From assembly GCA_023954195.1 (NCBI GenBank), contig JAMLIK010000001.1, positions 186,001-250,000 on the forward strand: a DNA stretch of 64,000 nucleotides, given 5' to 3'. This DNA comes from Xanthobacteraceae bacterium. Lineage in GTDB: Bacteria > Pseudomonadota > Alphaproteobacteria > Rhizobiales > Xanthobacteraceae. Position numbers and translations under genes: made by a program. The notes under the pieces are model-generated. The model was not told the origin of the DNA. It saw nothing but the letters and a program-made list of their open reading frames with translations, and did not search any database. Below are positions 1-64,000 of this stretch, in pieces; positions within the stretch are counted from its first letter, which is position 1; every line of letters starts with the position of its first letter.

Positions 1-1
1 C

Positions 2-544
2 GGACTCGATTATGAGGCGGCGGTGGCGGTGGCCGCCGAGGCCGCCCAGGGCGAGGTCTGCCAGGCCGCCAACGACAATGGCGGCGGTCAGGTGGTGGTG
101 TCCGGCGACAAGGCGGCGGTCGAGCGAGCCATCGAAATCGCCAAGGGCAAGGGCGCCAAGCGGGCGATGCTGCTGCCGGTGTCCGCGCCGTTTCATTGCC
201 GCCTGATGCAGCCGGCGGCGGACGCGATGGCCGAGGCGCTCGCCGGGGTGGCGGTCAATCACCCGGCGGTGCCGCTGGTGTCGAACGTGCTGGCGGCCCC
301 GATCACCGACCCCGAGGAGATTCGCAAGCGGTTGGTCGAGCAGGTGACCGGCACCGTGCGCTGGCGCGAATCGGTGGCCTGGATGGCGGGGCAGGGCGTG
401 ACCCATTTTCTTGAGATCGGCGCCGGCAAGGTGCTGAGCGGGCTGGTGAAGCGGATCGCCGACGGCGCCGTCGGCGTCGCGGTCGGCGGCCCCAACGATA
501 TCGCGGCGGCAAAGGATACCCTGGCCGCCGCGCGCGGCGCATGA
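2..544 (+). CDS. fabD: Malonyl-CoA:ACP transacylase, C-terminal part (cut by window start)
   Basis: The open frame runs in from the window edge and stops at 542-544. FabD moves malonyl from CoA to acyl carrier protein in the cytoplasm, the first committed step of type II fatty-acid synthesis. The visible 180 residues match the family's C-terminal half: a VVSG turn, then LPVSAPFHC, which carries the catalytic His, then the LMQPAADAM helix, and FLEIGAGKVLSGL near the end. The nucleophile motif GHSLGE and the catalytic Arg lie upstream of the window. fabG follows after 34 bases, so the two are probably co-transcribed. Identity is firm; the first visible ATG and GTG codons are internal and not real starts. 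Confidence 0.95.
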   Translation, partial: GLDYEAAVAVAAEAAQGEVCQAANDNGGGQVVVSGDKAAVERAIEIAKGKGAKRAMLLPVSAPFHCRLMQPAADAMAEALAGVAVNHPAVPLVSNVLAAPITDPEEIRKRLVEQVTGTVRWRESVAWMAGQGVTHFLEIGAGKVLSGLVKRIADGAVGVAVGGPNDIAAAKDTLAAARGA

Positions 545-578
545 AACCGGCCGTTCGGGGCGGCACAAGGAGAATCGG

Positions 579-1316
579 ATGTTCGATCTGACTGGCAGGA
601 CCGCGCTCGTCACCGGCGCGAGCGGCGGCATCGGCGGCGCGATCGCCAAGGCGCTGCACGCCCAGGGCGCGACCGTGGCGGTATCCGGAACGCGGCGCGA
701 GCAGCTTGAGAAGCTCGCCTCCGAACTCGGCGGCCGAAGTCACGTGCTGCCGTGCAATCTAGCCGACGCCGCCGATGTCGAGGCGCTGGTGCCGGCGGCC
801 GAGAAGGCGATGGGCCAGCTCGACATTCTGGTGTGCAACGCCGGCATCACCCGCGACAATCTGTTCGTGCAGTTGCGCGACGAGGATTGGGATGACGTCA
901 TCAAGGTCAACCTCACCGCGACCTTCCGCCTGACCCGCGCCGCCACCAAGCTGATGATGCGCAAGCGGTTCGGCCGCATCATCGCGATCACCTCGGTGGT
1001 CGGCGTCACCGGCAATCCGGGGCAGGGCAATTATACCGCCGCGAAAGCCGGCCTGATCGGCATGGTCAAGACGCTCGGGGCCGAATATGCCCGCCGCAAC
1101 GTCACCGCCAACTGCATCGCGCCGGGTTTCATCGCCACCCCGATGACCGACGTGCTCAACGACAAGCAGCGCGAGGCGATCCTGAGCAAGGTTCCCGCCG
1201 GGCGGCTCGGCACGCCGGACGATATTGCCGCCGCGGCGGTTTATCTGAGTTCGAACGAGGCCGCCTACGTGACCGGCCAGACCATTCACGTCAACGGCGG
1301 GATGGCAATGATTTGA
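579..1316 (+). CDS. fabG: 3-oxoacyl-ACP reductase
   Basis: This is an NADPH-dependent short-chain dehydrogenase of 245 residues, the usual FabG length. It reduces 3-oxoacyl-ACP to 3-hydroxyacyl-ACP in fatty-acid elongation. The nucleotide-binding TGASGGIG motif is at residues 12-19 and NAG at 87-89. The catalytic tetrad reads N111, S139, Y152 and K156 (YTAAK). The C-terminus has the family's GQTIHVNGGMAMI ending. An AAGGAGA ribosome binding site precedes the ATG. Its place between fabD and acpP supports the true FabG role over a generic dehydrogenase. Confidence 0.97.
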   Translation: MFDLTGRTALVTGASGGIGGAIAKALHAQGATVAVSGTRREQLEKLASELGGRSHVLPCNLADAADVEALVPAAEKAMGQLDILVCNAGITRDNLFVQLRDEDWDDVIKVNLTATFRLTRAATKLMMRKRFGRIIAITSVVGVTGNPGQGNYTAAKAGLIGMVKTLGAEYARRNVTANCIAPGFIATPMTDVLNDKQREAILSKVPAGRLGTPDDIAAAAVYLSSNEAAYVTGQTIHVNGGMAMI

Positions 1317-1630
1317 GCAGCTTCCCGCCGCGCCGCGACAACCGTGGACCGTCTTCCGGGCCGTATAGTCAAGGCTTGTGAAGTATGGTAACCGGACCTC
1401 GATGGGCAGGCAAAGAAGCCATTGCAGGATTCCGAAACCATGTATATTGGCGTTGCCGGAGCTGGCGTCGTTCGCCGGGTCTTTCGTGGGTTGCGAGGGG
1501 GCGACTGCAACAAAGCGCAATTGCAACAGAACGCCGCCACGACGGGATTCAGGGATCTAACAGGTTAAGCACCACGACGGCTCGTATCGCAAAGCGGTCG
1601 GGTCCAATTGAACAAGCACGAGGTTGAACG
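1317..1630. other. Intergenic region fabG-acpP
   Basis: This gap of about 314 bases carries no gene I can support. Short frames across it have no ribosome binding site and no protein-like composition. It probably holds the acpP promoter, since ACP is made in large amounts, but no pair of -35 and -10 boxes stands out clearly enough to call. Confidence 0.5.
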
Positions 1631-1870
1631 ATGAGCGAGATTGGCGAGCGGGTTAAGAAGATCGTGGTGGAGCACCTTGGTGTTGAACCCGAGAAGGTGG
1701 TCGACAATGCGAGCTTCATCGACGATCTCGGCGCCGACAGCCTGGACACTGTCGAACTGGTGATGGCGTTCGAGGAAGAATTCGGCTGCGAAATTCCCGA
1801 TGACGCGGCGGAAACCATCCTCACCGTCGGCGACGCCACCAAGTTCCTTGAAAAGAACGCGAAAAGCTAA
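1631..1870 (+). CDS. acpP: Acyl carrier protein
   Basis: A small acidic protein of 79 residues that carries growing acyl chains on a phosphopantetheine arm. The attachment serine is S37 in the invariant DSLDTVEL motif. The sequence is canonical from [12 protein letters not shown] through [19 protein letters not shown]. It lies between fabG and fabF as in most alphaproteobacteria. A stem-loop follows the stop codon at 1891-1929 and may reduce read-through into fabF. Confidence 0.98.
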
Positions 1871-1890
1871 CTCACCTTCAGGGTGTGAAT

Positions 1891-1929
1891 GAAGCCGGAC
1901 GGGTCGTGATCGCACGGTCCACCGGCTTC
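1891..1929 (+). terminator. Stem-loop between acpP and fabF
   Basis: GAAGCCGG at 1891-1898 pairs with CCGGCTTC at 1922-1929. A smaller hairpin, CGTG-ATCG-CACG at 1905-1916, sits in the loop. A T-containing stretch (TTGCTGTTG) follows without a true T run. It lies 20 bases after the acpP stop, so it could act as a partial terminator or as a 3' end that stabilises the abundant acpP message. Function is inferred from position and shape only. Confidence 0.5.
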
Positions 1930-1985
1930 TTGCTGTTGATCGTGAACATCCGAATCATGAACCTCCATCGGCGGGAGTGCGGGAT

Positions 1986-3251
1986 ATGAGGCGTGTTGTC
2001 GTCACCGGCCTGGGCATGGTTTCGCCGCTTGGCTGTGGCGTCGAGACGACCTGGAAGCGCATTCTCAACGGCGAGAGCGGCGCGCGAAAACTCGACACGG
2101 TCGAGGTGTCGGATCTCCCCAGCCGCATCGCTTGTGTGATTCCGCGCGGCGACGGCAGCGACGGCAGCTTCAACGCCGATCAATGGATGGAGCCGAAGGA
2201 GCAGCGCAAGGTCGACGACTTCATCGTCTATGCGATGGCCGCGGCGCGGCAGGCGCTGGACGACGCCGGCTGGCATCCCGCGACCGAGGAGGATCGCTGC
2301 GCGACCGGCACCTTGATCGGCTCCGGGATCGGCGGTCTGTCCGGCATCGCCGACGCCGCGATCCTGGTCAAGGAGCGGGGGCCGCGCCGGCTGTCGCCAT
2401 TCTTCATTCCGGGACGCCTGATTAATCTGGCCTCGGGTTACGTCTCGATCGAGCACGGCCTGAAGGGTCCCAACCACTCGGTGGTGACGGCCTGTTCGAC
2501 CGGCGCGCACGCCATCGGCGATGCCGGCCGCCTGATCGCGCTCGGCGATGCCGACGTGATGGTCGCCGGCGGCGCCGAATCGCCGATCTGCCGGCTGGGG
2601 ATGGCCGGCTTCTGCGCGGTGCGCGCGCTCTCGACCGGCTTCAACGAGACGCCGGAGAAAGCCTCGCGGCCCTACGACAAGGACCGTGACGGCTTCGTCA
2701 TGGGCGAGGGCGCGGGCGTCGTCGTGCTGGAGGAATACGAGCACGCGCGCGCGCGCGGCGCGCGGATCTACGCCGAGATCATCGGTTACGGCCTGTCGGG
2801 CGACGCCTATCACATCACCGCGCCCGCTCCCGACGGCGACGGCGGTTTTCGCTGCATGAGCGCGGCGCTGAAGCGCGCCGGCATCCAGCCCGCCGATATC
2901 GATTACATCAACGCCCACGGCACCTCGACGCCGCTCGGCGACGAGATCGAACTGGGCGCGGTGCAGCGGCTGCTGGGCAATGCCGCGTCGAAGGTTTCGA
3001 TGTCATCGACCAAATCCTCGATCGGGCATCTGCTCGGCGCGGCCGGCGCGGTCGAGGCGATCTTTTCGATTCTCGCGATCCGCGACAATATCGCGCCGCC
3101 GACCATCAATCTCGATGCGCCGTCGGTGGAGACGCCGATCGATCTCGTTCCCAAGGTGGCGCGTGCGCGGCAGATCGATATCGCGTTGTCGAATTCGTTC
3201 GGCTTCGGCGGCACCAATGCGTCGCTGGTCATGCGCCGCGTGGCGAATTGA
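1986..3251 (+). CDS. fabF: 3-oxoacyl-ACP synthase II
   Basis: The condensing enzyme that extends acyl-ACP with malonyl-ACP. Counting from the chosen ATG it has 421 residues, normal for FabF. The Cys-His-His triad with its lysine is visible: C170 in TACSTGAH, H311 in NAHGTSTPLGD, K343, and H348 in SSTKSSIGHLLG. The C-terminal NSFGFGGTNASLV motif is intact. I chose 1986 (MRRVVVTGLGM) over the GTG at 1977 because the protein family begins this way and a GGGAG lies upstream. It completes the fab cluster and is followed by a gene-free stretch before mltG. Confidence 0.97.
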   Translation: MRRVVVTGLGMVSPLGCGVETTWKRILNGESGARKLDTVEVSDLPSRIACVIPRGDGSDGSFNADQWMEPKEQRKVDDFIVYAMAAARQALDDAGWHPATEEDRCATGTLIGSGIGGLSGIADAAILVKERGPRRLSPFFIPGRLINLASGYVSIEHGLKGPNHSVVTACSTGAHAIGDAGRLIALGDADVMVAGGAESPICRLGMAGFCAVRALSTGFNETPEKASRPYDKDRDGFVMGEGAGVVVLEEYEHARARGARIYAEIIGYGLSGDAYHITAPAPDGDGGFRCMSAALKRAGIQPADIDYINAHGTSTPLGDEIELGAVQRLLGNAASKVSMSSTKSSIGHLLGAAGAVEAIFSILAIRDNIAPPTINLDAPSVETPIDLVPKVARARQIDIALSNSFGFGGTNASLVMRRVAN

Positions 3252-3567
3252 TCGCGGCCGGCGGCGCGCACCTCCGTTTCGCCGTATTCAGCCCTGAATC
3301 CTGTCGTGCCTCGCGATCGCGCATGCCGCGACGCCATGCGCGTCGTTGCATAACGATGCACGATCGGGCCGGCGATCGATCGCGATGCGATGCGGCAATG
3401 ATCGCGCGGGTCGAATCAATCCGGGATGATGGCGTGTTTCCAGGTACGGGACCGTCGTGACCGGAAATCCGCGTCGCACTTTTCGGCGATATGCTTTAAT
3501 GCTGGAGCGGCCTTGAAATCATGATCGAACTGACGGGACTTCGTCTTGCATCGGGACACCTTCTTGC
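3252..3567. other. Intergenic region fabF-mltG
   Basis: A gap of 316 bases with several short GC-rich self-complementary tracts (around 3310-3400) but no convincing gene, terminator or known repeat. It may hold the mltG promoter. Nothing specific can be called. Confidence 0.5.
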
Positions 3568-4827
3568 ATGAATGAGCGATCGCCCATTTCGCCGCGCAGC
3601 CCGCGCGTCGCGCTGGAGCCGGAGCAGGTTCCGCCGCCGCCCAAGCGCTCCGACGGGGTCCGCAATCCGTTCGTGGTGGTCGGCAACGCAATCATTACGA
3701 TCCTGCTGCTGGTGATGATCGCCGGTGGCGGATTGTATGTGTACGGCAAGCAGAAGATCGAGGCGCCGGGGCCGCTCGAACAGGACAAGGTGGTCAACAT
3801 TCCGCAGCGGTCGGGGATGTCGGACATCGCGGACATTTTGCAGCGCGAGGGCGTGATCGACAACAATCGCTGGGCGTTCATCGGTAGCGTCCTCGCACTC
3901 AAGGCGCGCTCCGATCTCAAGCCCGGCGAGTATCTGTTCGCCAGGAACGCCAGCCTGCGCGAAGTGATCGGCACCATCGTCGACGGCAAGGTGGTGCAGC
4001 ATGCCATCACCATTCCGGAAGGGCTGACGTCCGAGCAGATCGTGGCGCGAATCACCGAGAACGACATTTTCTCCGGCTCGATCCGCGCCATTCCCAGCGA
4101 GGGATCGCTGTTGCCGGAGACCTACAAATTTCCGCGCGGCGCGCCTCGCGAGCAGGTGATCGCGCGCATGCAGCAGGCACAGCAGCGCGCGCTCGCCGAC
4201 ATCTGGGAGCGTCGCAACCGGGATCTGCCGTTGAAGTCGCCGGAGCAACTGGTGACGCTGGCCTCGATCGTCGAGAAGGAAACCAGCAAGGCGGACGAGC
4301 GCAGCCGTGTCGCGGCCGTGTTCATCAACCGGCTGCAAAAGAAGATGAAGCTCCAGTCCGATCCCACCATCATTTACGGGCTGGTCGGCGGCAAGGGGAC
4401 GCTCGGCCGTCCGATCAAGGCCAGCGAAATCCAGCAGCCGTCGCCCTATAACACCTATGTCATCGACGGATTGCCGCCGGGGCCGATCGCCAATCCCGGC
4501 CGCGCCTCGCTGGAGGCCGTCGCCAATCCGGCACGGACGCGGGATCTGTTCTTCGTCGCCGACGGCACCGGCGGGCACAGTTTCACCGAGACCTACGAGC
4601 AGCATCAGAAGAACGTCGCGCGGTTGCGGGCGCTGGAAAAGCAAATCCAGAACGACAGCGCCGAGCCCCCGGACGAGCCGCCGACAACCGGGGCGTCGGT
4701 GCCCGGCGCCGGCGGCGATGGCGCGGCGGCGCCGGAGCAGCCGCCCGCGGCTGGCAATGCGGGGGCGAAGGCCAAGGGATCGGCGCAAAAATCCTCCCAC
4801 AAGCCGTCGCGCACCGAGCGGCGGTGA
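3568..4827 (+). CDS. mltG: Endolytic peptidoglycan transglycosylase MltG
   Basis: An inner-membrane enzyme that cleaves nascent glycan strands and is thought to end their growth. The protein has 419 residues: a proline-rich cytoplasmic head, one membrane segment at about 36-58, a LysM-like region, and the YceG domain. The catalytic glutamate is E236 in LASIVEKETSK, followed by the family's FINRL and DPTIIYG motifs. The last 60 residues are a low-complexity Pro/Gly/Ala-rich tail beyond the conserved domain, ending in basic residues. It is followed by yicC after 39 bases, a common alphaproteobacterial arrangement with the fab cluster upstream. Confidence 0.95.
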   Translation: MNERSPISPRSPRVALEPEQVPPPPKRSDGVRNPFVVVGNAIITILLLVMIAGGGLYVYGKQKIEAPGPLEQDKVVNIPQRSGMSDIADILQREGVIDNNRWAFIGSVLALKARSDLKPGEYLFARNASLREVIGTIVDGKVVQHAITIPEGLTSEQIVARITENDIFSGSIRAIPSEGSLLPETYKFPRGAPREQVIARMQQAQQRALADIWERRNRDLPLKSPEQLVTLASIVEKETSKADERSRVAAVFINRLQKKMKLQSDPTIIYGLVGGKGTLGRPIKASEIQQPSPYNTYVIDGLPPGPIANPGRASLEAVANPARTRDLFFVADGTGGHSFTETYEQHQKNVARLRALEKQIQNDSAEPPDEPPTTGASVPGAGGDGAAAPEQPPAAGNAGAKAKGSAQKSSHKPSRTERR

Positions 4828-4866
4828 GCTTCGGGTTTTTCATTTTCAGATTGGAGCAAGCACGCG

Positions 4867-5754
4867 ATGGCGCTGTCGAGCATGACCGGATTTGCGCGCA
4901 GTCACGGCGCGAGCGGACCGTACACATTCGAGTGGGAACTGAAATCGGTCAACGCCAAGGGGTTCGACTTCCGGATGCGGCTGCCGCCGGGGTGGGATGA
5001 CGTCGAACTCGGCGTTCGCAAACGCGCGACCGAGTTGCTGTCGCGCGGCACGGTCTACGCCAATCTCAATGTCAAGCGCTCGGGCGCAGAGTCCAGCATC
5101 CGCGTCAACGAGGACGTGCTGGCCGCGGTGGTGAAGATCGCCGGACAACTCGCGGCGCGCATCGACGCCGTGGCGCCGAGCATCGACGGGTTGCTGTCGA
5201 TCAAGGGCGTAATCGAGGTGGCCGAGCCGGAAGCCGACGAAGCCGGCGAGCAGGCGGCGCGGGCCGCCGCGGCGGCGGCGTTCGAGGATGCGCTCGGGAG
5301 CCTGATCGAGATGCGCGGGCGCGAGGGGGCGACGCTGGGCATCGTCCTCAAGGAGCGGCTGAACCAGATCGAACGACTGGCGGCGCGGGCCGAGCAGGCT
5401 CCCGGACGCCGGCCCGAGATGATTCGCGCCCGGCTTGCCGAACAGATCGCCGTGCTGGTCGGCGCTTCCGACCGCTTCGATTCCGACCGACTCAATCAGG
5501 AGGCGCTGCTGATGGCGACCAAGGCCGACATCCGCGAGGAGCTCGACCGCATCGCCTCGCATCTTTCGCAGGCGCGCGCCCTGCTGGATACGGGCGGCCC
5601 GGTCGGGCGCCGGCTCGATTTCCTCGCGCAGGAGTTCAACCGCGAGGTCAACACCTGCTGTTCGAAATCCAACGATCTGGAATTGACCAATATCGGACTG
5701 GAGCTGAAAAACGTCGTCGAGCAGTTCCGCGAGCAAGTGCAGAACCTGGAGTGA
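4867..5754 (+). CDS. YicC-family endoribonuclease
   Basis: A 295-residue protein of the YicC/YloC family, whose members have been described as RNA endonucleases. The N-terminal YicC domain starts MSSMTGFAR-like (here LSSMTGFARSHG), and the C-terminal DUF1732 domain includes REVNTCCSKSNDLELTN and ends VVEQFREQVQNLE, all family hallmarks. The length is typical. The gene lies 3 bases before the gmk start, and linkage of yicC to gmk is widespread in bacteria, so the two are very likely one transcript. Substrate in this organism cannot be read from sequence. Confidence 0.93.
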   Translation: MALSSMTGFARSHGASGPYTFEWELKSVNAKGFDFRMRLPPGWDDVELGVRKRATELLSRGTVYANLNVKRSGAESSIRVNEDVLAAVVKIAGQLAARIDAVAPSIDGLLSIKGVIEVAEPEADEAGEQAARAAAAAAFEDALGSLIEMRGREGATLGIVLKERLNQIERLAARAEQAPGRRPEMIRARLAEQIAVLVGASDRFDSDRLNQEALLMATKADIREELDRIASHLSQARALLDTGGPVGRRLDFLAQEFNREVNTCCSKSNDLELTNIGLELKNVVEQFREQVQNLE

Positions 5755-5757
5755 CGA

Positions 5758-6420
5758 ATGGCGGGGGCGGACGATCACGGCGGGGACGGCGTGGAACGGC
5801 GCGGCTTGATGTTCGTGCTGTCGTCGCCGTCGGGCGCCGGCAAAACCACCTTGTCCAGGCTGTTGATCGAGCGCATCGCCGGCCTGCGCATGTCGGTCTC
5901 CGTCACCACGCGGCCGATGCGGCCGGGCGAACGCGAGGGGCATGACTACTGCTTCGTCGACCAGTCCGGCTTTCAGCGGATGGCGCGCGAAGGCGAATTG
6001 CTGGAATGGGCCACGGTTTTCGACAACGGCTACGGCACGCCGCGCGCGCCGGTCGAGGCGGCCTTGTCGGCCGGACAGGACGTCTTGTTCGACATCGACT
6101 GGCAGGGCACCCAGCAGCTTCGCGAGAAAGCCGGCAAGGACGTGGTCAGCGTTTTCATCCTGCCGCCCTCGGCGCAGGATCTGGAGCGGCGGCTGCACAC
6201 CCGCGCGCAGGATTCCGACGCGGTCATTCGCGGACGCATGAGCCGCGCCGCCCATGAAATGAGCCATTGGGCGGAATACGACTACATCGTCGTCAACCAC
6301 GAGGTCGAGCAGGCTTTCGCCGAGGTGCAATCGATCCTGAAGGCGGAGCGGCTCAAGCGCGAACGCCGGACAGGGCTGACGGCCTTCGTCCGCGAGTTGC
6401 AGCGACAACTCGAACGGTGA
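5758..6420 (+). CDS. gmk: Guanylate kinase
   Basis: Phosphorylates GMP to GDP with ATP. The 220-residue protein has a P-loop at about residues 23-31 (SPSGAGKTT), the GMP-binding stretch SVTTRPMRPGE, and HDYCFVD. The N-terminus carries about 16 extra polar residues before the core (MAGADDHGG), so an internal start is possible, but the ATG 3 bases after the yicC stop fits translational coupling. The gene converges on the hypothetical gene at 6442. Confidence 0.96.
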   Translation: MAGADDHGGDGVERRGLMFVLSSPSGAGKTTLSRLLIERIAGLRMSVSVTTRPMRPGEREGHDYCFVDQSGFQRMAREGELLEWATVFDNGYGTPRAPVEAALSAGQDVLFDIDWQGTQQLREKAGKDVVSVFILPPSAQDLERRLHTRAQDSDAVIRGRMSRAAHEMSHWAEYDYIVVNHEVEQAFAEVQSILKAERLKRERRTGLTAFVRELQRQLER

Positions 6421-6441
6421 GGCTGATGTTGTCAGCGCCGG

Positions 6442-7023
6442 CTACTGCTTGGCGCCGACCCAGCGGCCATGGCAGCCGTCGCTACGCTGGAATGTCCCGG
6501 AGCCGCTGCGCCCGGACAGCCGCCCCCGGCTGGTGACGACGATGCCGTTGTAGTTGCCGCTGCCGGTCAGCGATCCGTTCGCGTTGATGGTCGCGCTGCC
6601 GTAAGAGCCGGTCATCGTTCGCCCGCTGACGGTGACGGTTTCGCGGAAGGTGTCGGAGCAATTGATGCCGGCGCTTGAAAGCGACCAGGTGCCATCGAAT
6701 GAACCGCCACCGCCACCGCCACCACTTCCGCTTCGGCCGCTGTTGCGCGCGGCGGCGGGCCGGTGGCTCGGTTTCGGCTTGCTTTGCCGGGCGGGCCGCT
6801 CCGCCGGCGCGGCTTCGCGCGATCCCGAAAGCGACTTTTCCCGGTTGCCGATGGTGCCGCCCATGCTGCCGGACTGCGCGAGCGTTTGCACGGGCATGCG
6901 CGCATCGCGCAATGCCGGGTGCGATATATCCATCCGCGCGGCATGAGCCGCGGAGCTTGCCGCGAGCAGCAATGACGTTGCCGAGAAGCATGCAACGAAG
7001 GCGGGGAGGCGGGGGCGGTACAT
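6442..7023 (-). CDS. Secreted protein with SGSMGGTIGNREKSLSG motif, paralogue 1
   Basis: Unknown function, 193 residues. The chosen ATG at 7023 gives a clear signal peptide (MYRPRLPAFV to SSAAHA, cleavage near residue 28). Next comes a conserved motif around 50-69 (SGSMGGTIGNREKSLSG), an Arg/Lys/Pro-rich linker, a run of seven glycines, and a C-terminal domain of about 85 residues starting FDGTWSLSS and ending DGCHGRWVG. That domain looks beta-rich and contains two cysteines. The gene at 7198 encodes a clear paralogue, and a caspase-like gene lies upstream on the same strand. A longer frame to 7080 exists but would bury the signal peptide. Export is well supported; role is not known. Confidence 0.75.
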   Translation of the reverse strand: MYRPRLPAFVACFSATSLLLAASSAAHAARMDISHPALRDARMPVQTLAQSGSMGGTIGNREKSLSGSREAAPAERPARQSKPKPSHRPAAARNSGRSGSGGGGGGGSFDGTWSLSSAGINCSDTFRETVTVSGRTMTGSYGSATINANGSLTGSGNYNGIVVTSRGRLSGRSGSGTFQRSDGCHGRWVGAKQ

Positions 7024-7149
7024 TGGCAATGACTTTCGAGCAAGGTTGAGGTTCGAACAGTCTGATTTGAACGAATCCATCTGTGCGTCCGGACGACGAG
7101 AGTCAAATTCGCCTGCGTTGAATCAGGCTCGTCGTTTATCTTTTTGTTT

Positions 7150-7200
7150 GAGCATGATCTTTTCCGAAAACCGGTCTCCACATTTCGGCATCATGCTTTA
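7150..7200. repeat. Dispersed palindromic repeat, family 1, copy 1
   Basis: An imperfect palindrome that begins GAGCATGATC and ends ATCATGCTTTA, with CCGAAAACCGG in the middle. Similar copies lie at 13272-13322 and 59471-59546, and a truncated one at 55610-55629. Its last three bases (TTA on the plus strand) are the stop codon of the minus-strand gene at 7198. The preceding bases ATCTTTTTGTTTGAGCATG are shared exactly with the truncated copy. This repeat style is common between genes in Bradyrhizobium relatives. Confidence 0.8.
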
Positions 7201-7749
7201 GTTTTTGACGGCGGTGAAGCGTCCGGTGCAGCCGTCGGTCTGGCGGTAGATTCCGGAAGCCCGCCGACCGCTCGCTCGCCCGGATCCGAAGGATCTGACG
7301 CCATTTCCGACGTTGGTGACCGAATTGATGGTGCCGTTCGGGCTGATCGATCCGCTGACGCCCTGGCCGATCAGGCGCCCGCTGGAAACCACCACGGTCC
7401 CGACGCCCGCGCCGCTGCATCCGACCGAACTGACCGTCCAGGCGCCGTCGAAATTGCCGCCGCCGCTGCCGCCGCTGCGTCGGGTCGGCGTTTCCCGCTG
7501 GCCTCTTGGTTTGCTGTGCTGCGCCGGGCGTTCGCTTTCGCCGCCGCGCGACCCCGACAACGATTTCTCGCGATTGCCGATGGTGCCGCCCATGCTGCCG
7601 GACTGCGCGAGACGGATTTGATTCACCGTGCGCCACGGGGTTGCCTCGGATGGCGCGATTGACGATGCCATCGCGGTCGCCGGGACGAGCAACATCGCGT
7701 TCATGCCCATCGCCGCCGTCACAATGCGCAGATGAAGGGAAGCATCCAT
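7198..7749 (-). CDS. Secreted protein with SGSMGGTIGNREKSLSG motif, paralogue 2
   Basis: Unknown function, 183 residues, paralogous to the protein at 6442. A hydrophobic N-terminus (residues 9-29, ending ATAMA) reads as a signal peptide. The shared motif sits at about 49-68. A basic Arg/Pro-rich linker follows, then the C-terminal domain (FDGAWTVSSVGCSG to DGCTGRFTAVKN), which aligns with paralogue 1 over about 83 residues. The start is only 17 bases after the caspase-like gene stops, which points to one transcript. The stop codon is the edge of a dispersed repeat. The linkage suggests a shared role with the caspase-like protein, but nothing in the sequence defines it. Confidence 0.75.
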   Translation of the reverse strand: MDASLHLRIVTAAMGMNAMLLVPATAMASSIAPSEATPWRTVNQIRLAQSGSMGGTIGNREKSLSGSRGGESERPAQHSKPRGQRETPTRRSGGSGGGNFDGAWTVSSVGCSGAGVGTVVVSSGRLIGQGVSGSISPNGTINSVTNVGNGVRSFGSGRASGRRASGIYRQTDGCTGRFTAVKN

Positions 7750-7766
7750 TCCGGCGAACTCGCTTG

Positions 7767-9134
7767 CTATCGTTGATCCGGCAGGCCGGAGCCATCCGCG
7801 CAGACGGCGCCGATGATGTTGCAGGCCTGTCCCGACTTGCCGCAGGCGGTGAGCGAATCCAGCTTGGCCTTGTCGATGGTGTCGCGCGCCATCAGCGACC
7901 AGTGCTTGTCGGAGGCCGCGAAGGCGCCGCAGGTCTTGCCGTAGAAGCTCAGTTCGATCGGGCATTTGGACTTGCCGCACTTGCCGCGGGCGTCGGCGAC
8001 CGCCTCCTTGCGCGTGACATGCCCCCAGGACAGGCCCCATTTGCCGCTGTCCTCGCCGTAGACGATCGAGCCCCACGGGCCGACATATCGGGTCTCGCGC
8101 AAGCGCCGCAGCAGCCCCTCGGTGGCTTCGCCGGTCGGCGGCAGGTCGTTGACGGACTGGAAGCTGCGGATCGCGACTTTCATCGCCGATTTGCCGTCCG
8201 GCGTTTCCGGATCGAAATTCAGCTCGTAAAGCCGCTCGTTGATTTCCCGGAGCTGCGCCGGGTCGGTGATTGACTTGGCGTCGTCGCCGAGGCGGGGCGG
8301 GGGCGCGAGCCGCGCATCCTGTTGCAACGGCGCCGCCGCCGGCGGCGCGGCCGGGGCGGCCGGCGGCACGAAGTAGAAGGTGCCGTCGATCGGTGACGAC
8401 GACACCCACGGCTGCTGCGAACCGCCGGTGGCGCGTTTCACGGCAAGGCCGACCTGGTTGAAGGTCTGGAAGATGTCGAGACCGGCGCGCCGCACCGTGC
8501 TCGCCAGCGCGCGGGTGTAGGGGCTGTGGCCGTCGGTGCCGTCCTGCGCCACGCTGCCGGGTTGCGTGGCATAGGAAATCAGGGTGCCTTCCGGCGCCCG
8601 CATTTGCGCAAGCCCACCCTCGGCGGCGCGCAAGCCGCGACCGCCGAACGGGTTGTTGCGGCAGGCGTCGAGAATCACCAGGTTCAACTGCGTGCCCGAG
8701 CCTTGCATCTGGCGCAGCACCAGGTTGACGTCGACCATCTGAAAATCGACATCGGCCTCGCGGGTCGGGTTGGCGTTGACGGGCACCAGATAGTTGGAGC
8801 CCGCGACCTGCACGCCGTGGCCGGCGTAATAGAACAGCGCGACATCGGCGCCCTGGACTTGCTGCCCGAAGGTTTGCACGGCGCGGTCCAGCGCCGACTT
8901 TTCCAGATCGAGCTGGGCGGCGTTGCCGACCAGTTGAAAGCCGAGCGCGCGCAGCGTCTCCGCCATCAGCTTCGCATCGTTTCTCGGATTGTCGAGCCGG
9001 GTCACGTTCGCATAGGCCGAATTGCCGACGATCAGCGCGACGCGCTTTTCCGCCGACGCCGGCGAGGCGAGCAGGATGAAAATAGCGGTGGCCGCGAGGC
9101 AATATCTCGCAATGGCAAAAATAAACGTCGGCAT
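7767..9134 (-). CDS. Secreted caspase-like (orthocaspase/metacaspase) protein with DUF4189-like C-terminus
   Basis: A 455-residue exported cysteine peptidase of the caspase (C14) family. Residues 1-28 are a signal peptide ending SPASA. The p20-like domain spans about 30-260, with H106 in YYAGHGVQ and C158 in LDACRNNPF as the expected catalytic pair. A Pro/Ala linker follows at about 266-300, then a peptidoglycan-binding-like helical stretch (about 315-360). The last 90 residues are Cys-rich and resemble DUF4189 (WGLSWGHVTRKEAV, CGAFAASDKHW). Members usually cleave after Arg or Lys, but specificity is not shown here. The two secreted paralogues downstream are candidate partners or substrates. 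Confidence 0.88.
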   Translation of the reverse strand: MPTFIFAIARYCLAATAIFILLASPASAEKRVALIVGNSAYANVTRLDNPRNDAKLMAETLRALGFQLVGNAAQLDLEKSALDRAVQTFGQQVQGADVALFYYAGHGVQVAGSNYLVPVNANPTREADVDFQMVDVNLVLRQMQGSGTQLNLVILDACRNNPFGGRGLRAAEGGLAQMRAPEGTLISYATQPGSVAQDGTDGHSPYTRALASTVRRAGLDIFQTFNQVGLAVKRATGGSQQPWVSSSPIDGTFYFVPPAAPAAPPAAAPLQQDARLAPPPRLGDDAKSITDPAQLREINERLYELNFDPETPDGKSAMKVAIRSFQSVNDLPPTGEATEGLLRRLRETRYVGPWGSIVYGEDSGKWGLSWGHVTRKEAVADARGKCGKSKCPIELSFYGKTCGAFAASDKHWSLMARDTIDKAKLDSLTACGKSGQACNIIGAVCADGSGLPDQR

Positions 9135-9246
9135 GATCGCATGATCCGGCGATAATTGCCGGACGATAACAGCAGATCACGCATTTTGGGAAGGGCCGCC
9201 TCGCGCCGCGACCGAGGGCGCGGCGCGCGACGCCCGTGGCTTCCGC

Positions 9247-10305
9247 TCAGTTGCAGAGCATGATGCGGCCGACCACCTTGCCGGCGCGCAGTTCGTCGAT
9301 CCATTTCTGCACGTCGCGCATCGGCGCTTCCTTGATCGGGGGCGGCTGAATTTTGCCGGCCCGCGCCAGCGCCAGCAGTTCCTTGCCTTCCGCGAGCGTG
9401 CCGACCATGAAGCCCTCGATGGTCATGCGCTTGTAGATCCATTGCACCATCGGCAGGCTGAAATTGCCGCCCATCAACCCCGAGATCACGATCTTGCCGC
9501 CGCGCGCCACCGTCGAGACGGCGAGGCCCATCGACTTCTCGTTGCCGGCGAAATCGACCACGCCGTCGAACCCGCCGCCGCTCTCCTTGAGCATGCGCTT
9601 GACCACGTCCGGCTCGGACGGGTCGTAAGCCGCCGCCGCGCCGTTCTTCAGCGCCGCCTCCCGCGCCGCCGGGCTCAGATCCGCCACCGTGATATCCTGC
9701 TTGAACATGGTCTTGGCGAAGGCCAGGCCCATCATGCCGACGCCGCCCAGCCCGATCAGCAGCAGGTTGCGCTGGCGCGGCCGCTCGACCAGGCGCTTCA
9801 GGGCGCCGTAGGCGGTGACGCCCGAGCACATCAGCGTCGCGGCGAGATCGATCGGCAAGGGATCGTATTCGAGCAGGTATTTCGCGTCCGGCACCAGCAC
9901 ATGGCTGGCGAAGCCGCCGTCGATCGAGACGCCCATGAAGCGGTGCCGGGCGCAAAGATTCTCGTCGCCGTTGAGGCAGTCTTGGCATTGGCCGCAGCCG
10001 ATCCACGGAAACACCGCGTATTTCTTCCCGATCAGGTCGCGCGGCGCGTCGGGGCCGACCTCGTCGACCACGCCGGCGATCTCGTGGCCGAGCGTGAACG
10101 GCAGCGTCATGCCGCGCGTGGTGTCCAGCCGCTTGCCGTTGCCGAGATCGGCGTAGCCGTCCTGGATATGCAGGTCGGAGTGGCACAGGCCGCAGCGCTC
10201 GATCCGCACCAGCACCTCGCGGCCTTGCGGCTTGGGGGTATCGACGATGGTTTCGCACAACGGCGCGTCGAACTTGACCAGGGATTGACGAAACATCTGC
10301 GCCAT
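9247..10305 (-). CDS. Zinc-dependent alcohol dehydrogenase
   Basis: A 352-residue medium-chain dehydrogenase/reductase. Catalytic zinc ligands are seen in ERCGLCHSDLH and TLGHEIAG. The structural zinc lobe is GCGQCQDCLNGDENLC, with four cysteines. The Rossmann motif is GLGGVGMMGL. It should oxidise an alcohol or reduce an aldehyde with a nicotinamide cofactor, but the substrate cannot be read. Its start lies 12 bases from the rsmA stop on the same strand, so it may be read from the lpt-rsmA transcript, though its function looks unrelated. Confidence 0.9.
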   Translation of the reverse strand: MAQMFRQSLVKFDAPLCETIVDTPKPQGREVLVRIERCGLCHSDLHIQDGYADLGNGKRLDTTRGMTLPFTLGHEIAGVVDEVGPDAPRDLIGKKYAVFPWIGCGQCQDCLNGDENLCARHRFMGVSIDGGFASHVLVPDAKYLLEYDPLPIDLAATLMCSGVTAYGALKRLVERPRQRNLLLIGLGGVGMMGLAFAKTMFKQDITVADLSPAAREAALKNGAAAAYDPSEPDVVKRMLKESGGGFDGVVDFAGNEKSMGLAVSTVARGGKIVISGLMGGNFSLPMVQWIYKRMTIEGFMVGTLAEGKELLALARAGKIQPPPIKEAPMRDVQKWIDELRAGKVVGRIMLCN

Positions 10306-10317
10306 CGCGTATTCTCC

Positions 10318-11184
10318 TCAGACCGAACGGGAATTTTCGGCCCGTATATTGGCCAATTCGCGCGCCATGGCAACAAAGCCCGTGAGCGGAACGGTTTCGG
10401 CGCGCCGGGTCGGGTCGAGGCCGGCGGCAGCCGCCAGCCGCTCCGGCGCGACGCCGAGCGATTTCAGGCTTTGCCGGATCATCTTGCGGCGCTGCCCGAA
10501 CGCGGCGGCGGCGATCTGCTCCAGCGCCTTGCGCTCGCACGCCAGAGGGGTTGCGCGCGGCAACAGCCGCACCACCGAGGAGGTGACCTTCGGCGGCGGC
10601 ACGAACGCCGAGCGTGAAATGTCGAACAGGATCTTGGTCTCGGCGCGCCAGTTGGCGAGCACCGCCAGCCGCCCGTAAGCCTCGTCGTCCTCGTGGGCGA
10701 CGATGCGCTCGGCGACCTCGCGCTGGAACATCAGCACCATGGTGTCGTACCAGGGCGGCCACGGCTCCACCGACAGCCAGCCGACCAGCAGCGCGGTGGC
10801 GATGTTGTAGGGCAGGTTGGCGACGATTTTTGCGCACTCATTGCGCAGCATTGGGCGCGGATCGAACGTCATCGCGTCGGCGCGGACGATCTCCAGCCGC
10901 CCCGGATAGTGCGCCGCGATCTCCTCCAGCGGCCCCAGCGCGCGTTCGTCGCGCTCGATGGCGATGACGCGCCGCGCGCCGAGCGCCAGCAAGGCGCGGG
11001 TCAGTCCGCCCGGACCGGGGCCGATCTCGATGACGGTCGCCTGCTCCAGCGGCCCGGCGGCGCGGGCGATCCGGGCCGTCAGGTTGAGGTCGAGCAGAAA
11101 ATTCTGGCCGAGCGATTTTCGTGCCGACAATTGATGACGCCGGATCACGTCGCGCAGCGGCGGCAGATCGTCGATCGCGGTCAT
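10318..11184 (-). CDS. rsmA: 16S rRNA dimethyladenosine transferase
   Basis: Also called KsgA. It dimethylates the two adjacent adenosines in the 3'-terminal hairpin of 16S rRNA during 30S assembly. The 288-residue protein has [10 protein letters not shown] near the N-terminus, the SAM-binding [16 protein letters not shown], and the NLPYNI catalytic motif of N6-adenine methylases. It overlaps the pdxA stop by 4 bases. The surA-pdxA-rsmA order is a classic conserved operon and supports the call. Confidence 0.97.
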
Positions 11185-12182
11185 CCCCGCGCCGCCGCCA
11201 TGCGCGCGGCGAGACGCAGCGCGGCAATCAGGCTCGACGGGTTGGCCCGTCCGCTTCCGGCGATGTCGAACGCCGTGCCGTGGTCCGGCGAGGTGCGGAT
11301 GAAGGGCAGTCCGAGGGTGACGTTGACGCCGTCGTCGAACGCCAGCGTCTTGATCGGGATCAGCGCCTGATCGTGATACATGCAGACGGCGCAGTCATAG
11401 GTTTTGCGCGCGGCGGCGTGGAACATGGTGTCGGCCGGCAGCGGGCCGCGTGCGTCGATGCCTTCCGCCCGCAGGATCGCGACGGCCGGTGCGACGATGG
11501 CCCGATCCTCATGGCCGAGCGCGCCGCCTTCGCCGGCATGCGGATTGAGGCCGGCGACCGCGAGACGCGGCCGGGCGATGCCGAACCGCCCGATCAGGTC
11601 GGCGGCAAGGATGCGCGACGTGGCGACGATGAGGTCGGTGGTCAGTAGCGCGATGGCGTCGCGTAGCGGCAGATGGATCGTCACCGGCACCACGGCCAGC
11701 GTCGGCGACCACAGCATCATCACCGGAAGCGGCGTCCGGCCGCCTTGCGCCGCCAGTTCGGCGAGAAATTCGGTATGGCCCGGATGCTTGAACCCGGCGT
11801 CGTACAACACGCTCTTGGCGATCGGGTTGGTGACGACGGCGGCCGCGAGGCCCGAACGCACGTCGGCGACGCCGCGGCGGATCGCCGCGATGGCAAGCGG
11901 CGCGCTGCTGGCGTCGGGTCTGCCCGGCTCGGCGGGGGACGTGACGCCGATGTCCACCACGGGCAGGGCGCGCGCGAAGGCGGCGGTCGCCTCGCGTGGC
12001 GAAACCTCGGCGATGGCGAGATCGAGGTTCAGCGTTTTGGCGCGGCGGCGGATCAGGTCGGCGTCGCCCACGAGATAAAACGGCGGGATTTGCGCTTCCG
12101 CGCGCCGCAACCATGCGGCGATGGCGATGTCGGGGCCGATCCCCGCCGGCTCGCCGACGGTCAGTGCGAGAGGTTGCTGCAT
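11181..12182 (-). CDS. pdxA: 4-hydroxythreonine-4-phosphate dehydrogenase
   Basis: Oxidises 4-phosphohydroxy-L-threonine in the DXP-dependent route to pyridoxal 5'-phosphate. The 333-residue protein has the metal-binding histidines in THLPLRDA-like (IHLPLRDA), [10 protein letters not shown] and [12 protein letters not shown], the third being a strong PdxA signature. The start [11 protein letters not shown] is typical. It overlaps rsmA by 4 bases and follows the surA-like gene after 27 bases, as in the conserved operon. Confidence 0.96.
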
Positions 12183-12209
12183 CGCGCGGGCCTGCTTGCG
12201 AAATCCGGC

Positions 12210-13139
12210 CTATCGGTACTCGATCATCGCGGCCTTGCGGATATCCCGCAGGTAGGATTTCGATCGCGCTTCATACTTCTGCATATAAAGCTTTTCGCGG
12301 ATCTTGCGCTGCTCCGGCGTATCGCCGCTGGTCGGCTTGCGCGAGCACAGCGCGACCATCTCGATGCCCTGGCGCGTCACCTCGGGGGCGGTGAGGTGGC
12401 CGACGGGTGTTTTGTCCAGCAGCTCGCGCAACGCCTGCGGCAGGTCGGCGGAGGTCTTGACAACGGTGTCGCGGATGGTGGCGTTGCGCATGGAACGGAA
12501 CAGGGCGTTGGCGTCGTCGCAGCTCTGCACCCGGCTGCGCAACGTCTCGGCCTCCTTGCGCCGCATGTCGATCGCCGACGCCGGCGAGCCGCGCGGCACG
12601 ACCAGAATGATCGGACGCATCTGATATTCGAAGTTGCCGCCGTTGTCCTTGCCGTCGCCGAGACCGCCGGACGCGGCGCGGACCGCCTTGTCGTTGACCG
12701 TCAGACTGTCCTTGAACCGGCCGCGCACCAGGCTGCCCCAGACCATTTCCGCCTTGATACGGTTTCGCAGCGTTTCCGCGCGAATACCCCGACCCGCCAG
12801 CGTGTGGGTGAGCTGATCGGCCGAAAGACCCATCCGCTGGCCCATCGCGGCGAAGGATGCATCGAGATCGGCGGCCGAGGGATCGACGCCGTAGCGCTTG
12901 GCTTCCCTGATCTTGACCTTCTCGTCGATCAGTTCCTCAAGGACTTCCTTGCGGCTGCTTCGCTGGTTCGACAGCGCCATCAGGCGCATGCGCTGGTCGA
13001 TGTCGAAATTGGTGATCGGCTCGCCGTTCACCATCGCCGCGACGGACTGGGCGCGGGCCGGCGCGATGCCGGCGGTCGCCGAGACGGCGGCAATGGCGAT
13101 GAGGGCCAAAACTGTCAGACGAAGCGGAAAAAGCATCAT
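12210..13139 (-). CDS. SurA-like periplasmic chaperone/peptidyl-prolyl isomerase
   Basis: A 309-residue exported protein with a signal peptide at about 1-30 (ending APARA). The SurA N-terminal chaperone domain covers about 33-160 and includes VAAMVNGEPITNFDIDQR. The region from about 165 should be a parvulin isomerase domain but is poorly conserved; the usual GGDLGW-type motif is missing, so isomerase activity is doubtful. SurA proteins escort outer-membrane proteins, and LptD is a classic client. Here the gene sits just downstream of lptD on the same strand, separated by a repeat. I infer a chaperone role in outer-membrane assembly. Confidence 0.82.
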   Translation of the reverse strand: MMLFPLRLTVLALIAIAAVSATAGIAPARAQSVAAMVNGEPITNFDIDQRMRLMALSNQRSSRKEVLEELIDEKVKIREAKRYGVDPSAADLDASFAAMGQRMGLSADQLTHTLAGRGIRAETLRNRIKAEMVWGSLVRGRFKDSLTVNDKAVRAASGGLGDGKDNGGNFEYQMRPIILVVPRGSPASAIDMRRKEAETLRSRVQSCDDANALFRSMRNATIRDTVVKTSADLPQALRELLDKTPVGHLTAPEVTRQGIEMVALCSRKPTSGDTPEQRKIREKLYMQKYEARSKSYLRDIRKAAMIEYR

Positions 13140-13271
13140 GTCCTGGATTGACGGGTTTTCAGGGCTGGAAGGTCGATCCGCCGGATCGCGCGGTGGCGCG
13201 CCATGCGCATGGCATTATCGACGCGGGATGACATCGGGCTGGATCATGATCCCGCTCTCACCTTGTTGCTT

Positions 13272-13322
13272 GAGCGCGATCCTGTCCGAAAACCGGTTTC
13301 CCCTTTTCGGGATCATGCTCTA
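13272..13322. repeat. Dispersed palindromic repeat, family 1, copy 2
   Basis: Begins GAGCGCGATC and ends GATCATGCTCTA, with CCGAAAACCGG in the centre as in copy 1. The final CTA on the plus strand is the TAG stop codon of lptD on the minus strand. It sits in the 180-base gap between lptD and the surA-like gene and could fold into a hairpin in the transcript, so it may affect read-through or mRNA decay. Confidence 0.78.
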
Positions 13323-15827
13323 GTAGACGCCGTTCACGCCGCCGCCAGCCGAGGTCTGGCCCAGTGTGCGCAGGCCGAGTTGCAGCATGACAGCATGGCT
13401 CAACTGTGGCGCCGTTCCGCTCGTATAGGACGAGTACGAGTAATTGGTGATGTAATTGACGCCAAGGATGAAACAGTCGTCGACATAGCCGAAGCCGACC
13501 GCGTAGGTGTCGACCGAGCTGCTTTCGAGGTTGAAGCGGGCGGCGCCGGTCGCCACCCAATTCGATCCCAGCTTGATCGAGCCGGAGCCCAGAATGCCCG
13601 ACCGCCGGGTCAAATAGCCGAGATCGGGTTGCGCGGCATAATCGCCATACATCAGGCCGAACGACCAGCGGTCGAAGCTGGCGCGGCCTTCGACCTCAAG
13701 TCGCTGCACGGCGCCGGTCGCCTGGTCGAAACGTGCGCGCGTGCTGAAGGCGTAGGTCCGGTTCGGCGCGTAGGCGATGCTGGCGACATAGTCCGACGCC
13801 GGCTTTTGCAGGCCGGAGTCCAGGCCGGTGTTGGTGGCGTCGGCGACCGCGAACGAATTCAGGCCGAACAGGTGATAGGACTGTCCGAACATCGCCTTGA
13901 CGGTGCCGCCATGGTCGAATTGCGTCGTCGCCTGGATGCCGACATTGGCGCGGCCGCCGCCCTCGACGCGATCGTAGCCGGAGAACTTGTCGACGCTGAA
14001 CAGGTTCGAGGTGTCGAACACCATGCTCTGGGCGTCTTCGTTCGGCAGACGGCCGGCATATTGCTCGTTCGGCCGCGCGATCACCTGGGCGATCGGCTCG
14101 ATGATCGTGGTGCCCCACGGCTGCACGTTGATGAAGGGATAGCGGTATTCGAAGCCGACGGTCGGCATCCACCGCACGTCGTTGATGCTGCCCGGCGCAA
14201 TGCCGAAATAGGGATTGCCGGCCGGGTCGGCCATGCCCTGGCTGCCGATCGAGGCATTGATGGCGTCGGCCCGGATCGAGGCGAACGGCGTCCAGATCTG
14301 GCCGATCGGATCGGTGAACGAGCGCCGCCACTGGGCTTCCGCCGTCAGGCGGGAGTAGGTGCCCGGAATGCCGCGCAGCAGGCAGGCGTCGCGCAGCTTG
14401 GCGGACGGGTCGGCCGATTGCAGCACCGACGTCGCCGACATGCACGAGGCGATGTCGGTCAGGCTTGGGCCCGCCGGGTTGGTCAGCGAGTCGAACGCCG
14501 CCGCGTCACGGGTCAGGCTGGTGAAATTGGTCTTGTAGCTGACCTCGCCGCCGAGGATCGGCCGGTTGATGACGTTGGAATAGTCGATCACCGGCGCGAC
14601 CACCGGCACCTGCGACTGGTTGCCGGACAGGCTGAGATAATAGATCGCGCGCGCGTCGAAATAGCTGCGGTTGCCGACGCCGGTCAGATAAAGCTGCGAG
14701 ATCGCCTCGGTCGGCAGGCTGAGGAAGGCCGCCATCGGATCGCGATACTGCGACAACCGGTAGTCGGTTAGGAAGGCATAGTCCGACAGCGCCACGCCGT
14801 CCCAGCCCCACGACCAGCGGTCGTTGATGGCGAACTGGCCCTTGGTCTCGATGCCGCCGCGCAGGTCGCGGTTGCCGACGCCGGTCTTGAACGCGCCGGG
14901 GTCTTCCTGGCTGATGCCGTAGGCGCGGATGCGATAGCTGCCGTCGATCAGCCGCTGCTGGAACTCGGCCTGCATCAACACGCCCTGGCGCGTCATGAAG
15001 CGCGGCGCGAAGGTCGCGTCCATATCGGGCGCGATCGCCCAATAGAACGGAATGCTGGCGCCGTAGCCGGTCTCCGTGGTGTTGGAGAAGCCCGGCATGA
15101 GAAAACCGCTCTTGCGCTTGACGGTCGGGTCGGGCGTCGAGAAATACGGCAGATAGGCGATCGGAACGCCGAAGAATTCGAGCGCGGCATCCTCGAAGTA
15201 GAGCGTTTTCTCGGTCTGGTCGTGAATGATGCGGGCGCCCTTGACCTGCCACAGCGGCGGCTTCTTCGGATTGTCCCGGCATGGGGCGCAGGCGGTGTAA
15301 ACACCGTTCTGGAATACGGTGTAATTGCCCTTGGTGCGGTCGGCGCGGCTGGCCGCCATCCGGGTCTGGTCGGCGGTGTCGACGCGCAGCGAATCGACGA
15401 AGCCGTCGCGGTAGTCGTCGCTCAGATCGAGGACGTTGGCGTAGGTGATCTTGCCGTCGGCGTCGGTCAGCCGAATGTTGCCTTCGGCATGCAGCCGCTT
15501 GGTTTTCTGGTCGTAGACCACCTTGTCGGCTTGCAGCGACGTGCCGTTGTAGAAAATCTGCACGTTGCCGACCGCTGAAACCTGCGAGCTGTTGTAATTG
15601 TAGTCGACCTCGACGGCCTGCACGAGCATCTGCCCGTGGCTGCTGGCTGGCGCGGGAGGCGGCACCGGGCGGGTGTGGTGCGGATTGTAGGTGAAGCTTT
15701 GCGCGGCCGCGGGCGTTCCGCCCGCCGCCAGCACGGCGACGCCCGCAAGCAATCCGAGAGCGGCGGCGAAGGCGGGCAGGCGGCCGGACAAACGACCGCG
15801 ATTGCGGCGCAGCGTCATGCGTCGCAT
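13320..15827 (-). CDS. lptD: LPS-assembly outer-membrane protein LptD
   Basis: The outer-membrane barrel that inserts lipopolysaccharide into the outer leaflet. With the ATG at 15827 it has 835 residues. A signal peptide ends near GGTPAAAQS. An OstA/LptA-like jellyroll domain follows (about 55-170, with AEGNIRLTDADGKITYA), then the large LptD barrel domain with MPGFSNTTETGYG and FEYRYPFINVQPWG. The frame stays open to 15935, but that would overlap lptG by 67 bases; another ATG lies at 15818. The order lptF-lptG-lptD-surA puts LPS transport and outer-membrane chaperoning in one unit. The stop codon is supplied by a repeat edge. Confidence 0.95.
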   Translation of the reverse strand: MRRMTLRRNRGRLSGRLPAFAAALGLLAGVAVLAAGGTPAAAQSFTYNPHHTRPVPPPAPASSHGQMLVQAVEVDYNYNSSQVSAVGNVQIFYNGTSLQADKVVYDQKTKRLHAEGNIRLTDADGKITYANVLDLSDDYRDGFVDSLRVDTADQTRMAASRADRTKGNYTVFQNGVYTACAPCRDNPKKPPLWQVKGARIIHDQTEKTLYFEDAALEFFGVPIAYLPYFSTPDPTVKRKSGFLMPGFSNTTETGYGASIPFYWAIAPDMDATFAPRFMTRQGVLMQAEFQQRLIDGSYRIRAYGISQEDPGAFKTGVGNRDLRGGIETKGQFAINDRWSWGWDGVALSDYAFLTDYRLSQYRDPMAAFLSLPTEAISQLYLTGVGNRSYFDARAIYYLSLSGNQSQVPVVAPVIDYSNVINRPILGGEVSYKTNFTSLTRDAAAFDSLTNPAGPSLTDIASCMSATSVLQSADPSAKLRDACLLRGIPGTYSRLTAEAQWRRSFTDPIGQIWTPFASIRADAINASIGSQGMADPAGNPYFGIAPGSINDVRWMPTVGFEYRYPFINVQPWGTTIIEPIAQVIARPNEQYAGRLPNEDAQSMVFDTSNLFSVDKFSGYDRVEGGGRANVGIQATTQFDHGGTVKAMFGQSYHLFGLNSFAVADATNTGLDSGLQKPASDYVASIAYAPNRTYAFSTRARFDQATGAVQRLEVEGRASFDRWSFGLMYGDYAAQPDLGYLTRRSGILGSGSIKLGSNWVATGAARFNLESSSVDTYAVGFGYVDDCFILGVNYITNYSYSSYTSGTAPQLSHAVMLQLGLRTLGQTSAGGGVNGVY

Positions 15828-15868
15828 CGAAACCGTCGAACAGCCATGGCGGGTGGCGACGTCGGCCA

Positions 15869-16966
15869 CTACCCGTCCTCCTGATACAGCAAGGCCAGAA
15901 AGCCGGTCAGGGCACCCACGATGACGGGCAACCATGCGGCAGCGATCGGATGCATCAACTCGGCCTTGCTCAAATCTTCAGTTACCTTGGACAGAACATA
16001 GAGCAGAAAGCCCGAACCCACGCCACTCAAAACCATCTTCTGCACCCCGCCGAAGCGAAAGAATCGCAAGCTCACCGAGGCGGCTAACAAGACCATGGCT
16101 ATCAGCAAAAACGGCTGCGCCACAAGCTTATGATATTGCAATCGATATCCGGCGTTGGCCAGACCGGAACTTTCCGACGAGCGGATGTAGGACGGAAGTT
16201 GCCAAAATGACACAGTTTCGGGGGTGGAAAAGCTGTTGCGGACCTGCGCCGGGGTCAAATGGGTGGCGAGATCGAGCGTCTCCTGAATCACCGGCGCCGA
16301 ATCCAGGGCGTATCTGCGCACGTCCTTCAGCACCCATCGTTCCGGTTCGAGAACGGCCTCGCGCGCCTCGATCCGCTCGATGAAGCGATTGGCGTTGTCG
16401 AAGCGGAAGACGGTCAGCCCGGTCAGGCGCAACCCCTGCTGCTCGCTGCGGGTGGCGTTGATGACGGCCTGCCCGTCGCTGTTGGCCTGATTGATCCAGA
16501 ATCCGGTCGCTTCCTGCAAGCCGCCGCCGGGGGCGCTCCCGAACAGCTGCGCCTCCAGCTGCTTCGAGCGTTCGCGCAGATCGGCCGACACCGGGTTGTA
16601 GATCGTGGTGGCGATAATTCCCAGCACCAGCGCGCTGGCCAGCGCCGGGGAGATGAACTGCCAGGCCGAGACGCCGGCGGCGCGCGCCACCACCAGTTCG
16701 AGGCGCCGCGACAGCGCCAGATAGCAGGTCATGGCGCCGATCAGGACGCAGAACGGCGTCAGCTTTTCGAGCAGCTGCGGCACGCGGAACAGCGAGGTCT
16801 GCGCGACCATGACGGCCGAGGCGGAGGCCAGGCTGGAGGTGCGCCGCACCATCTCGATGTAGTCGACCAGCACCAGCAGCACGAAGATGCCGGCGAAGAC
16901 GCCGACCGCGGAAATCAGGAACCGCCCGGCGAAATAGCGTCCCAGCGTGTTGGTCACCATGCTCAT
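15869..16966 (-). CDS. lptG: LPS export ABC transporter permease LptG
   Basis: One of the two inner-membrane permeases of the Lpt transporter, which extracts lipopolysaccharide from the inner membrane. The 365-residue protein has the LptF/LptG layout: membrane segments at the N-terminus (LGRYFAGRFLISAVGVFAGIF), a periplasmic jellyroll domain in the middle, and three membrane segments at the C-terminus. LVDYIEMVRR is typical of LptG. It starts 10 bases after lptF stops, so the two are translationally close and should be made in equal amounts. Confidence 0.94.
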   Translation of the reverse strand: MSMVTNTLGRYFAGRFLISAVGVFAGIFVLLVLVDYIEMVRRTSSLASASAVMVAQTSLFRVPQLLEKLTPFCVLIGAMTCYLALSRRLELVVARAAGVSAWQFISPALASALVLGIIATTIYNPVSADLRERSKQLEAQLFGSAPGGGLQEATGFWINQANSDGQAVINATRSEQQGLRLTGLTVFRFDNANRFIERIEAREAVLEPERWVLKDVRRYALDSAPVIQETLDLATHLTPAQVRNSFSTPETVSFWQLPSYIRSSESSGLANAGYRLQYHKLVAQPFLLIAMVLLAASVSLRFFRFGGVQKMVLSGVGSGFLLYVLSKVTEDLSKAELMHPIAAAWLPVIVGALTGFLALLYQEDG

Positions 16967-16976
16967 GGCGTCGCCC

Positions 16977-18152
16977 TCATGGTGTCGCCGGGGCGCGGCC
17001 GATCAGGCGCGCGAGGCGGGCGTTGGACCGGTTGATCGCCTCCATCACCGCCGCCGGCGGCTCGATTACCGCGCCCCGGAGGATGACCAGGACGCTGATG
17101 GCGATCGCAGCGGTCAGCATGAGATACTGGACCAGCACGGCGATCGGCGACCTCACCGCCATGACGGAACAGGCGAATCCCGCCATCCGCACGCCGAAAA
17201 CCGCCAGAACCGATGCCGTGATGGAGAAGTTGCGACTCTGCCGCGTGGTTCGCGGCGTGCCGAGGAAGGCGAAGGTCAGGGCCGCGAAGGCGAACGGATA
17301 AAGCGGCGCCATCAGCCGGTCGTTCAGGTCGGCGAAGAACTGTCCGGGCAACTGCTTGTAGATAGGATCGTTGGGATCGGGCGAGAACAGTTCCCAGAGG
17401 TAGCGTTCGCGGATGCCGTAATTGATGTCGCCGCCGCCGCGGTTGGAGAATTTCGACATGTCGAAGGCATAGCGGTCGAACGAGACCAGGATCGGATCGC
17501 GCTTGTCGCTTTCGAGACGTTCGAGATGCCCGTTCTGCAACACGAGAAACGAGCCGCGCTCGTTCTTGAGCACCGTGCCGTGCTCGGCCATGATGGTGTT
17601 GCGCTCCTTTGGATCGCGGCGGTCGTCGACGAACACGCCCGCCAGCACGCCGCCCGGAAGCCGCTCGCGGATCCGGATCGTCAGATTCTGTTCGAGTTGG
17701 GAGAAGCGCCCCGGTTGCAGGACGTTGGCCAGCACGTCGGCGGTGATCTCCGCGTCCCATTGCTTGATCCGCCGCAGGCCGTCCGGCGCCAGATAGGCGG
17801 CGATGAAGGCCACCAGCAGCGCCACCACCGCCGTCGCGATCAAGAACGGGCGGAACAGGCGGATCGGCGACATTCCCGCCGCGTTGATTACGATGATCTC
17901 GGAATCGGCTGCCAGCTTGTTGAGGGTATGCGAAATGGCGATCATCAAGGCGATCGGCGCGATAATCAGCACCAGCGCCGGAATCACCAGCCCGGTGATT
18001 CCGAGGAAGGTCAGGATGGTTTGGCCCTGACTGGTCATCAGGTCGATGCCGCGCAGCGCCTGGGTGATCCAGATGACCCCGGTCAAGCTCACCAGAACCA
18101 CCGCGAACGATGCCAGCGTGGTCCGCACAATATACTTGTCGATGGACCCCAT
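16977..18152 (-). CDS. lptF: LPS export ABC transporter permease LptF
   Basis: The partner permease to LptG. I chose the ATG at 18152 (MGSIDKYIVRTTL), giving 391 residues, because the family starts with this helix; the frame stays open to 18308 but the extra residues look non-coding. Six membrane segments surround a periplasmic domain, and FLGTPRTTRQSRNFSI is a typical LptF cytoplasmic loop. It is the first gene of the minus-strand run lptF-lptG-lptD-surA-pdxA-rsmA. Its promoter must lie in the divergent gap towards pepA. Confidence 0.94.
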   Translation of the reverse strand: MGSIDKYIVRTTLASFAVVLVSLTGVIWITQALRGIDLMTSQGQTILTFLGITGLVIPALVLIIAPIALMIAISHTLNKLAADSEIIVINAAGMSPIRLFRPFLIATAVVALLVAFIAAYLAPDGLRRIKQWDAEITADVLANVLQPGRFSQLEQNLTIRIRERLPGGVLAGVFVDDRRDPKERNTIMAEHGTVLKNERGSFLVLQNGHLERLESDKRDPILVSFDRYAFDMSKFSNRGGGDINYGIRERYLWELFSPDPNDPIYKQLPGQFFADLNDRLMAPLYPFAFAALTFAFLGTPRTTRQSRNFSITASVLAVFGVRMAGFACSVMAVRSPIAVLVQYLMLTAAIAISVLVILRGAVIEPPAAVMEAINRSNARLARLIGRAPATP

Positions 18153-18475
18153 CCGGTCGCGCCGTTCCCGTCCTGTGGCTCGAAACGGCGATGTCACCCG
18201 GATTCGCCAAGGGATCCCCGCGACCGGTCGCCGAACTCCGGACACTACCAAGAATTGGTCCGGATAACACCGCCCTGATCGGGCAACAAAAAGGCCGCTC
18301 CGTGGCACGCGCCCGCCATCGTTAACACGACGTCAATGCCGCGCGGCGCGGCCCGCGAGGCCAATGGCGCGAATTGAGCTTGACGGATCGCGTGCCGCAA
18401 CCAAAGAACAGTGAGCAATGATGCGCCGTCGCCGCCGGACGGCCGCCGCGCACGCGATGGATTGGAGGATCGTTC
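18153..18475. other. Divergent intergenic region lptF-pepA
   Basis: About 323 bases between divergent genes. It should carry promoters for both the lpt operon and pepA. I see no strong -35/-10 pair, no known repeat and no small gene. GC-rich self-complementary tracts are present at about 18330-18360. Confidence 0.5.
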
Positions 18476-19978
18476 ATGCCCGACGCCGTCAGGTTCGGAT
18501 TCGTCTCGTTTTCAACCGCCGCGCGCGGTCCGCTGGTGGTGTTCTGCGACGACGCCCTGAAGCTCGGAACCGCAACCCGCAAGGCGCTGGGCGGCGCTGT
18601 CGATCTGGTCAAGCGCGCGGCGGCGGCCAATCGTTTCAAGGGCAAGCTGGGGGCGGCTCTCGATATCCTGGCGCCCGAGGGACTGCGCGCCGACCGGCTG
18701 ATCGTGATCGGCGTCGGCAAGGCGGCCGATCTCGCGGAGCGGGATTTGCTCAAGCTCGGCGGCGTCGCGGCCGGCAAGATCGGCAAAGGCAACCGCGCGG
18801 CGACGGTCGTCGCCGAGTTGCCGGCGGCGGCGATGACGCCGGCCGAGGCCGCGTCGCTGGCGCTGGGCATGCAACTGCGCGCCTATCGGTTCGACCGCTA
18901 CAAGACCAAGAAGAAGGATGACGACGACGGCGCGACGCGGACCGAGATCGCCGTCGCGGTCAAGGACACAGCCGCCGCGCGCAAGGCGTTCGCCCCGCAA
19001 GGCCATGTCGGCGACGGCGTGCTGCTGGCGCGCGAACTGGTCAACGAGCCGCCGAACGTGCTGTCTCCGGTCGAGTTCGCCCGCCGCGCCAGCCTGCTGC
19101 GCAAGCTCGGCGTCAAGGTCGAGGTGCTCGACGTCAAGGCGATGACCAAATTGAAAATGGGGGCGCTGCTCGGCGTTGGCCAAGGCTCGACCCAGCCCAG
19201 CCGCACCGTCATCATGCGCTGGAACGGCGGCAGGCGCGGCGCGGCGCCGATCGCCTTCGTTGGCAAGGGGGTCTGCTTCGACACCGGCGGCATTTCGATC
19301 AAGCCGGCCGGCAACATGGAGGAAATGAAGGGCGACATGGGCGGGGCGGCCTGCGTCGTCGGTCTGATGCACGCTCTGGCGGCGCGAAAAGCGCGGGTCA
19401 ACGTCGTCGGCGCCATCGGCATCGTCGAGAACATGCCGGACGGCAACGCCCAGCGTCCCGGCGATATCGTCACCTCGATGTCCGGCCAGACCATCGAGAT
19501 CATCAACACCGATGCCGAGGGGCGGCTGGTGCTGGCCGACGTGCTCTGGTACGTCGCCAAGAAGTGCAAGCCGCAGTTCATGGTCGATCTGGCGACCTTG
19601 ACCGGCGCGATCATGGTCGCGCTCGGCACCGAATACGCCGGCATGTTCTCCAACAACGACCAGCTTGCCGAACGGCTGACCGAGGCCGGGCAGGCGACCG
19701 GCGAGCGGGTATGGCGGATGCCGCTCGCACCGGAATACGACAAGCTGATCGACTCGCAATTCGCCGACATGAAGAACACCGGCGGCCGTCATGGCGGCTC
19801 GATCACCGCGGCCCAGTTCCTGCAACGATTCGTCGACGGGACGCCCTGGGCCCATCTCGATATCGCCGGAACCGCGATGGGCGCGCCGAAAACCGACATC
19901 AATCAAAGTTGGGGCTCGGGCTACGGCGTCCGCCTGCTGGACCGGCTGGTGGCTCGGCATTATGAAGTCGGACGATGA
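18476..19978 (+). CDS. pepA: Leucyl aminopeptidase (M17)
   Basis: A cytosolic two-metal aminopeptidase of 500 residues that removes N-terminal residues from peptides; E. coli PepA also binds DNA. The metal and catalytic motifs are [27 protein letters not shown] and [14 protein letters not shown], all intact. The N-terminal macro-like domain fills about residues 1-170, with a charged KTKKKDDDD stretch near 145. The stop overlaps the holC start by 4 bases; pepA-holC linkage is common in proteobacteria. Confidence 0.97.
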
Positions 19979-20427
19979 CGGAAATCCTGTTCTATCATCT
20001 ACAAAACATGAGCGTTGAAAGCGTGTTGCCGCCGTTGCTTGAGAAATCGTTGCAACGTGATTGGCGCGCGGTGGTGCAGACCGCCTCGGAGGAACGCGCC
20101 GAGGCGCTGGACGGCTATCTGTGGACCTATCGGGAAGATTCATTTCTTCCGCATGCAAGCTGGCGCAGCGCCGACGCCCACGACCAGCCGATTGTCGTGG
20201 CGGCCGCCGAAACCAATCCGAACGAGGCGCACATCCGCTTCATGGTCGATTGCGCCGCGCTGCCGCTCGATGCCGACCGCTATGAGCGGATCGTGCTGAT
20301 GTTCAACGGCGACGATGACGAGGCCGTCGCCGCCGCGCGGACGGCCTGGAAGGATGGCAAGGCGCGCGGATTCGCGGTGACCTATTGGCAGGCCGACGAG
20401 CGAGGGCGGTGGCAACGGCGGGAATAA
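19975..20427 (+). CDS. holC: DNA polymerase III chi subunit
   Basis: The chi subunit bridges the clamp loader and single-strand binding protein at the replication fork. The 150-residue protein begins [10 protein letters not shown], as the family does, and has the [17 protein letters not shown]-like region here as [21 protein letters not shown]. The ATG overlaps the pepA stop (ATGA), so translation is coupled. Length and neighbour both fit. Confidence 0.93.
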
Positions 20428-20576
20428 TATTGTTAAATGCGTCTTGTTAAATGCCTTGGGACAGACGCGGTTCGTCGGCCTTGGCCGGCGCCGCCGCCGT
20501 GCCGGTCATGGTCGTGCCGCAAAGCGGTGGTGGACACGATCCGGTCGGGTCCCGACTACTGCAAACCGGATTGAAC

Positions 20577-21119
20577 GTGCGAAACAGCTTTCCTCCCCGA
20601 AATAGCGTGCTGGCCGTGGCGTTGCTCGCGCCGCTCCTGGCCGGCTGCGCCGGGGCGAGCATGTCCGATGTGTTCTCCAGCGACCTCGTCTCGAAAGACG
20701 CCCAGTGGTTTTCCCGCGCCGGGCAGGTGCTCAACAAGAACGTCTCCATCGAGACGCCGCCGCTGACCCCGGAAAGGCCGGTGACGCCGGAAGACCTCAT
20801 CAGCGCCGACGGTCAATGTCCGGGTCTGGCGCCCGCCGGGGCCGGCGCCGCGGCGGAGGGACCGGCCGGCGCCATTCCCACGCCGACCGGACGTGTCGCG
20901 CTGGGCCATACCGAATGCGACGTGGCGCGTGGCGCCGGCGTTCCCAACAGCGTCAACCTGTCCACCGGTCCGGGCGGCGAGCGGATCGCCGTGCTGACCT
21001 ATACCCAGGGGACGCGGGCCGGAATCTATACCTTCAAGGCCGGCCGGCTGAGTTCGATCGAGCGCCTGCCGGAACCGGCCAAGCCGGTCCGCCCCGCCAG
21101 CAAGCGCCGTCACGGCTGA
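20577..21119 (+). CDS. Putative lipoprotein
   Basis: Unknown function. From the GTG at 20577 the product has 180 residues and starts with a basic tip, a hydrophobic stretch and a lipobox LLAGC, with the lipidated Cys at residue 24. A TTG start at 20571 is equally possible. The mature protein is Pro/Ala-rich in the middle and ends with a domain that reads GHTECDVARGAGVPNSVNL to GIYTFKAGRLSSIERLP. It probably sits in the periplasm, anchored to a membrane. Open frame continues upstream to 20451 but without signal-like sequence. The gene converges on the ABC-F gene. Confidence 0.75.
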   Translation: MRNSFPPRNSVLAVALLAPLLAGCAGASMSDVFSSDLVSKDAQWFSRAGQVLNKNVSIETPPLTPERPVTPEDLISADGQCPGLAPAGAGAAAEGPAGAIPTPTGRVALGHTECDVARGAGVPNSVNLSTGPGGERIAVLTYTQGTRAGIYTFKAGRLSSIERLPEPAKPVRPASKRRHG

Positions 21120-21131
21120 TTTTACCCGGTT

Positions 21132-23003
21132 TCAGTTGATATCCTGCTCCAGCGCGGCGCTGGCGGCGAGCCATTCGTCCTCGGCGTTTTGCAGCGCCGT
21201 GGCCGCGCCGGTTCGCGCCTTGCCGAGTTGCGCGGCCTGTTTGGGATCGCGCTGGTACAGATCCGGCATGGCGAGCGCGGCGTCGATCTTGGCGATGATG
21301 TCGCCGATGCGCGCGATTTCCGCCTCGGCCTCCGACACCCGCTGTTTCGGCGACCCGCGTCGTTCCGGCCGGGAGCGCGCGGTCTTGTCACGCGGACGAG
21401 GCTCGGGATCGCGCTCGCGCGTGACCGGCTGCGCGCCGCGCGACGACAGCACCGACCGGCGGTAGCTGTCGAGATCGCCGTCATAGGGCGAAACAGTACG
21501 GTCGGCGACCACCCACAACTGGTCGGCGCAGGCTTCGATCAGATAGCGGTCGTGCGACACCATGATGATCGCGCCGGGAAATTCGTTGATCGCCTCGGCG
21601 AGCGCGGCGCGGCTGTCGATGTCGAGGTGGTTGGTCGGTTCGTCGAGGATAATCAGGTTCGGCGCGGCGAAGGTGGCGAGCCCGAGCAGCAGGCGAGCCT
21701 TTTCGCCGCCCGACAGGTTGGCGACGGTGGTGTCGCCGGCCTTGCCGGAAAAGCCGATGGCGCCGACGCGGGCGCGGACCCTGGACTCGGGCGCATCCCT
21801 CATCAGGCGGCGGACATGATCGTAGGGCGAGCCCGAAAGGTCGAGTTCCTCGGTCTGATGTTGCGCGAAATAGCCGACCGAGAGCTTGTCGGCGCGGACG
21901 ATTTTGCCGGAGAATGGCGCGAGCTTTCCGGCCAGCAGCTTCACCAGCGTCGATTTGCCGTTGCCGTTGGCGCCGAGCAGCGCGATGCGGTCGTCATTGT
22001 CGATGCGCAGCGTGACGCGGTTGAGCACCGGCCTCAAAGCATCGTATCCCACCGTGACGCCGTCGAGCGCGATGATCGGCGGTGACAGCGTCTTGGCGGG
22101 CGTCGGAAAGCTGATCTCGCGGACATCCTGCGTCACCAGCGCGGTCACCGGCTGCATTTTTTCCAGCATTTTCACGCGCGATTGCGCCTGCCTGGCCTTC
22201 GACGCCTTGGCCTTGAAGCGATCGACGAAATCCTGCAAGCGCTTGCGCTGCTCCTGCTGCCGCCTGGCATGCCGGGCGTCGAGCATCTCACGCGCCGCGC
22301 GCTGCTCCTCGAACGACGAATAGCTGCCCCTGTAGAGCGTGAGCTTGCCGCCGTCGAGGTGCAGGATCTGGTCGACCGAGGTGTCGAGCAGGTCGCGGTC
22401 GTGGCTGATGACGATGACGGTGCGCGGATAATGCGCGAGATGATCCTCCAGCCACAGCGTGCCTTCGAGATCGAGATAGTTGGTCGGCTCGTCGAGCAGC
22501 AGCAGGTCGGGGGCGGCGAACAGCGTCGCCGCTAGCGCCACCCGCATCCGCCAGCCGCCGGAAAACTCCGAACAGGACCGGACCTGGTCGGCGGCGGAAA
22601 AGCCGAGGCCGGACAGGATGGCGGCGGCGCGGGCAGGGGCTGAATGGGCGTCGATATCGACGAGGCGAGTCTGGATGTCGGCGATGCGATGCGGATCGGT
22701 GGCGGTCTCCGCCTCGCGCAGCAGGGCGTCGCGCTCGCGGTCGGCCCTGAGCACGACGTCGATCAGGCTGTCCGGGCCGTCGGGGGCTTCCTGCGCCAGA
22801 CTGCCGATGGTCCAGCGCGGCGGCACGGCGATGCTGCCGCCCTCCAGCGGCAGTTCGCCCCGGATGGCGTGAAACAGGGTGGATTTGCCCACCCCGTTGC
22901 GGCCGACGAAGCCGACCCGCGCGCCCGGCACGATTTGCACGGTGGAGCGGTCGATCAGGAGGCGTCCGGCGATCCGGATCGAGATGTCATTGATCGAGAG
23001 CAT
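21132..23003 (-). CDS. ABC-F family ATPase
   Basis: A soluble protein of 623 residues with two ABC domains and no membrane segments. The first has Walker A GRNGVGKST, signature FSGGW and Walker B LLLLDEPTNYLDL. The second has GANGNGKST, NLSGGEKAR and LIILDEPTNHLDI. A long basic linker between them (about 235-290) and a charged coiled-coil tail fit the Uup/YheS branch. ABC-F proteins act on ribosomes, in translation quality control or antibiotic protection, rather than in transport. The exact subfamily cannot be fixed by eye. Confidence 0.92.
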   Translation of the reverse strand: MLSINDISIRIAGRLLIDRSTVQIVPGARVGFVGRNGVGKSTLFHAIRGELPLEGGSIAVPPRWTIGSLAQEAPDGPDSLIDVVLRADRERDALLREAETATDPHRIADIQTRLVDIDAHSAPARAAAILSGLGFSAADQVRSCSEFSGGWRMRVALAATLFAAPDLLLLDEPTNYLDLEGTLWLEDHLAHYPRTVIVISHDRDLLDTSVDQILHLDGGKLTLYRGSYSSFEEQRAAREMLDARHARRQQEQRKRLQDFVDRFKAKASKARQAQSRVKMLEKMQPVTALVTQDVREISFPTPAKTLSPPIIALDGVTVGYDALRPVLNRVTLRIDNDDRIALLGANGNGKSTLVKLLAGKLAPFSGKIVRADKLSVGYFAQHQTEELDLSGSPYDHVRRLMRDAPESRVRARVGAIGFSGKAGDTTVANLSGGEKARLLLGLATFAAPNLIILDEPTNHLDIDSRAALAEAINEFPGAIIMVSHDRYLIEACADQLWVVADRTVSPYDGDLDSYRRSVLSSRGAQPVTRERDPEPRPRDKTARSRPERRGSPKQRVSEAEAEIARIGDIIAKIDAALAMPDLYQRDPKQAAQLGKARTGAATALQNAEDEWLAASAALEQDIN

Positions 23004-23080
23004 GGCGGGCTTTTACGGAACGGTCGGCCGAACGCAACTGCTTTGTCCGGGCCGCCTCGGCGCGGGCGCGCCGGACATGA

Positions 23081-23109
23081 AAAACCGGCCGCTTCCGGCG
23101 GCCGGTTTT
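23081..23109 (-). terminator. Intrinsic terminator after the Gly/Trp-rich gene
   Basis: AAAACCGGCCGC at 23081-23092 pairs perfectly with GCGGCCGGTTTT at 23098-23109 around a 5-base loop. Read on the minus strand, the stem ends in a run of T residues (GGTTTTTC). It lies 40 bases past the stop of the minus-strand gene at 23150 and before the ABC-F start, so it should separate the two transcripts. Confidence 0.8.
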
Positions 23110-23149
23110 GAATTGTCAGGCGAGATGCCGTTGTGACGCGAGGCGGCGC

Positions 23150-23752
23150 TTACCAGCCGCCCCAGCCGACGCTGACGCCGGGACCAAAGCCGACGCGGAT
23201 GCCGGGACCCCAGCCACCGCCCCAGCCGGGACCCCAACCCGCGCCGCTCCAGCTCGCACCGCTCCAGGCGCACCGGTTGACCCATTGGAGCTGCCAGCCC
23301 CACGGGGAAGCGACCCAGCGACGGGTCCAGCAGCCGCCCGCCACGCCGAAGCCGGGCGCGACGACAAGGGCCGGGCCGCCCCAGCGGGCATGACGCCAGC
23401 GGTGGCCGTGCCACACCGGCGCGGGACGCCAGGCGACGCGACTGCCGCGCCAGCCCCTGTTGCCGTGCCAGACCACGCGGTTGCCATGCCAGCCCCTGTT
23501 GCCGTGCCAGACCACGCGGCTGCCGTGCCAGCCCCTGTTGCCGCGCCAGGCAACGGCGCCGCCACGCCATGCCGTGCCGCCGCCGCGCCAGCCACCGCCA
23601 CCGTGCCAGCCTCCACCGCCGTGCCAGCCGCCGCCGCCATGCCAGCCGCCGCCACCACCACCACGCGGGCGCGCGGAAGCGTCGGTCGGGGCGAGCGCCG
23701 CGGCGCCGACGGCAAGCGCCGTGGCGCATACGAAAAGAAGTTTACGCAACAT
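23150..23752 (-). CDS. Secreted Gly/Trp/Arg-rich repeat protein
   Basis: Unknown function. The 200-residue product has a clear signal peptide (MLRKLLFVCATALAVGAAAL to DASA). The mature part begins with four GGGGWHG-type repeats, followed by GNRGWHG/SRVVWH repeats of 13 residues (39-base tandem DNA units, 23421-23576). The C-terminal part is again rich in Gly and Trp (GWGPGWGGGWGPG). It has few acidic residues and only two cysteines after the signal. Similar low-complexity secreted proteins are common in this family of bacteria and no function is established. A terminator follows. Confidence 0.78.
   Translation of the reverse strand: MLRKLLFVCATALAVGAAALAPTDASARPRGGGGGGWHGGGGWHGGGGWHGGGGWRGGGTAWRGGAVAWRGNRGWHGSRVVWHGNRGWHGNRVVWHGNRGWRGSRVAWRPAPVWHGHRWRHARWGGPALVVAPGFGVAGGCWTRRWVASPWGWQLQWVNRCAWSGASWSGAGWGPGWGGGWGPGIRVGFGPGVSVGWGGW
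23421..23576. repeat. Tandem 39-base repeats in the Gly/Trp-rich gene
   Basis: Four units of 39 bases lie end to end: two nearly identical (23460-23498 and 23499-23537, each starting TTGCCGTGCCAGACCACGCG) and two diverged flanking units. Each encodes 13 residues of the type GNRGWHGNRVVWH on the minus strand. Being in frame, changes in copy number would lengthen or shorten the protein without breaking it. Confidence 0.8.
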
Positions 23753-24211
23753 GGATGCCTCCTTCGGTTTGCCGGCGAGACGGGCCTGGGACAAGCCGCG
23801 CCTCGTCAAAGTCGTCAAAGTCTGTCGTCCATCCTCGATGGGTAACTTTGGAACCGGGCCGTCAGTCTGCCGAAACCGAACTTCGCACCATTTCGCGGCA
23901 CGCTCCATAGTGAATTTCGGATTCGAAAGAGCGCTGGGATCTATAATTAATTCCGGCGTGGTTTGGTTTCGCGAGCCAGATTGATGCGATGTTCCTGAAC
24001 TCCGCCGGAACGATCCAGTCATAATCCGTTCATCTTCATGAAATCGTACTTGTGTCCGGCCTGTCCGAGGGTTGGCCTGTCGGTCCGGGGTGGATCATGC
24101 GGCCGCCGCGAAATTGCCGGCGGCGGCGGCGCGGCCATGCTTGCCGTTGGCAAAACCCGCCGTTATAAGCGCGGCATCTTCCCCAAAACCACTGCCTGAC
24201 AGGATGAAATC
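23753..24211. other. Divergent intergenic region before ndk
   Basis: About 459 bases between the Gly/Trp-rich gene (minus) and ndk (plus). It contains an A+T-rich patch near 23940-23955 (CTATAATTAATTCC) that could include a -10 element, but no matching -35 box is convincing. No gene, repeat or RNA motif is supported. Confidence 0.5.
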
Positions 24212-24634
24212 ATGGCGATTGAGCGCACCTTTTCGATCATCAAGCCCGACGCGACCGCGCGCAATCTGACCGGCGCCATCAACGCGCTGATTGAAAAGGC
24301 AGGCTTGCGGATCGTCGCGCAGAAGCGGATTCGGATGACCCGCGAACAGGCCGAAACCTTCTATGCCGTTCACAAGGAACGCCCGTTCTTCGGCGAACTG
24401 GTCGATTTCATGATTTCCGCTCCGGTCGTGGTGCAGGTGCTTGAGGGCGAAGGCGCGATCGCCCGCTATCGCGATGTCATGGGCGCGACCGATCCGTCGA
24501 AGGCGGCCGAGGGCACCATCCGCAAGGCCCACGCCAGGTCGATCGGCGAGAATTCGGTGCACGGCTCGGACGCCGCTGAAACCGCGGCGATCGAGATCGC
24601 CCAATTCTTCTCCGGCAACGAGATCGTTGGCTAA
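24212..24634 (+). CDS. ndk: Nucleoside diphosphate kinase
   Basis: Transfers the gamma phosphate from ATP to nucleoside diphosphates through a phosphohistidine. The 140-residue protein is canonical: [14 protein letters not shown] at the start and the active-site histidine in [25 protein letters not shown] is also a family signature. A strong stem-loop at 24673-24708 follows. Single-gene transcription is likely. Confidence 0.98.
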
Positions 24635-24672
24635 GCGCGCCGGCGCGTTTCACCCGAGCTGTATCGAGGCGT

Positions 24673-24708
24673 GACACAGCCTCCGGCGTCGCAGCCGGAG
24701 GCTGTGTC
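24673..24708 (+). terminator. Stem-loop after ndk
   Basis: A perfect 15-base inverted repeat, GACACAGCCTCCGGC at 24673-24687 and its complement at 24694-24708, with a 6-base loop. It lies 39 bases past the ndk stop. There is no T run after it, so it is either a Rho-assisted end or a message-stabilising hairpin. Confidence 0.7.
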
Positions 24709-24858
24709 GTCGGAGGAACAGGCCGCGCGTCGGGATGCGCCGGTTCAGCCCCGTCTCGCGAACAAAATCGCGCCGGTCTCAAACAAAAGACTAAGAGCCG
24801 TTCTTGCTTGGAGTCCGTAAAAGCGGATCATACGGCGTGAACCGCTGCCCGGAAGGGA

Positions 24859-25728
24859 GTGGCCTTGGACTGGCTGTTGCACATCCTTGATCCCGCGACG
24901 ATCGGGATCCTTGTCGCTGATTTTCAGAACCAGATGCATCAGCCGTCGTTTTGGGTCGCGGTCGGGCAGATCATCTGGATCGATATTCTGTTGTCCGGCG
25001 ACAACGCGCTGGTGATCGCGCTGGCCTGTCGCGGGCTGGATGAACGGCAACGTTTCTGGGGCATGATCCTCGGCGCCGGCGCGGCGGTTCTGATGCGGAT
25101 TATCTTTGCCGGCATCATCTCGACCCTAATGGAGCTGCCTTACCTGAAACTGGCGGGCGGGCTCGCGCTGCTGTTGATCGCCGCCAAACTTCTGGTGCCG
25201 GATGACAGCCATGGCGAGGACGGCATCAAGGCCGCCGCCAGTCTGGTCGCCGCGATTCAGTTGATCGTTGTCGCCGACGTGGTGATGAGCCTCGACAACG
25301 TCATCGCCATCGCCGCCGCCGCGAAAGGCAATGTCGCGCTGCTGGTCTTCGGTCTGCTTGTCAGCATCCCGCTGATTATCGCCGGTTCGGCGCTCATCAT
25401 GGCCGCGCTGGAGCGGTTTCCGATGCTGGTCTGGGCGGGAGCCGGGCTGCTGGGCTGGATCGCGGGACACGTCATTGCCACCGATCCGGCGCTGCATCAG
25501 CCCCTGACGCGGATTCTGGGCGGGTCGGCCGTGCTGAGAATCGATCTTGCCTCGTCGCTATTGTCGAGCTCGCCGCATTTTGAGTTCGGCAGTCCGTTGA
25601 TCGAGATTGTCTTCGGGTTGCTCGGGATCGCCATCGTTGTTGTCGTCGGCGGATTTTGGCGTCGCCGCAAACTCGAACAACTCGCGGCAAGCGAAGCCGA
25701 ACGGGCCGCGGCGGCGGCGGGCGAGTGA
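24859..25728 (+). CDS. TerC-family integral membrane protein
   Basis: A 289-residue membrane protein of the TerC/YjbE family, some of whose members export manganese. Several hydrophobic helices are visible. The two family motifs with acidic residues inside helices are present: IDILLSGDNALVIALA (about 40-55) and VADVVMSLDNVIAIAAA (about 138-154). The tail is charged and cytoplasmic. The annotated start is GTG at 24859, but the GGAAGGGA box is better spaced for the TTG at 24865. A region of about 45 residues near the C-terminus (200-245) is an unusual extension. The transported ion is an inference. Confidence 0.88.
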   Translation: MALDWLLHILDPATIGILVADFQNQMHQPSFWVAVGQIIWIDILLSGDNALVIALACRGLDERQRFWGMILGAGAAVLMRIIFAGIISTLMELPYLKLAGGLALLLIAAKLLVPDDSHGEDGIKAAASLVAAIQLIVVADVVMSLDNVIAIAAAAKGNVALLVFGLLVSIPLIIAGSALIMAALERFPMLVWAGAGLLGWIAGHVIATDPALHQPLTRILGGSAVLRIDLASSLLSSSPHFEFGSPLIEIVFGLLGIAIVVVVGGFWRRRKLEQLAASEAERAAAAAGE

Positions 25729-25771
25729 CACGCCCGTCGGCGCCAGCCGGACGCCAAATCTACAGGCAAAT

Positions 25772-26695
25772 CTACAGAAATGTCCGTTCGCGCGCCCGGA
25801 TCACCCGCACCAGCGTATCGTTGACCGGCGTCGGGACGCCGAGCGGCGCGCCGAGGCGCGGGATCGAGCCGTTGATGGCGTCGATCTCGCAACGGCGGCG
25901 CGCCTCAAAGTCCAGCAGCATCGACGGCTTGGCGTGCGGAATTTTGCCGCCGAGCTTGCGGATATGCGCAATCGGATCGCCGACATCGAGCCGGACACCT
26001 AAGGCGCGGGCGACGGCGACGGCTTCCTCGGCGCAGGCTTGCGCCACAGGCCAGGCGTCGGCGTCGTCCATGACGCCGCCGATCGTCAATCCGGTGGTGC
26101 AGCAGGTGGCGGAAAAGGTGACGTTCATAATCAGCTTTTCCCACACCATGCGCTTGATATCGTCGAACAGCGTCACCTTGAAGCCGGCGGACTCCCAGAT
26201 CGCGGCCGAGGCTTCGAGCGGCGCGCGCGGCAACCCGGCGAACGCGCCGAAGCGGATCATCTCCATACCGTTGTGATGGACGTGGCCGGGACCGCGCATC
26301 GACGCGCCGAAGCCGCCGACCACGCCGACGGCGAGCCGGTCGGGGCCGACGATGGGGGCCGCGATGTCCGGCGAGCCAAGCCCGTTCTGGATCGATTGCA
26401 CCACGGTCGCGGGGCCGAGCAGCGGCCGGCTGGCGCGCGCGGCGGTCTCAACATCGAATGCCTTGGTGGCGATGATGACGAGATCGCAGACGCCGATGCC
26501 GTCCGTCGTCGTCGAGGCATGGACGCGGACGGTGCGGTCGCCGCTGGCGCCCTCGCAGCGCAGGCCGCGCGCGGCCATCGCGGCGGCGTGGTCGGGCCAC
26601 AGCGTCACGGCATGGACCTCATGGCCGGCATCGGCCATCAGCGCGGCATAGACCGAGCCCATCGCGCCGCAGCCCACGATCGCAACCTTCGCCAT
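25772..26695 (-). CDS. 2-dehydropantoate 2-reductase family protein
   Basis: A 307-residue NADPH-dependent reductase of the ApbA/PanE family. The nucleotide-binding motif GCGAMGSVYAA is at residues 8-18. The catalytic lysine region is in MVWEKLIMNVTFSATCCTTG. True PanE makes pantoate for coenzyme A, but the family also holds other 2-oxoacid reductases, so I leave the symbol empty. It converges on the TerC gene and is followed upstream by purN on the same strand after 25 bases. Confidence 0.85.
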   Translation of the reverse strand: MAKVAIVGCGAMGSVYAALMADAGHEVHAVTLWPDHAAAMAARGLRCEGASGDRTVRVHASTTTDGIGVCDLVIIATKAFDVETAARASRPLLGPATVVQSIQNGLGSPDIAAPIVGPDRLAVGVVGGFGASMRGPGHVHHNGMEMIRFGAFAGLPRAPLEASAAIWESAGFKVTLFDDIKRMVWEKLIMNVTFSATCCTTGLTIGGVMDDADAWPVAQACAEEAVAVARALGVRLDVGDPIAHIRKLGGKIPHAKPSMLLDFEARRRCEIDAINGSIPRLGAPLGVPTPVNDTLVRVIRARERTFL

Positions 26696-26720
26696 GCCGT
26701 CGTCCTTGATGTGAGTTGCT

Positions 26721-27374
26721 TCAGATCACCGCCGGCGAAATCAGCGCGTCGTCGGGGCTGCCGGTCGAACTGGTCCGGCACACCTCGCCGTCGATCCGCG
26801 CGCCGCCGCTGGCCACCAGCCGCAGCGCGTCGGAATAGATGCGGTGTTCGAGCTTGAGCACCCGTTCGGCCAGCGTCTCCGGCGTATCGTCCTCGCGCAC
26901 CGCGACCGCGCCCTGCATGACGATGGGGCCGGCGTCGGTGTCGGGTGTGACGAAATGCACCGTCGCGCCGGATACCTTGACGCCGGCGCGCAACGCCTGG
27001 CCGTGCGGATCGAGGCCACGAAACGACGGCAGCAGCGAGGGGTGGATGTTGAGCATTTTGCCGGCCCAGCGTTCGACGAACTCCGCCGTCAGCAAGCGCA
27101 TGAAGCCGCCGAGACAGATCAACTCGACATCGTGCCGGTCGAGCGCCGCCTGCAACGCCGCCTCGAACGCCGCGCGGTCCTTGCCGAACGGCGCCGAGTC
27201 GATCACCTCGGTCGTGACGCCGCTGTCTTTCGCCTTGGCGAGGCCGGCGGCATCCGCCTTGTTGGAAATCACCACGGCGATCTCGGCCGGGAAATCCAGC
27301 GTTTTGGCCGCCGCGATCAGCGCCGCCATGTTGGAGCCGCGCCCCGAAATGAGAATGGCGACACGCCGTTTCAT
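26721..27374 (-). CDS. purN: Phosphoribosylglycinamide formyltransferase
   Basis: Formylates GAR with 10-formyl-THF, the third step of purine synthesis. With the ATG at 27374 the protein has 217 residues. Signatures are ISGRGSNMAAL near the N-terminus, and NIHPSLLPSF with the downstream HFVTPDTDAGPIV. The longer frame to 27407 overlaps purM and is unlikely. It begins 4 bases after the purM stop; purM-purN is a standard operon. Confidence 0.96.
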   Translation of the reverse strand: MKRRVAILISGRGSNMAALIAAAKTLDFPAEIAVVISNKADAAGLAKAKDSGVTTEVIDSAPFGKDRAAFEAALQAALDRHDVELICLGGFMRLLTAEFVERWAGKMLNIHPSLLPSFRGLDPHGQALRAGVKVSGATVHFVTPDTDAGPIVMQGAVAVREDDTPETLAERVLKLEHRIYSDALRLVASGGARIDGEVCRTSSTGSPDDALISPAVI

Positions 27375-27378
27375 CGCG

Positions 27379-28452
27379 TCATCCCGCCAGATCGAGGTGC
27401 CCGTCATAGACGACGCGCTCGCCGTCGCCGCTCTCGATCACCTCGCCGAGCACCGCCACGGTCTCGCCGCTGGCTTTGAAACTGTCGATCACGGCGGCGG
27501 CAGCCTCGCGCCCGACGATGGCGACCATGCCGATGCCGCAATTGAAGGTGCGCAGCAGTTCCAGCTCCGCGATGTTGCCCTCGCGCGCCAGCCACTTGAA
27601 CACCGGCAGCACCGGCAATTGCGCGAGGTCGATCCGCACGCCGAGCGGCTTCGGCAGCACGCGCGGGATGTTGTCGGTGAAGCCGCCGCCGGTGATGTGC
27701 GCCAGCCCCTTGACGCCGCCGGTGTCGCGGATCGCCCGCAGGCACGACTTGACGTAGAGCCGGGTCGGCGTCAGCAGCGCGGCGCCGAGCGTCAGCACCG
27801 GCGCGAACGGGGCGGCGGCCTCAAAACCGAGCCCGGATCTGTCCACGATCTTGCGCACCAGCGAGAAGCCGTTGGAATGGACGCCGGAGGAGGCGAGCCC
27901 GATCACCACGTCGCCCGCCGCGATGTCGCGGCCCGGCAGCAGGGTGCCGCGCTCGGCCGCGCCGACCGCGAAGCCCGCGAGGTCGTAGTCGCCGTCCTTG
28001 TAGAGGCCGGGCATCTCGGCGGTTTCGCCGCCGATCAGCGCGCAGCCGGACTCGCGGCAGCCCTCGGCGATGCCGGCGACGATGGCCGCGGCGGCCTCCG
28101 GGTCGAGCTTGCCGCAGGCGAAGTAGTCGAGGAAGAACAGCGGCTCGGCGCCTTGCACCACCAGGTCGTTGACCGACATCGCCACCAGATCGATGCCAAT
28201 GCCGCCATGAATGCCGGTCTCGATGGCGATCTTGACCTTGGTGCCGACCCCGTCGGTCGCCGCCACCAGCACCGGGTCCTTGAAGCCGGCCGCCTTGAGG
28301 TCGAACAGGCCGCCGAAACCGCCGATCTCGGCGTCGGCGCCGGGACGGGCGGTGGCGCGCACCAGCGGCTTGATGAGGTCGACCAGCCGGTTGCCGGCAT
28401 CGATATCGACGCCGGCGTCGGCATAGGTCAGTCCGGTGTTGCGCTCCGTCAT
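27379..28452 (-). CDS. purM: Phosphoribosylformylglycinamidine cyclo-ligase
   Basis: Also called AIR synthetase; it closes the imidazole ring in purine synthesis. With the ATG at 28452 ([20 protein letters not shown]) it has 357 residues, the usual length. Family motifs include [27 protein letters not shown] and [13 protein letters not shown]. The open frame extends to 28644, but the added residues do not resemble the family. It is the promoter-proximal gene of purM-purN and is divergent from the phosphatidyltransferase. Confidence 0.97.
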
Positions 28453-28667
28453 GGTTTGATCGGTCCCGGCGGGTTCCCGTGACGCGGCGATCCGGCGCGG
28501 CGGGAAAACGTGGATTTCAAGGCTGGTTACGTGGAATTCTTGCGCCGCGCAATGGTTCGGCAAGCCGCCGGCCCTTATATTGTGCATGACTAGACGCAAA
28601 CCCCGCCGGTTGCCGCCGTCATGGCTCCAACCCCCTGAGAACACAGGCGAAAGCCCGGAACGTCCTC

Positions 28668-29213
28668 GTGAGCATCCCCAACGTCATCACGCTCATTCGC
28701 ATCCTGCTGGTTCCGGTGATCGTCTGGGCCATCGCCTCGGGCCAGATGCGGATCGCGTTCTGCATCTTTATCATCGCCGGCGTCAGCGACGCGGTGGACG
28801 GCTTTCTCGCCAAACGCTTCAACATGGCGAGCGAACTGGGCGCGCTGCTCGATCCGCTCGCCGACAAGGCGCTGCTGGTCTCGATCTACGTGGCGCTCGG
28901 GATCTGGGGTGCGTTTCCGCGCTGGATCGTCATTCTGGTGGTGTCGCGGGACATCATGATCGTCGGCGCCGTCATCATTTCGTGGCTGTTCGGCAAGCCG
29001 ATGCCGATGAAGCCGCTGATGGTTTCGAAGTTGAACACGGCGGCGCAGGTGGCGCTGGCGGCGCTGGTTCTGGCGGCTCTGGGATTCAATTTCAGCTCGG
29101 CGCCCTATGAGCGTATCCTGATGGCCTGCGTCACCATCCTGACGTTGTTGTCGGTTGCATTGTATCTGGTGGAGTGGCTTCGCCACATGAGCACCATCGA
29201 GCAGAGCCGCTAA
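28668..29213 (+). CDS. CDP-alcohol phosphatidyltransferase (PgsA-like)
   Basis: A 181-residue integral membrane enzyme of phospholipid synthesis. The catalytic CDP-alcohol motif is visible as [20 protein letters not shown] followed by LDPLADK, with all the conserved aspartates. N-terminal [15 protein letters not shown] is typical of phosphatidylglycerophosphate synthase and cardiolipin-type relatives. Four to five hydrophobic helices follow. It precedes the Hda-like gene by 4 bases, an order frequent in alphaproteobacteria. Whether it is the main PgsA or a paralogue cannot be told. Confidence 0.88.
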
Positions 29214-29217
29214 CAGC

Positions 29218-29904
29218 ATGATCCCGCCTCGCCAGCTTGCGTTTGCCCTTCCGCACGCCGAAAGCCTGTCGCGAGACGATTTTCTCGACGGCCCGTGCAA
29301 CGCCGCCGCTCTCGCGCTGATCGAGCGTTGGCCGGACTGGCCGAGTCGGGCGATGATGCTGGTCGGCGCGGAGGGCTCCGGCAAAAGCCATCTGGCGGCG
29401 ATCTGGGCCAAGGCGGCGGGCGCGCGCGTCACCGCCGCGCACAGCCTGACGGCGGCGGCGGTGCCCGCCGAGCTTGCCACCGGCGCGCTGGTGATCGAGG
29501 ACGTCGATCCGATGAGCGTCGACGAGCGCGCGCTGTTTCATCTGCTCAATCTCGCCCGCGAGCACCAGGCATTCCTGCTGATGACCGCGCGGCAGCCGCC
29601 CGCGACGTTCGAGATCGGTCTGCGCGACTTGCGATCCCGGCTGCGCGCGCTTCCGGTGGTCAGCCTCGCCCAGCCCGACGACGGCCTGTTCCGCGCCCTG
29701 ATCGTCAAGTTGGGCGCCGATCGGCAGATGCAGCTTGACGAGCAGGTGGTCGGCTATCTCGCCAGCCGGATCGAGCGATCCTTCGTGGCGGCGCGGGAGG
29801 CGGTGGCGCGGCTGGACGCGGAGTCCTTGCGGCTCGGCCGTCCGGTGACCCGGTCGCTGGCCGCCGACGTGCTGCGCAACGGCTCGACGCCAGCCGACGA
29901 ATGA
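29218..29904 (+). CDS. DnaA-like/Hda-like ATPase
   Basis: A 228-residue AAA+ protein resembling the ATPase domain of DnaA without its DNA-binding domain. The Walker A motif is GAEGSGKSHLA near residue 50; a Walker B-like LVIEDVDPM follows at about 91. RLRALPVVSL is the sensor/arginine-rich region. Such proteins (Hda, HdaA in alphaproteobacteria) help hydrolyse ATP on DnaA after initiation to stop re-initiation. The start is 4 bases after the upstream gene, so the pair is translationally coupled. ppk follows. Confidence 0.88.
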   Translation: MIPPRQLAFALPHAESLSRDDFLDGPCNAAALALIERWPDWPSRAMMLVGAEGSGKSHLAAIWAKAAGARVTAAHSLTAAAVPAELATGALVIEDVDPMSVDERALFHLLNLAREHQAFLLMTARQPPATFEIGLRDLRSRLRALPVVSLAQPDDGLFRALIVKLGADRQMQLDEQVVGYLASRIERSFVAAREAVARLDAESLRLGRPVTRSLAADVLRNGSTPADE

Positions 29905-30035
29905 CCGGCTCGCTGGCGCTGACCGCTTGATCCCGGCCGCCTTCCTGTCATTGAATTGTCATCGCGATGGAACATGGTCGCCGCAGGCCGCGCCGCTCCG
30001 CCCGTTCGGATGTCGTCAGCTTTGGATTCTCATCG

Positions 30036-32240
30036 ATGGATGCCGTGCAACCGATTGTAATCGAAAATGAAAAGGCCGCTTCCGAGGCGGCGGTGCCGAT
30101 CATTTCCAGTCCCGAGCGTTACATCAACCGGGAGCTGTCCTGGCTGCATTTCAATCGCCGCGTGCTGGAGGAATCCGTCAATACCCGCCATCCGTTACTG
30201 GAACGGGTCCGGTTTTTGTCGATTTCCGCCAACAACCTTGATGAATTCTTTATGGTCCGCGTCGCCGGCATCAAGGCGCAGGTCCGTGAAGGCATTCTCG
30301 AACGCAGCCCCGACGGGCGGACGCCAGCCGAACAGCTTGTCGTCATCAACGAGACGGTGTCGCGGCTCGCCATCGATCAGCAGGCGATCTGGCGCGAATT
30401 GCGCGTCAACCTCGCCGAGGTCGGCATCGTGCTGGTCGACGGCAAGGACGTCACCAGGACCGAACGGGCCTGGATCGAGGATTATTTTCTCCATAACATC
30501 TTTCCGCTGCTGACGCCGCTGGCGATCGACCCGGCGCATCCGTTTCCGTTCATCCCCAGTCTCGGCTTCACCGTCGCGCTGCACATGGTGCGGGTGTCGG
30601 ACGGCAAGCCGATGGATGCGTTGATCCGCATGCCGAGCAAGATCGATCGTTTCGTCCGGCTGCCGCAAAGCGGCAAGGACGCCTCGGTCCGGTTGATGGC
30701 GCTGGAGCAGGCGACCAGCCTGTTCATCGGTCGTCTGTTTCCCGGCTATCTGGTCAAGGGGCAGGGCGCGTTTCGCGTGATCCGCGACAGCGAACTGGAA
30801 ATCGAGGAGGAGGCCGAGGATCTGGTGCGGCTGTTCGAGACGGCGCTGAAGCGGCGGCGGCGCGGTTCGGTGATCCGGCTCGAAATCGAGGCCACCATGC
30901 CGGAGGAGTTGCGCGCCTTCGTGCAGCGCGCGCTGTCCACCAGCGACGACGAGGTGCTGATGGTCGATGGCGTGCTGGCGATGAACGAACTGTCGCAGCT
31001 GACCGGGCTCAATCGTCCGGATCTCGAATTCACCCCTTACGTGCCGCGCCATCCCGAGCGGGTGCGCGATCACGGCGGCGATGTCTTCGCCGCGATCCGG
31101 CAGAAGGACCTGATCGTTCATCATCCCTACGAGTCGTTCGATGTCGTGGTCCAGTTCCTGCAACAGGCGGCGCGCGATCCCGATGTCGTCGCCATCAAGC
31201 AGACGCTGTATCGCACCTCGCGCGATTCCTCGATCGTGCGGGCGCTGATCGAGGCCGCCGAAGCCGGCAAATCGGTGACGGCGCTGGTGGAATTGAAGGC
31301 GCGCTTCGACGAGGAAGCCAATATCCGCTGGGCGCGCGATCTCGAACGCGCCGGCGTGCAGGTGGTCTACGGCTTTCTCGAATTGAAGACCCACGCCAAG
31401 CTGTCGCTGGTGGTGCGGCGCGAGAGCGGCAGTCTGACGACTTACGTCCACACCGGCACCGGCAACTATCACCCGGTCACCGCGCGCATCTACACCGACC
31501 TGTCGTTCTTCACCTCGGATCCGATCATCGGCCGCGATGTGGCGCGTGTGTTCAACTACATCACCGGCTACGCCGAACCGATCGACATCGAGAAGATGGC
31601 GGTGTCGCCGCTGACGTTGCGCAAGCGGATCGTCAATCACGTCCATGCCGAGAGCGCGTTCGCGCGGCAGGGCAAGCCCGCCGCCATCTGGATGAAGATG
31701 AACGCGCTGGTCGATCCCGAGATCATCGACGCGCTTTATGCGGCATCAACGGCTGGCGTTTCGATCGAACTGGTGGTGCGCGGCATCTGCTGCCTGCGGC
31801 CCGGCGTTCCCGGACTGTCCGACAACATTCGCGTCAAGTCGGTGATCGGGCGCTTTCTGGAACACGGGCGCATCTACTGCTTCGGCATGGGACACCCGAT
31901 GCCGGGGCCGAAAGCGGCGGTGTATATCTCATCCGCGGACATGATGCCGCGCAATCTCGACCGTCGCGTCGAGGTCTTGTGCCCGCTGCAAAATCCAACG
32001 GTGCATCAGCAGGTTCTCGAACAGATCATGGTCGCTAACCTGAAGGACACGGAACAGAGCTGGCGGTTATTGCCGGATGGATCGTCAACGCGTATGAAGG
32101 CCGCGAAGGGCGAGGAGCCGTTCAATCTTCACAATTACTTCATGACCAATCCGAGTCTGTCCGGCCGTGGAAAGTCACTCAAGGAATCGTCGCCGCGCCG
32201 GCTTACGCGTAAATCGGAACGGCATGCGGCGTCATCGTAG
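30036..32240 (+). CDS. ppk1: Polyphosphate kinase 1
   Basis: Makes inorganic polyphosphate from ATP through a phosphohistidine. From the ATG at 30036 (MDAVQPIV) the protein has 734 residues; an ATG at 29967 would add 23 basic residues, and neither start has a strong ribosome binding site. Domain signatures run in order: [30 protein letters not shown], the catalytic-His region [14 protein letters not shown] with [10 protein letters not shown], and HGRIYCFG. ppx follows after 12 bases, so synthesis and breakdown enzymes are made together. Confidence 0.96.
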
Positions 32241-32252
32241 CGGAGCCGCCGG

Positions 32253-33758
32253 GTGACGGCGCGGCCGCGCAAGCGCGCGCCCAGCGTGGCGGTGATCGAC
32301 ATCGGCTCGAACTCCGTGCGCCTCGTGGTCTATGAGAAGCTGGCGCGCAGTCTCGTCACCGTCTTCAACGAGAAGGCGCTGTGCGGCCTCGGCCGCGAAG
32401 TGCAGAGCACCGGCCTGCTGGCGCCGGATGCCGTCGCCAAGGCGCTGACGTCGCTTCAGCGCTTTCGCGCGCTGTGCAAGGTGATGAAGGTCGGCAAGGT
32501 TTTCGCGGTCGCGACCGCGGCCTGTCGCGACGCCAGCAACGGACCCGAGTTTATCGCGCGCGCCGAAAAGATTTGCGGCGCGCCGATCACCATTCTTTCC
32601 GGCAAGCGCGAGGCGCATCTGTCGGCGCTGGGGGTGATGTCCGGCATTCATCAGCCGGATGGCATCGTCGGCGATCTCGGCGGCGGTTCGCTGGAACTGA
32701 TCGACCTGCGCGGCCGGCGGCTCTCCAGCGGCGTGACCCTGCCGCTCGGCAGCCTCGCCTTGCAGGACGCCGCGCAAAAATCGCTGAAGCGCGCGCAGCG
32801 TATCGTGCGCGGCGAACTCGCGCGCGTCCCGCTGCTCGGCGCTGGCAAGGGCCGGAATTTTTACGCGGTCGGCGGCACCTGGCGCGCGCTGGCGCGCATT
32901 CACATGATCCAAAGCGGATACCCGCTGAAGGTGATGCACGGTTATTCGATTCCGGCGGCGGAGGCGTTGGCGTTCGCGCGGCGGCTGCGCCGTCTCGTCG
33001 CCGCCAACGCGCTGGCCGACATCGAGGCGGTGGCGGATGCGCGGCAGCCGCTGTTGGCCTATGCCGCGCTGGTGCTCGAACACATCATCCGCATCGCCAA
33101 GCCGGACGCGATCGTGTTCTCGACCTATGGCGTGCGCGAGGGTCTGCTCTATGAAATGCTGCCGGCGCGGGAGCGTTTGAGCGATGGTCTGGTCAGCGCC
33201 GCGCAGACCCTGAACCTTTTGTTGTCGCGCTCGGCGCGCCATGCCGAGGAACTGATCGCCTGGACCGATCACTTCGTCCGGGTCGCGAAGCTGCCGGAGA
33301 CGCGAGAGGAGCGCCGGCTGCGTCATGTGGCCTGCCTGTTGTCCGACATCGGCTGGCGCGTGCATCCCGACTATCGCGGCGAGCAGACGCTCAATCTGGT
33401 CTGCCATGGCAATTTCGGCGAGATCACCCATGAGGGGCGCGCCTTCGTCGCGCTCTCGGTGTTCTACCGCTATGCCGGGCTGCGCGAGGAGAACGAATCG
33501 CCGCCGGCGGTGCGCGAGCTGGTGTCGCCGGCGTGGCTTGAGCGGGCGCGCGTGCTGGGCGCGGCGTTCCGCACGGCGCACCTGATCTCGGCGGCGCGGC
33601 CAGGCGTGTTGCCGGCCACGCATTTCCGCGGCGACGGGCGCAAGCTGTTGCTGATCTTCGAGCACCGCATGGTCGATCTGGTCGCCGACCGCGCCGGCAG
33701 CCGCTTCAAGCAACTCGCCCGGCTGGTCGGGCGCTCCGGTTCGATCATGCGGAAATAG
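32253..33758 (+). CDS. ppx: Exopolyphosphatase (Ppx/GppA family)
   Basis: A 501-residue enzyme that removes terminal phosphates from polyphosphate or hydrolyses pppGpp. It starts with GTG. The ASKHA-fold phosphate-binding loops are VIDIGSNSVRLVVY at about 11-24 and DGIVGDLGGGSLELI at about 136-150. The C-terminal half is an HD-like helical region with HVACLLSDIGWRVHPDYR. Its place right after ppk1 favours the polyphosphatase role, though GppA activity cannot be excluded. Confidence 0.94.
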   Translation: MTARPRKRAPSVAVIDIGSNSVRLVVYEKLARSLVTVFNEKALCGLGREVQSTGLLAPDAVAKALTSLQRFRALCKVMKVGKVFAVATAACRDASNGPEFIARAEKICGAPITILSGKREAHLSALGVMSGIHQPDGIVGDLGGGSLELIDLRGRRLSSGVTLPLGSLALQDAAQKSLKRAQRIVRGELARVPLLGAGKGRNFYAVGGTWRALARIHMIQSGYPLKVMHGYSIPAAEALAFARRLRRLVAANALADIEAVADARQPLLAYAALVLEHIIRIAKPDAIVFSTYGVREGLLYEMLPARERLSDGLVSAAQTLNLLLSRSARHAEELIAWTDHFVRVAKLPETREERRLRHVACLLSDIGWRVHPDYRGEQTLNLVCHGNFGEITHEGRAFVALSVFYRYAGLREENESPPAVRELVSPAWLERARVLGAAFRTAHLISAARPGVLPATHFRGDGRKLLLIFEHRMVDLVADRAGSRFKQLARLVGRSGSIMRK

Positions 33759-33937
33759 CCGGCGGCGTTGACGCCGCGTCGGATCGGACAACTGAAATCT
33801 TTCGCCGTTCTCATGAACTGACGGACAGATTCCGTCACCGACGTTTGAACGGCCGCGGGCAACGATGACGCCGCGCGTGCGTTATCGCGGCGACATTCAT
33901 TCCGACGACCGATGCGGGGGACACATGGGAGCGGCCA

Positions 33938-34609
33938 GTGACCACCTTGCCCGTCGACCAACCACGAACCCCGTTCGAGTCCAAGCCGATGCGCGGAAAG
34001 CCGACGCGCAGAGACTTTCTCTACGTATTGACGGGGTGCGTCGGCGCGGTCGGCGCGGTCGCGGCCATTGTGCCCCTGATCTCTCAAATGGAGCCGGACC
34101 AGGCCACGCTGGCGGCCGGCGGCCCCGTTGATCTCGATCTTCGCAAGGTGCAGCCGGGACAGCAGGTCGTGGTCCGCTGGCGCGGACGGCCGGTTTTCGT
34201 GATCCATCGCTTGCAGGCCGCGCTGAAGACCTTGCAGGACGAAAAGCTGACGTCGAAACTCGCCGATGCCGGCTCGGAAGAACTCCAGCAGGCCGATTAC
34301 GCGAAGAACTGGCACCGGTCGATCAAACCCGAATACGGCGTTTATGTCGGCATCTGCACGCATCTCGGATGCATCCCGATGTATTATCCGGATCCGAGCG
34401 CGTCGGTGCCGACATCGGATTGGCTCGGGGGCTACTTCTGTCCGTGTCACGGCTCGAAATACGACCTGGCGGCCCGTGTCTTCCGCGGCGTGCCGGCCCC
34501 CTACAATCTGCCGGTGCCGCCGTATCATTTCCCCAGCGACGGCGTGGTGCGGATCGGGATCAATCCGCCGGGTTCGAGTTTCGATTTTTCCAGCATCATC
34601 CAGCTTTAG
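33938..34609 (+). CDS. Orphan Rieske iron-sulfur protein (cytochrome bc1 type)
   Basis: A 223-residue Rieske protein. A twin-arginine-type start (RRDFLYVLTG, residues 24-33) leads into one membrane anchor at about 32-50. The 2Fe-2S ligands are C140 and H142 (CTHLGC) and C168 and H171 (CPCHGSKYD), with C145 and C170 as the disulfide pair. The GTG start has GGGAG 9 bases upstream. In bc1 operons cytochrome b and c1 genes follow; here neither is present and the next gene is rnd on the other strand. The middle insert (RSIKPEYGVYVGICTHLGC) reads more like the beta/gamma-proteobacterial form than the usual alphaproteobacterial one, from memory of the family. It may be an acquired or alternative subunit. 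Confidence 0.88.
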   Translation: MTTLPVDQPRTPFESKPMRGKPTRRDFLYVLTGCVGAVGAVAAIVPLISQMEPDQATLAAGGPVDLDLRKVQPGQQVVVRWRGRPVFVIHRLQAALKTLQDEKLTSKLADAGSEELQQADYAKNWHRSIKPEYGVYVGICTHLGCIPMYYPDPSASVPTSDWLGGYFCPCHGSKYDLAARVFRGVPAPYNLPVPPYHFPSDGVVRIGINPPGSSFDFSSIIQL

Positions 34610-34635
34610 AGCCGTCAGCCTTTCGGTGAAAAAAC

Positions 34636-34710
34636 CGTCATTGCCGGGCTTGACCCGGCAATCCATCATTTTCAATAAGATGGATGCCCGGATCAAGTCC
34701 GGGCATGACG
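34636..34710. repeat. Palindromic intergenic repeat, family 2, copy 1
   Basis: A 75-base inverted-repeat element starting CGTCATTGCCGGGCTTGA and ending AAGTCCGGGCATGACG, with GATGGATGCCC in the right half. It is nearly identical to the element at 40426-40501 and sits between the convergent Rieske and rnd genes. It could fold into two hairpins and act as a two-way terminator. Confidence 0.85.
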
Positions 34711-34775
34711 CATGGTGATTCCATCCGAACCAAACCTGCCGTTGGCGCGTCGGTTGTCGCGGGCAGCCCGTGGTC

Positions 34776-35924
34776 TCAAACGCGGTCGATCCGGATCACG
34801 CGGCCCTTTTCCATCGCCAGCGCCAGCCGGCCGTGCTTGAGCGCCAGCGCGGCGTCGCCGAACAATTCCCGCCGCCAGCCTTTCAGCGCGCCGACGTCGG
34901 CCTGGTCGTCGGCGGCGATCTGTTCGAGGTCGTCGGTGGTGGCGATGATCTTGCTGGCGACGGCGTAGCGCTCCGAGGTCATCCGCAGCAGCACCTTGAG
35001 CAACTCGACGGTGGCGGATCCGTTGCCGTTGTTGCGCGGCCGGTCGAATTTCGGCAGGTCGTGCGGATCGCGGGCGAGGCCGCGCTGAACCGCCGCGATA
35101 ATGTCGGCCCCCCATTTCGATCGCTCGAACCCCTTCGGCAGCGAGCGCAGGCCGGCGAGCCGCTCGATCGAGGTCGGCGGGTGGGTGGCGATGTCGCCGA
35201 TGGCGTCGTCCTTGAGCACGCGGGAGCGTGGTACGTTGCGGGTCTGCGCCTCGCGCTCGCGCCATGCCGCGACCTCCATCAGCACGGCGAGTTCCTTCGG
35301 TTTGCGCACCCGTGTCTTGAGCCGCTCCCAGGCCCGCGCCGGGTCGGCATCGTAGGTCCGGGGCGAGGTGAGGGTGTCCATCTCCTCGGCGACCCAGTCG
35401 CTGCGGCCGCGCTTGCGGAGGTCGGCGTCGAGCGCCGCGAACACCTCGCGCAGATGGGTGACGTCGCCCTCGGCATAATGAATCTGCGCCTCCGACAACG
35501 GCCGCGACGACCAGTCGGTGAAGCGGTGGCTCTTGTCGGGGCGATGGCCGGTGATCCGTTCCACCAGCTGGTCGTAGGCGATCGAATCGCCGTAACCCAG
35601 CACCATGGCGGCGACCTGGGTGTCGAACACCGGATGCGGAATGATGCCGGCGAGGTGCCAGATGATTTCGATGTCCTGGCGGGCGGCGTGAAACACCTTC
35701 AGCACGGCCTCATTGGCCATCAGGGCGAAGAACGGGCCGAGGTCGAGCCCCTCGGCCAGCGCGTCGATCACGGCTGATTCCTCCGGGCTCGCGAGCTGGA
35801 CCACGCAGAGCTGCGGGAAATAGGTGGTTTCACGAAGGAATTCGGTGTCGACGGTGACGAAGGGGTGGCGAGCGAGGCGGTCGCAGACGGCCGCGAGGTC
35901 GGCGGTTGTGGTAATCAGGTCCAT
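34776..35924 (-). CDS. rnd: Ribonuclease D
   Basis: A 3'-5' exoribonuclease of 382 residues that trims tRNA and other small RNAs. The DEDD catalytic residues are seen in [24 protein letters not shown] and [12 protein letters not shown]. An HRDC domain follows (about 210-290, [25 protein letters not shown]), then a second helical domain. The frame stays open far upstream to 38000, but only because aspS lies on the opposite strand; the ATG at 35924 ([10 protein letters not shown]) is the real start. Confidence 0.95.
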
Positions 35925-36110
35925 GGCTGCTGCATAACCTGTCTTTTCGCCGTTGTCGCCCCGCTTTTGACGGTAACCAGCCCTGTTCCGTCGCCGCCGG
36001 CGGGGCCTCGCGCGTGGTTGCCGGGCGGGAACGGCTCGGGTAAACCGTGGCCTCCGGCCGGGTTGCGCGGCGTCGCGATTCCGCATCCTCTGACGTATTT
36101 TGGGACTTCC

Positions 36111-37883
36111 ATGCACCGTTATCGCTCCCACACCTGCGGCGCGCTCCGCGCCACCCAGATCGACGAAACCGTGCGACTGTCCGGCTGGTGTCACCGCATT
36201 CGCGACCATGGCGGCCTGTTGTTCATCGACCTGCGCGACCATTACGGCCTGACTCAATGCGTCGCCGACCCGGATTCCCCGGCGTTCAAAGCCGCCGAAA
36301 AGCTGCGCTCGGAATGGGTGGTGCGGATCGACGGACGGGTGCGGCGGCGCCCCGAGGGCACCGACAATCCGGATCTGCCGACCGGTGAGGTCGAGGTGTT
36401 TATCACCGAGATCGAGGTGCTGGGGGAGGCGGGCGAACTGCCGCTGCCGGTGTTCGGCGATCAGGAGTACCCGGAAGACACCCGGCTCAAGTACCGCTTC
36501 CTCGACCTGCGCCGCGAGAAGCTGCACCAGAACATCATGACGCGGGGCGCCATCGTCGACGCGATGCGCCGGCGCATGAAGGAGCAGGGCTTCTTCGAGT
36601 TTCAGACCCCGATTCTCACCGCCTCGTCGCCGGAGGGCGCGCGCGACTTCCTGGTGCCGAGCCGCATCCATCCCGGCAAGTTCTACGCGCTGCCGCAGGC
36701 CCCGCAGCAGTACAAGCAACTGCTGATGATGTCCGGCTTCGACCGTTACTTCCAGATCGCGCCGTGCTTCCGCGACGAGGACCCGCGCGCCGACCGCCTG
36801 CCGGGCGAGTTCTATCAGCTCGACGTCGAGATGAGCTTCGTCACCCAGGAGGACGTGTTCGCGGCGATGGAGCCGGTGATCACCGGCGTGTTCGAGGATT
36901 TCGCCAAGGGCAAGCGCGTGACCCGGAACTGGCCGCGCATTCCGTTCGCCGACGCCATCCGCAAATACGGCACCGACAAGCCGGACCTGCGCAACCCGCT
37001 GGAGATGCAGGACGTCTCCGGGCACTTCCGCGGCTCCGGCTTCAAGGTGTTCGCGCGAATGCTGGAGGATTCCAAGAACCAGGTCTGGGCGATCCCCGGT
37101 CCCGGCGGCGGCTCGCGCGCGTTCTGCGACCGCATGAACTCGTGGGCGCAGGGCGAGGGCCAGCCCGGCCTCGGCTACATCATGTGGCGCGATGGTGGAG
37201 AGGGCGCGGGGCCGCTCGCCAACAACATCGGTGCGGAGCGCACCGAAGCCATCCGCGCGCAACTCGGCCTCAAGGCGGGCGATGCGGCGTTCTTCGTCGC
37301 CGGCGATCCGGCAAAATTCTGGAAGTTCGCGGGGCTCGCGCGCACGAAAGTGGGCGAGGAACTGAACCTGATCGACAAGGACCAGTTCGCGCTGGCCTGG
37401 ATCGTGGATTTCCCGATGTATGAATACAACGAGGAAGACAAGAAGGTCGATTTCTCGCACAACCCGTTCTCGATGCCGCAGGGCGGCCTTGAGGCGTTGA
37501 AGACGCAGGACCCGCTGACCATCAAGGCGTTCCAGTACGACATCGCCTGCAACGGCTACGAGATCGCCTCGGGCGGCATCCGCAACCACAAGCCGGAAGC
37601 CATGGTCAAGGCGTTCGAGATCGCCGGCTACGGCGAGGAGACGGTGATCGAGCGGTTCGGCGGTATGTATCGCGCCTTCCAGTACGGCGCCCCGCCGCAT
37701 GGCGGCATGGCGGCGGGCGTCGACCGCATCGTCATGCTGCTCTGCGGCACCACCAACCTGCGCGAGATTTCGCTGTTCCCGATGAACCAGCGCGCGGAAG
37801 ACCTGCTGATGGGCGCGCCGTCCGACGTCACGCCGAAGCAGCTTCGCGAATTGCATATTCGGCTCAATCTGCCGGAGAAGTGA
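36111..37883 (+). CDS. aspS: Aspartyl-tRNA synthetase
   Basis: A class II synthetase of 590 residues. The start [12 protein letters not shown] is typical of the alphaproteobacterial enzyme. An OB-fold anticodon-binding domain fills about 15-110. Class II motif 2 is [16 protein letters not shown] and motif 3 is [14 protein letters not shown]. The GAD insertion domain lies between. In many alphaproteobacteria this enzyme is non-discriminating and also charges tRNA-Asn when GatCAB is present; that cannot be judged here. A repeat follows the stop. Confidence 0.96.
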
Positions 37884-37920
37884 GTAGGATTGTTTTGCGC
37901 GGAAGCACAACACCAAGATC

Positions 37921-38044
37921 GTCGTCCTCGCGCAGGCGGGGACCCATACGCCGTGTCGTTGATGGTTGGGAAGATCGTTTGTTGCTGCTTCCTTGATCAC
38001 AACGAAGCGCGGGGGTTACGGGTCCCCGCCTGCGCGGGGACGAC
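37921..38044. repeat. Large inverted repeat between aspS and maeB
   Basis: GTCGTCCTCGCGCAGGCGGG (from 37921) is matched in reverse by CCCGCCTGCGCGGGGACGAC (ending 38044), about 25 bases per arm and 74 bases between. GATGGTTGGG also occurs twice, at 37961 and 38051. This GTCGTC/GACGAC-ended form is a distinct variant of the intergenic repeats seen elsewhere in the window. It sits in the leader of maeB. Confidence 0.8.
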
Positions 38045-38089
38045 GCCGGGGATGGTTGGGGCGAAGGCGCGAGCGGAGGCGAGGGGCAT

Positions 38090-40402
<2,313 letters not shown>

Positions 40403-40425
40403 GGCGGGAACGCCGTGAAATGAGG

Positions 40426-40501
40426 CGTCATTGCCGGACTTGATCCGGCAATCCATCATTTTTCAAGAAGATGGATGCCCGGATCAAGTCCGGGCATGAC
40501 G
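40426..40501. repeat. Palindromic intergenic repeat, family 2, copy 2
   Basis: A 76-base element starting CGTCATTGCCGGACTTGA and ending AAGTCCGGGCATGACG, matching 34636-34710 at most positions. It lies between convergent maeB and parE. The outer ends CGTCAT and ATGACG are exact inverted repeats. Confidence 0.85.
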
Positions 40502-40529
40502 GCGGGTACTTCCTCAGGATCCGCAAATC

Positions 40530-42590
<2,061 letters not shown>

Positions 42591-42723
42591 ATCTTCGCAA
42601 GAGGGCGCGAATCAGCGATCCTGACTATGCCATGGTTGGGGTCGCAATTGTGACCGCGCCGGAAGATGATGGGGAAAGCCGCAACCGCTGTGGATGTTGC
42701 GAGCGACCACGAAAGGCGGTTCG

Positions 42724-43254
42724 ATGGAGGCTTACGCGCAGGACCTGATCGCCTTCGTGCGCCTGCATCAGGCCTGGGCCGCGCCGCTGGTCTTCGTGCT
42801 CGCGTTCGGCGAATCGCTGGTGTTCATCTCGCTGCTGGTGCCGGCCTGGGGCGTGCTGGTGGCGATCGGCGCCATGCTGGGGCCGGGCGGCATCAATTTC
42901 TGGCCGGTCTGGGTAGCGGGGGCGATGGGCGCGGCGCTGGGCGACTGGCTGTCCTACTGGCTCGGTTTCACCTTCAAGGACCGGATCGCGACGATCTGGC
43001 CGTTGTCGCGCCATCCGAACCTGCTGCCGCGCGGCGCGGCTTTTGTCATGAAATGGGGCATGTTGGGCATCCTGATCGGCCGCTTCTTCGGGCCGCTGCG
43101 CGCCTCGGTGCCGTTGGCCGCCGGCATTTTCAAGATGCCTTTCGGACGGTTCCAGATCGCCAACTTCGCCTCGGCCTTCATCTGGTCGGCGGTGTTGCTG
43201 ATTTTCGGCGACGTCATGGCGAAACTCACCACATGGTTGTGGAGCCTGTGGTAG
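42724..43254 (+). CDS. DedA-family membrane protein
   Basis: A 176-residue inner-membrane protein of the DedA/SNARE-associated (VTT) family, some of which are linked to lipid flipping and membrane potential. Hydrophobic helices are at about 18-55 and 125-165. Family signatures are [25 protein letters not shown] with the acidic residue, and [20 protein letters not shown], which holds the conserved arginines. The ATG at 42724 has AAAGG upstream. It is divergent from parE. Confidence 0.88.
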
Positions 43255-43375
43255 GGGCGGCCGCGCCCATATCGATGTTGGCTGTCGCGCCGGCGGTGTA
43301 ATTGAACTACAACAGCCGCGCCGTCAGTCGAGCGAGGTGACGCTCCACTGGCGACACCGAACGAAGGAGCCACCC

Positions 43376-44368
43376 ATGACCCTATCGGACACCTCGGAAA
43401 TAAACCCGACGGCCGCCGCGACCAGGCCGACGGTGTTCGTCGACGGCGCGGCCGGGACCACCGGGCTCGGCATCCGCGAGCGGCTCGACCGGCTCGGCGA
43501 CATCGCGGTGCGCGACATCGATCCCGGCAAGCGCAAGGATCCCGCCGCCAAAGAGGCGCTGATGGCCGAGGTCGATCTGGTGATCCTGTGCCTGCCGGAC
43601 GACGCGGCGCGGGAAACCGTGGCGCTGATCGACACGATGGGCGGCCGCGCGCCAAAGGTGCTCGACGCCTCGACCGCGTTCCGGGTCGCACCCGACTGGA
43701 CCTACGGCTTTCCCGAACTCGCGGCGGGGCAGGCCGACGCCATCCGCCATGCCCGCAAGGTCGCCAATCCCGGCTGCTATCCGACCGGGGCGATCGCGCT
43801 GTTGCGGCCGCTGGTCGACGCCGGTCTGCTGCCGGCCGACCATCCGGTTACGATCAACGCGGTGAGCGGCTATTCCGGCGGCGGCAAGTCGATGATCGAA
43901 AGTTTTGAGAACGGCGCCGCGCCGGCGTTCGAGCTGTATGGCCTCGGCCTCCAGCACAAGCACTTGCCGGAGACGCAGCGCTATTCGAACCTGACGCGGC
44001 GGCCGATCTTCGTGCCGTCGGTCGGCAACTTCCGGCAGGGCATGCTGGTGTCGGTGCCGCTGCATCTCGACACCCTGCCGGGCAAGCCGAGCGGAGCGGA
44101 CCTGCATGCGGCGATCGCCGCGCGTTACGCCGGCAGCGGCTACGTCACGGTGATGCCGCTCGACAATCCCGCCGCCAGGGCCGGACGCATCGAGCCGGAG
44201 GCGCTCAACGAGAGCAACGCGCTGGAACTCTACGTGTTCGCCAACGAGGCGCTGCGGCAGGCGGTGCTGGTGGCGCGGCTCGACAACCTCGGCAAGGGCG
44301 CGTCCGGGGCGGCGGTGCAGAACATGCGGCTGATGCTGGGTTTTCCCGACAGCGCGGGGCTGCGGTAG
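43376..44368 (+). CDS. argC: N-acetyl-gamma-glutamyl-phosphate reductase (short type)
   Basis: Reduces N-acetylglutamyl phosphate to the semialdehyde in arginine synthesis. The 330-residue protein belongs to the shorter type 2 ArgC. The nucleotide motif is [10 protein letters not shown] at about 24-33, and the active-site cysteine is C134 in [22 protein letters not shown] is also a signature. The ATG at 43376 follows GAAGGAG at good spacing; the frame is open to 43337 but without support. It converges on rimO with 14 bases between stops. Confidence 0.95.
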
Positions 44369-44382
44369 CGATCGCCGTCCGC

Positions 44383-45708
44383 TCAAAACCCGGCGACGCT
44401 GCCATGCAGGTCGTACGCGTCGGCGCGCTCGATTTTCGCGGTGACGATCTCGCCGACTTTCAACGGCCGCCGGCTTGAGAGGTAGACCGCGCCGTCGATC
44501 TCCGGCGCATCGGCCTTGGAGCGACCTTTCGCCACCGTCGGGCCGACCTCGTCGATGATGACCTGCTGGCGGGTGCCGACCTTGCGCTTCAAGCGTCGCG
44601 CGGAAATCTTCTGCTGCCGCGCCATCAGCGCGTTCCAGCGTTCAAGCTTGACTTCGCCCGGCACCGGGTCGGCAAGCGCGTTGGAGGTCGCGCCGGCGAC
44701 CGGCTCGTACTTGAAGCAGCCGACGCGGTCGATCTCGGCTTCGTCCAGCCAGTCGAGCAGATAGGCGAAGTCGCTCGCCGTCTCGCCGGGGAAGCCGACG
44801 ATGAAGGTGGAGCGCAATGTCAGGTCGGGACACTGCTCGCGCCACGCCTTGATGCGCGCCAGCGTCCTGTCCTGCGCCGCCGGCCGCCGCATCGCCTTCA
44901 GCACCTCGGGGGCGGCGTGCTGGAACGGGATGTCGAGATAGGGCAGCACCTTGCCCTTCGTCATCAGGCCGATCACCTCGTCGACATGCGGATAGGGGTA
45001 GACATATTGCAGCCGCACCCACGCGCCCAGTTCGCCGAGTTCGCGCGCGAGGTCGAGGAACTTGGCGCGCACCTCGCGCTCCTTCCACACCGAGGCCGCG
45101 TATTTCAGATCGACGCCATAGGCCGAGGTATCCTGCGAGATCACCATCAGTTCCTTGACGCCGGCCGCGACCAGCTTCTCCGCCTCGCGCAACACCTCGG
45201 CGGCGGGGCGCGACACCAGATCGCCGCGCAGTTTCGGGATGATGCAGAAGGTGCAGCGGTTGTTGCAGCCCTCGGAAATCTTCAGGTAGGCGTAGTGGCG
45301 CGGCGTCAGCTTGACGCCCTGCGGCGGGATCAGGTCGAGATGCGGATCGTGCAGCGGCGGCTTGGCGCGATGCACGGCGTCGAGCACGCTCTCGTATTGC
45401 TGCGGCCCGGTAATCGACAGCACGTCGGGATAGGCTTGTTCGATCTGCTCCGGCTCCGCGCCCATGCAGCCGGTGACGATCACCTTGCCGTTTTCCGCCA
45501 TCGCCTGGCCGATGGCCGAGAGCGACTCCTGCTTGGCGCTGTCGAGGAAGCCGCAGGTGTTGACGATGACGAGGTCGGCGCCGTCGTGCTTGCGGGCAAG
45601 CTCGTAGCCCTCGGCGCGCAGCCGGGTGATGATGCGTTCCGAATCAACCAGCGCCTTGGGGCAGCCGAGCGAGACGAAGCTGATTTTGGGGGCGGTGGCC
45701 TGGGTCAT
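44383..45708 (-). CDS. rimO: Ribosomal protein S12 methylthiotransferase
   Basis: A radical-SAM enzyme that adds a methylthio group to an aspartate of ribosomal protein S12. The 441-residue protein has an N-terminal UPF0004 domain with three cluster cysteines ([28 protein letters not shown]), the radical-SAM [11 protein letters not shown] motif, and a C-terminal TRAM domain ending [31 protein letters not shown] and the SLGCPKA start favour RimO over the related tRNA enzyme MiaB. Confidence 0.96.
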
Positions 45709-45930
45709 CCGGGATCCGTGTCGTTAAAGCGCAGGAGCTATCCCCGTTGCGGTGAACTGGCAAGCGAATGCCGGTCGGATCGCGCATCCCGCGCCAGGTT
45801 GAATATTAGGCAATTCAGAAATCGGCTAAATGTTAGTCAGTTTGCACCTGCGAAATAAGCAGCCGACGCTCGGCCCGGTGTGCCGCTCCCCATCGCGGAA
45901 ATCGTCGTAATCATTTGAAATATCGCAATA

Positions 45931-45945
45931 TTGTGCTTCGCACAA
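45931..45945. promoter_or_regulatory. Palindromic operator-like site upstream of the nitrite operon
   Basis: TTGTGC-TTC-GCACAA is a perfect 15-base palindrome at 45931-45945, 5 bases upstream of the TGGCACG element. A second small palindrome, CAATATTG, overlaps just upstream. The core GTGC-N3-GCAC recurs at 63845-63855. A dimeric regulator could bind here; its identity is unknown. Confidence 0.45.
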
Positions 45946-45950
45946 CAACT

Positions 45951-45966
45951 TGGCACGGCGCTTGAA
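45951..45966 (+). promoter_or_regulatory. Sigma-54-like promoter for the nitrite operon
   Basis: TGGCACG-GCGC-TTGAA closely matches the sigma-54 consensus TGGCACG-N4-TTGCW, with the correct spacing between the -24 and -12 parts. The -12 GC reads GA, a significant deviation. It lies about 106 bases before the FNT start codon. Nitrogen assimilation genes often use sigma-54 with NtrC, so the placement is sensible, but the call is tentative. Confidence 0.45.
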
Positions 45967-46071
45967 TAGGGCATTCCGGCCGGCGGCGACATGCCCCGGC
46001 CGCGCGGCGGTTCCGACCAGCCGCGCCATCAGACAACCGGCGCGATGGGGCGCGCCCGATGGAGGTTTGCG

Positions 46072-46899
46072 ATGGACTACAACAAGCCCGCCGATGTCGT
46101 CCGCACCATGGTCGATGCCGCCGAGACGAAACTGGCGCTGGAGCCGCGTGACCTCCTGATCCGCGGCGCGCTATCGGGCGCGCTGCTCGGCACGGCGACC
46201 AGCCTCGCGTTCGGCGCGGCGGCCACCACCGGGCAACCCATCGTCGGCGCGCTGATCTTTCCGGTCTGCTTCGTGATGATCGTGCTGCTCGGGCTCGAAC
46301 TGGTGACCGGCAGTTTCGCGCTGCTGCCGCTGGCGGCGCTGTCTGGCCGGGGAGGCTGGAGCAGCGTGATCGCCAACTGGTCGTGGGTGTTCCTCGGCAA
46401 TCTGCTCGGCAGCATCGCCTACGGCGCGCTGCTGGCCATCGCGCTGACCAACATGGGCGCGGCGGCGCCCGCGGGCGTCGCGGCGAAGATCATCGCCACG
46501 GCCGAAGCCAAGACCCTCGCCTACGAAGCGCTCGGCGTGGCGGGCATGGTCACCGTGTTCGTCAAGGCAATGCTGTGCAACTGGCTGGTCTGCCTCGGCG
46601 TGGTGATGGCGATGACCTCGACCTCGACCATCGGCAAGATCGTCGCCGCATGGCTGCCGATCACGACGTTTTTCGCGCAGGGCTTCGAGCACGCGGTGGT
46701 CAATATGTTCGTGATCCCGACCGGCATGTTGATGGGCGCGAAAGTGAGCGTCGCGGACTGGTGGCTGTGGAACCAGATTCCGGTGACGCTCGGCAATATC
46801 GTCGGCGGCGCGCTGTTCACGGGCCTCGCGCTCTACGCCACCTACAAGCCGGCCCGGCCGCGCGCGCCGATGGCGTCGTCGCCGGTGCCGGCGGAATAA
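46072..46899 (+). CDS. Formate/nitrite transporter family channel (probable NirC type)
   Basis: A 275-residue inner-membrane channel of the FNT family, with about six hydrophobic helices. The family signature region is KAMLCNWLVCLGVVMA, and the FEHAVVNMFVIPTG stretch is the typical second signature with the pore histidine region. The ATG at 46072 has a GGAGG box 8 bases upstream. The gene precedes nitrite reductase by 18 bases, so nitrite is the likely cargo. Confidence 0.92.
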   Translation: MDYNKPADVVRTMVDAAETKLALEPRDLLIRGALSGALLGTATSLAFGAAATTGQPIVGALIFPVCFVMIVLLGLELVTGSFALLPLAALSGRGGWSSVIANWSWVFLGNLLGSIAYGALLAIALTNMGAAAPAGVAAKIIATAEAKTLAYEALGVAGMVTVFVKAMLCNWLVCLGVVMAMTSTSTIGKIVAAWLPITTFFAQGFEHAVVNMFVIPTGMLMGAKVSVADWWLWNQIPVTLGNIVGGALFTGLALYATYKPARPRAPMASSPVPAE

Positions 46900-46917
46900 T
46901 CGAAGGCGCGACCGCTC

Positions 46918-48711
46918 ATGAAGATGGATTCGATGACCGCCGACTTCAGCGACGAACAGAAGCGTTACCTCGAAGGCTTCGTATCCGGGGTGCAAGCGGG
47001 GCGCCTCGGGCGAAGCGGCGGCGGGGCGGGAACGCCCGCCGCCGATGCCGCGCCGGCGCCGACCGGGCCCGACGCCGCGCACCTGAAAGCGCAGGACCGC
47101 TTCCTCAGTGACGGCAAGAAATTGTCCGATCCCGAGAAGTTCAAGCGCGAGCAACATCCGTTCGATGCCTATGAGCGATTGAAGGCGCAGGCGCGTGATA
47201 ACGTCGCGCCGCCGCCGGCGGACAACTTTCGCTGGCGCTACTACGGCATGTTCTACGTCGCGCCGGCGCAGTCCTCGTATATGTGCCGCTTGCGGATTCC
47301 GAACGGCATCCTCAAGGCGCATCAGTTCGCGGGCCTCGCCGATCTCGCGGAGCATTTTGGCGGCGGCTATGCCCACGTCACCACGCGCGCCAACATCCAG
47401 ATCCGCGAGATCGCGCCGCGCGACACCGTGGCGATGATCGAGGGCATCACCGATATCGGCCTGTGCTCGCGCGGCTCCGGCGCCGACAACATCCGCAACG
47501 TCACCGGCACGCCGACCGCCGGCATCGATCCGCGCGAATTGCTCGACACGCGGCCCTACGCGCGCGACTGGCACTTCCACATCCTCAACGACCGCTCGCT
47601 GATCGGCCTGCCGCGCAAGTTCAACGTCGCCTTCGACGGGGCGGGCACCATTCCCGTGCTGGAGGACACCAACGACATCGCGTTCGCGGCCGTCGAGGTG
47701 ACGGACGGCTTCGGCGTCGCGCCGGGCATCTGGTTTCGGCTCGGACTAGGAGGCATCACCGGGCACCGGGATTTCGCGCGCGACACCGGCGTCATCGTCA
47801 AGCCCTCCGAGGCGACCATGGTGGCGGACGCCATCGTGCGCGTTTTCATCGAACAGGGCGACCGCACCAATCGCCTCAAGGCCCGCCTGAAATATGTGCT
47901 CGACGCCATGGGCTTCGACGCCTTTCTGAAGGAGGTCGAGGCGCGTCTCGGCCATGCGCTGACGCGCGTGCCGGCCGAGGCCGTCGCGCCGCGTCCGGCG
48001 TTCGACCGCGCCGCCCATATCGGCGTGCATCCGCAAGCGCAGGCGGGACTGAACTGGATCGGCGTGGTGCTGCCGCTCGGCAAGCTGACCTGCGCGCAGA
48101 TGCGCGGGCTCGCCAGGATCGCGCGGGATCTCGGCGACGGCGATATCCGGCTGACGGTGTGGCAGAACCTGCTGATTTCCGGCGTCGCCGACGGCAATAT
48201 CGCGCTGGCGACGGCGGCTGTCGATGCGCTGGATCTCGCGACCGCCGCCTCGCCGGTCCGCGCCGGACTTGTGGCCTGCACCGGCAACGCCGGTTGCAAG
48301 TTCGCGGCCTCCGACACCAAGCGGCACGGCGACGCCATCGCAACATGGTGCGAGACCCGCGTGGCGCTCGATACGCCGCTCAACATCCATCTCACCGGCT
48401 GCCATCATTCCTGCGCGCAGCATTACATCGGCGACATCGGACTGCTCGCCGCGAAGGTCGTGGTGGGCGAGGAAGGCGACACCGTGGAGGGTTATCATCT
48501 CACCACCGGCGGCGGCTTCGGCCCCGACGCCGGGATCGGGCAGGAGGTCTATCGCGACATCAAGGCCGACGACGCGCCGCAAATCGTCGAACGCGTGCTG
48601 CGGGCCTACATGACCAACCGGGTCTCGGCGGAGGAGACCTTCGCGCAGTTCTCTCGACGCCACGACGCGGAATCCCTGCGGCGATTGGCCGATGCGGAGG
48701 CGGCGGCATGA
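46918..48711 (+). CDS. Siroheme nitrite/sulfite reductase (assimilatory nitrite reductase, NirA-like)
   Basis: A 597-residue hemoprotein that should reduce nitrite to ammonium by six electrons. The siroheme/4Fe-4S ligands are C454 and C460 (CTGNAGC) with C495 and C499 (TGCHHSC). Two ferredoxin-like half domains precede them, with VTTRANIQIREI and RLTVWQNLLI-like motifs. Residues 1-100 carry an alphaproteobacterial N-terminal extension with FSDEQKRYLEGF. Sulfite reductase is the alternative, but the FNT neighbour favours nitrite. The stop overlaps the next start by 4 bases. Confidence 0.9.
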   Translation: MKMDSMTADFSDEQKRYLEGFVSGVQAGRLGRSGGGAGTPAADAAPAPTGPDAAHLKAQDRFLSDGKKLSDPEKFKREQHPFDAYERLKAQARDNVAPPPADNFRWRYYGMFYVAPAQSSYMCRLRIPNGILKAHQFAGLADLAEHFGGGYAHVTTRANIQIREIAPRDTVAMIEGITDIGLCSRGSGADNIRNVTGTPTAGIDPRELLDTRPYARDWHFHILNDRSLIGLPRKFNVAFDGAGTIPVLEDTNDIAFAAVEVTDGFGVAPGIWFRLGLGGITGHRDFARDTGVIVKPSEATMVADAIVRVFIEQGDRTNRLKARLKYVLDAMGFDAFLKEVEARLGHALTRVPAEAVAPRPAFDRAAHIGVHPQAQAGLNWIGVVLPLGKLTCAQMRGLARIARDLGDGDIRLTVWQNLLISGVADGNIALATAAVDALDLATAASPVRAGLVACTGNAGCKFAASDTKRHGDAIATWCETRVALDTPLNIHLTGCHHSCAQHYIGDIGLLAAKVVVGEEGDTVEGYHLTTGGGFGPDAGIGQEVYRDIKADDAPQIVERVLRAYMTNRVSAEETFAQFSRRHDAESLRRLADAEAAA

Positions 48712-50306
48712 ACCAGACCACACCATTGACGCGATTGCAGGTCGTTCCGGAAGGCGCGCCGTTCACGGACGCACAGCGCGCCTGGCTCAACGGCTTTCTG
48801 GTCGGCGCGTTGCAACTCGACGGCAACGTGGCGCTGTCGCCGGAACAGAGCGCGGCGATCGTCGGCGACCTGGCCGCCGCCGACGATGACGACGACGCGC
48901 CGTGGCACGACCAGACCATGCCGATCGCGGACCGCATGAAGCTGGCCGAGGGAAAACCCTTGCGACGGCGGATGATGGCGGCGATGGCGCAGCAGGATTG
49001 CGGACAGTGCGGCTATAACTGCCGCGACTATGCCGATGCGCTGGCGGCGCGCACCGAGGAGCGCGTCAACCTCTGCGTTCCGGGTGGCAAGGACACCGCG
49101 CGGATGCTGAAGGCGCTGCACGCCGAACGCGATGCCGCGCCGGCCGCGAAGGCCGCGCCGGACCTCGCGGCATCGGCCGCGCCGGCCAGCGCGCCCGGCC
49201 GCTCACGCGACAACCCGGCGATGGCGAGATTGCTGTCGCGGCGCTTGTTGAACAAGCCGGGCTCGGAGAAGGAGACGTGGCATATCGAGTTCGATCTGAC
49301 GCAGGGCGATCTCGATTATGTCGTGGGTGATTCCTTCGGCGTGTTCCCGCGCAACGATCTCGGCCTTGTCGACCAGGTGATCGCGGTGCTCGGCGCGTCG
49401 CATGCCACGCAGGTCAATGGCAAGGCGCTGCGCGACGTGCTGCGCGACGACGTCTCGCTGTCGCCTTCGCCGGACAAGCTGTTCGAACTGCTGTCCTTCG
49501 TCAGTGGCGGCGCCTTGCGCGAGAAGGCGCGGGTGCTGGCGCAGGGCGGCGATCCCGACGGCGACGCCGCGCATCTCGACGTGCTGGCGACGTTGCAGAA
49601 ATTCATGGGCGTGCGGCCGCACCCGGAAGCCTTCGTCGAGGCGCTCGATCCGTTGCAGCCGCGGCTCTATTCGATCTCGTCGTCGCACAACGCCGCGCCG
49701 GGTCGCTTGTCGCTCACCGTCGATACGGTGCGCTACCTGATCGGCCGGCGCGGACGCCTCGGCGTGGCGTCGACCTATCTCGCGGAGCGCGCCGCCATCG
49801 GCGACGACATCCGCGTCTATGTGCAGAAGGCGCACGGGTTCGCATTGCCTGCGAGCGGCGACACGCCGGTCATCATGATCGGCCCCGGCACCGGCGTCGC
49901 GCCGTTCCGCGCCTTCTTGCAGGATCGCGGCGCGACCGGGGCGCGCGGCCGCAACTGGCTGTTCTTCGGGCATCAGCGCCGTGATTGCGATTTCTTCTAC
50001 GAGCACGAACTGAACGCGATGAAAGGGGCGGGGTTGCTGACGCGGCTGTCGCTGGCCTGGTCGCGCGATGACGAGAAGAAGTTTTACGTGCAGGACCGGA
50101 TGCGCGAGGTCGGTCATGAACTGTGGAACTGGCTCGCGGACGGCGCGCATCTCTATGTCTGCGGCGACGCCAAGCGCATGGGCAAGGATGTCGAGCGAGC
50201 GCTGGTCGATATCGTCGCCCAGTTCGGCATGCGCTCGACCGACGAGGCGGTGGCCTTCGTCGCCGACCTCAAGCGCAAGGGGCGGTATCAACAGGACGTG
50301 TATTAG
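48708..50306 (+). CDS. Fe-S/FAD reductase, CysJ-like without a flavodoxin domain
   Basis: A 532-residue electron-transfer protein, probably feeding the siroheme enzyme from NADPH. The N-terminus has an Fe-S motif C98-X2-C101-X3-C105-X17-C123 (DCGQCGYNC). From about 185 onwards it follows the FAD/NADPH half of sulfite reductase flavoprotein: RLYSISSSHN binds FAD, IGPGTGVAPFRAFLQ binds NADPH, and it ends GRYQQDVY like CysJ. The FMN flavodoxin domain of CysJ is missing and the Fe-S domain seems to take its place. Start and upstream stop overlap as ATGA. It is annotated in relatives as sulfite reductase alpha. Confidence 0.88.
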   Translation: MNQTTPLTRLQVVPEGAPFTDAQRAWLNGFLVGALQLDGNVALSPEQSAAIVGDLAAADDDDDAPWHDQTMPIADRMKLAEGKPLRRRMMAAMAQQDCGQCGYNCRDYADALAARTEERVNLCVPGGKDTARMLKALHAERDAAPAAKAAPDLAASAAPASAPGRSRDNPAMARLLSRRLLNKPGSEKETWHIEFDLTQGDLDYVVGDSFGVFPRNDLGLVDQVIAVLGASHATQVNGKALRDVLRDDVSLSPSPDKLFELLSFVSGGALREKARVLAQGGDPDGDAAHLDVLATLQKFMGVRPHPEAFVEALDPLQPRLYSISSSHNAAPGRLSLTVDTVRYLIGRRGRLGVASTYLAERAAIGDDIRVYVQKAHGFALPASGDTPVIMIGPGTGVAPFRAFLQDRGATGARGRNWLFFGHQRRDCDFFYEHELNAMKGAGLLTRLSLAWSRDDEKKFYVQDRMREVGHELWNWLADGAHLYVCGDAKRMGKDVERALVDIVAQFGMRSTDEAVAFVADLKRKGRYQQDVY

Positions 50307-50464
50307 GAGGAGCGCGAATAAATCCGTCGTCGCGCGCCGTCACAGGAGAATAGTCGTCCAGTATCGCAGCCGCCGGAAATACGCCTGTCGCTATTTCCTT
50401 CGGGTGGTTGCGGTTCGGTGGGCTGACGCTGCAATGTCCTGCTCCAAGACCATGGAGCCTGACG

Positions 50465-50611
50465 ATGCGCGATTCCGAAACCCGACGATCCGTTCCCGTG
50501 CGCGAACTGGCCTTTCGCGCGGAAACCCGGTTTCATGCGCTGGCGCTGGGCGGCGCTTTGGCGCTGATCGCCGCCGTGCTGCTCGGCACGCTGGCCTATC
50601 GGCCGTTCTGA
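50465..50611 (+). CDS. Small single-span membrane protein
   Basis: A 48-residue product starting MRDSETRRSVPVRELAF with one hydrophobic segment at about 25-43 (ALALGGALALIAAVLLG). GGAG lies 9 bases before the ATG. It is 158 bases past the reductase gene and just before pxpA on the other strand. A start at 50408 is open but lacks a ribosome binding site. Function is unknown; it may belong with the nitrite operon. Confidence 0.55.
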   Translation: MRDSETRRSVPVRELAFRAETRFHALALGGALALIAAVLLGTLAYRPF

Positions 50612-50616
50612 TCGTT

Positions 50617-51381
50617 TCACCGGGCGTTGAATGGCTTCACCTCGATGCCGGCCTCCTTCAGCGCCTGCCGCACCGCGCGGGCGATGCCGACCGCGCCCGC
50701 CGTGTCGCCGTGAATACACACCGTATCGATCCGCGCCTTGATGACCTTGCCGGTGACCGACACCACCGCGCGGTCCTCCACCATGCGGACGACGCGGGCC
50801 GCGATCGCGTCAGCGTCGTGCAGCACCGCGCCCGGCTTGCGGCGCGATACCAGGTTGCCGTCGTCCTCATAGGCGCGGTCGGCGAACACCTCGTGCGCCA
50901 GCGGCAGGCCGGCGGCTTCGCCCGCCTTCAACAATTTGCTGTTGGCGAGCACCACGAAGATCAGATCGCGATCCACCGCCTTGATCGCGGATGCGATGGC
51001 GCGCGCGGTCATGTCGTCCTCGCAGGCGACGTTGGACAGCGCGCCATGCGCCTTGACGTGGGTAACCTTGTGGCCCGCCAGCGCCGCCACGGCTTGCAGC
51101 GCGCCGATCTGGTAGGCGACGAGATTTTCGATCTCGGCGGCGGTCAATCCGGCCACCGGCCGGCGGCCGAAGCCGTGCAGGTCGCGATAGCCGGGATGCG
51201 CGCCGATACTGACCCCGCGCGCCTTCGCCAGTTCCGCCGTCCTGCGCATGATGTCGGGATCGCCGGCGTGAAAGCCGCAGGCGACGTTGACGCTGGAGGC
51301 AAGGCCGAGCATGGCGTCGTCGTCGCCCATTTGCCATGCGCCGAAACCCTCTCCGAGGTCGCAGTTCAGATCGATGGTCAT
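50617..51381 (-). CDS. pxpA: 5-oxoprolinase subunit A (LamB/YcsF family)
   Basis: A 254-residue subunit of the prokaryotic 5-oxoprolinase PxpABC, which opens 5-oxoproline to glutamate with ATP. The family start [12 protein letters not shown] and [12 protein letters not shown]-like [12 protein letters not shown] are present, with [13 protein letters not shown]. It is the last gene of the minus-strand set pxpB-pxpC-pxpA, 24 bases after pxpC. The metabolite arises from glutamine and glutamate cyclisation. Confidence 0.95.
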
Positions 51382-51405
51382 GCTGGGGTTCCTTATCGGT
51401 TGGCG

Positions 51406-52452
51406 TCAGGGGCGTTGATCGGGGCGCGGCTCGCTCTGCCAGGTTCCGGCATCGACGGCGCTCACCGCGTGGCCGGCGATGTTGGCGCTGTGCAACGCCG
51501 CGACATTGACTTCAAACTGTCCGACGGCGGTCATCCGCGCCGGCAGATCGGCGAGCCGCGCCGCGAAGGCGATCGCCGCTTGCCGCGCTTCGGCGACACT
51601 GATCGCCTCGAAGCGGAACGGTCGTCGCGGCGGCGTCTGCGCGAAACGCCCGAGGTCGGGGCCGATCACGGTGGCGATCTTCGGATAACCGCCGGTAGTG
51701 CCGCGATCCGGCATCAACACGATCGGCTGGCCGTTGCCCGGCACTTGAATGCTGCCGTTGACGGTGCCGTCGGAGACGATGTTGTGGCCATTCCGGTGCC
51801 GGATGAGGGGGCCTTCGAGACGATAGCCCATGCGGTCGCTGGTCGGCGAGATGGTCCAGACGCCGTCGAGAAAGGTTCTGACGGCGTCGCCGAATTCGTC
51901 GTCCTGGGGCCCCAGCACGACGCGGATCGGATCCGGCGCGATCGGCAGCGATGCGATGGTCTGTTCGGCGCGTTCGGTGGCCGGGTCGACGTCGAGGCGG
52001 TCGCCCGATTGCAGCGGACGCGCCACCGGGCTGCCCAGGCCGGCGCGGGCGTTGACCGAGCGGCTGCCGAACGCGGCCTCCCCCGAAATGCCGCCCTCGA
52101 CGGCGAGATAGCTGAACACGGCCTCGCGCGCCGCGCCCAGCGTCAGCCGCTCGCCGGGTTGCAGCGTCGCGGACTGGTTCCGCGGCAGCACGCGGTCGTC
52201 AATCTTGATGCCGCGGGCCGCTCCCGCCAGCGCGATACGGACCGGGCCGTCCTCTGCGGTGAAGGTGGCCCCGTACGGGCCCAGCTCGATCGCGGCGGTG
52301 AACGGCGGATTGCCGGCGAGCGTATTCGCCGTCGCCAGCGCCAGCCGGTCCATCGCGCCGCTCGGCGGCAGCCCGTAGCGCTGCGCGCCGAAGCGGCCGG
52401 CGTCCTGCACCGAGGTCGCGGGGCCGACGGCGGTGACGATCAGCCGGCTCAT
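51406..52452 (-). CDS. pxpC: 5-oxoprolinase subunit C (biotin-dependent carboxyltransferase-like)
   Basis: A 348-residue subunit of PxpABC. It opens LIVTAVGPATSVQDAGRFGAQRYGLPPSGAMD, within the family's signature start, and has YLAVEGGI and GPQDDEF. The ATG at 52452 overlaps the pxpB stop by 4 bases, so translation is coupled. Related sequences are often named urea amidolyase or allophanate hydrolase subunit 2. Confidence 0.95.
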   Translation of the reverse strand: MSRLIVTAVGPATSVQDAGRFGAQRYGLPPSGAMDRLALATANTLAGNPPFTAAIELGPYGATFTAEDGPVRIALAGAARGIKIDDRVLPRNQSATLQPGERLTLGAAREAVFSYLAVEGGISGEAAFGSRSVNARAGLGSPVARPLQSGDRLDVDPATERAEQTIASLPIAPDPIRVVLGPQDDEFGDAVRTFLDGVWTISPTSDRMGYRLEGPLIRHRNGHNIVSDGTVNGSIQVPGNGQPIVLMPDRGTTGGYPKIATVIGPDLGRFAQTPPRRPFRFEAISVAEARQAAIAFAARLADLPARMTAVGQFEVNVAALHSANIAGHAVSAVDAGTWQSEPRPDQRP

Positions 52453-53180
52453 GACGCCACCCGTTCGGCGATGATATCGCCCCGCGCGGCGGCGCGATCC
52501 ATTTCCGCGAAGGTTGTTGCGTCGACCGGGTAGAAGTTCAGGGTGTCGCCGGGCTCCAGCAGGAACACTGGATCGCGGTGCAACCGATAAGTGCGCACCG
52601 GCGTTCGTCCCAGCAGATGCCAGCCGCTCGGCCCGGCGATGCATTGAACGCCGGCCTGCACGCCGCCGATGGAAATGGTGCCGGCCGGCGTGTTGAGCCG
52701 GGGCTCCCGCCGGCGCGGCAATTCCAGCGCCGGATCGAGCCCGCTGAGATAGGACCATCCCGGCGTGAAGCCGATCATCGCCACCCGATAGGTCGGCGCG
52801 GCATGGCGTGCGATCAGCGCCTCGGGGCTGAGGCCGAGCGTCGCCGCCGCCTCATCGAGGTCGATGCCATGCTCAAAGCCATAGGCCACGGGAATCCGCC
52901 AGTGCCGCGCAGCCATCGCATCGGGGAGGGGCCGCGCGGCGAGCGCCGTCAATTGGTCCGCCAGCGTTGCGAAATCGATTTGCAGCGGATCGTAATGCAC
53001 CAGCAGCGAACGATAGGTCGGCACCGTCTCGGTGATCCCGGCGATCGGCTCGGCGGCAAGGAGGCGGTCGAGCGCGAGAACCCGGCGGTTGGCGTCGTCG
53101 TCGATCCGGCGGGCGAACTCTACGGTGATCGCGGCGTCGCCGCTCGGCAGCATCCGGGGCGGGAGAAATTCTGCGGCCAT
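52449..53180 (-). CDS. pxpB: 5-oxoprolinase subunit B
   Basis: A 243-residue subunit of PxpABC (formerly allophanate hydrolase subunit 1). Motifs are GDAAITVEFA near the start, PVAYGFEHGIDLDEAA, and FTPGWSYLSGLDP followed by TPAGTISIGGVQAGVQC. It is the first gene of pxpB-pxpC-pxpA and is divergent from the RraA-like gene 171 bases away. Confidence 0.95.
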   Translation of the reverse strand: MAAEFLPPRMLPSGDAAITVEFARRIDDDANRRVLALDRLLAAEPIAGITETVPTYRSLLVHYDPLQIDFATLADQLTALAARPLPDAMAARHWRIPVAYGFEHGIDLDEAAATLGLSPEALIARHAAPTYRVAMIGFTPGWSYLSGLDPALELPRRREPRLNTPAGTISIGGVQAGVQCIAGPSGWHLLGRTPVRTYRLHRDPVFLLEPGDTLNFYPVDATTFAEMDRAAARGDIIAERVAS

Positions 53181-53351
53181 GCCTGTCCTGCGAGCCGTTC
53201 TGCCTGCAACGCCGCGACGATAGCCTGTTTCGGCCGTGGAAGGAAATTCGGCCGCGCGCGGCGCGGGACCGTGTTGTGATCGTCAGCCTTGACGCGGATT
53301 GTCCCGGACGCAAGATGCGCAGCATCCATCCTCATCGGAGAAGTTCGTCCC

Positions 53352-54056
53352 ATGTCGCTTTCCCCACAGGCCATCGCGACGCTGTCGCATGTCTCCACCG
53401 CGACGATCACCACCGTGCTGCTGAAGAAGGGACTGCGCAATCTGTGGCTGCGCGGCGCGCGGCCGCTCAAGCCCGGCCAGCCGCGACTGGTCGGCCCGGC
53501 CTTCACCTTGCGCTTCGTGCCGGCGCGCGAGGATCTGGCGACCCCGGAATCCTGGTCGTCGCCGATCTCGACCCGCACCGCCATCGAGGCGATGCCGGAA
53601 GGGGTGATCGCCGTGGTCGACGCGATGGGAGTGAGCACCGCCGGCATTTTCGGCGACATCCTTTGCGCCCGCATGGTGAAACGCAAGGTGACGGCGCTGG
53701 TGACCGACGGCGTGGTGCGCGATCTCGAAGGCGTGCTCGGCACCGGCCTGCCGACATGGTGCAGCGGCGCCGCCGCGCCGCCGTCAGTGGCGGGGCTGAC
53801 CTTCGTCGGCTGGGGCGAGGGCATCGCCTGCGGCGGCGTCGCGGTGTTTCCGAACGACATCATCGTCGCCGATCAGGACGGCGTGGTGCTGATTCCGCAG
53901 GCGCTGCTCGACCACGTTCTCGCGGAAGGTCCGGAGCAGGAGCGGATGGAGGCGTGGATCGTCGAGGAGGTCAACAATGGCGCGGCGCTGCCGGGGCTTT
54001 ATCCGATGAACGCCGACACCAAGGCGCGCTACGCCGCGTTCAAGGCGAAGTCGTAA
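53352..54056 (+). CDS. RraA-like / HMG aldolase family protein
   Basis: A 234-residue protein of the RraA/4-hydroxy-4-methyl-2-oxoglutarate aldolase fold. The signature [25 protein letters not shown] holds the Arg and Asp used for substrate and metal binding by the aldolases. Members are often misnamed methyltransferases. The cupin gene starts 25 bases later, so the two are likely one transcript. A role in breakdown of a small oxo- or hydroxy-acid is plausible, but the substrate is unknown. Confidence 0.85.
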
Positions 54057-54081
54057 GCGGTACGGAACCGAAAGGGAAACC

Positions 54082-54492
54082 ATGGATATTCATCGCAACG
54101 GCTCACGGCCGACGCAGCGGGGATCCGCCGACTATTTCACCGGCACGGTGTGGATCGATCCCATCGTCAGCGCCCCGGCGCCGGCGCGGGCGGCGGCGGC
54201 GCTTGTGTCGTTCGCGCCCGGCGCGCGCACGGCATGGCACACCCATCCGCTCGGCCAGACGCTCCATGTGGTGTCCGGCATCGGGCGGGCGCAGACCGAG
54301 GGCGGCGCGGTGCGTGAAATCCGCGCCGGCGACACGGTCTGGATTCCGCCGGGCGAAAAACACTGGCACGGCGCGGCGCCCGACCACGCGATGGCCCACA
54401 TCGCGATGCAGGAGGCCGAGGGCGGCAGCGCCGTGACGTGGCTGGAGCAGGTCAGCGACGCGGACTATGCGCGGCCGGTCGTGGCGGAGTGA
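54082..54492 (+). CDS. Cupin-domain protein
   Basis: A 136-residue single-domain cupin. The metal-binding motif 1 is [21 protein letters not shown] with two histidines and a Gln in the usual Glu position. Motif 2 is [18 protein letters not shown] with the third histidine. The family resembles carboxymuconolactone-associated cupins. It is probably co-transcribed with the RraA-like gene; substrate unknown. Confidence 0.87.
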
Positions 54493-54524
54493 TCGTCGTC
54501 AGACCGAGGTTGGCCGGGAAATGA

Positions 54525-54626
54525 GGCGTCATCGTCCGCGCAGGCGGACGATCCAGTGTTCCGTGCGGCGCGAGGGAAGCCGTCTTCGGATGCGGAATGC
54601 CGGATACCCGCCTGCGCGGTATGACG
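54525..54626. repeat. Palindromic intergenic repeat, family 2 variant
   Basis: Starts GCGTCATCGTCCGCGCAGGC with an internal hairpin CGTCCGC-GCAG-GCGGACG, and ends GCCTGCGCGGTATGACG. Total about 102 bases. The outer ends CGTCAT and ATGACG match those at 34636 and 40426, but the inner sequence differs. It lies between the convergent cupin and DUF2147 genes. Confidence 0.8.
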
Positions 54627-54712
54627 ATTCTCGTTGTTATCCTTTTCAAACACAGTGGCTCCGCCGGGTCGGCGGGGCCGTTTATCTATCGTCGCTGATA
54701 ACGGGGAGGTGT

Positions 54713-55516
54713 CTACTGCACCCGCGTCCAGGTCTGGCCGCCGCAGAACATGCCGCCGAAGGCGCAACCCTGCACGCGGAGCCGATCCGAGCCCTTCATC
54801 GCGATGGTCGAGTCATAGGTGCCACCGCCCTTCGGGTCATGGATGCGGCCGCTCCACTTCGCGCCGGTCGGGCGCATGTTGATGAGGACCCGGTCCTTGT
54901 TCTGGTTGGTCTTGGCGTCGATCGAATAACCGCAGAGGTGGGACCCGCACGGCTCGATGCGCACCCTGCCTTCCTTCTCCTCGGTCAGCCAGACGCCGAG
55001 CGGCGAATTGGCGGCCTGCGGGGCGACCGGGGCGGGGGCCTCGCGTTGCTGCACCGGCGCGGCGACCGGGGCGCTGGCGACCACGGTGGGCTGGGCGGGA
55101 GCGGGCTGGCTCTGCGGCTGGGCGGGCTCGGCGGCGGGCTTGACCTCGACAGGCTTGGCTTCGATCCGCGTGGCGGGCTGGGAGGTCGCGACCGGGGCGG
55201 CCGGCGCGGGCTGGGTTGCCGTTTGAACCGGGGGCTGCTGCCGGACCGGAGGCTGGGCCGGCGGGGGGACCACGACCGGCGCGGCCGCCATGGTTTCGAT
55301 ATCGCTGTCGTCCCGTTCGATCTCGACGCGTGCGCCGCGCTTGGGGCCGTAGTGGAAGACGCCGGGGATCGACACCGAGATGCAGGACGGGTGGTCGCAG
55401 CCGCGCGGCGCGCGAATGGTGACCGTGCGGCCGCCGACATCGAACGAATACGAATCTCCGGCGTGGGCGAGGGCGGTGGAGAGCAGCAGCGCGGCGGCGG
55501 CGACGACGACCTTCAT
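54713..55516 (-). CDS. Secreted protein with C-terminal DUF2147-like domain
   Basis: A 267-residue exported protein. Residues 1-19 are a signal peptide ending ALAHA. An N-terminal section of about 70 residues contains two cysteines (CDHPSC). A Pro/Ala/Gln-rich linker spans about 80-170. The C-terminal 95 residues match DUF2147: LGVWLTEEKEGRVRIEPCGSHLCG and later CGGQTWTRVQ. Function of the domain is not established; it is common in envelope proteins. A perfect CRP-type palindrome lies about 66-84 bases upstream of the start. Confidence 0.82.
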   Translation of the reverse strand: MKVVVAAAALLLSTALAHAGDSYSFDVGGRTVTIRAPRGCDHPSCISVSIPGVFHYGPKRGARVEIERDDSDIETMAAAPVVVPPPAQPPVRQQPPVQTATQPAPAAPVATSQPATRIEAKPVEVKPAAEPAQPQSQPAPAQPTVVASAPVAAPVQQREAPAPVAPQAANSPLGVWLTEEKEGRVRIEPCGSHLCGYSIDAKTNQNKDRVLINMRPTGAKWSGRIHDPKGGGTYDSTIAMKGSDRLRVQGCAFGGMFCGGQTWTRVQ

Positions 55517-55581
55517 GGGAACCTCCTCGGGAGGGGTGGGATCTGATGTCCCCGCACCCTAGAAGGCGGATCATTCAAGGA

Positions 55582-55599
55582 ATGTGAGTTGGATCACAT
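55582..55599. promoter_or_regulatory. CRP/FNR-family palindrome upstream of the DUF2147 gene
   Basis: ATGTGA-GTTGGA-TCACAT is a perfect two-fold site matching the CRP consensus TGTGA-N6-TCACA. It is centred about 74 bases before the start codon of the minus-strand gene, a sensible distance for an activator. No other site of this form was noticed in the window. The regulator could be any CRP/FNR-type protein with this specificity. Confidence 0.6.
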
Positions 55600-55609
55600 G
55601 GGTCGCGGC

Positions 55610-55629
55610 GATCTTTTTGTTTGAGCATG
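55610..55629. repeat. Truncated copy of dispersed repeat family 1
   Basis: ATCTTTTTGTTTGAGCATG is identical to 7138-7156 at the left end of repeat copy 1, then the match breaks off. A different palindrome (TCCCGGG to CCCGGGA, 55629-55674) begins at the break, as if inserted or recombined there. Confidence 0.65.
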
Positions 55630-55674
55630 TCCCGGGCGCGATGCAGCGTGAAACGCTGCTTCGCAGACCCGGGA
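55629..55674. repeat. Nested palindrome TCCCGGG...CCCGGGA
   Basis: Outer arms TCCCGGG and CCCGGGA enclose an inner hairpin CAGCGT-GAA-ACGCTG. It starts exactly where the truncated family 1 repeat ends and can fold as a branched stem. It is probably another intergenic repeat type. Confidence 0.65.
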
Positions 55675-55700
55675 CCGTTGCGAACACTGTCGTTGATACG

Positions 55701-55749
55701 GCCCCGGCTATGCGCAGCGGCACTTCGTGCCGCAGCGCATAGCCGGGGC
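55701..55749. terminator. Strong hairpin after the amidase gene
   Basis: GCCCCGGCTATGCGC-A-GCGGCAC pairs with its complement across a TTC loop, 23 bases per arm with one mismatch. It lies 24 bases past the amidase stop on the minus strand. There is no T run. It may end the amidase transcript or be a mobile palindromic element; the two readings are not exclusive. Confidence 0.6.
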
Positions 55750-55772
55750 ACAAAGCCAATTTCAACGACCCA

Positions 55773-57197
55773 TCACGCGCAAATCCCCGGCTTGCGGTCC
55801 TTCCACGGCCGCGCCTGCTCCAGTTGCGCGGCGAGGCGGAACAGCGTCGCCTCGTCGCCGAACTTCGCGGCGAAGCTCATGCCGAGCGGCAGCCCGGCCG
55901 CGTTCCACGCCAGCGGCACCGACATCGCCGGCTGGCCCGACATATTGAACTGGCTGGTGCCCGGCATGTAGCGCCGCAGGATCGGGGTGATGTGCGACAG
56001 GTCGTCCGACATGCTGTCGATCTCGCCGATCCGCAGCGGTGGCGCGCACAGGGTCGGCGACAGGAACACGTCGCAGTCCGCGAAGAAATCCGCGAGGCTG
56101 CGCGAAATCTGGAACGCCGCGAGCTGCGCCGCGACATAGTCGGTGGCGCTGGCCTTGGCGGCGTTGCGGGCGCTGGCCAGCGTCAGCCGCTCGAAGTCGC
56201 GGTCGGTCATCTCGCGCTTGAGCCGCGCTTCGGTGAGGCGCACCGCCAGCGCGGTGTTGGCGGCGACGATCACCGCCATCACCGCCGCCGGATCGGCGGC
56301 GAGTTTTGGCGCGCGCTCCTCGACGTGGTGGCCGAGCTTCGCCAGCATCGTCGCGACGTCGCGCAGGGCGGAAGCGATCTCCGGGTCGATGGCCTCGCCG
56401 TAAGTCGATTTGTCGGTAAAGAAAATCCGCAGCCGTCCCGGTTCGCGCCTCACTTCCTCGATGTAGGGCCGGTGCGGCGTCGGTGCGGTATAGGGGCTGG
56501 TCGGCTCCGGACCGCAAATGGCGTCCAGCATCGCAGCGCTGTCGCGTACGCTGATGCTGACGACGTGATTGCAGGAAAAGCCGCCCCAGCCCTCGCCGCG
56601 ATCCGGCCCCAGCGGGGTGCGCGCGCGGGTCGGCTTGAGGCCGAACACGCCGCAGGCCGAGGCCGGGATCCGGATCGAGCCGCCGCCGTCGCTGGCATGC
56701 GCCACCGGCAGCACGCGCGCGGCGACCGCCGCCGCCGCGCCGCCGGACGAGCCGCCGGAGGAATGCGCCGGGTTCCACGGATTGCGGGTCGGCCCGAACA
56801 GTCGGCTCTCGGTGGTCGGCAGCAGGCCGAACTCCGGCGTCGAGGTCTTCCCGAAGATGACAAGGCCGGCGGCCTTGAACCGCGCCGCCACGATGCCGTC
56901 GTGATCGGCGACGTTGTCCTTGAACACGCTGGCGCCCGAGGTGGTGCGCGTGCCGGCGAGGTTTTCGAGGTCCTTCAGCAGGAACGGAACGCCGGTGAAC
57001 GGCCCGGACGGCAGGCCGCTTTCGATCTGCTCGCGCGCGAAATCCTCGTGCCTGACCACCACCGCGTTGATCCGGGGATCGACCTTCGCGGTGCGCGCGA
57101 GAGCCTCGTCGAGCAACTCGGCCGGACTGATTTGCTTGCCGCGCACCAGTTCGGCGAGGCCGAGCGCGTCATAGTCGCCGAATTCCTTGAATGCCAT
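55773..57197 (-). CDS. Amidase signature family protein
   Basis: A 474-residue amidase. The Ser-cisSer-Lys catalytic set is visible: the lysine in [12 protein letters not shown], the cis-Ser in [15 protein letters not shown], and the nucleophile Ser in [14 protein letters not shown]. It hydrolyses an amide, but the substrate is not readable; aryl or acyl amides and amide-linked xenobiotics are all possible. The GatA paralogue is less likely since gatB/gatC are absent nearby. The hydroxyacid dehydrogenase gene lies upstream on the same strand, separated by a truncated repeat. Confidence 0.9.
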
Positions 57198-57215
57198 GCG
57201 GGTGCTCCCGGTTGG

Positions 57216-57246
57216 GCGTCATTGCGAGCGGAGCGAAGCAATCCAG
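57216..57246. repeat. Partial intergenic repeat, family 2 type
   Basis: GCGTCATTGCGAGCGGAGCG followed by AAGCAATCCAG contains one end (CGTCAT) and an internal hairpin, with no matching ATGACG end. It lies between the hydroxyacid dehydrogenase and amidase genes, which share a strand. Confidence 0.65.
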
Positions 57247-57266
57247 TCCTCGCTGAACTCAGATTC

Positions 57267-58256
57267 TCAGCCCAGCACGTCCTGATTGATGACATTTTGC
57301 CGGATGGCGGCGCCGTCGAGCGCGCTGAGGATGTTGCGCGCGGTCTGCTCGCCCATGCGGTCGAGCGCCTCGCGGGTGACGCCGGCGACGTGCGGGGCGA
57401 TGACGACATTGGGCAGCGCGAACAGCGGGTGGCCGGGCGGCGGCGGTTCCTGTTCGAACACGTCGAGGCCGGCGCCGGCGAGCCGGCGCGAGGTCAGCGC
57501 GTCGTAGAGCGCGGCTTCCACCACGATGCCGCCGCGCGCGGTGTTGACCAGATAGGCGGTCGGCTTCATCAGCTTCAGCCGCGCGGCGTTGATTAGTCCC
57601 ACCGTTTCCGGCGTCTTCGGGCAATGCAGGCTGATGAAGTCGGCGCGGGGCAGGGCGGCGTCGAGATCGTCCACCGGCTCGCAGCCGGCGGCGCGGATGT
57701 CGTCGGCGCTCTTGTAGGGATCGTACACCAGCACGTTCATTTCCATCGCCAGGCAACGTTTCGCGGTGCGGGTGCCGATGCGGCCGAAGCCGACGATCAG
57801 CAGCGTCTTACCGTAGAGGTCGAACGGCAGCAGCCCGAGCCGCGTCGGCCATTTGCCGTCCTTGACCAGGGCATGCAGCTCGACGCCGCGCTTGGCCAGC
57901 GTCATCATCATGAAGATCGCCTGCTCGGCCACCGAGGGAGAATTGGCGGTGCCGGCCACCATCAGCGGCACCTTGCGCTGGCTCAGCGCCGGCACGTCGA
58001 TGGCGTCGAACCCGACGCCGATGCGGGCGACGACTTTCATGTCCTTCGAGGCGTCGAGTTCAGGATCGCCGAACGCGGTGGCGCCGAGCGCCACGCCATG
58101 CACAGGCGCGTGCTCCGCCAGCAGCGAGATAAAATCGCGTTGCGGGATCATATTGGGAAATTCGATGGCCTCGATGTCCTCGCGCTCCCTGAACAGTTGC
58201 CATCCTTGCGTCGACAGCGACTCGGTAATCAGCAGCTTCTTCTTGTTGGTGGTCAT
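57267..58256 (-). CDS. D-isomer-specific 2-hydroxyacid dehydrogenase
   Basis: A 329-residue NAD(P)-dependent dehydrogenase of the SerA-like group. The Rossmann motif is VGFGRIGTRTAKR. The catalytic Arg, Glu and His are seen in NTARGGIVVE, VFEQEPPP and IAPHVAGVT. It may act on phosphoglycerate, glyoxylate or a similar acid; no ACT domain is present, so it is not a full-length regulated SerA. The ATG at 58256 (MTTNKK) is preferred to the one 12 bases upstream. Confidence 0.9.
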   Translation of the reverse strand: MTTNKKKLLITESLSTQGWQLFREREDIEAIEFPNMIPQRDFISLLAEHAPVHGVALGATAFGDPELDASKDMKVVARIGVGFDAIDVPALSQRKVPLMVAGTANSPSVAEQAIFMMMTLAKRGVELHALVKDGKWPTRLGLLPFDLYGKTLLIVGFGRIGTRTAKRCLAMEMNVLVYDPYKSADDIRAAGCEPVDDLDAALPRADFISLHCPKTPETVGLINAARLKLMKPTAYLVNTARGGIVVEAALYDALTSRRLAGAGLDVFEQEPPPPGHPLFALPNVVIAPHVAGVTREALDRMGEQTARNILSALDGAAIRQNVINQDVLG

Positions 58257-58404
58257 GCCTCGCCCCATCCGGTTGCCGGTCGCCCATTCATTTATCAGGT
58301 GCAGCCAATCGCGAAAAGTGTGGGCTGACGCCGGGCGCGAATGCTAGAATCGCAGCGCAAGCCATCGATGCATGGGGCGTCGGCGTTTGCCCGTGAGGCT
58401 CTGG

Positions 58405-58866
58405 ATGTCCGCTTTCGTCTCCGCCGGTCGTGTTCTGTTCGCCATCCTGTTCATTGTCTCCGGTGCGCTGCACCTGTTCGATCTCGGCGGGACCACCGCC
58501 GTGATCGCCGCGAAGGTGGCGACGCCGGCCGCCGTCGCCGATTATGCGACTCAGCTCGAAGGCGTCAGCGGGATGCCGATGGCGCGAATCCTGGCGATCG
58601 TCGCCGGTGCGCTCGAACTGATCGGCGGGGTTGCGCTCGCCGTCAATTTCGGCGCGCGGCTTTTCGCGGTTCTGCTGATCCTGGTCACGGCCGCCGCCAC
58701 GTTCTATTTCCATGACTTCTGGAATCAGGCGTGGCCGGGCGCCCGCGCCGACATGGTGCTGACCCTGAAGAACCTGGCGCTGATCGGCGGGCTGTTGATG
58801 ATCGTCGGGATCGGCGCCGCGCCGCGTCCGGTGCTCCAGACCGAGCCGGGGTCCGAGACTTATTGA
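58405..58866 (+). CDS. DoxX-family membrane protein
   Basis: A 153-residue protein with four predicted membrane helices. It has the DoxX layout: AGRVLFAILFIVSGALHLFD, MARILAIVAGALELIGGVAL, and FYFHDFWNQ followed by LKNLALIGGLLMIVG. Function of the family is loosely linked to quinone or thiol redox processes. GAGG precedes the ATG at 58405. Its last 7 bases overlap the end of the convergent gene. Confidence 0.87.
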   Translation: MSAFVSAGRVLFAILFIVSGALHLFDLGGTTAVIAAKVATPAAVADYATQLEGVSGMPMARILAIVAGALELIGGVALAVNFGARLFAVLLILVTAAATFYFHDFWNQAWPGARADMVLTLKNLALIGGLLMIVGIGAAPRPVLQTEPGSETY

Positions 58867-59438
58867 AGGGCGTGGGCCGGGGTTTTCCGCCGCCAGGCCA
58901 TGACCGTCACCTCGTGCCCGGCATCGAGCACGCGGACTTCGGCGGGCCGAAGCCCGTGCGCGGCCAGCACCGCTTGCGCCGTGCGCCCCGGAATGCCGGG
59001 CAGGCCCGGCTCGCCGCCGGGAATGTGGACATGGGGGGCCTGCGACAGCCAGAAGGTATCGAAGCGGTCGAGAAACAGGCCGAACACGGCGGGCCCGCCG
59101 ATGACGGCGGCGGTGCCCCGCGTGACGCCGGCGCGCGCGCACGCCGCCGCGAACGAGGCGCCTGCCGGATTCCACAAGGTCGCCATGGCGTTGGACGGAT
59201 CGGCCGCCAGCGCCGCGACATCGCGCGTCAGGATGATGCGCCGGCGTTTCGGGGAGTTCGGCTGCTGTTCGCCGGAGTTGCGGCCATGGACGACGAGATC
59301 GGCCTGGTCGAGCGCGTCGTTGAAAAACCGCTGGTCGCCGTCGAACTTCAATTCGGGCGGCATCACGCCGTTGCCGTCGGCGAGCATGCCGTCGGCGGAC
59401 AGGATGACGTAGCCTTCGATCGCCAGTTCCCTCACCAC
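58860..59438 (-). CDS. RibD C-terminal/DHFR-like reductase
   Basis: A 192-residue protein resembling the reductase domain of RibD and dihydrofolate reductase. It opens EGYVILSADGMLADGNG, with the substrate strand, and has IILTRDVAAL and VIGGPAVFGLFLDRFDTFWL, matching the family's NADPH-binding GG motif. No deaminase domain is present, so it is not a complete RibD. Its stop lies inside the DoxX coding end. Substrate unknown. Confidence 0.8.
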   Translation of the reverse strand: MVRELAIEGYVILSADGMLADGNGVMPPELKFDGDQRFFNDALDQADLVVHGRNSGEQQPNSPKRRRIILTRDVAALAADPSNAMATLWNPAGASFAAACARAGVTRGTAAVIGGPAVFGLFLDRFDTFWLSQAPHVHIPGGEPGLPGIPGRTAQAVLAAHGLRPAEVRVLDAGHEVTVMAWRRKTPAHALQ

Positions 59439-59470
59439 GTCACGCGCCTGTTCCTTGAGTTTGCGGGTTC

Positions 59471-59546
59471 GAGCATGATCTTTTCAGGAAGCCGGTTTCC
59501 GCCCCCCGGATCAAGTCTGGCGGCACGTTTTTTGGATTATGCCCTA
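59471..59546. repeat. Dispersed palindromic repeat, family 1, copy 3
   Basis: Starts GAGCATGATCTTTTC and includes GCCGGTTTCC; the right side is longer and more diverged, ending TTGGATTATGCCCTA. The last CTA is the TAG stop codon of the minus-strand L,D-transpeptidase. It lies between two minus-strand genes. Confidence 0.7.
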
Positions 59547-60896
59547 CCGTAGCGGGACGATGAAGTCGGTGCCGAGCCCGGTTTCGTTGCGGTTGAGCCC
59601 CTGATCCGAGACGATGATCGAACTGCCGGTGGTCAACGCCTCGGCGAGCCGGGTCGCGGTTTCCGCCGGAATGGTGAGGCGATCGAGCGCCTCGGTCGCG
59701 GTGCCGGCGTGCGTCGCGGTTGCGATCTCGCCGGTGTCGAGATCCTGCCGCTGCCGCGCGGCGTGGTGGCTCGCGACCCTGGCGCGGGCCTCGACGGGGA
59801 GCGACAGCGCCGACCAGCGGAACGTGACGGTCCTGTCGCCGTCGCCCGGCGCGGTCACCGCCTGCGCGGTGAAGACATGGGTGCCGAGCGGACGATCGCC
59901 GGGCGCCACCGTGATCGGCACGTCGAACAGCGGCGCGAAGTTCTGCCGGACGTAGAGCCTGGCGTCCTTGCCGCTGATGAAAACCGCGATCGGTCCGCTG
60001 CGTTTTGGCGTGGGCGGCGCGGCGGCCGGCGCTGGGGCGGCGTCGGACGATGCGAGGCCGGTGGTCGTCGGCTCGGTCACGGTAGCGACGGCCGATGTCA
60101 GCGACGGCCGCAGATCCGCCAGATCGATGGCGATCGCCGTGGTCGCGGTATCGCCTTTGGCGTCGGCTTGCGCGGGTTCCGGCGCGGGCGGCGGGGCGGG
60201 CTCCGGCTTGCGGGTGGCGAGGAGCGGATGCGAGATGGGAACCGGGCTGACCTCGTTGGCGGTGACAACGACGCGCGCGCCCATCCGGGTCCAGCCCCAC
60301 AGCTCGGTCGCGAACCGGTTCGGCATGCGGATACAGCCGTGCGAGGCCGGATAGCCCGGCAGCACGCCGGCGTGCATGGCGATGCCCGACCATGTCAGCC
60401 GCTGCATGTAAGGCATCGGCGCGCCGCTATAGATGTTGGAGCGGTGCCACTTGTTCTTCTGGATCACGCTGAAGATGCCGAGCGGCGTGGCGTGGCCCGG
60501 CATGCCGGTGGACACCGGAGTTTCCGCGAACAGGCCGTCCGCGTCATAAACTTTCAGTGACTGATGTTTGATCGACACCGTGACGATCACCGGATTATGC
60601 GGTTTTCGCGTCGGCGCCACGGTTTCCTTCACCTTGACCCGCGCCGCCCTCGGGCGGCGGTGACGGACCGGTCGCGGCGGAGGCGGAGTATCCGGCTCGA
60701 AGACCATTTCGTCCGACCCGGAATACGGCGGCCAGGAATCCGGCGGCCAAGAATCCGGCGACCAGGCCATGGCTGGCGCGAGACTCGCCAGCACGACGGC
60801 CGAGGACAGGAGCGCCGTGGCGCAGAGACGGGAGGCGCGGCCGCGAGCCGACGGGAAGTCGGCCCACGTCCCGGCGGGAACCTGTTTGATACGCAA
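59544..60896 (-). CDS. L,D-transpeptidase (YkuD domain), exported
   Basis: A 450-residue envelope enzyme that cross-links peptidoglycan or links lipoproteins to it. A signal-like segment ends near residue 44 (APAMA). A PPDSWPPDSWPPYSG repeat follows at 46-60. The YkuD domain runs about 100-215 with H175, H186 and C188 in SHGCIR, the catalytic set. A Pro/Ala linker leads to a C-terminal region (about 300-450) that is less conserved. The start is TTG with AAGGAAG 7 bases upstream; it is out of frame with another TTG. The stop comes from a repeat edge. Confidence 0.88.
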   Translation of the reverse strand: MRIKQVPAGTWADFPSARGRASRLCATALLSSAVVLASLAPAMAWSPDSWPPDSWPPYSGSDEMVFEPDTPPPPRPVRHRRPRAARVKVKETVAPTRKPHNPVIVTVSIKHQSLKVYDADGLFAETPVSTGMPGHATPLGIFSVIQKNKWHRSNIYSGAPMPYMQRLTWSGIAMHAGVLPGYPASHGCIRMPNRFATELWGWTRMGARVVVTANEVSPVPISHPLLATRKPEPAPPPAPEPAQADAKGDTATTAIAIDLADLRPSLTSAVATVTEPTTTGLASSDAAPAPAAAPPTPKRSGPIAVFISGKDARLYVRQNFAPLFDVPITVAPGDRPLGTHVFTAQAVTAPGDGDRTVTFRWSALSLPVEARARVASHHAARQRQDLDTGEIATATHAGTATEALDRLTIPAETATRLAEALTTGSSIIVSDQGLNRNETGLGTDFIVPLR

Positions 60897-61066
60897 CGCA
60901 ACGCTTCCTTACATGCCGGTTCGCCGCCGGCCTTGACGCCTGCGCGCAAATATCTCGACTGGCGGGAAATATCCGACAAATCCCCTCATTTTGCCTTAAC
61001 GCGCGGCCCTACCGCAGCGCGGCATGGCGTCCTATATGGACGGCCTGACGTTGATGGAGACATTTG

Positions 61067-61624
61067 ATGAGATCGGGTCGATGGCCGCGCGAGGAAATTC
61101 GCCCCAAACTGATCGGGCTTGCCGTCGTGGTGTTCGCCCTGCTGACCGCCTGGTCGGCTTTCGCGGCCGAGGAGCCGGACCTGATCTTCCGGCGCTCGAC
61201 CGTGTTCAAGTGGATGAGTCCCAACGACAAGCTCGCCACCTACGGTCTGGACGATCCCGAAATCGAGGGCGTCGCCTGCCATTTCACCGTGCCGGAAAAG
61301 GGCGGCTTCAAGGGCTGGCTGGGACTGGCCGAGCAGGTCTCGGACATTTCGCTGTCGTGCCGCCAGACCGGGCCGATCCGCTTCAAGACGGGCGCCAAGC
61401 TGGAGCAGGGCGAGGACATGTTCAGCCAGCGGCGTTCGCTGATGTTCAAGAAGATGCAGATCGTGCGCGGCTGCGACGCCAAGCGCAACACATTGGTGTA
61501 CATGGTCTATTCCGACAAGCTGATCGACGGCTCGCCGCAGAACTCGACCGCTTCGGTGCCGATCATGCCGTGGGGCGCGAGCGACGCCCCCGTGCCGAAA
61601 TGCGGCGATTTCTTCAATAAATAG
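61067..61624 (+). CDS. CreA family protein
   Basis: A 185-residue exported protein of the CreA family. A signal peptide ends WSAFAAE at about residue 34. The mature part has four cysteines (VACHF, SLSCRQ, RGCDA, PKCGDF) and the family motifs RSLMFKKMQIVR and SPQNSTASVPIMPW. The function of CreA is unknown. The ATG at 61067 is preferred over the TTG just before it because of a GGAGA box upstream. It converges on the gene at 61640. Confidence 0.88.
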   Translation: MRSGRWPREEIRPKLIGLAVVVFALLTAWSAFAAEEPDLIFRRSTVFKWMSPNDKLATYGLDDPEIEGVACHFTVPEKGGFKGWLGLAEQVSDISLSCRQTGPIRFKTGAKLEQGEDMFSQRRSLMFKKMQIVRGCDAKRNTLVYMVYSDKLIDGSPQNSTASVPIMPWGASDAPVPKCGDFFNK

Positions 61625-61639
61625 GGCCGGTTCTGAAAT

Positions 61640-61897
61640 CTAGCGCCGCGCGCCCTGGCGCGAGACGCATTCGACCCGGCGCACCACGCCGGCGCTGCTC
61701 AATTGCGCGCCGGTCACCTGCTTGATCTGTCCGGTCGGGCAGGTGCCGTCATCGACAAGAATGCGCTGACCGAGCCGCAGATTGACGATATCCCGCTCGC
61801 TCGCCACCTGCTCGGCGCCGACCCCGCGCGCCGGCAGCAGCGCCGCCGCGCCGCAAGCGAGGCCGAGACCGATCATCGTCCATTTTCCCAAGCGCAC
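61640..61897 (-). CDS. Small secreted protein of unknown function
   Basis: From the GTG at 61897 (RLGKWTMIGLGLACG) the product has 85 residues: a signal peptide to about VGAEQ, then ASERDIVNLRLGQRILVDDGTCPTGQIKQ and a tail with RRVECVSRQ. Two cysteines may form a disulfide. AAGGA lies 10 bases before the GTG; ATG starts at 61945 and 61876 are alternatives. Similar short secreted proteins occur in Bradyrhizobium relatives; no function is known. Confidence 0.6.
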   Translation of the reverse strand: MRLGKWTMIGLGLACGAAALLPARGVGAEQVASERDIVNLRLGQRILVDDGTCPTGQIKQVTGAQLSSAGVVRRVECVSRQGARR

Positions 61898-62064
61898 CGT
61901 GGCGGGTTCCTTGCATCGACCGGACGCCAGTTTAATGGCCCGCATGCGATTCTGACAGGCCGATATGGCGCGACAATCCCCGCCCGGATGTGATTTGATG
62001 CCGTCCAAGAGCCGGATCCAAAGCCGGATCCGATGTCCGGCCGCATCGGCCGAAAGGGGGGAGC

Positions 62065-63348
62065 ATGAGCGCCAACGACAACAAGAAACGCATTTTCGAT
62101 GCCGTCGATGCCGGCTTCGACGCTCAACTGGAAACCACCAGACAGCTTGTTGCCATACCCAGCACGCGCGGCGCGGAAGGCCCTTGCCAGGATTTGATCG
62201 GCGACCTGTTGCGCGCGCGCGGCTACGAGGTGGACGACTGGCATATCAATCTCGACGACCTCAAGGGCCTGCGCGGCTACGGTCCGATCGAGCACGATTT
62301 TTCCCGCGCGCGCACCGTGGTCGGCACCTACCGGCCGGCGACCGAGGTGGGCAAGTCGCTGATTATTCAGGGCCATTGCGACGTGGTGCCGGCGGGACCG
62401 CTAGACATGTGGGAGACGCCGCCGTTCCAGCCGACCATCAAGGACGGCCGGATGTACGGTCGCGGCGCCTGCGACATGAAATCCGGCACCATCGCCGCGC
62501 TGTATGCCCTCGACGCCATCAGGGCCGCGGGGTTGAGGCCGACCGCGCGGATCCATTTCCAGTCGGTGATAGAGGAGGAATCGACCGGCGTCGGCGCGCT
62601 CTCGACCATTCAGCGCGGCTATCGCGCCGATGCCTGCTTCATTCCGGAGCCGACCGAGGGCCACATGATCCGCTCGCAGGTCGGGGTGATCTGGTTCCGG
62701 ATCCGGGTGCGCGGCTTCCCGGTGCATGTCTATCAGGCCGGCGCGGGCTCCAACGCCATCACCGCCGCCTATCACCTGATCCAGGCGGTGGAGAAGCTGG
62801 AAATCGAATGGAACAAGCGCGCGGCAGGCGACAAGTATTTCAAGGACGTCAATCACCCGATTAATTTCAATCCGGGCATCATCAAGGGCGGCGACTGGGC
62901 CTCCAGCGTGCCGGCTTGGTGCGATGTCGATTGCCGGATCGCGGTGCTGCCGGGCTGGTCGATCGCGGAGTGCCAGAAGGAGATTCTCGCCTGCGTCACC
63001 AACGCGGCGCGCGATCATCGTTTCCTGTCGAACAACCCGCCGCAGGTGGAGTGGTCGGGATTCCTCTCGGAGGGCTATGAACTGACCGATTCGGCCGCGC
63101 CGGAGGCCGCCTTCGCCAAGGCGTTCGACGCCGTCTATGGCGGCGCGGTGCCGGAGCGCGCCTTCACGGCGTTGACCGATACGCGGTTCTACGGCCTTAA
63201 CGCCGGCATCCCGAGCCTGTGCTTCGGCGCCTCGGGCGAGGCCATGCACGGCTTCAACGAATATGTGGATCTGGAATCGCTGCGGAAATCCACCAAGGCG
63301 ACGGCGCTATTCATCGCGGAATGGTGCGGGGTGGAGCCACTGCAATAA
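62065..63348 (+). CDS. M20-family metallopeptidase (ArgE/DapE/acylase-type)
   Basis: A 427-residue zinc-dependent deacylase or peptidase. Metal ligands are visible in order: IQGHCDVVPAG, RGACDMKSG, IEEESTGVGAL, PEPTEGH and EAMHGFNEY. A dimerisation domain sits in the middle (about 185-300). The family includes ArgE, DapE and various amino-acid deacylases; which one cannot be told. A GGGGAG box precedes the ATG. The thioesterase gene follows after 14 bases. Confidence 0.9.
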   Translation: MSANDNKKRIFDAVDAGFDAQLETTRQLVAIPSTRGAEGPCQDLIGDLLRARGYEVDDWHINLDDLKGLRGYGPIEHDFSRARTVVGTYRPATEVGKSLIIQGHCDVVPAGPLDMWETPPFQPTIKDGRMYGRGACDMKSGTIAALYALDAIRAAGLRPTARIHFQSVIEEESTGVGALSTIQRGYRADACFIPEPTEGHMIRSQVGVIWFRIRVRGFPVHVYQAGAGSNAITAAYHLIQAVEKLEIEWNKRAAGDKYFKDVNHPINFNPGIIKGGDWASSVPAWCDVDCRIAVLPGWSIAECQKEILACVTNAARDHRFLSNNPPQVEWSGFLSEGYELTDSAAPEAAFAKAFDAVYGGAVPERAFTALTDTRFYGLNAGIPSLCFGASGEAMHGFNEYVDLESLRKSTKATALFIAEWCGVEPLQ

Positions 63349-63362
63349 TAAGGAGGCGCGGC

Positions 63363-63761
63363 GTGGACCTGCTCGACAAGATCAATTCCATGAAAATGCC
63401 GTTCGCGGAGCTGAAGGGGGTGACCTTCGTCGAGGCCACGCCGGAGCGGGTGGTGGCGCGAATGCTGGTGCGGCCGGACCTGTGTACGCTCGGCCACGCG
63501 ATCCACGGCGGCGCGGTGATGGCGCTGGCGGATTCGGTCGGCGCGGCGGCCACCGTCATCAACCTGCCGGCCGACGCCAAGGGCACCACGACGATCGAGA
63601 GCAAGACCAATTTCGTCGGCGCGGCCCGCGAGGGAACCACGGTGACGGCGACCGCCACGCCGGTGCATCGCGGCCGCCGCACCCAGGTCTGGCAGACCCG
63701 AGTCGAAGGCGAGGACGGCAAACTGGTCGCCGTGACGACCCAGACCCAGATGGTCCTTTGA
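63363..63761 (+). CDS. Hotdog-fold thioesterase (PaaI type)
   Basis: A 132-residue thioesterase of the PaaI/YbgC-like hotdog family that cleaves acyl- or aryl-CoA thioesters. The signature HGGAVMALADSVGAAAT holds the likely catalytic residues. It starts with GTG; AAGGAGG lies 6 bases upstream. It is close to the M20 gene, so they probably share a transcript. Substrate unknown. Confidence 0.9.
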   Translation: MDLLDKINSMKMPFAELKGVTFVEATPERVVARMLVRPDLCTLGHAIHGGAVMALADSVGAAATVINLPADAKGTTTIESKTNFVGAAREGTTVTATATPVHRGRRTQVWQTRVEGEDGKLVAVTTQTQMVL

Positions 63762-63795
63762 TACCTTAACAGTTTGTTACGGTTAATGATTCAGC

Positions 63796-63812
63796 CGCGA
63801 CATCCGGTCGCG
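63796..63812 (+). terminator. Possible terminator after the thioesterase gene
   Basis: CGCGAC at 63796-63801 pairs with GTCGCG at 63807-63812 around a 5-base loop, followed by ATTTG. It is a short, weak hairpin about 35 bases past the stop. Confidence 0.3.
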
Positions 63813-63844
63813 ATTTGAGACAAATTTGCCACTTGCAATTTATG

Positions 63845-63855
63845 GTGCAGCGCAC
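63845..63855. promoter_or_regulatory. GTGC-AGC-GCAC palindrome
   Basis: A perfect spaced palindrome 65 bases before the start of the last gene, in an A+T-rich stretch. It has the same GTGC-N3-GCAC core as the site at 45931. It may be an operator, but 11-base matches of this kind can arise by chance. Confidence 0.3.
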
Positions 63856-63919
63856 AATATCCGAAGTCTAGGGAACGACGCCTCCTTGTAGGGCTTGTGC
63901 CAACAAAGGAGATTGGACC

Positions 63920-64000
63920 ATGCGCGACGAGATCAATGCGATCGGCTTGCCCGGCGTAGTCAGGCGACTGGATCGGCAGGAGATGCCGTTGCTGCGCGAA
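63920..64000 (+). CDS. N-terminal fragment of an unidentified protein (cut by window end)
   Basis: Only 27 residues are visible, starting MRDEINAIGLPGVV and continuing RRLDRQEMPLLRE. AAAGGAG lies 8 bases before the ATG, so the start is firm. The RRLDRxxMPLL pattern is reminiscent of the first strand and helix of GNAT acetyltransferases of this bacterial family, but the fragment is too short for a call. Confidence 0.6.
   Translation, partial: MRDEINAIGLPGVVRRLDRQEMPLLRE

Follow-up and report, generated by a model that had tools for sequence, protein, structure and literature searches.

A short tag on exported proteins accompanies a PG_binding-DUF4189 module fused to caspase-like peptidases: a candidate tag-and-reader system

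In a stretch of 64,000 nucleotides from a Xanthobacteraceae bacterium (hereafter the window), we examined a three-gene locus that is best explained, with a probability of about one half, by a tag-and-reader system outside the inner membrane. The tag is a short segment common to exported proteins, and the reader is a PG_binding-DUF4189 module (PG_binding_1 plus DUF4189) attached to an enzyme. Compared across genomes at the level of sequence, the tag is modular, it co-occurs with and adjoins the reader almost perfectly, the enzyme bearing the reader is exchanged, and one letter of the tag tracks the reader clade. More tentatively, the reader would be an undescribed periplasmic receptor for the N-terminal GGxIGxxxK tag, with exchangeable outputs, namely caspase proteolysis or inward signalling by a transmembrane Ser/Thr kinase. 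We found no description of such a tag-reader system in the literature, as far as it was searched.

The locus consists of three open reading frames, all on the minus strand as the preliminary description had reported, with the following features:

7767..9134, minus strand: exported C14 (caspase-like) peptidase gene, putative, 455 aa, H106/C158, with C-terminal reader module
8373..9047, minus strand: Peptidase_C14 catalytic domain, residues 30-254 (PF00656, E 6.8e-42)
8100..8255, minus strand: PG_binding_1 domain, residues 294-345, first half of the reader (PF01471, E 6e-7)
7800..8075, minus strand: DUF4189 domain, residues 354-445, second half of the reader (PF13827, E 7.5e-19)
7198..7749, minus strand: tag protein 1 (P0002, 183 aa), with putative signal peptide, tag, basic linker and C-terminal beta-barrel domain
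7552..7605, minus strand: tag in protein 1, Q49-G66, QSGSMGGTIGNREKSLSG
7201..7452, minus strand: C-terminal beta-barrel domain of tag protein 1 (alignment and L067 model)
6442..7023, minus strand: tag protein 2 (P0003, 193 aa when counted from the ATG at 7023; 7080 is the start of the longest ORF)
6823..6876, minus strand: tag in protein 2, Q50-G67, the same 18 residues as the protein 1 tag
6445..6699, minus strand: C-terminal 8-stranded beta-barrel domain of tag protein 2 (alignment, L067 model and Foldseek)

The peptidase and the tagged proteins are probably exported, as first proposed, since inspection of the N termini shows, in each of the three, a signal-peptide-like segment with an AxA-type site. 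Seventeen bases separate the peptidase stop (ending at 7767) from the ATG of tag protein 1 (7749), in agreement with the preliminary description, and the homology it had noticed between the two paralogues extends over 148 matched amino acids at 51% identity (E 9e-27); they are the only two mutual matches in the window's genome at E <= 0.001. Their common sequence, AQSGSMGGTIGNREKSLSGS, is identical at 20/20 residues, and its DNA differs at 7/60 bases, all synonymous. The DGCxGRx motif is present in both C termini (TDGCTGRFTAVKN and SDGCHGRWVGAKQ), but lies near the end and is not terminal as had been described.

The Peptidase_C14 domain scored 144 bits against a curated cut-off of 21.4, and the nearest solved chains to it are those of the MALT1 paracaspase (E 6e-13). 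Alignment with MALT1 bore out H106 and C158 as the catalytic residues and placed the acidic residues D53 and D156 opposite D365/D462, which we take to be S1 pocket residues of MALT1. With the catalytic domain, the H/C dyad and the acidic S1 residues, the peptidase resembles the prokaryotic caspase homologues, or orthocaspases (PF00656). These are commonly fused to other domains, and the available text of that account (PMC3501461) mentions neither the PG_binding-DUF4189 module nor the tagged partner genes that are features of the window's system. Both halves of the reader had been overlooked on the peptidase in the preliminary description. DUF4189 scored 68.6 bits against a cut-off of 25, and its fold resembles that of Rv1813c (7nhz; profile E 0.0036); for the relative L067, Foldseek gave E 3.5e-3 and a TM-score of 0.60 of the target. 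Rv1813c has the same domain fold, yet it stands alone in the accessible part of its description (PMC10269737), whereas in the window DUF4189 forms one chain with PG_binding and an enzyme and has a tag associated with it. The peptidase reached 68 bits with the EACC1-associated caspase model (NF047832), below the NCBIfam cut-off of 140, and among the PADLOC anti-phage defence models only a caspase model matched it (E 2e-9), with no match for the two partners. NCBIfam and solved structures likewise gave no match to the tag proteins; the reader was not found in phages, nor tag protein 2 in plasmids.

The tag has the consensus Q-[SA]-G-[SA]-x-G-G-[ST]-[IL]-G-x-x-x-K-[ST]-[LVA]-S-G. It is positioned at, or about 20 residues past, the signal-peptide site, and is followed by a basic or proline-rich linker and then by one of several C-terminal domains. 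The C-terminal parts of 137 tagged entries fell into nine groups without detectable mutual similarity by phmmer, which leaves remote kinship possible; seven of the nine are solid, and one is SH3_3. One group holds the same gene twice, one depends on L151, whose tag is marginal, and one on L120, which is a very short protein. The barrel of L067 was modelled by AlphaFold2 with eight strands and pLDDT mostly >90. Lys was present in 150/150 profile hits, all of which passed a pattern that demanded GG, the I/L/V/M place, G and K. The G three places ahead, free in that pattern, was found in 142/142 entries, a set that includes a chance hit (G443) and truncated duplicates and numbers 138 without them. 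The G443 hit, in another family (E 8e-4), was rejected because its frame runs antisense to a fabG-like gene (identified by reading). A codon table of 114 tags carries little weight as evidence: it shows no replacement at the invariant places, but the search pattern demanded those very letters (Q, G, GG, the I/L/V/M place, G and K), which makes this outcome inevitable.

Tag-dependent sorting also places a single tag on a number of dissimilar exported domains, and we considered whether the tag might be a localisation or surface-anchoring signal, processed or held by the reader-enzyme. The locus shares with LPXTG/sortase and PEP-CTERM/exosortase a short tag, dissimilar exported domains and a dedicated enzyme gene, here that of an adjoining cysteine peptidase. 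In contrast to those systems, the tag follows the signal peptide and is neither C-terminal nor accompanied by a membrane segment or anchor, no attachment chemistry is visible, and a kinase occupies the place of the peptidase in one genome, so that the enzyme is exchangeable and the binding-type module is the constant part. We therefore regard sorting as improbable. The TonB box is likewise short and conserved, and in exported proteins it lies close to the mature N terminus, where a periplasmic domain docks it; the tag resembles it in this respect, but no barrel receptor, TonB or energy transducer was seen in what was searched.

Across 341 genomes of the GTDB family, with tag hits counted at E <= 0.004 (the next hit was at 0.018), tag and reader were both present in 49, the tag only in 1, the reader only in 0 and neither in 291. 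The tag-only genome (G353) is 84% complete, and the reader was not found there. A tag gene lies directly downstream of 46/47 full-length peptidase orthologues in these genomes, the 47th being cut by a contig end, which strongly supports the earlier suggestion of dedicated partners. Adjacency to a C14 gene, which had been named as the refuting test, was seen for 68/88 tag genes, all beside a C14-reader gene (62 by survey, four in G027 and two behind a contig break in G303); of the remaining 20, the kinase genome G319 accounts for ten, with the other ten lying elsewhere, and the suggestion stands. At the reader loci of named genomes, a tag gene adjoins the reader in 75/78 cases; two of the exceptions are at a contig edge, and the third is the kinase locus, whose genome has its tags elsewhere.

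These partners are real, but their link is to the PG_binding-DUF4189 module and not, as had been assumed, to the caspase as such. In a survey that fetched part of the C14 matches listed, 94 of 171 different C14 catalytic domains had a reader together with a tag gene no more than 3 kb away, and 75 had neither; the two exceptions were a reader only (at a contig end) and a tag only (a frame-broken copy). Reader-less C14 genes had no tag neighbour even where their catalytic domains were up to ~75% identical, five tag-less genomes carry 5-14 C14 matches each, and a full reader was found on only 1/65 C14 matches in eight genomes. The common peptide is thus not simply a caspase site: the 75 reader-less domains and the five tag-less genomes rule out a general one. 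The barrel domain was likewise rejected as the link to the caspase. Untagged barrels occur in G067 and in four G019 genes, and neither genome has a reader or a tag at E <= 0.01. The reader is also accompanied by tagged proteins whose domains are not barrels. One locus, L259, had appeared to be a reader lacking a caspase; the caspase frame there is interrupted and resumes in a different frame.

The reader itself occurs on several C14 lineages: among 56 catalytic domains, the reader rows require 6 label changes, one of which is the broken copy. In one MAG, G319, it is part of a Ser/Thr kinase-membrane helix-PG_binding-DUF4189 fusion, encoded near a contig end and not found in the 19 other genomes searched. 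This genome carries ten scattered K-type tags, in which the Lys is kept, and its single C14 gene has no reader. The readers that go with K-type tags group in a single clade (96/95) that includes the kinase and two other caspase lineages, and the letter behind GGxIG (N, or D in three loci, versus K) tracks the reader clade and not the enzyme, through one change in the reader tree. The reader-tree rows L218 and L228 carry D. Judged from these comparisons, the tag goes with the attached reader domain and not with the protease itself, because both persist together where another enzyme has replaced the caspase.

The kinase genome also bears on the reading first put forward, in which the tagged proteins are substrates: DUF4189 would recruit them and the caspase would cut after the invariant basic residue. 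A cut after K63 of protein 2 (followed by S) would free the C-terminal domain or an N-terminal peptide. A basic-cleaving S1 pocket, suggested by the alignment of D53 and D156 with MALT1, and a tag position that is always basic (K throughout the profile hits; R in G095 by ungapped alignment) make such cleavage possible, and orthocaspases cleave C-terminal to basic residues, according to the available text of PMC6426788. The preliminary description had called for complex structures, and AlphaFold2 gave no confident docking. In a read-through fusion of tag and reader the tag was disordered (pLDDT 32-37), and with the caspase added its pLDDT was 26-38; only with the catalytic domain in the model did one short, weak strand appear, at residues 480-483 just past the Lys; it lies within a block whose pLDDT averages 52, and its confidence is low. 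In G319, however, the reader sits on a kinase, the C14 gene is reader-less and the ten tags keep their Lys, and close relatives of the catalytic domain without a reader have no tag neighbour. For these reasons we consider the substrate reading rather unlikely.

Could the tag proteins instead restrain the enzyme through the tag? Small beta-barrel protease inhibitors (AprI/Inh) act through an N-terminal arm, and the model shows a barrel with a disordered N-terminal arm, encoded by gene pairs that adjoin the peptidase. Inhibition nevertheless seems very improbable, given the ten tags of the kinase genome, the tags on SH3_3 and further non-barrel domains, and several orphan tag genes distant from the enzyme gene.

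It could also be that tag and reader were merely co-inherited as neighbours, with no contact between them. In 62/78 named loci the surroundings match the window's gene block on its gmk or adh side; much of the adjacency is therefore vertical, and the co-occurrence counts are not independent. Nonetheless, reader-tag loci occur in at least seven gene contexts, the orientation is convergent in the seven cassette-bearing g29 genomes, and scattered tags are confined to reader genomes, except in G353. The exchange of the enzyme and the case of G095 add to this, and make simple hitch-hiking highly improbable. G095 holds the sole full-length reader encountered beyond the family, by chance, and directly downstream of it lies a diverged tag-like gene (E 0.0028 in a small set) that the order-wide tag profile had missed. 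This gene was noticed only via the adjoining reader. Surveys of 397 genomes of the order, with no true tag outside the family, and of 240 genomes of the class, with a tag only in the window's genome, used a profile blind to diverged tags, and do not prove absence because that profile missed the G095 tag. Reader-less C14 loci fetched from other families had no tag gene.

Our model of the tag-and-reader system suggests that secreted proteins would carry the tag behind the signal peptide, followed by a linker and a variable C-terminal domain. The PG_binding-DUF4189 module would sit at the peptidoglycan, to judge by its domain name, and would recognise the tag by direct contact. This contact would control the fused enzyme, which would be the output: in the window the putatively secreted caspase-like peptidase, elsewhere other C14 lineages and, in a single case, a Ser/Thr kinase that has a membrane helix. 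A comparable sharing has been described for YARHG, an extracellular domain found both in a C14 peptidase secreted by Bradyrhizobium and in transmembrane kinases, and suspected of binding peptidoglycan; it is a different domain from the reader, and the accessible part of that study (PMC3355149) mentions no tag or partner family.

Under this model, secreted bacterial caspases, whose targets are mostly unknown, would gain a defined set of partners in Bradyrhizobium, Rhodopseudomonas and Tardiphaga, which are harmless and amenable to laboratory work, and DUF4189, so far a fold without an assigned function, would gain a concrete candidate ligand. The findings further suggest that one sensing module may serve both proteolysis and kinase signalling.

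The peptidase gene and its neighbours in the window are arranged as follows.

7767-9134, minus strand: C14 (caspase-like) peptidase gene, 455 aa, with Peptidase_C14 at residues 30-254, PG_binding_1 at 294-345 and DUF4189 at 354-445
7198-7749, 3' of the peptidase gene: tag protein 1 (P0002)
7140-7190, between the two tag genes: palindromic repeat-like element
6442-7023, 3' of the peptidase gene: tag protein 2 (P0003)

Judged by inspection, the peptidase carries an N-terminal signal peptide. Both H106 and C158 were found, and in the alignment D53 and D156 correspond to D365 and D462, the S1 residues of the paracaspase MALT1. Neither tag protein gave a Pfam or NCBIfam match above cut-off. They have in common a 20-aa stretch that is identical in protein and differs in DNA at 7 of 60 bases, all synonymous. 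The core of the palindromic element, CGGTTTTCGGAAAAGATCATGC, has one further copy in the window, at 59473-59494 with 3 mismatches (0 expected).

Across genomes, the tag (a short conserved GGxIGxxxK-type stretch) goes with the PG_binding-DUF4189 module, here called the reader, and sequence could hardly show an association more clearly. The full reader was found in 49 of the 341 genomes of the GTDB family: tag and reader occurred together in 49, the tag alone in one (G353, 84% complete), the reader alone in none and neither in 291, among which a genome with a DUF4189-only match (G048) was entered. The tag profile gave 88 matches at E <= 0.004 in 50 genomes, the next-best match having E 0.018. 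Of these tag genes, 68 adjoin a C14-reader gene, ten lie in a genome with a kinase-reader fusion (G319) and ten elsewhere. A tag gene lies directly 3' in 46/47 full-length orthologues of the window peptidase; the 47th (G303) runs off its contig, and in the same genome a second contig opens with the last part of a gene of this kind (a 43-codon open frame), ahead of two tag genes. Seven genomes of one genus (code g29) have the tag gene convergent with the peptidase gene, on the opposite strand.

Scanning by reader, independently of the tag, yielded 78 loci in named genomes, a survey that overlaps in genomes with that of the 341. A tag gene adjoined the reader in 75, the exceptions being two contig-edge loci (L258, L266) and the kinase locus L284. 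One record titled Burkholderiales bacterium Chersky.17_31 (L217) holds a Bradyrhizobium-type cassette, and its name is probably misassigned. The window cassette sits in the block mltG-yicC-gmk / cassette / adh-ksgA-pdxA-surA, whose gmk or adh side is common to 62 of the 78 loci; most tag-reader adjacency is therefore vertical. The 34 loci compared fell into 13 context groups; six of these consist of one locus each on a short contig, which leaves at least seven contexts.

Of the 171 distinct C14 catalytic domains present across the collected loci, 94 had reader and tag within 3 kb and 75 neither; one had only the reader (contig end) and one only the tag (a frame-broken copy with the reader in the next ORF). 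The sequence continued for 1000 bases or more 3' of 65 of the 76 domains lacking a same-ORF reader. Five tag-less genomes are rich in C14 matches (G001 5, G002 9, G004 7, G007 6, G012 14). While checking the kinase fusion, we met a C14-PG_binding-DUF4189 gene in another family (G095); the gene directly 3' encodes an exported protein with AQAGSVGGRVGSGKRDLSGG, missed by the earlier tag-profile survey (weak score, E 0.0028 against a small set). When more C14 loci were examined, nearly all from other families, a full reader on the C14 gene was again confined to G095, as was a tag-like neighbour.

Two loci stand apart. In Bradyrhizobium barranii subsp. apii 1S5 (L259, 7089-8474) the caspase part is frame-broken, by decay or sequencing error, and the reader and tag gene after it are intact. 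A reader-less caspase (L171 in G388, 9100-12435), 72% identical to the window's in its catalytic domain, has a tandem C-terminal repeat that may be YARHG-like.

The tag itself is modular. In G027, four successive genes 3' of a C14 gene combine the same stretch type with differing C-terminal parts. Across all collected loci, 150 profile matches gave 142 tag entries, or 138 once a chance match and truncated duplicates were removed, with the tag immediately after the signal-peptide-like end or ~20 residues beyond. The C-terminal parts of 137 entries form nine groups without detectable mutual similarity, seven of them solid: the DGCxGRW barrel with 113 entries, a second small domain with 11, a third with 4, then pairs and singles. 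One pair, tested on L130, is SH3_3 (E 5e-6, score exactly at cut-off). The two tagged SH3-like proteins (L128 in G279, 9277-9744; L130 in G359, 9607-10134) lie distant from the caspase gene. At L286 (6359-6928), 5' of the reader gene, the tag precedes a SUEL-lectin-like domain (weak match, E 0.07, below cut-off). Four untagged exported barrel-protein genes in G019 (L074, 6572-8176 and 11157-11657; YDGxWSVLIVT..CDRAYRY..WTAERR) represent a wider family, kin to the tag proteins' C-terminal domain.

The enzyme in front of the reader is exchangeable. In G319, a Ser/Thr kinase domain (Pkinase E 2.7e-31) is followed by a hydrophobic segment, which reads as a membrane helix, and then the reader; this genome has ten tag matches over nine contigs and a single C14 match, without reader. 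Among the 20 genomes searched around G319, the fusion was found in it alone. A tree of 56 catalytic domains required six changes for reader presence, one due to the frame-broken copy. The residue after GGxIG was N in 67 of 72 named loci with the window-type caspase and D in three (Rhodopseudomonas), two having no tag in reach; it was K in L285, L281, L286, L287 and all ten G319 tags, and Q in L283. Readers with K-type tags form a single clade (96/95) that includes the kinase and two caspase lineages (L285; L281 and L286, with truncated L287), and the catalytic-domain tree places L285 apart from L281 and L286. Checked locus by locus, tag type thus follows the reader, not the enzyme. The pattern depends on one change in the reader tree, and linked inheritance of tag and reader could account for it.

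AlphaFold2 models of read-through fusions showed zero confident tag contacts. The peptidase may also cut the tag, a less probable reading that would be compatible with reader binding. A weak strand (480-483, block mean pLDDT 52) directly after the invariant Lys, present when the catalytic domain was included in the model and absent without it, is at most a hint of such cleavage. In models of a relative's locus (L067), the tag-protein domain is an eight-stranded barrel, closest in Foldseek to designed fluorescence barrels (E 1e-3) and more weakly to Cap15 and fatty-acid-binding proteins; its DUF4189 resembles Rv1813c (7nhz), and in passages of PMC10269737 DUF4189 is presented as a novel fold whose function is unknown. 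Conflict-system caspases with effector-associated domains are described in passages of PMC7159879, from which the term DUF4189 is absent. According to passages of PMC3355149, YARHG occurs on a Bradyrhizobium caspase and on transmembrane kinases. This is a parallel to the reader here, with one outer domain for both enzyme types. We hypothesize, with a probability of about 0.5, that the reader would bind the tag and that the enzyme fused to it would give the output.
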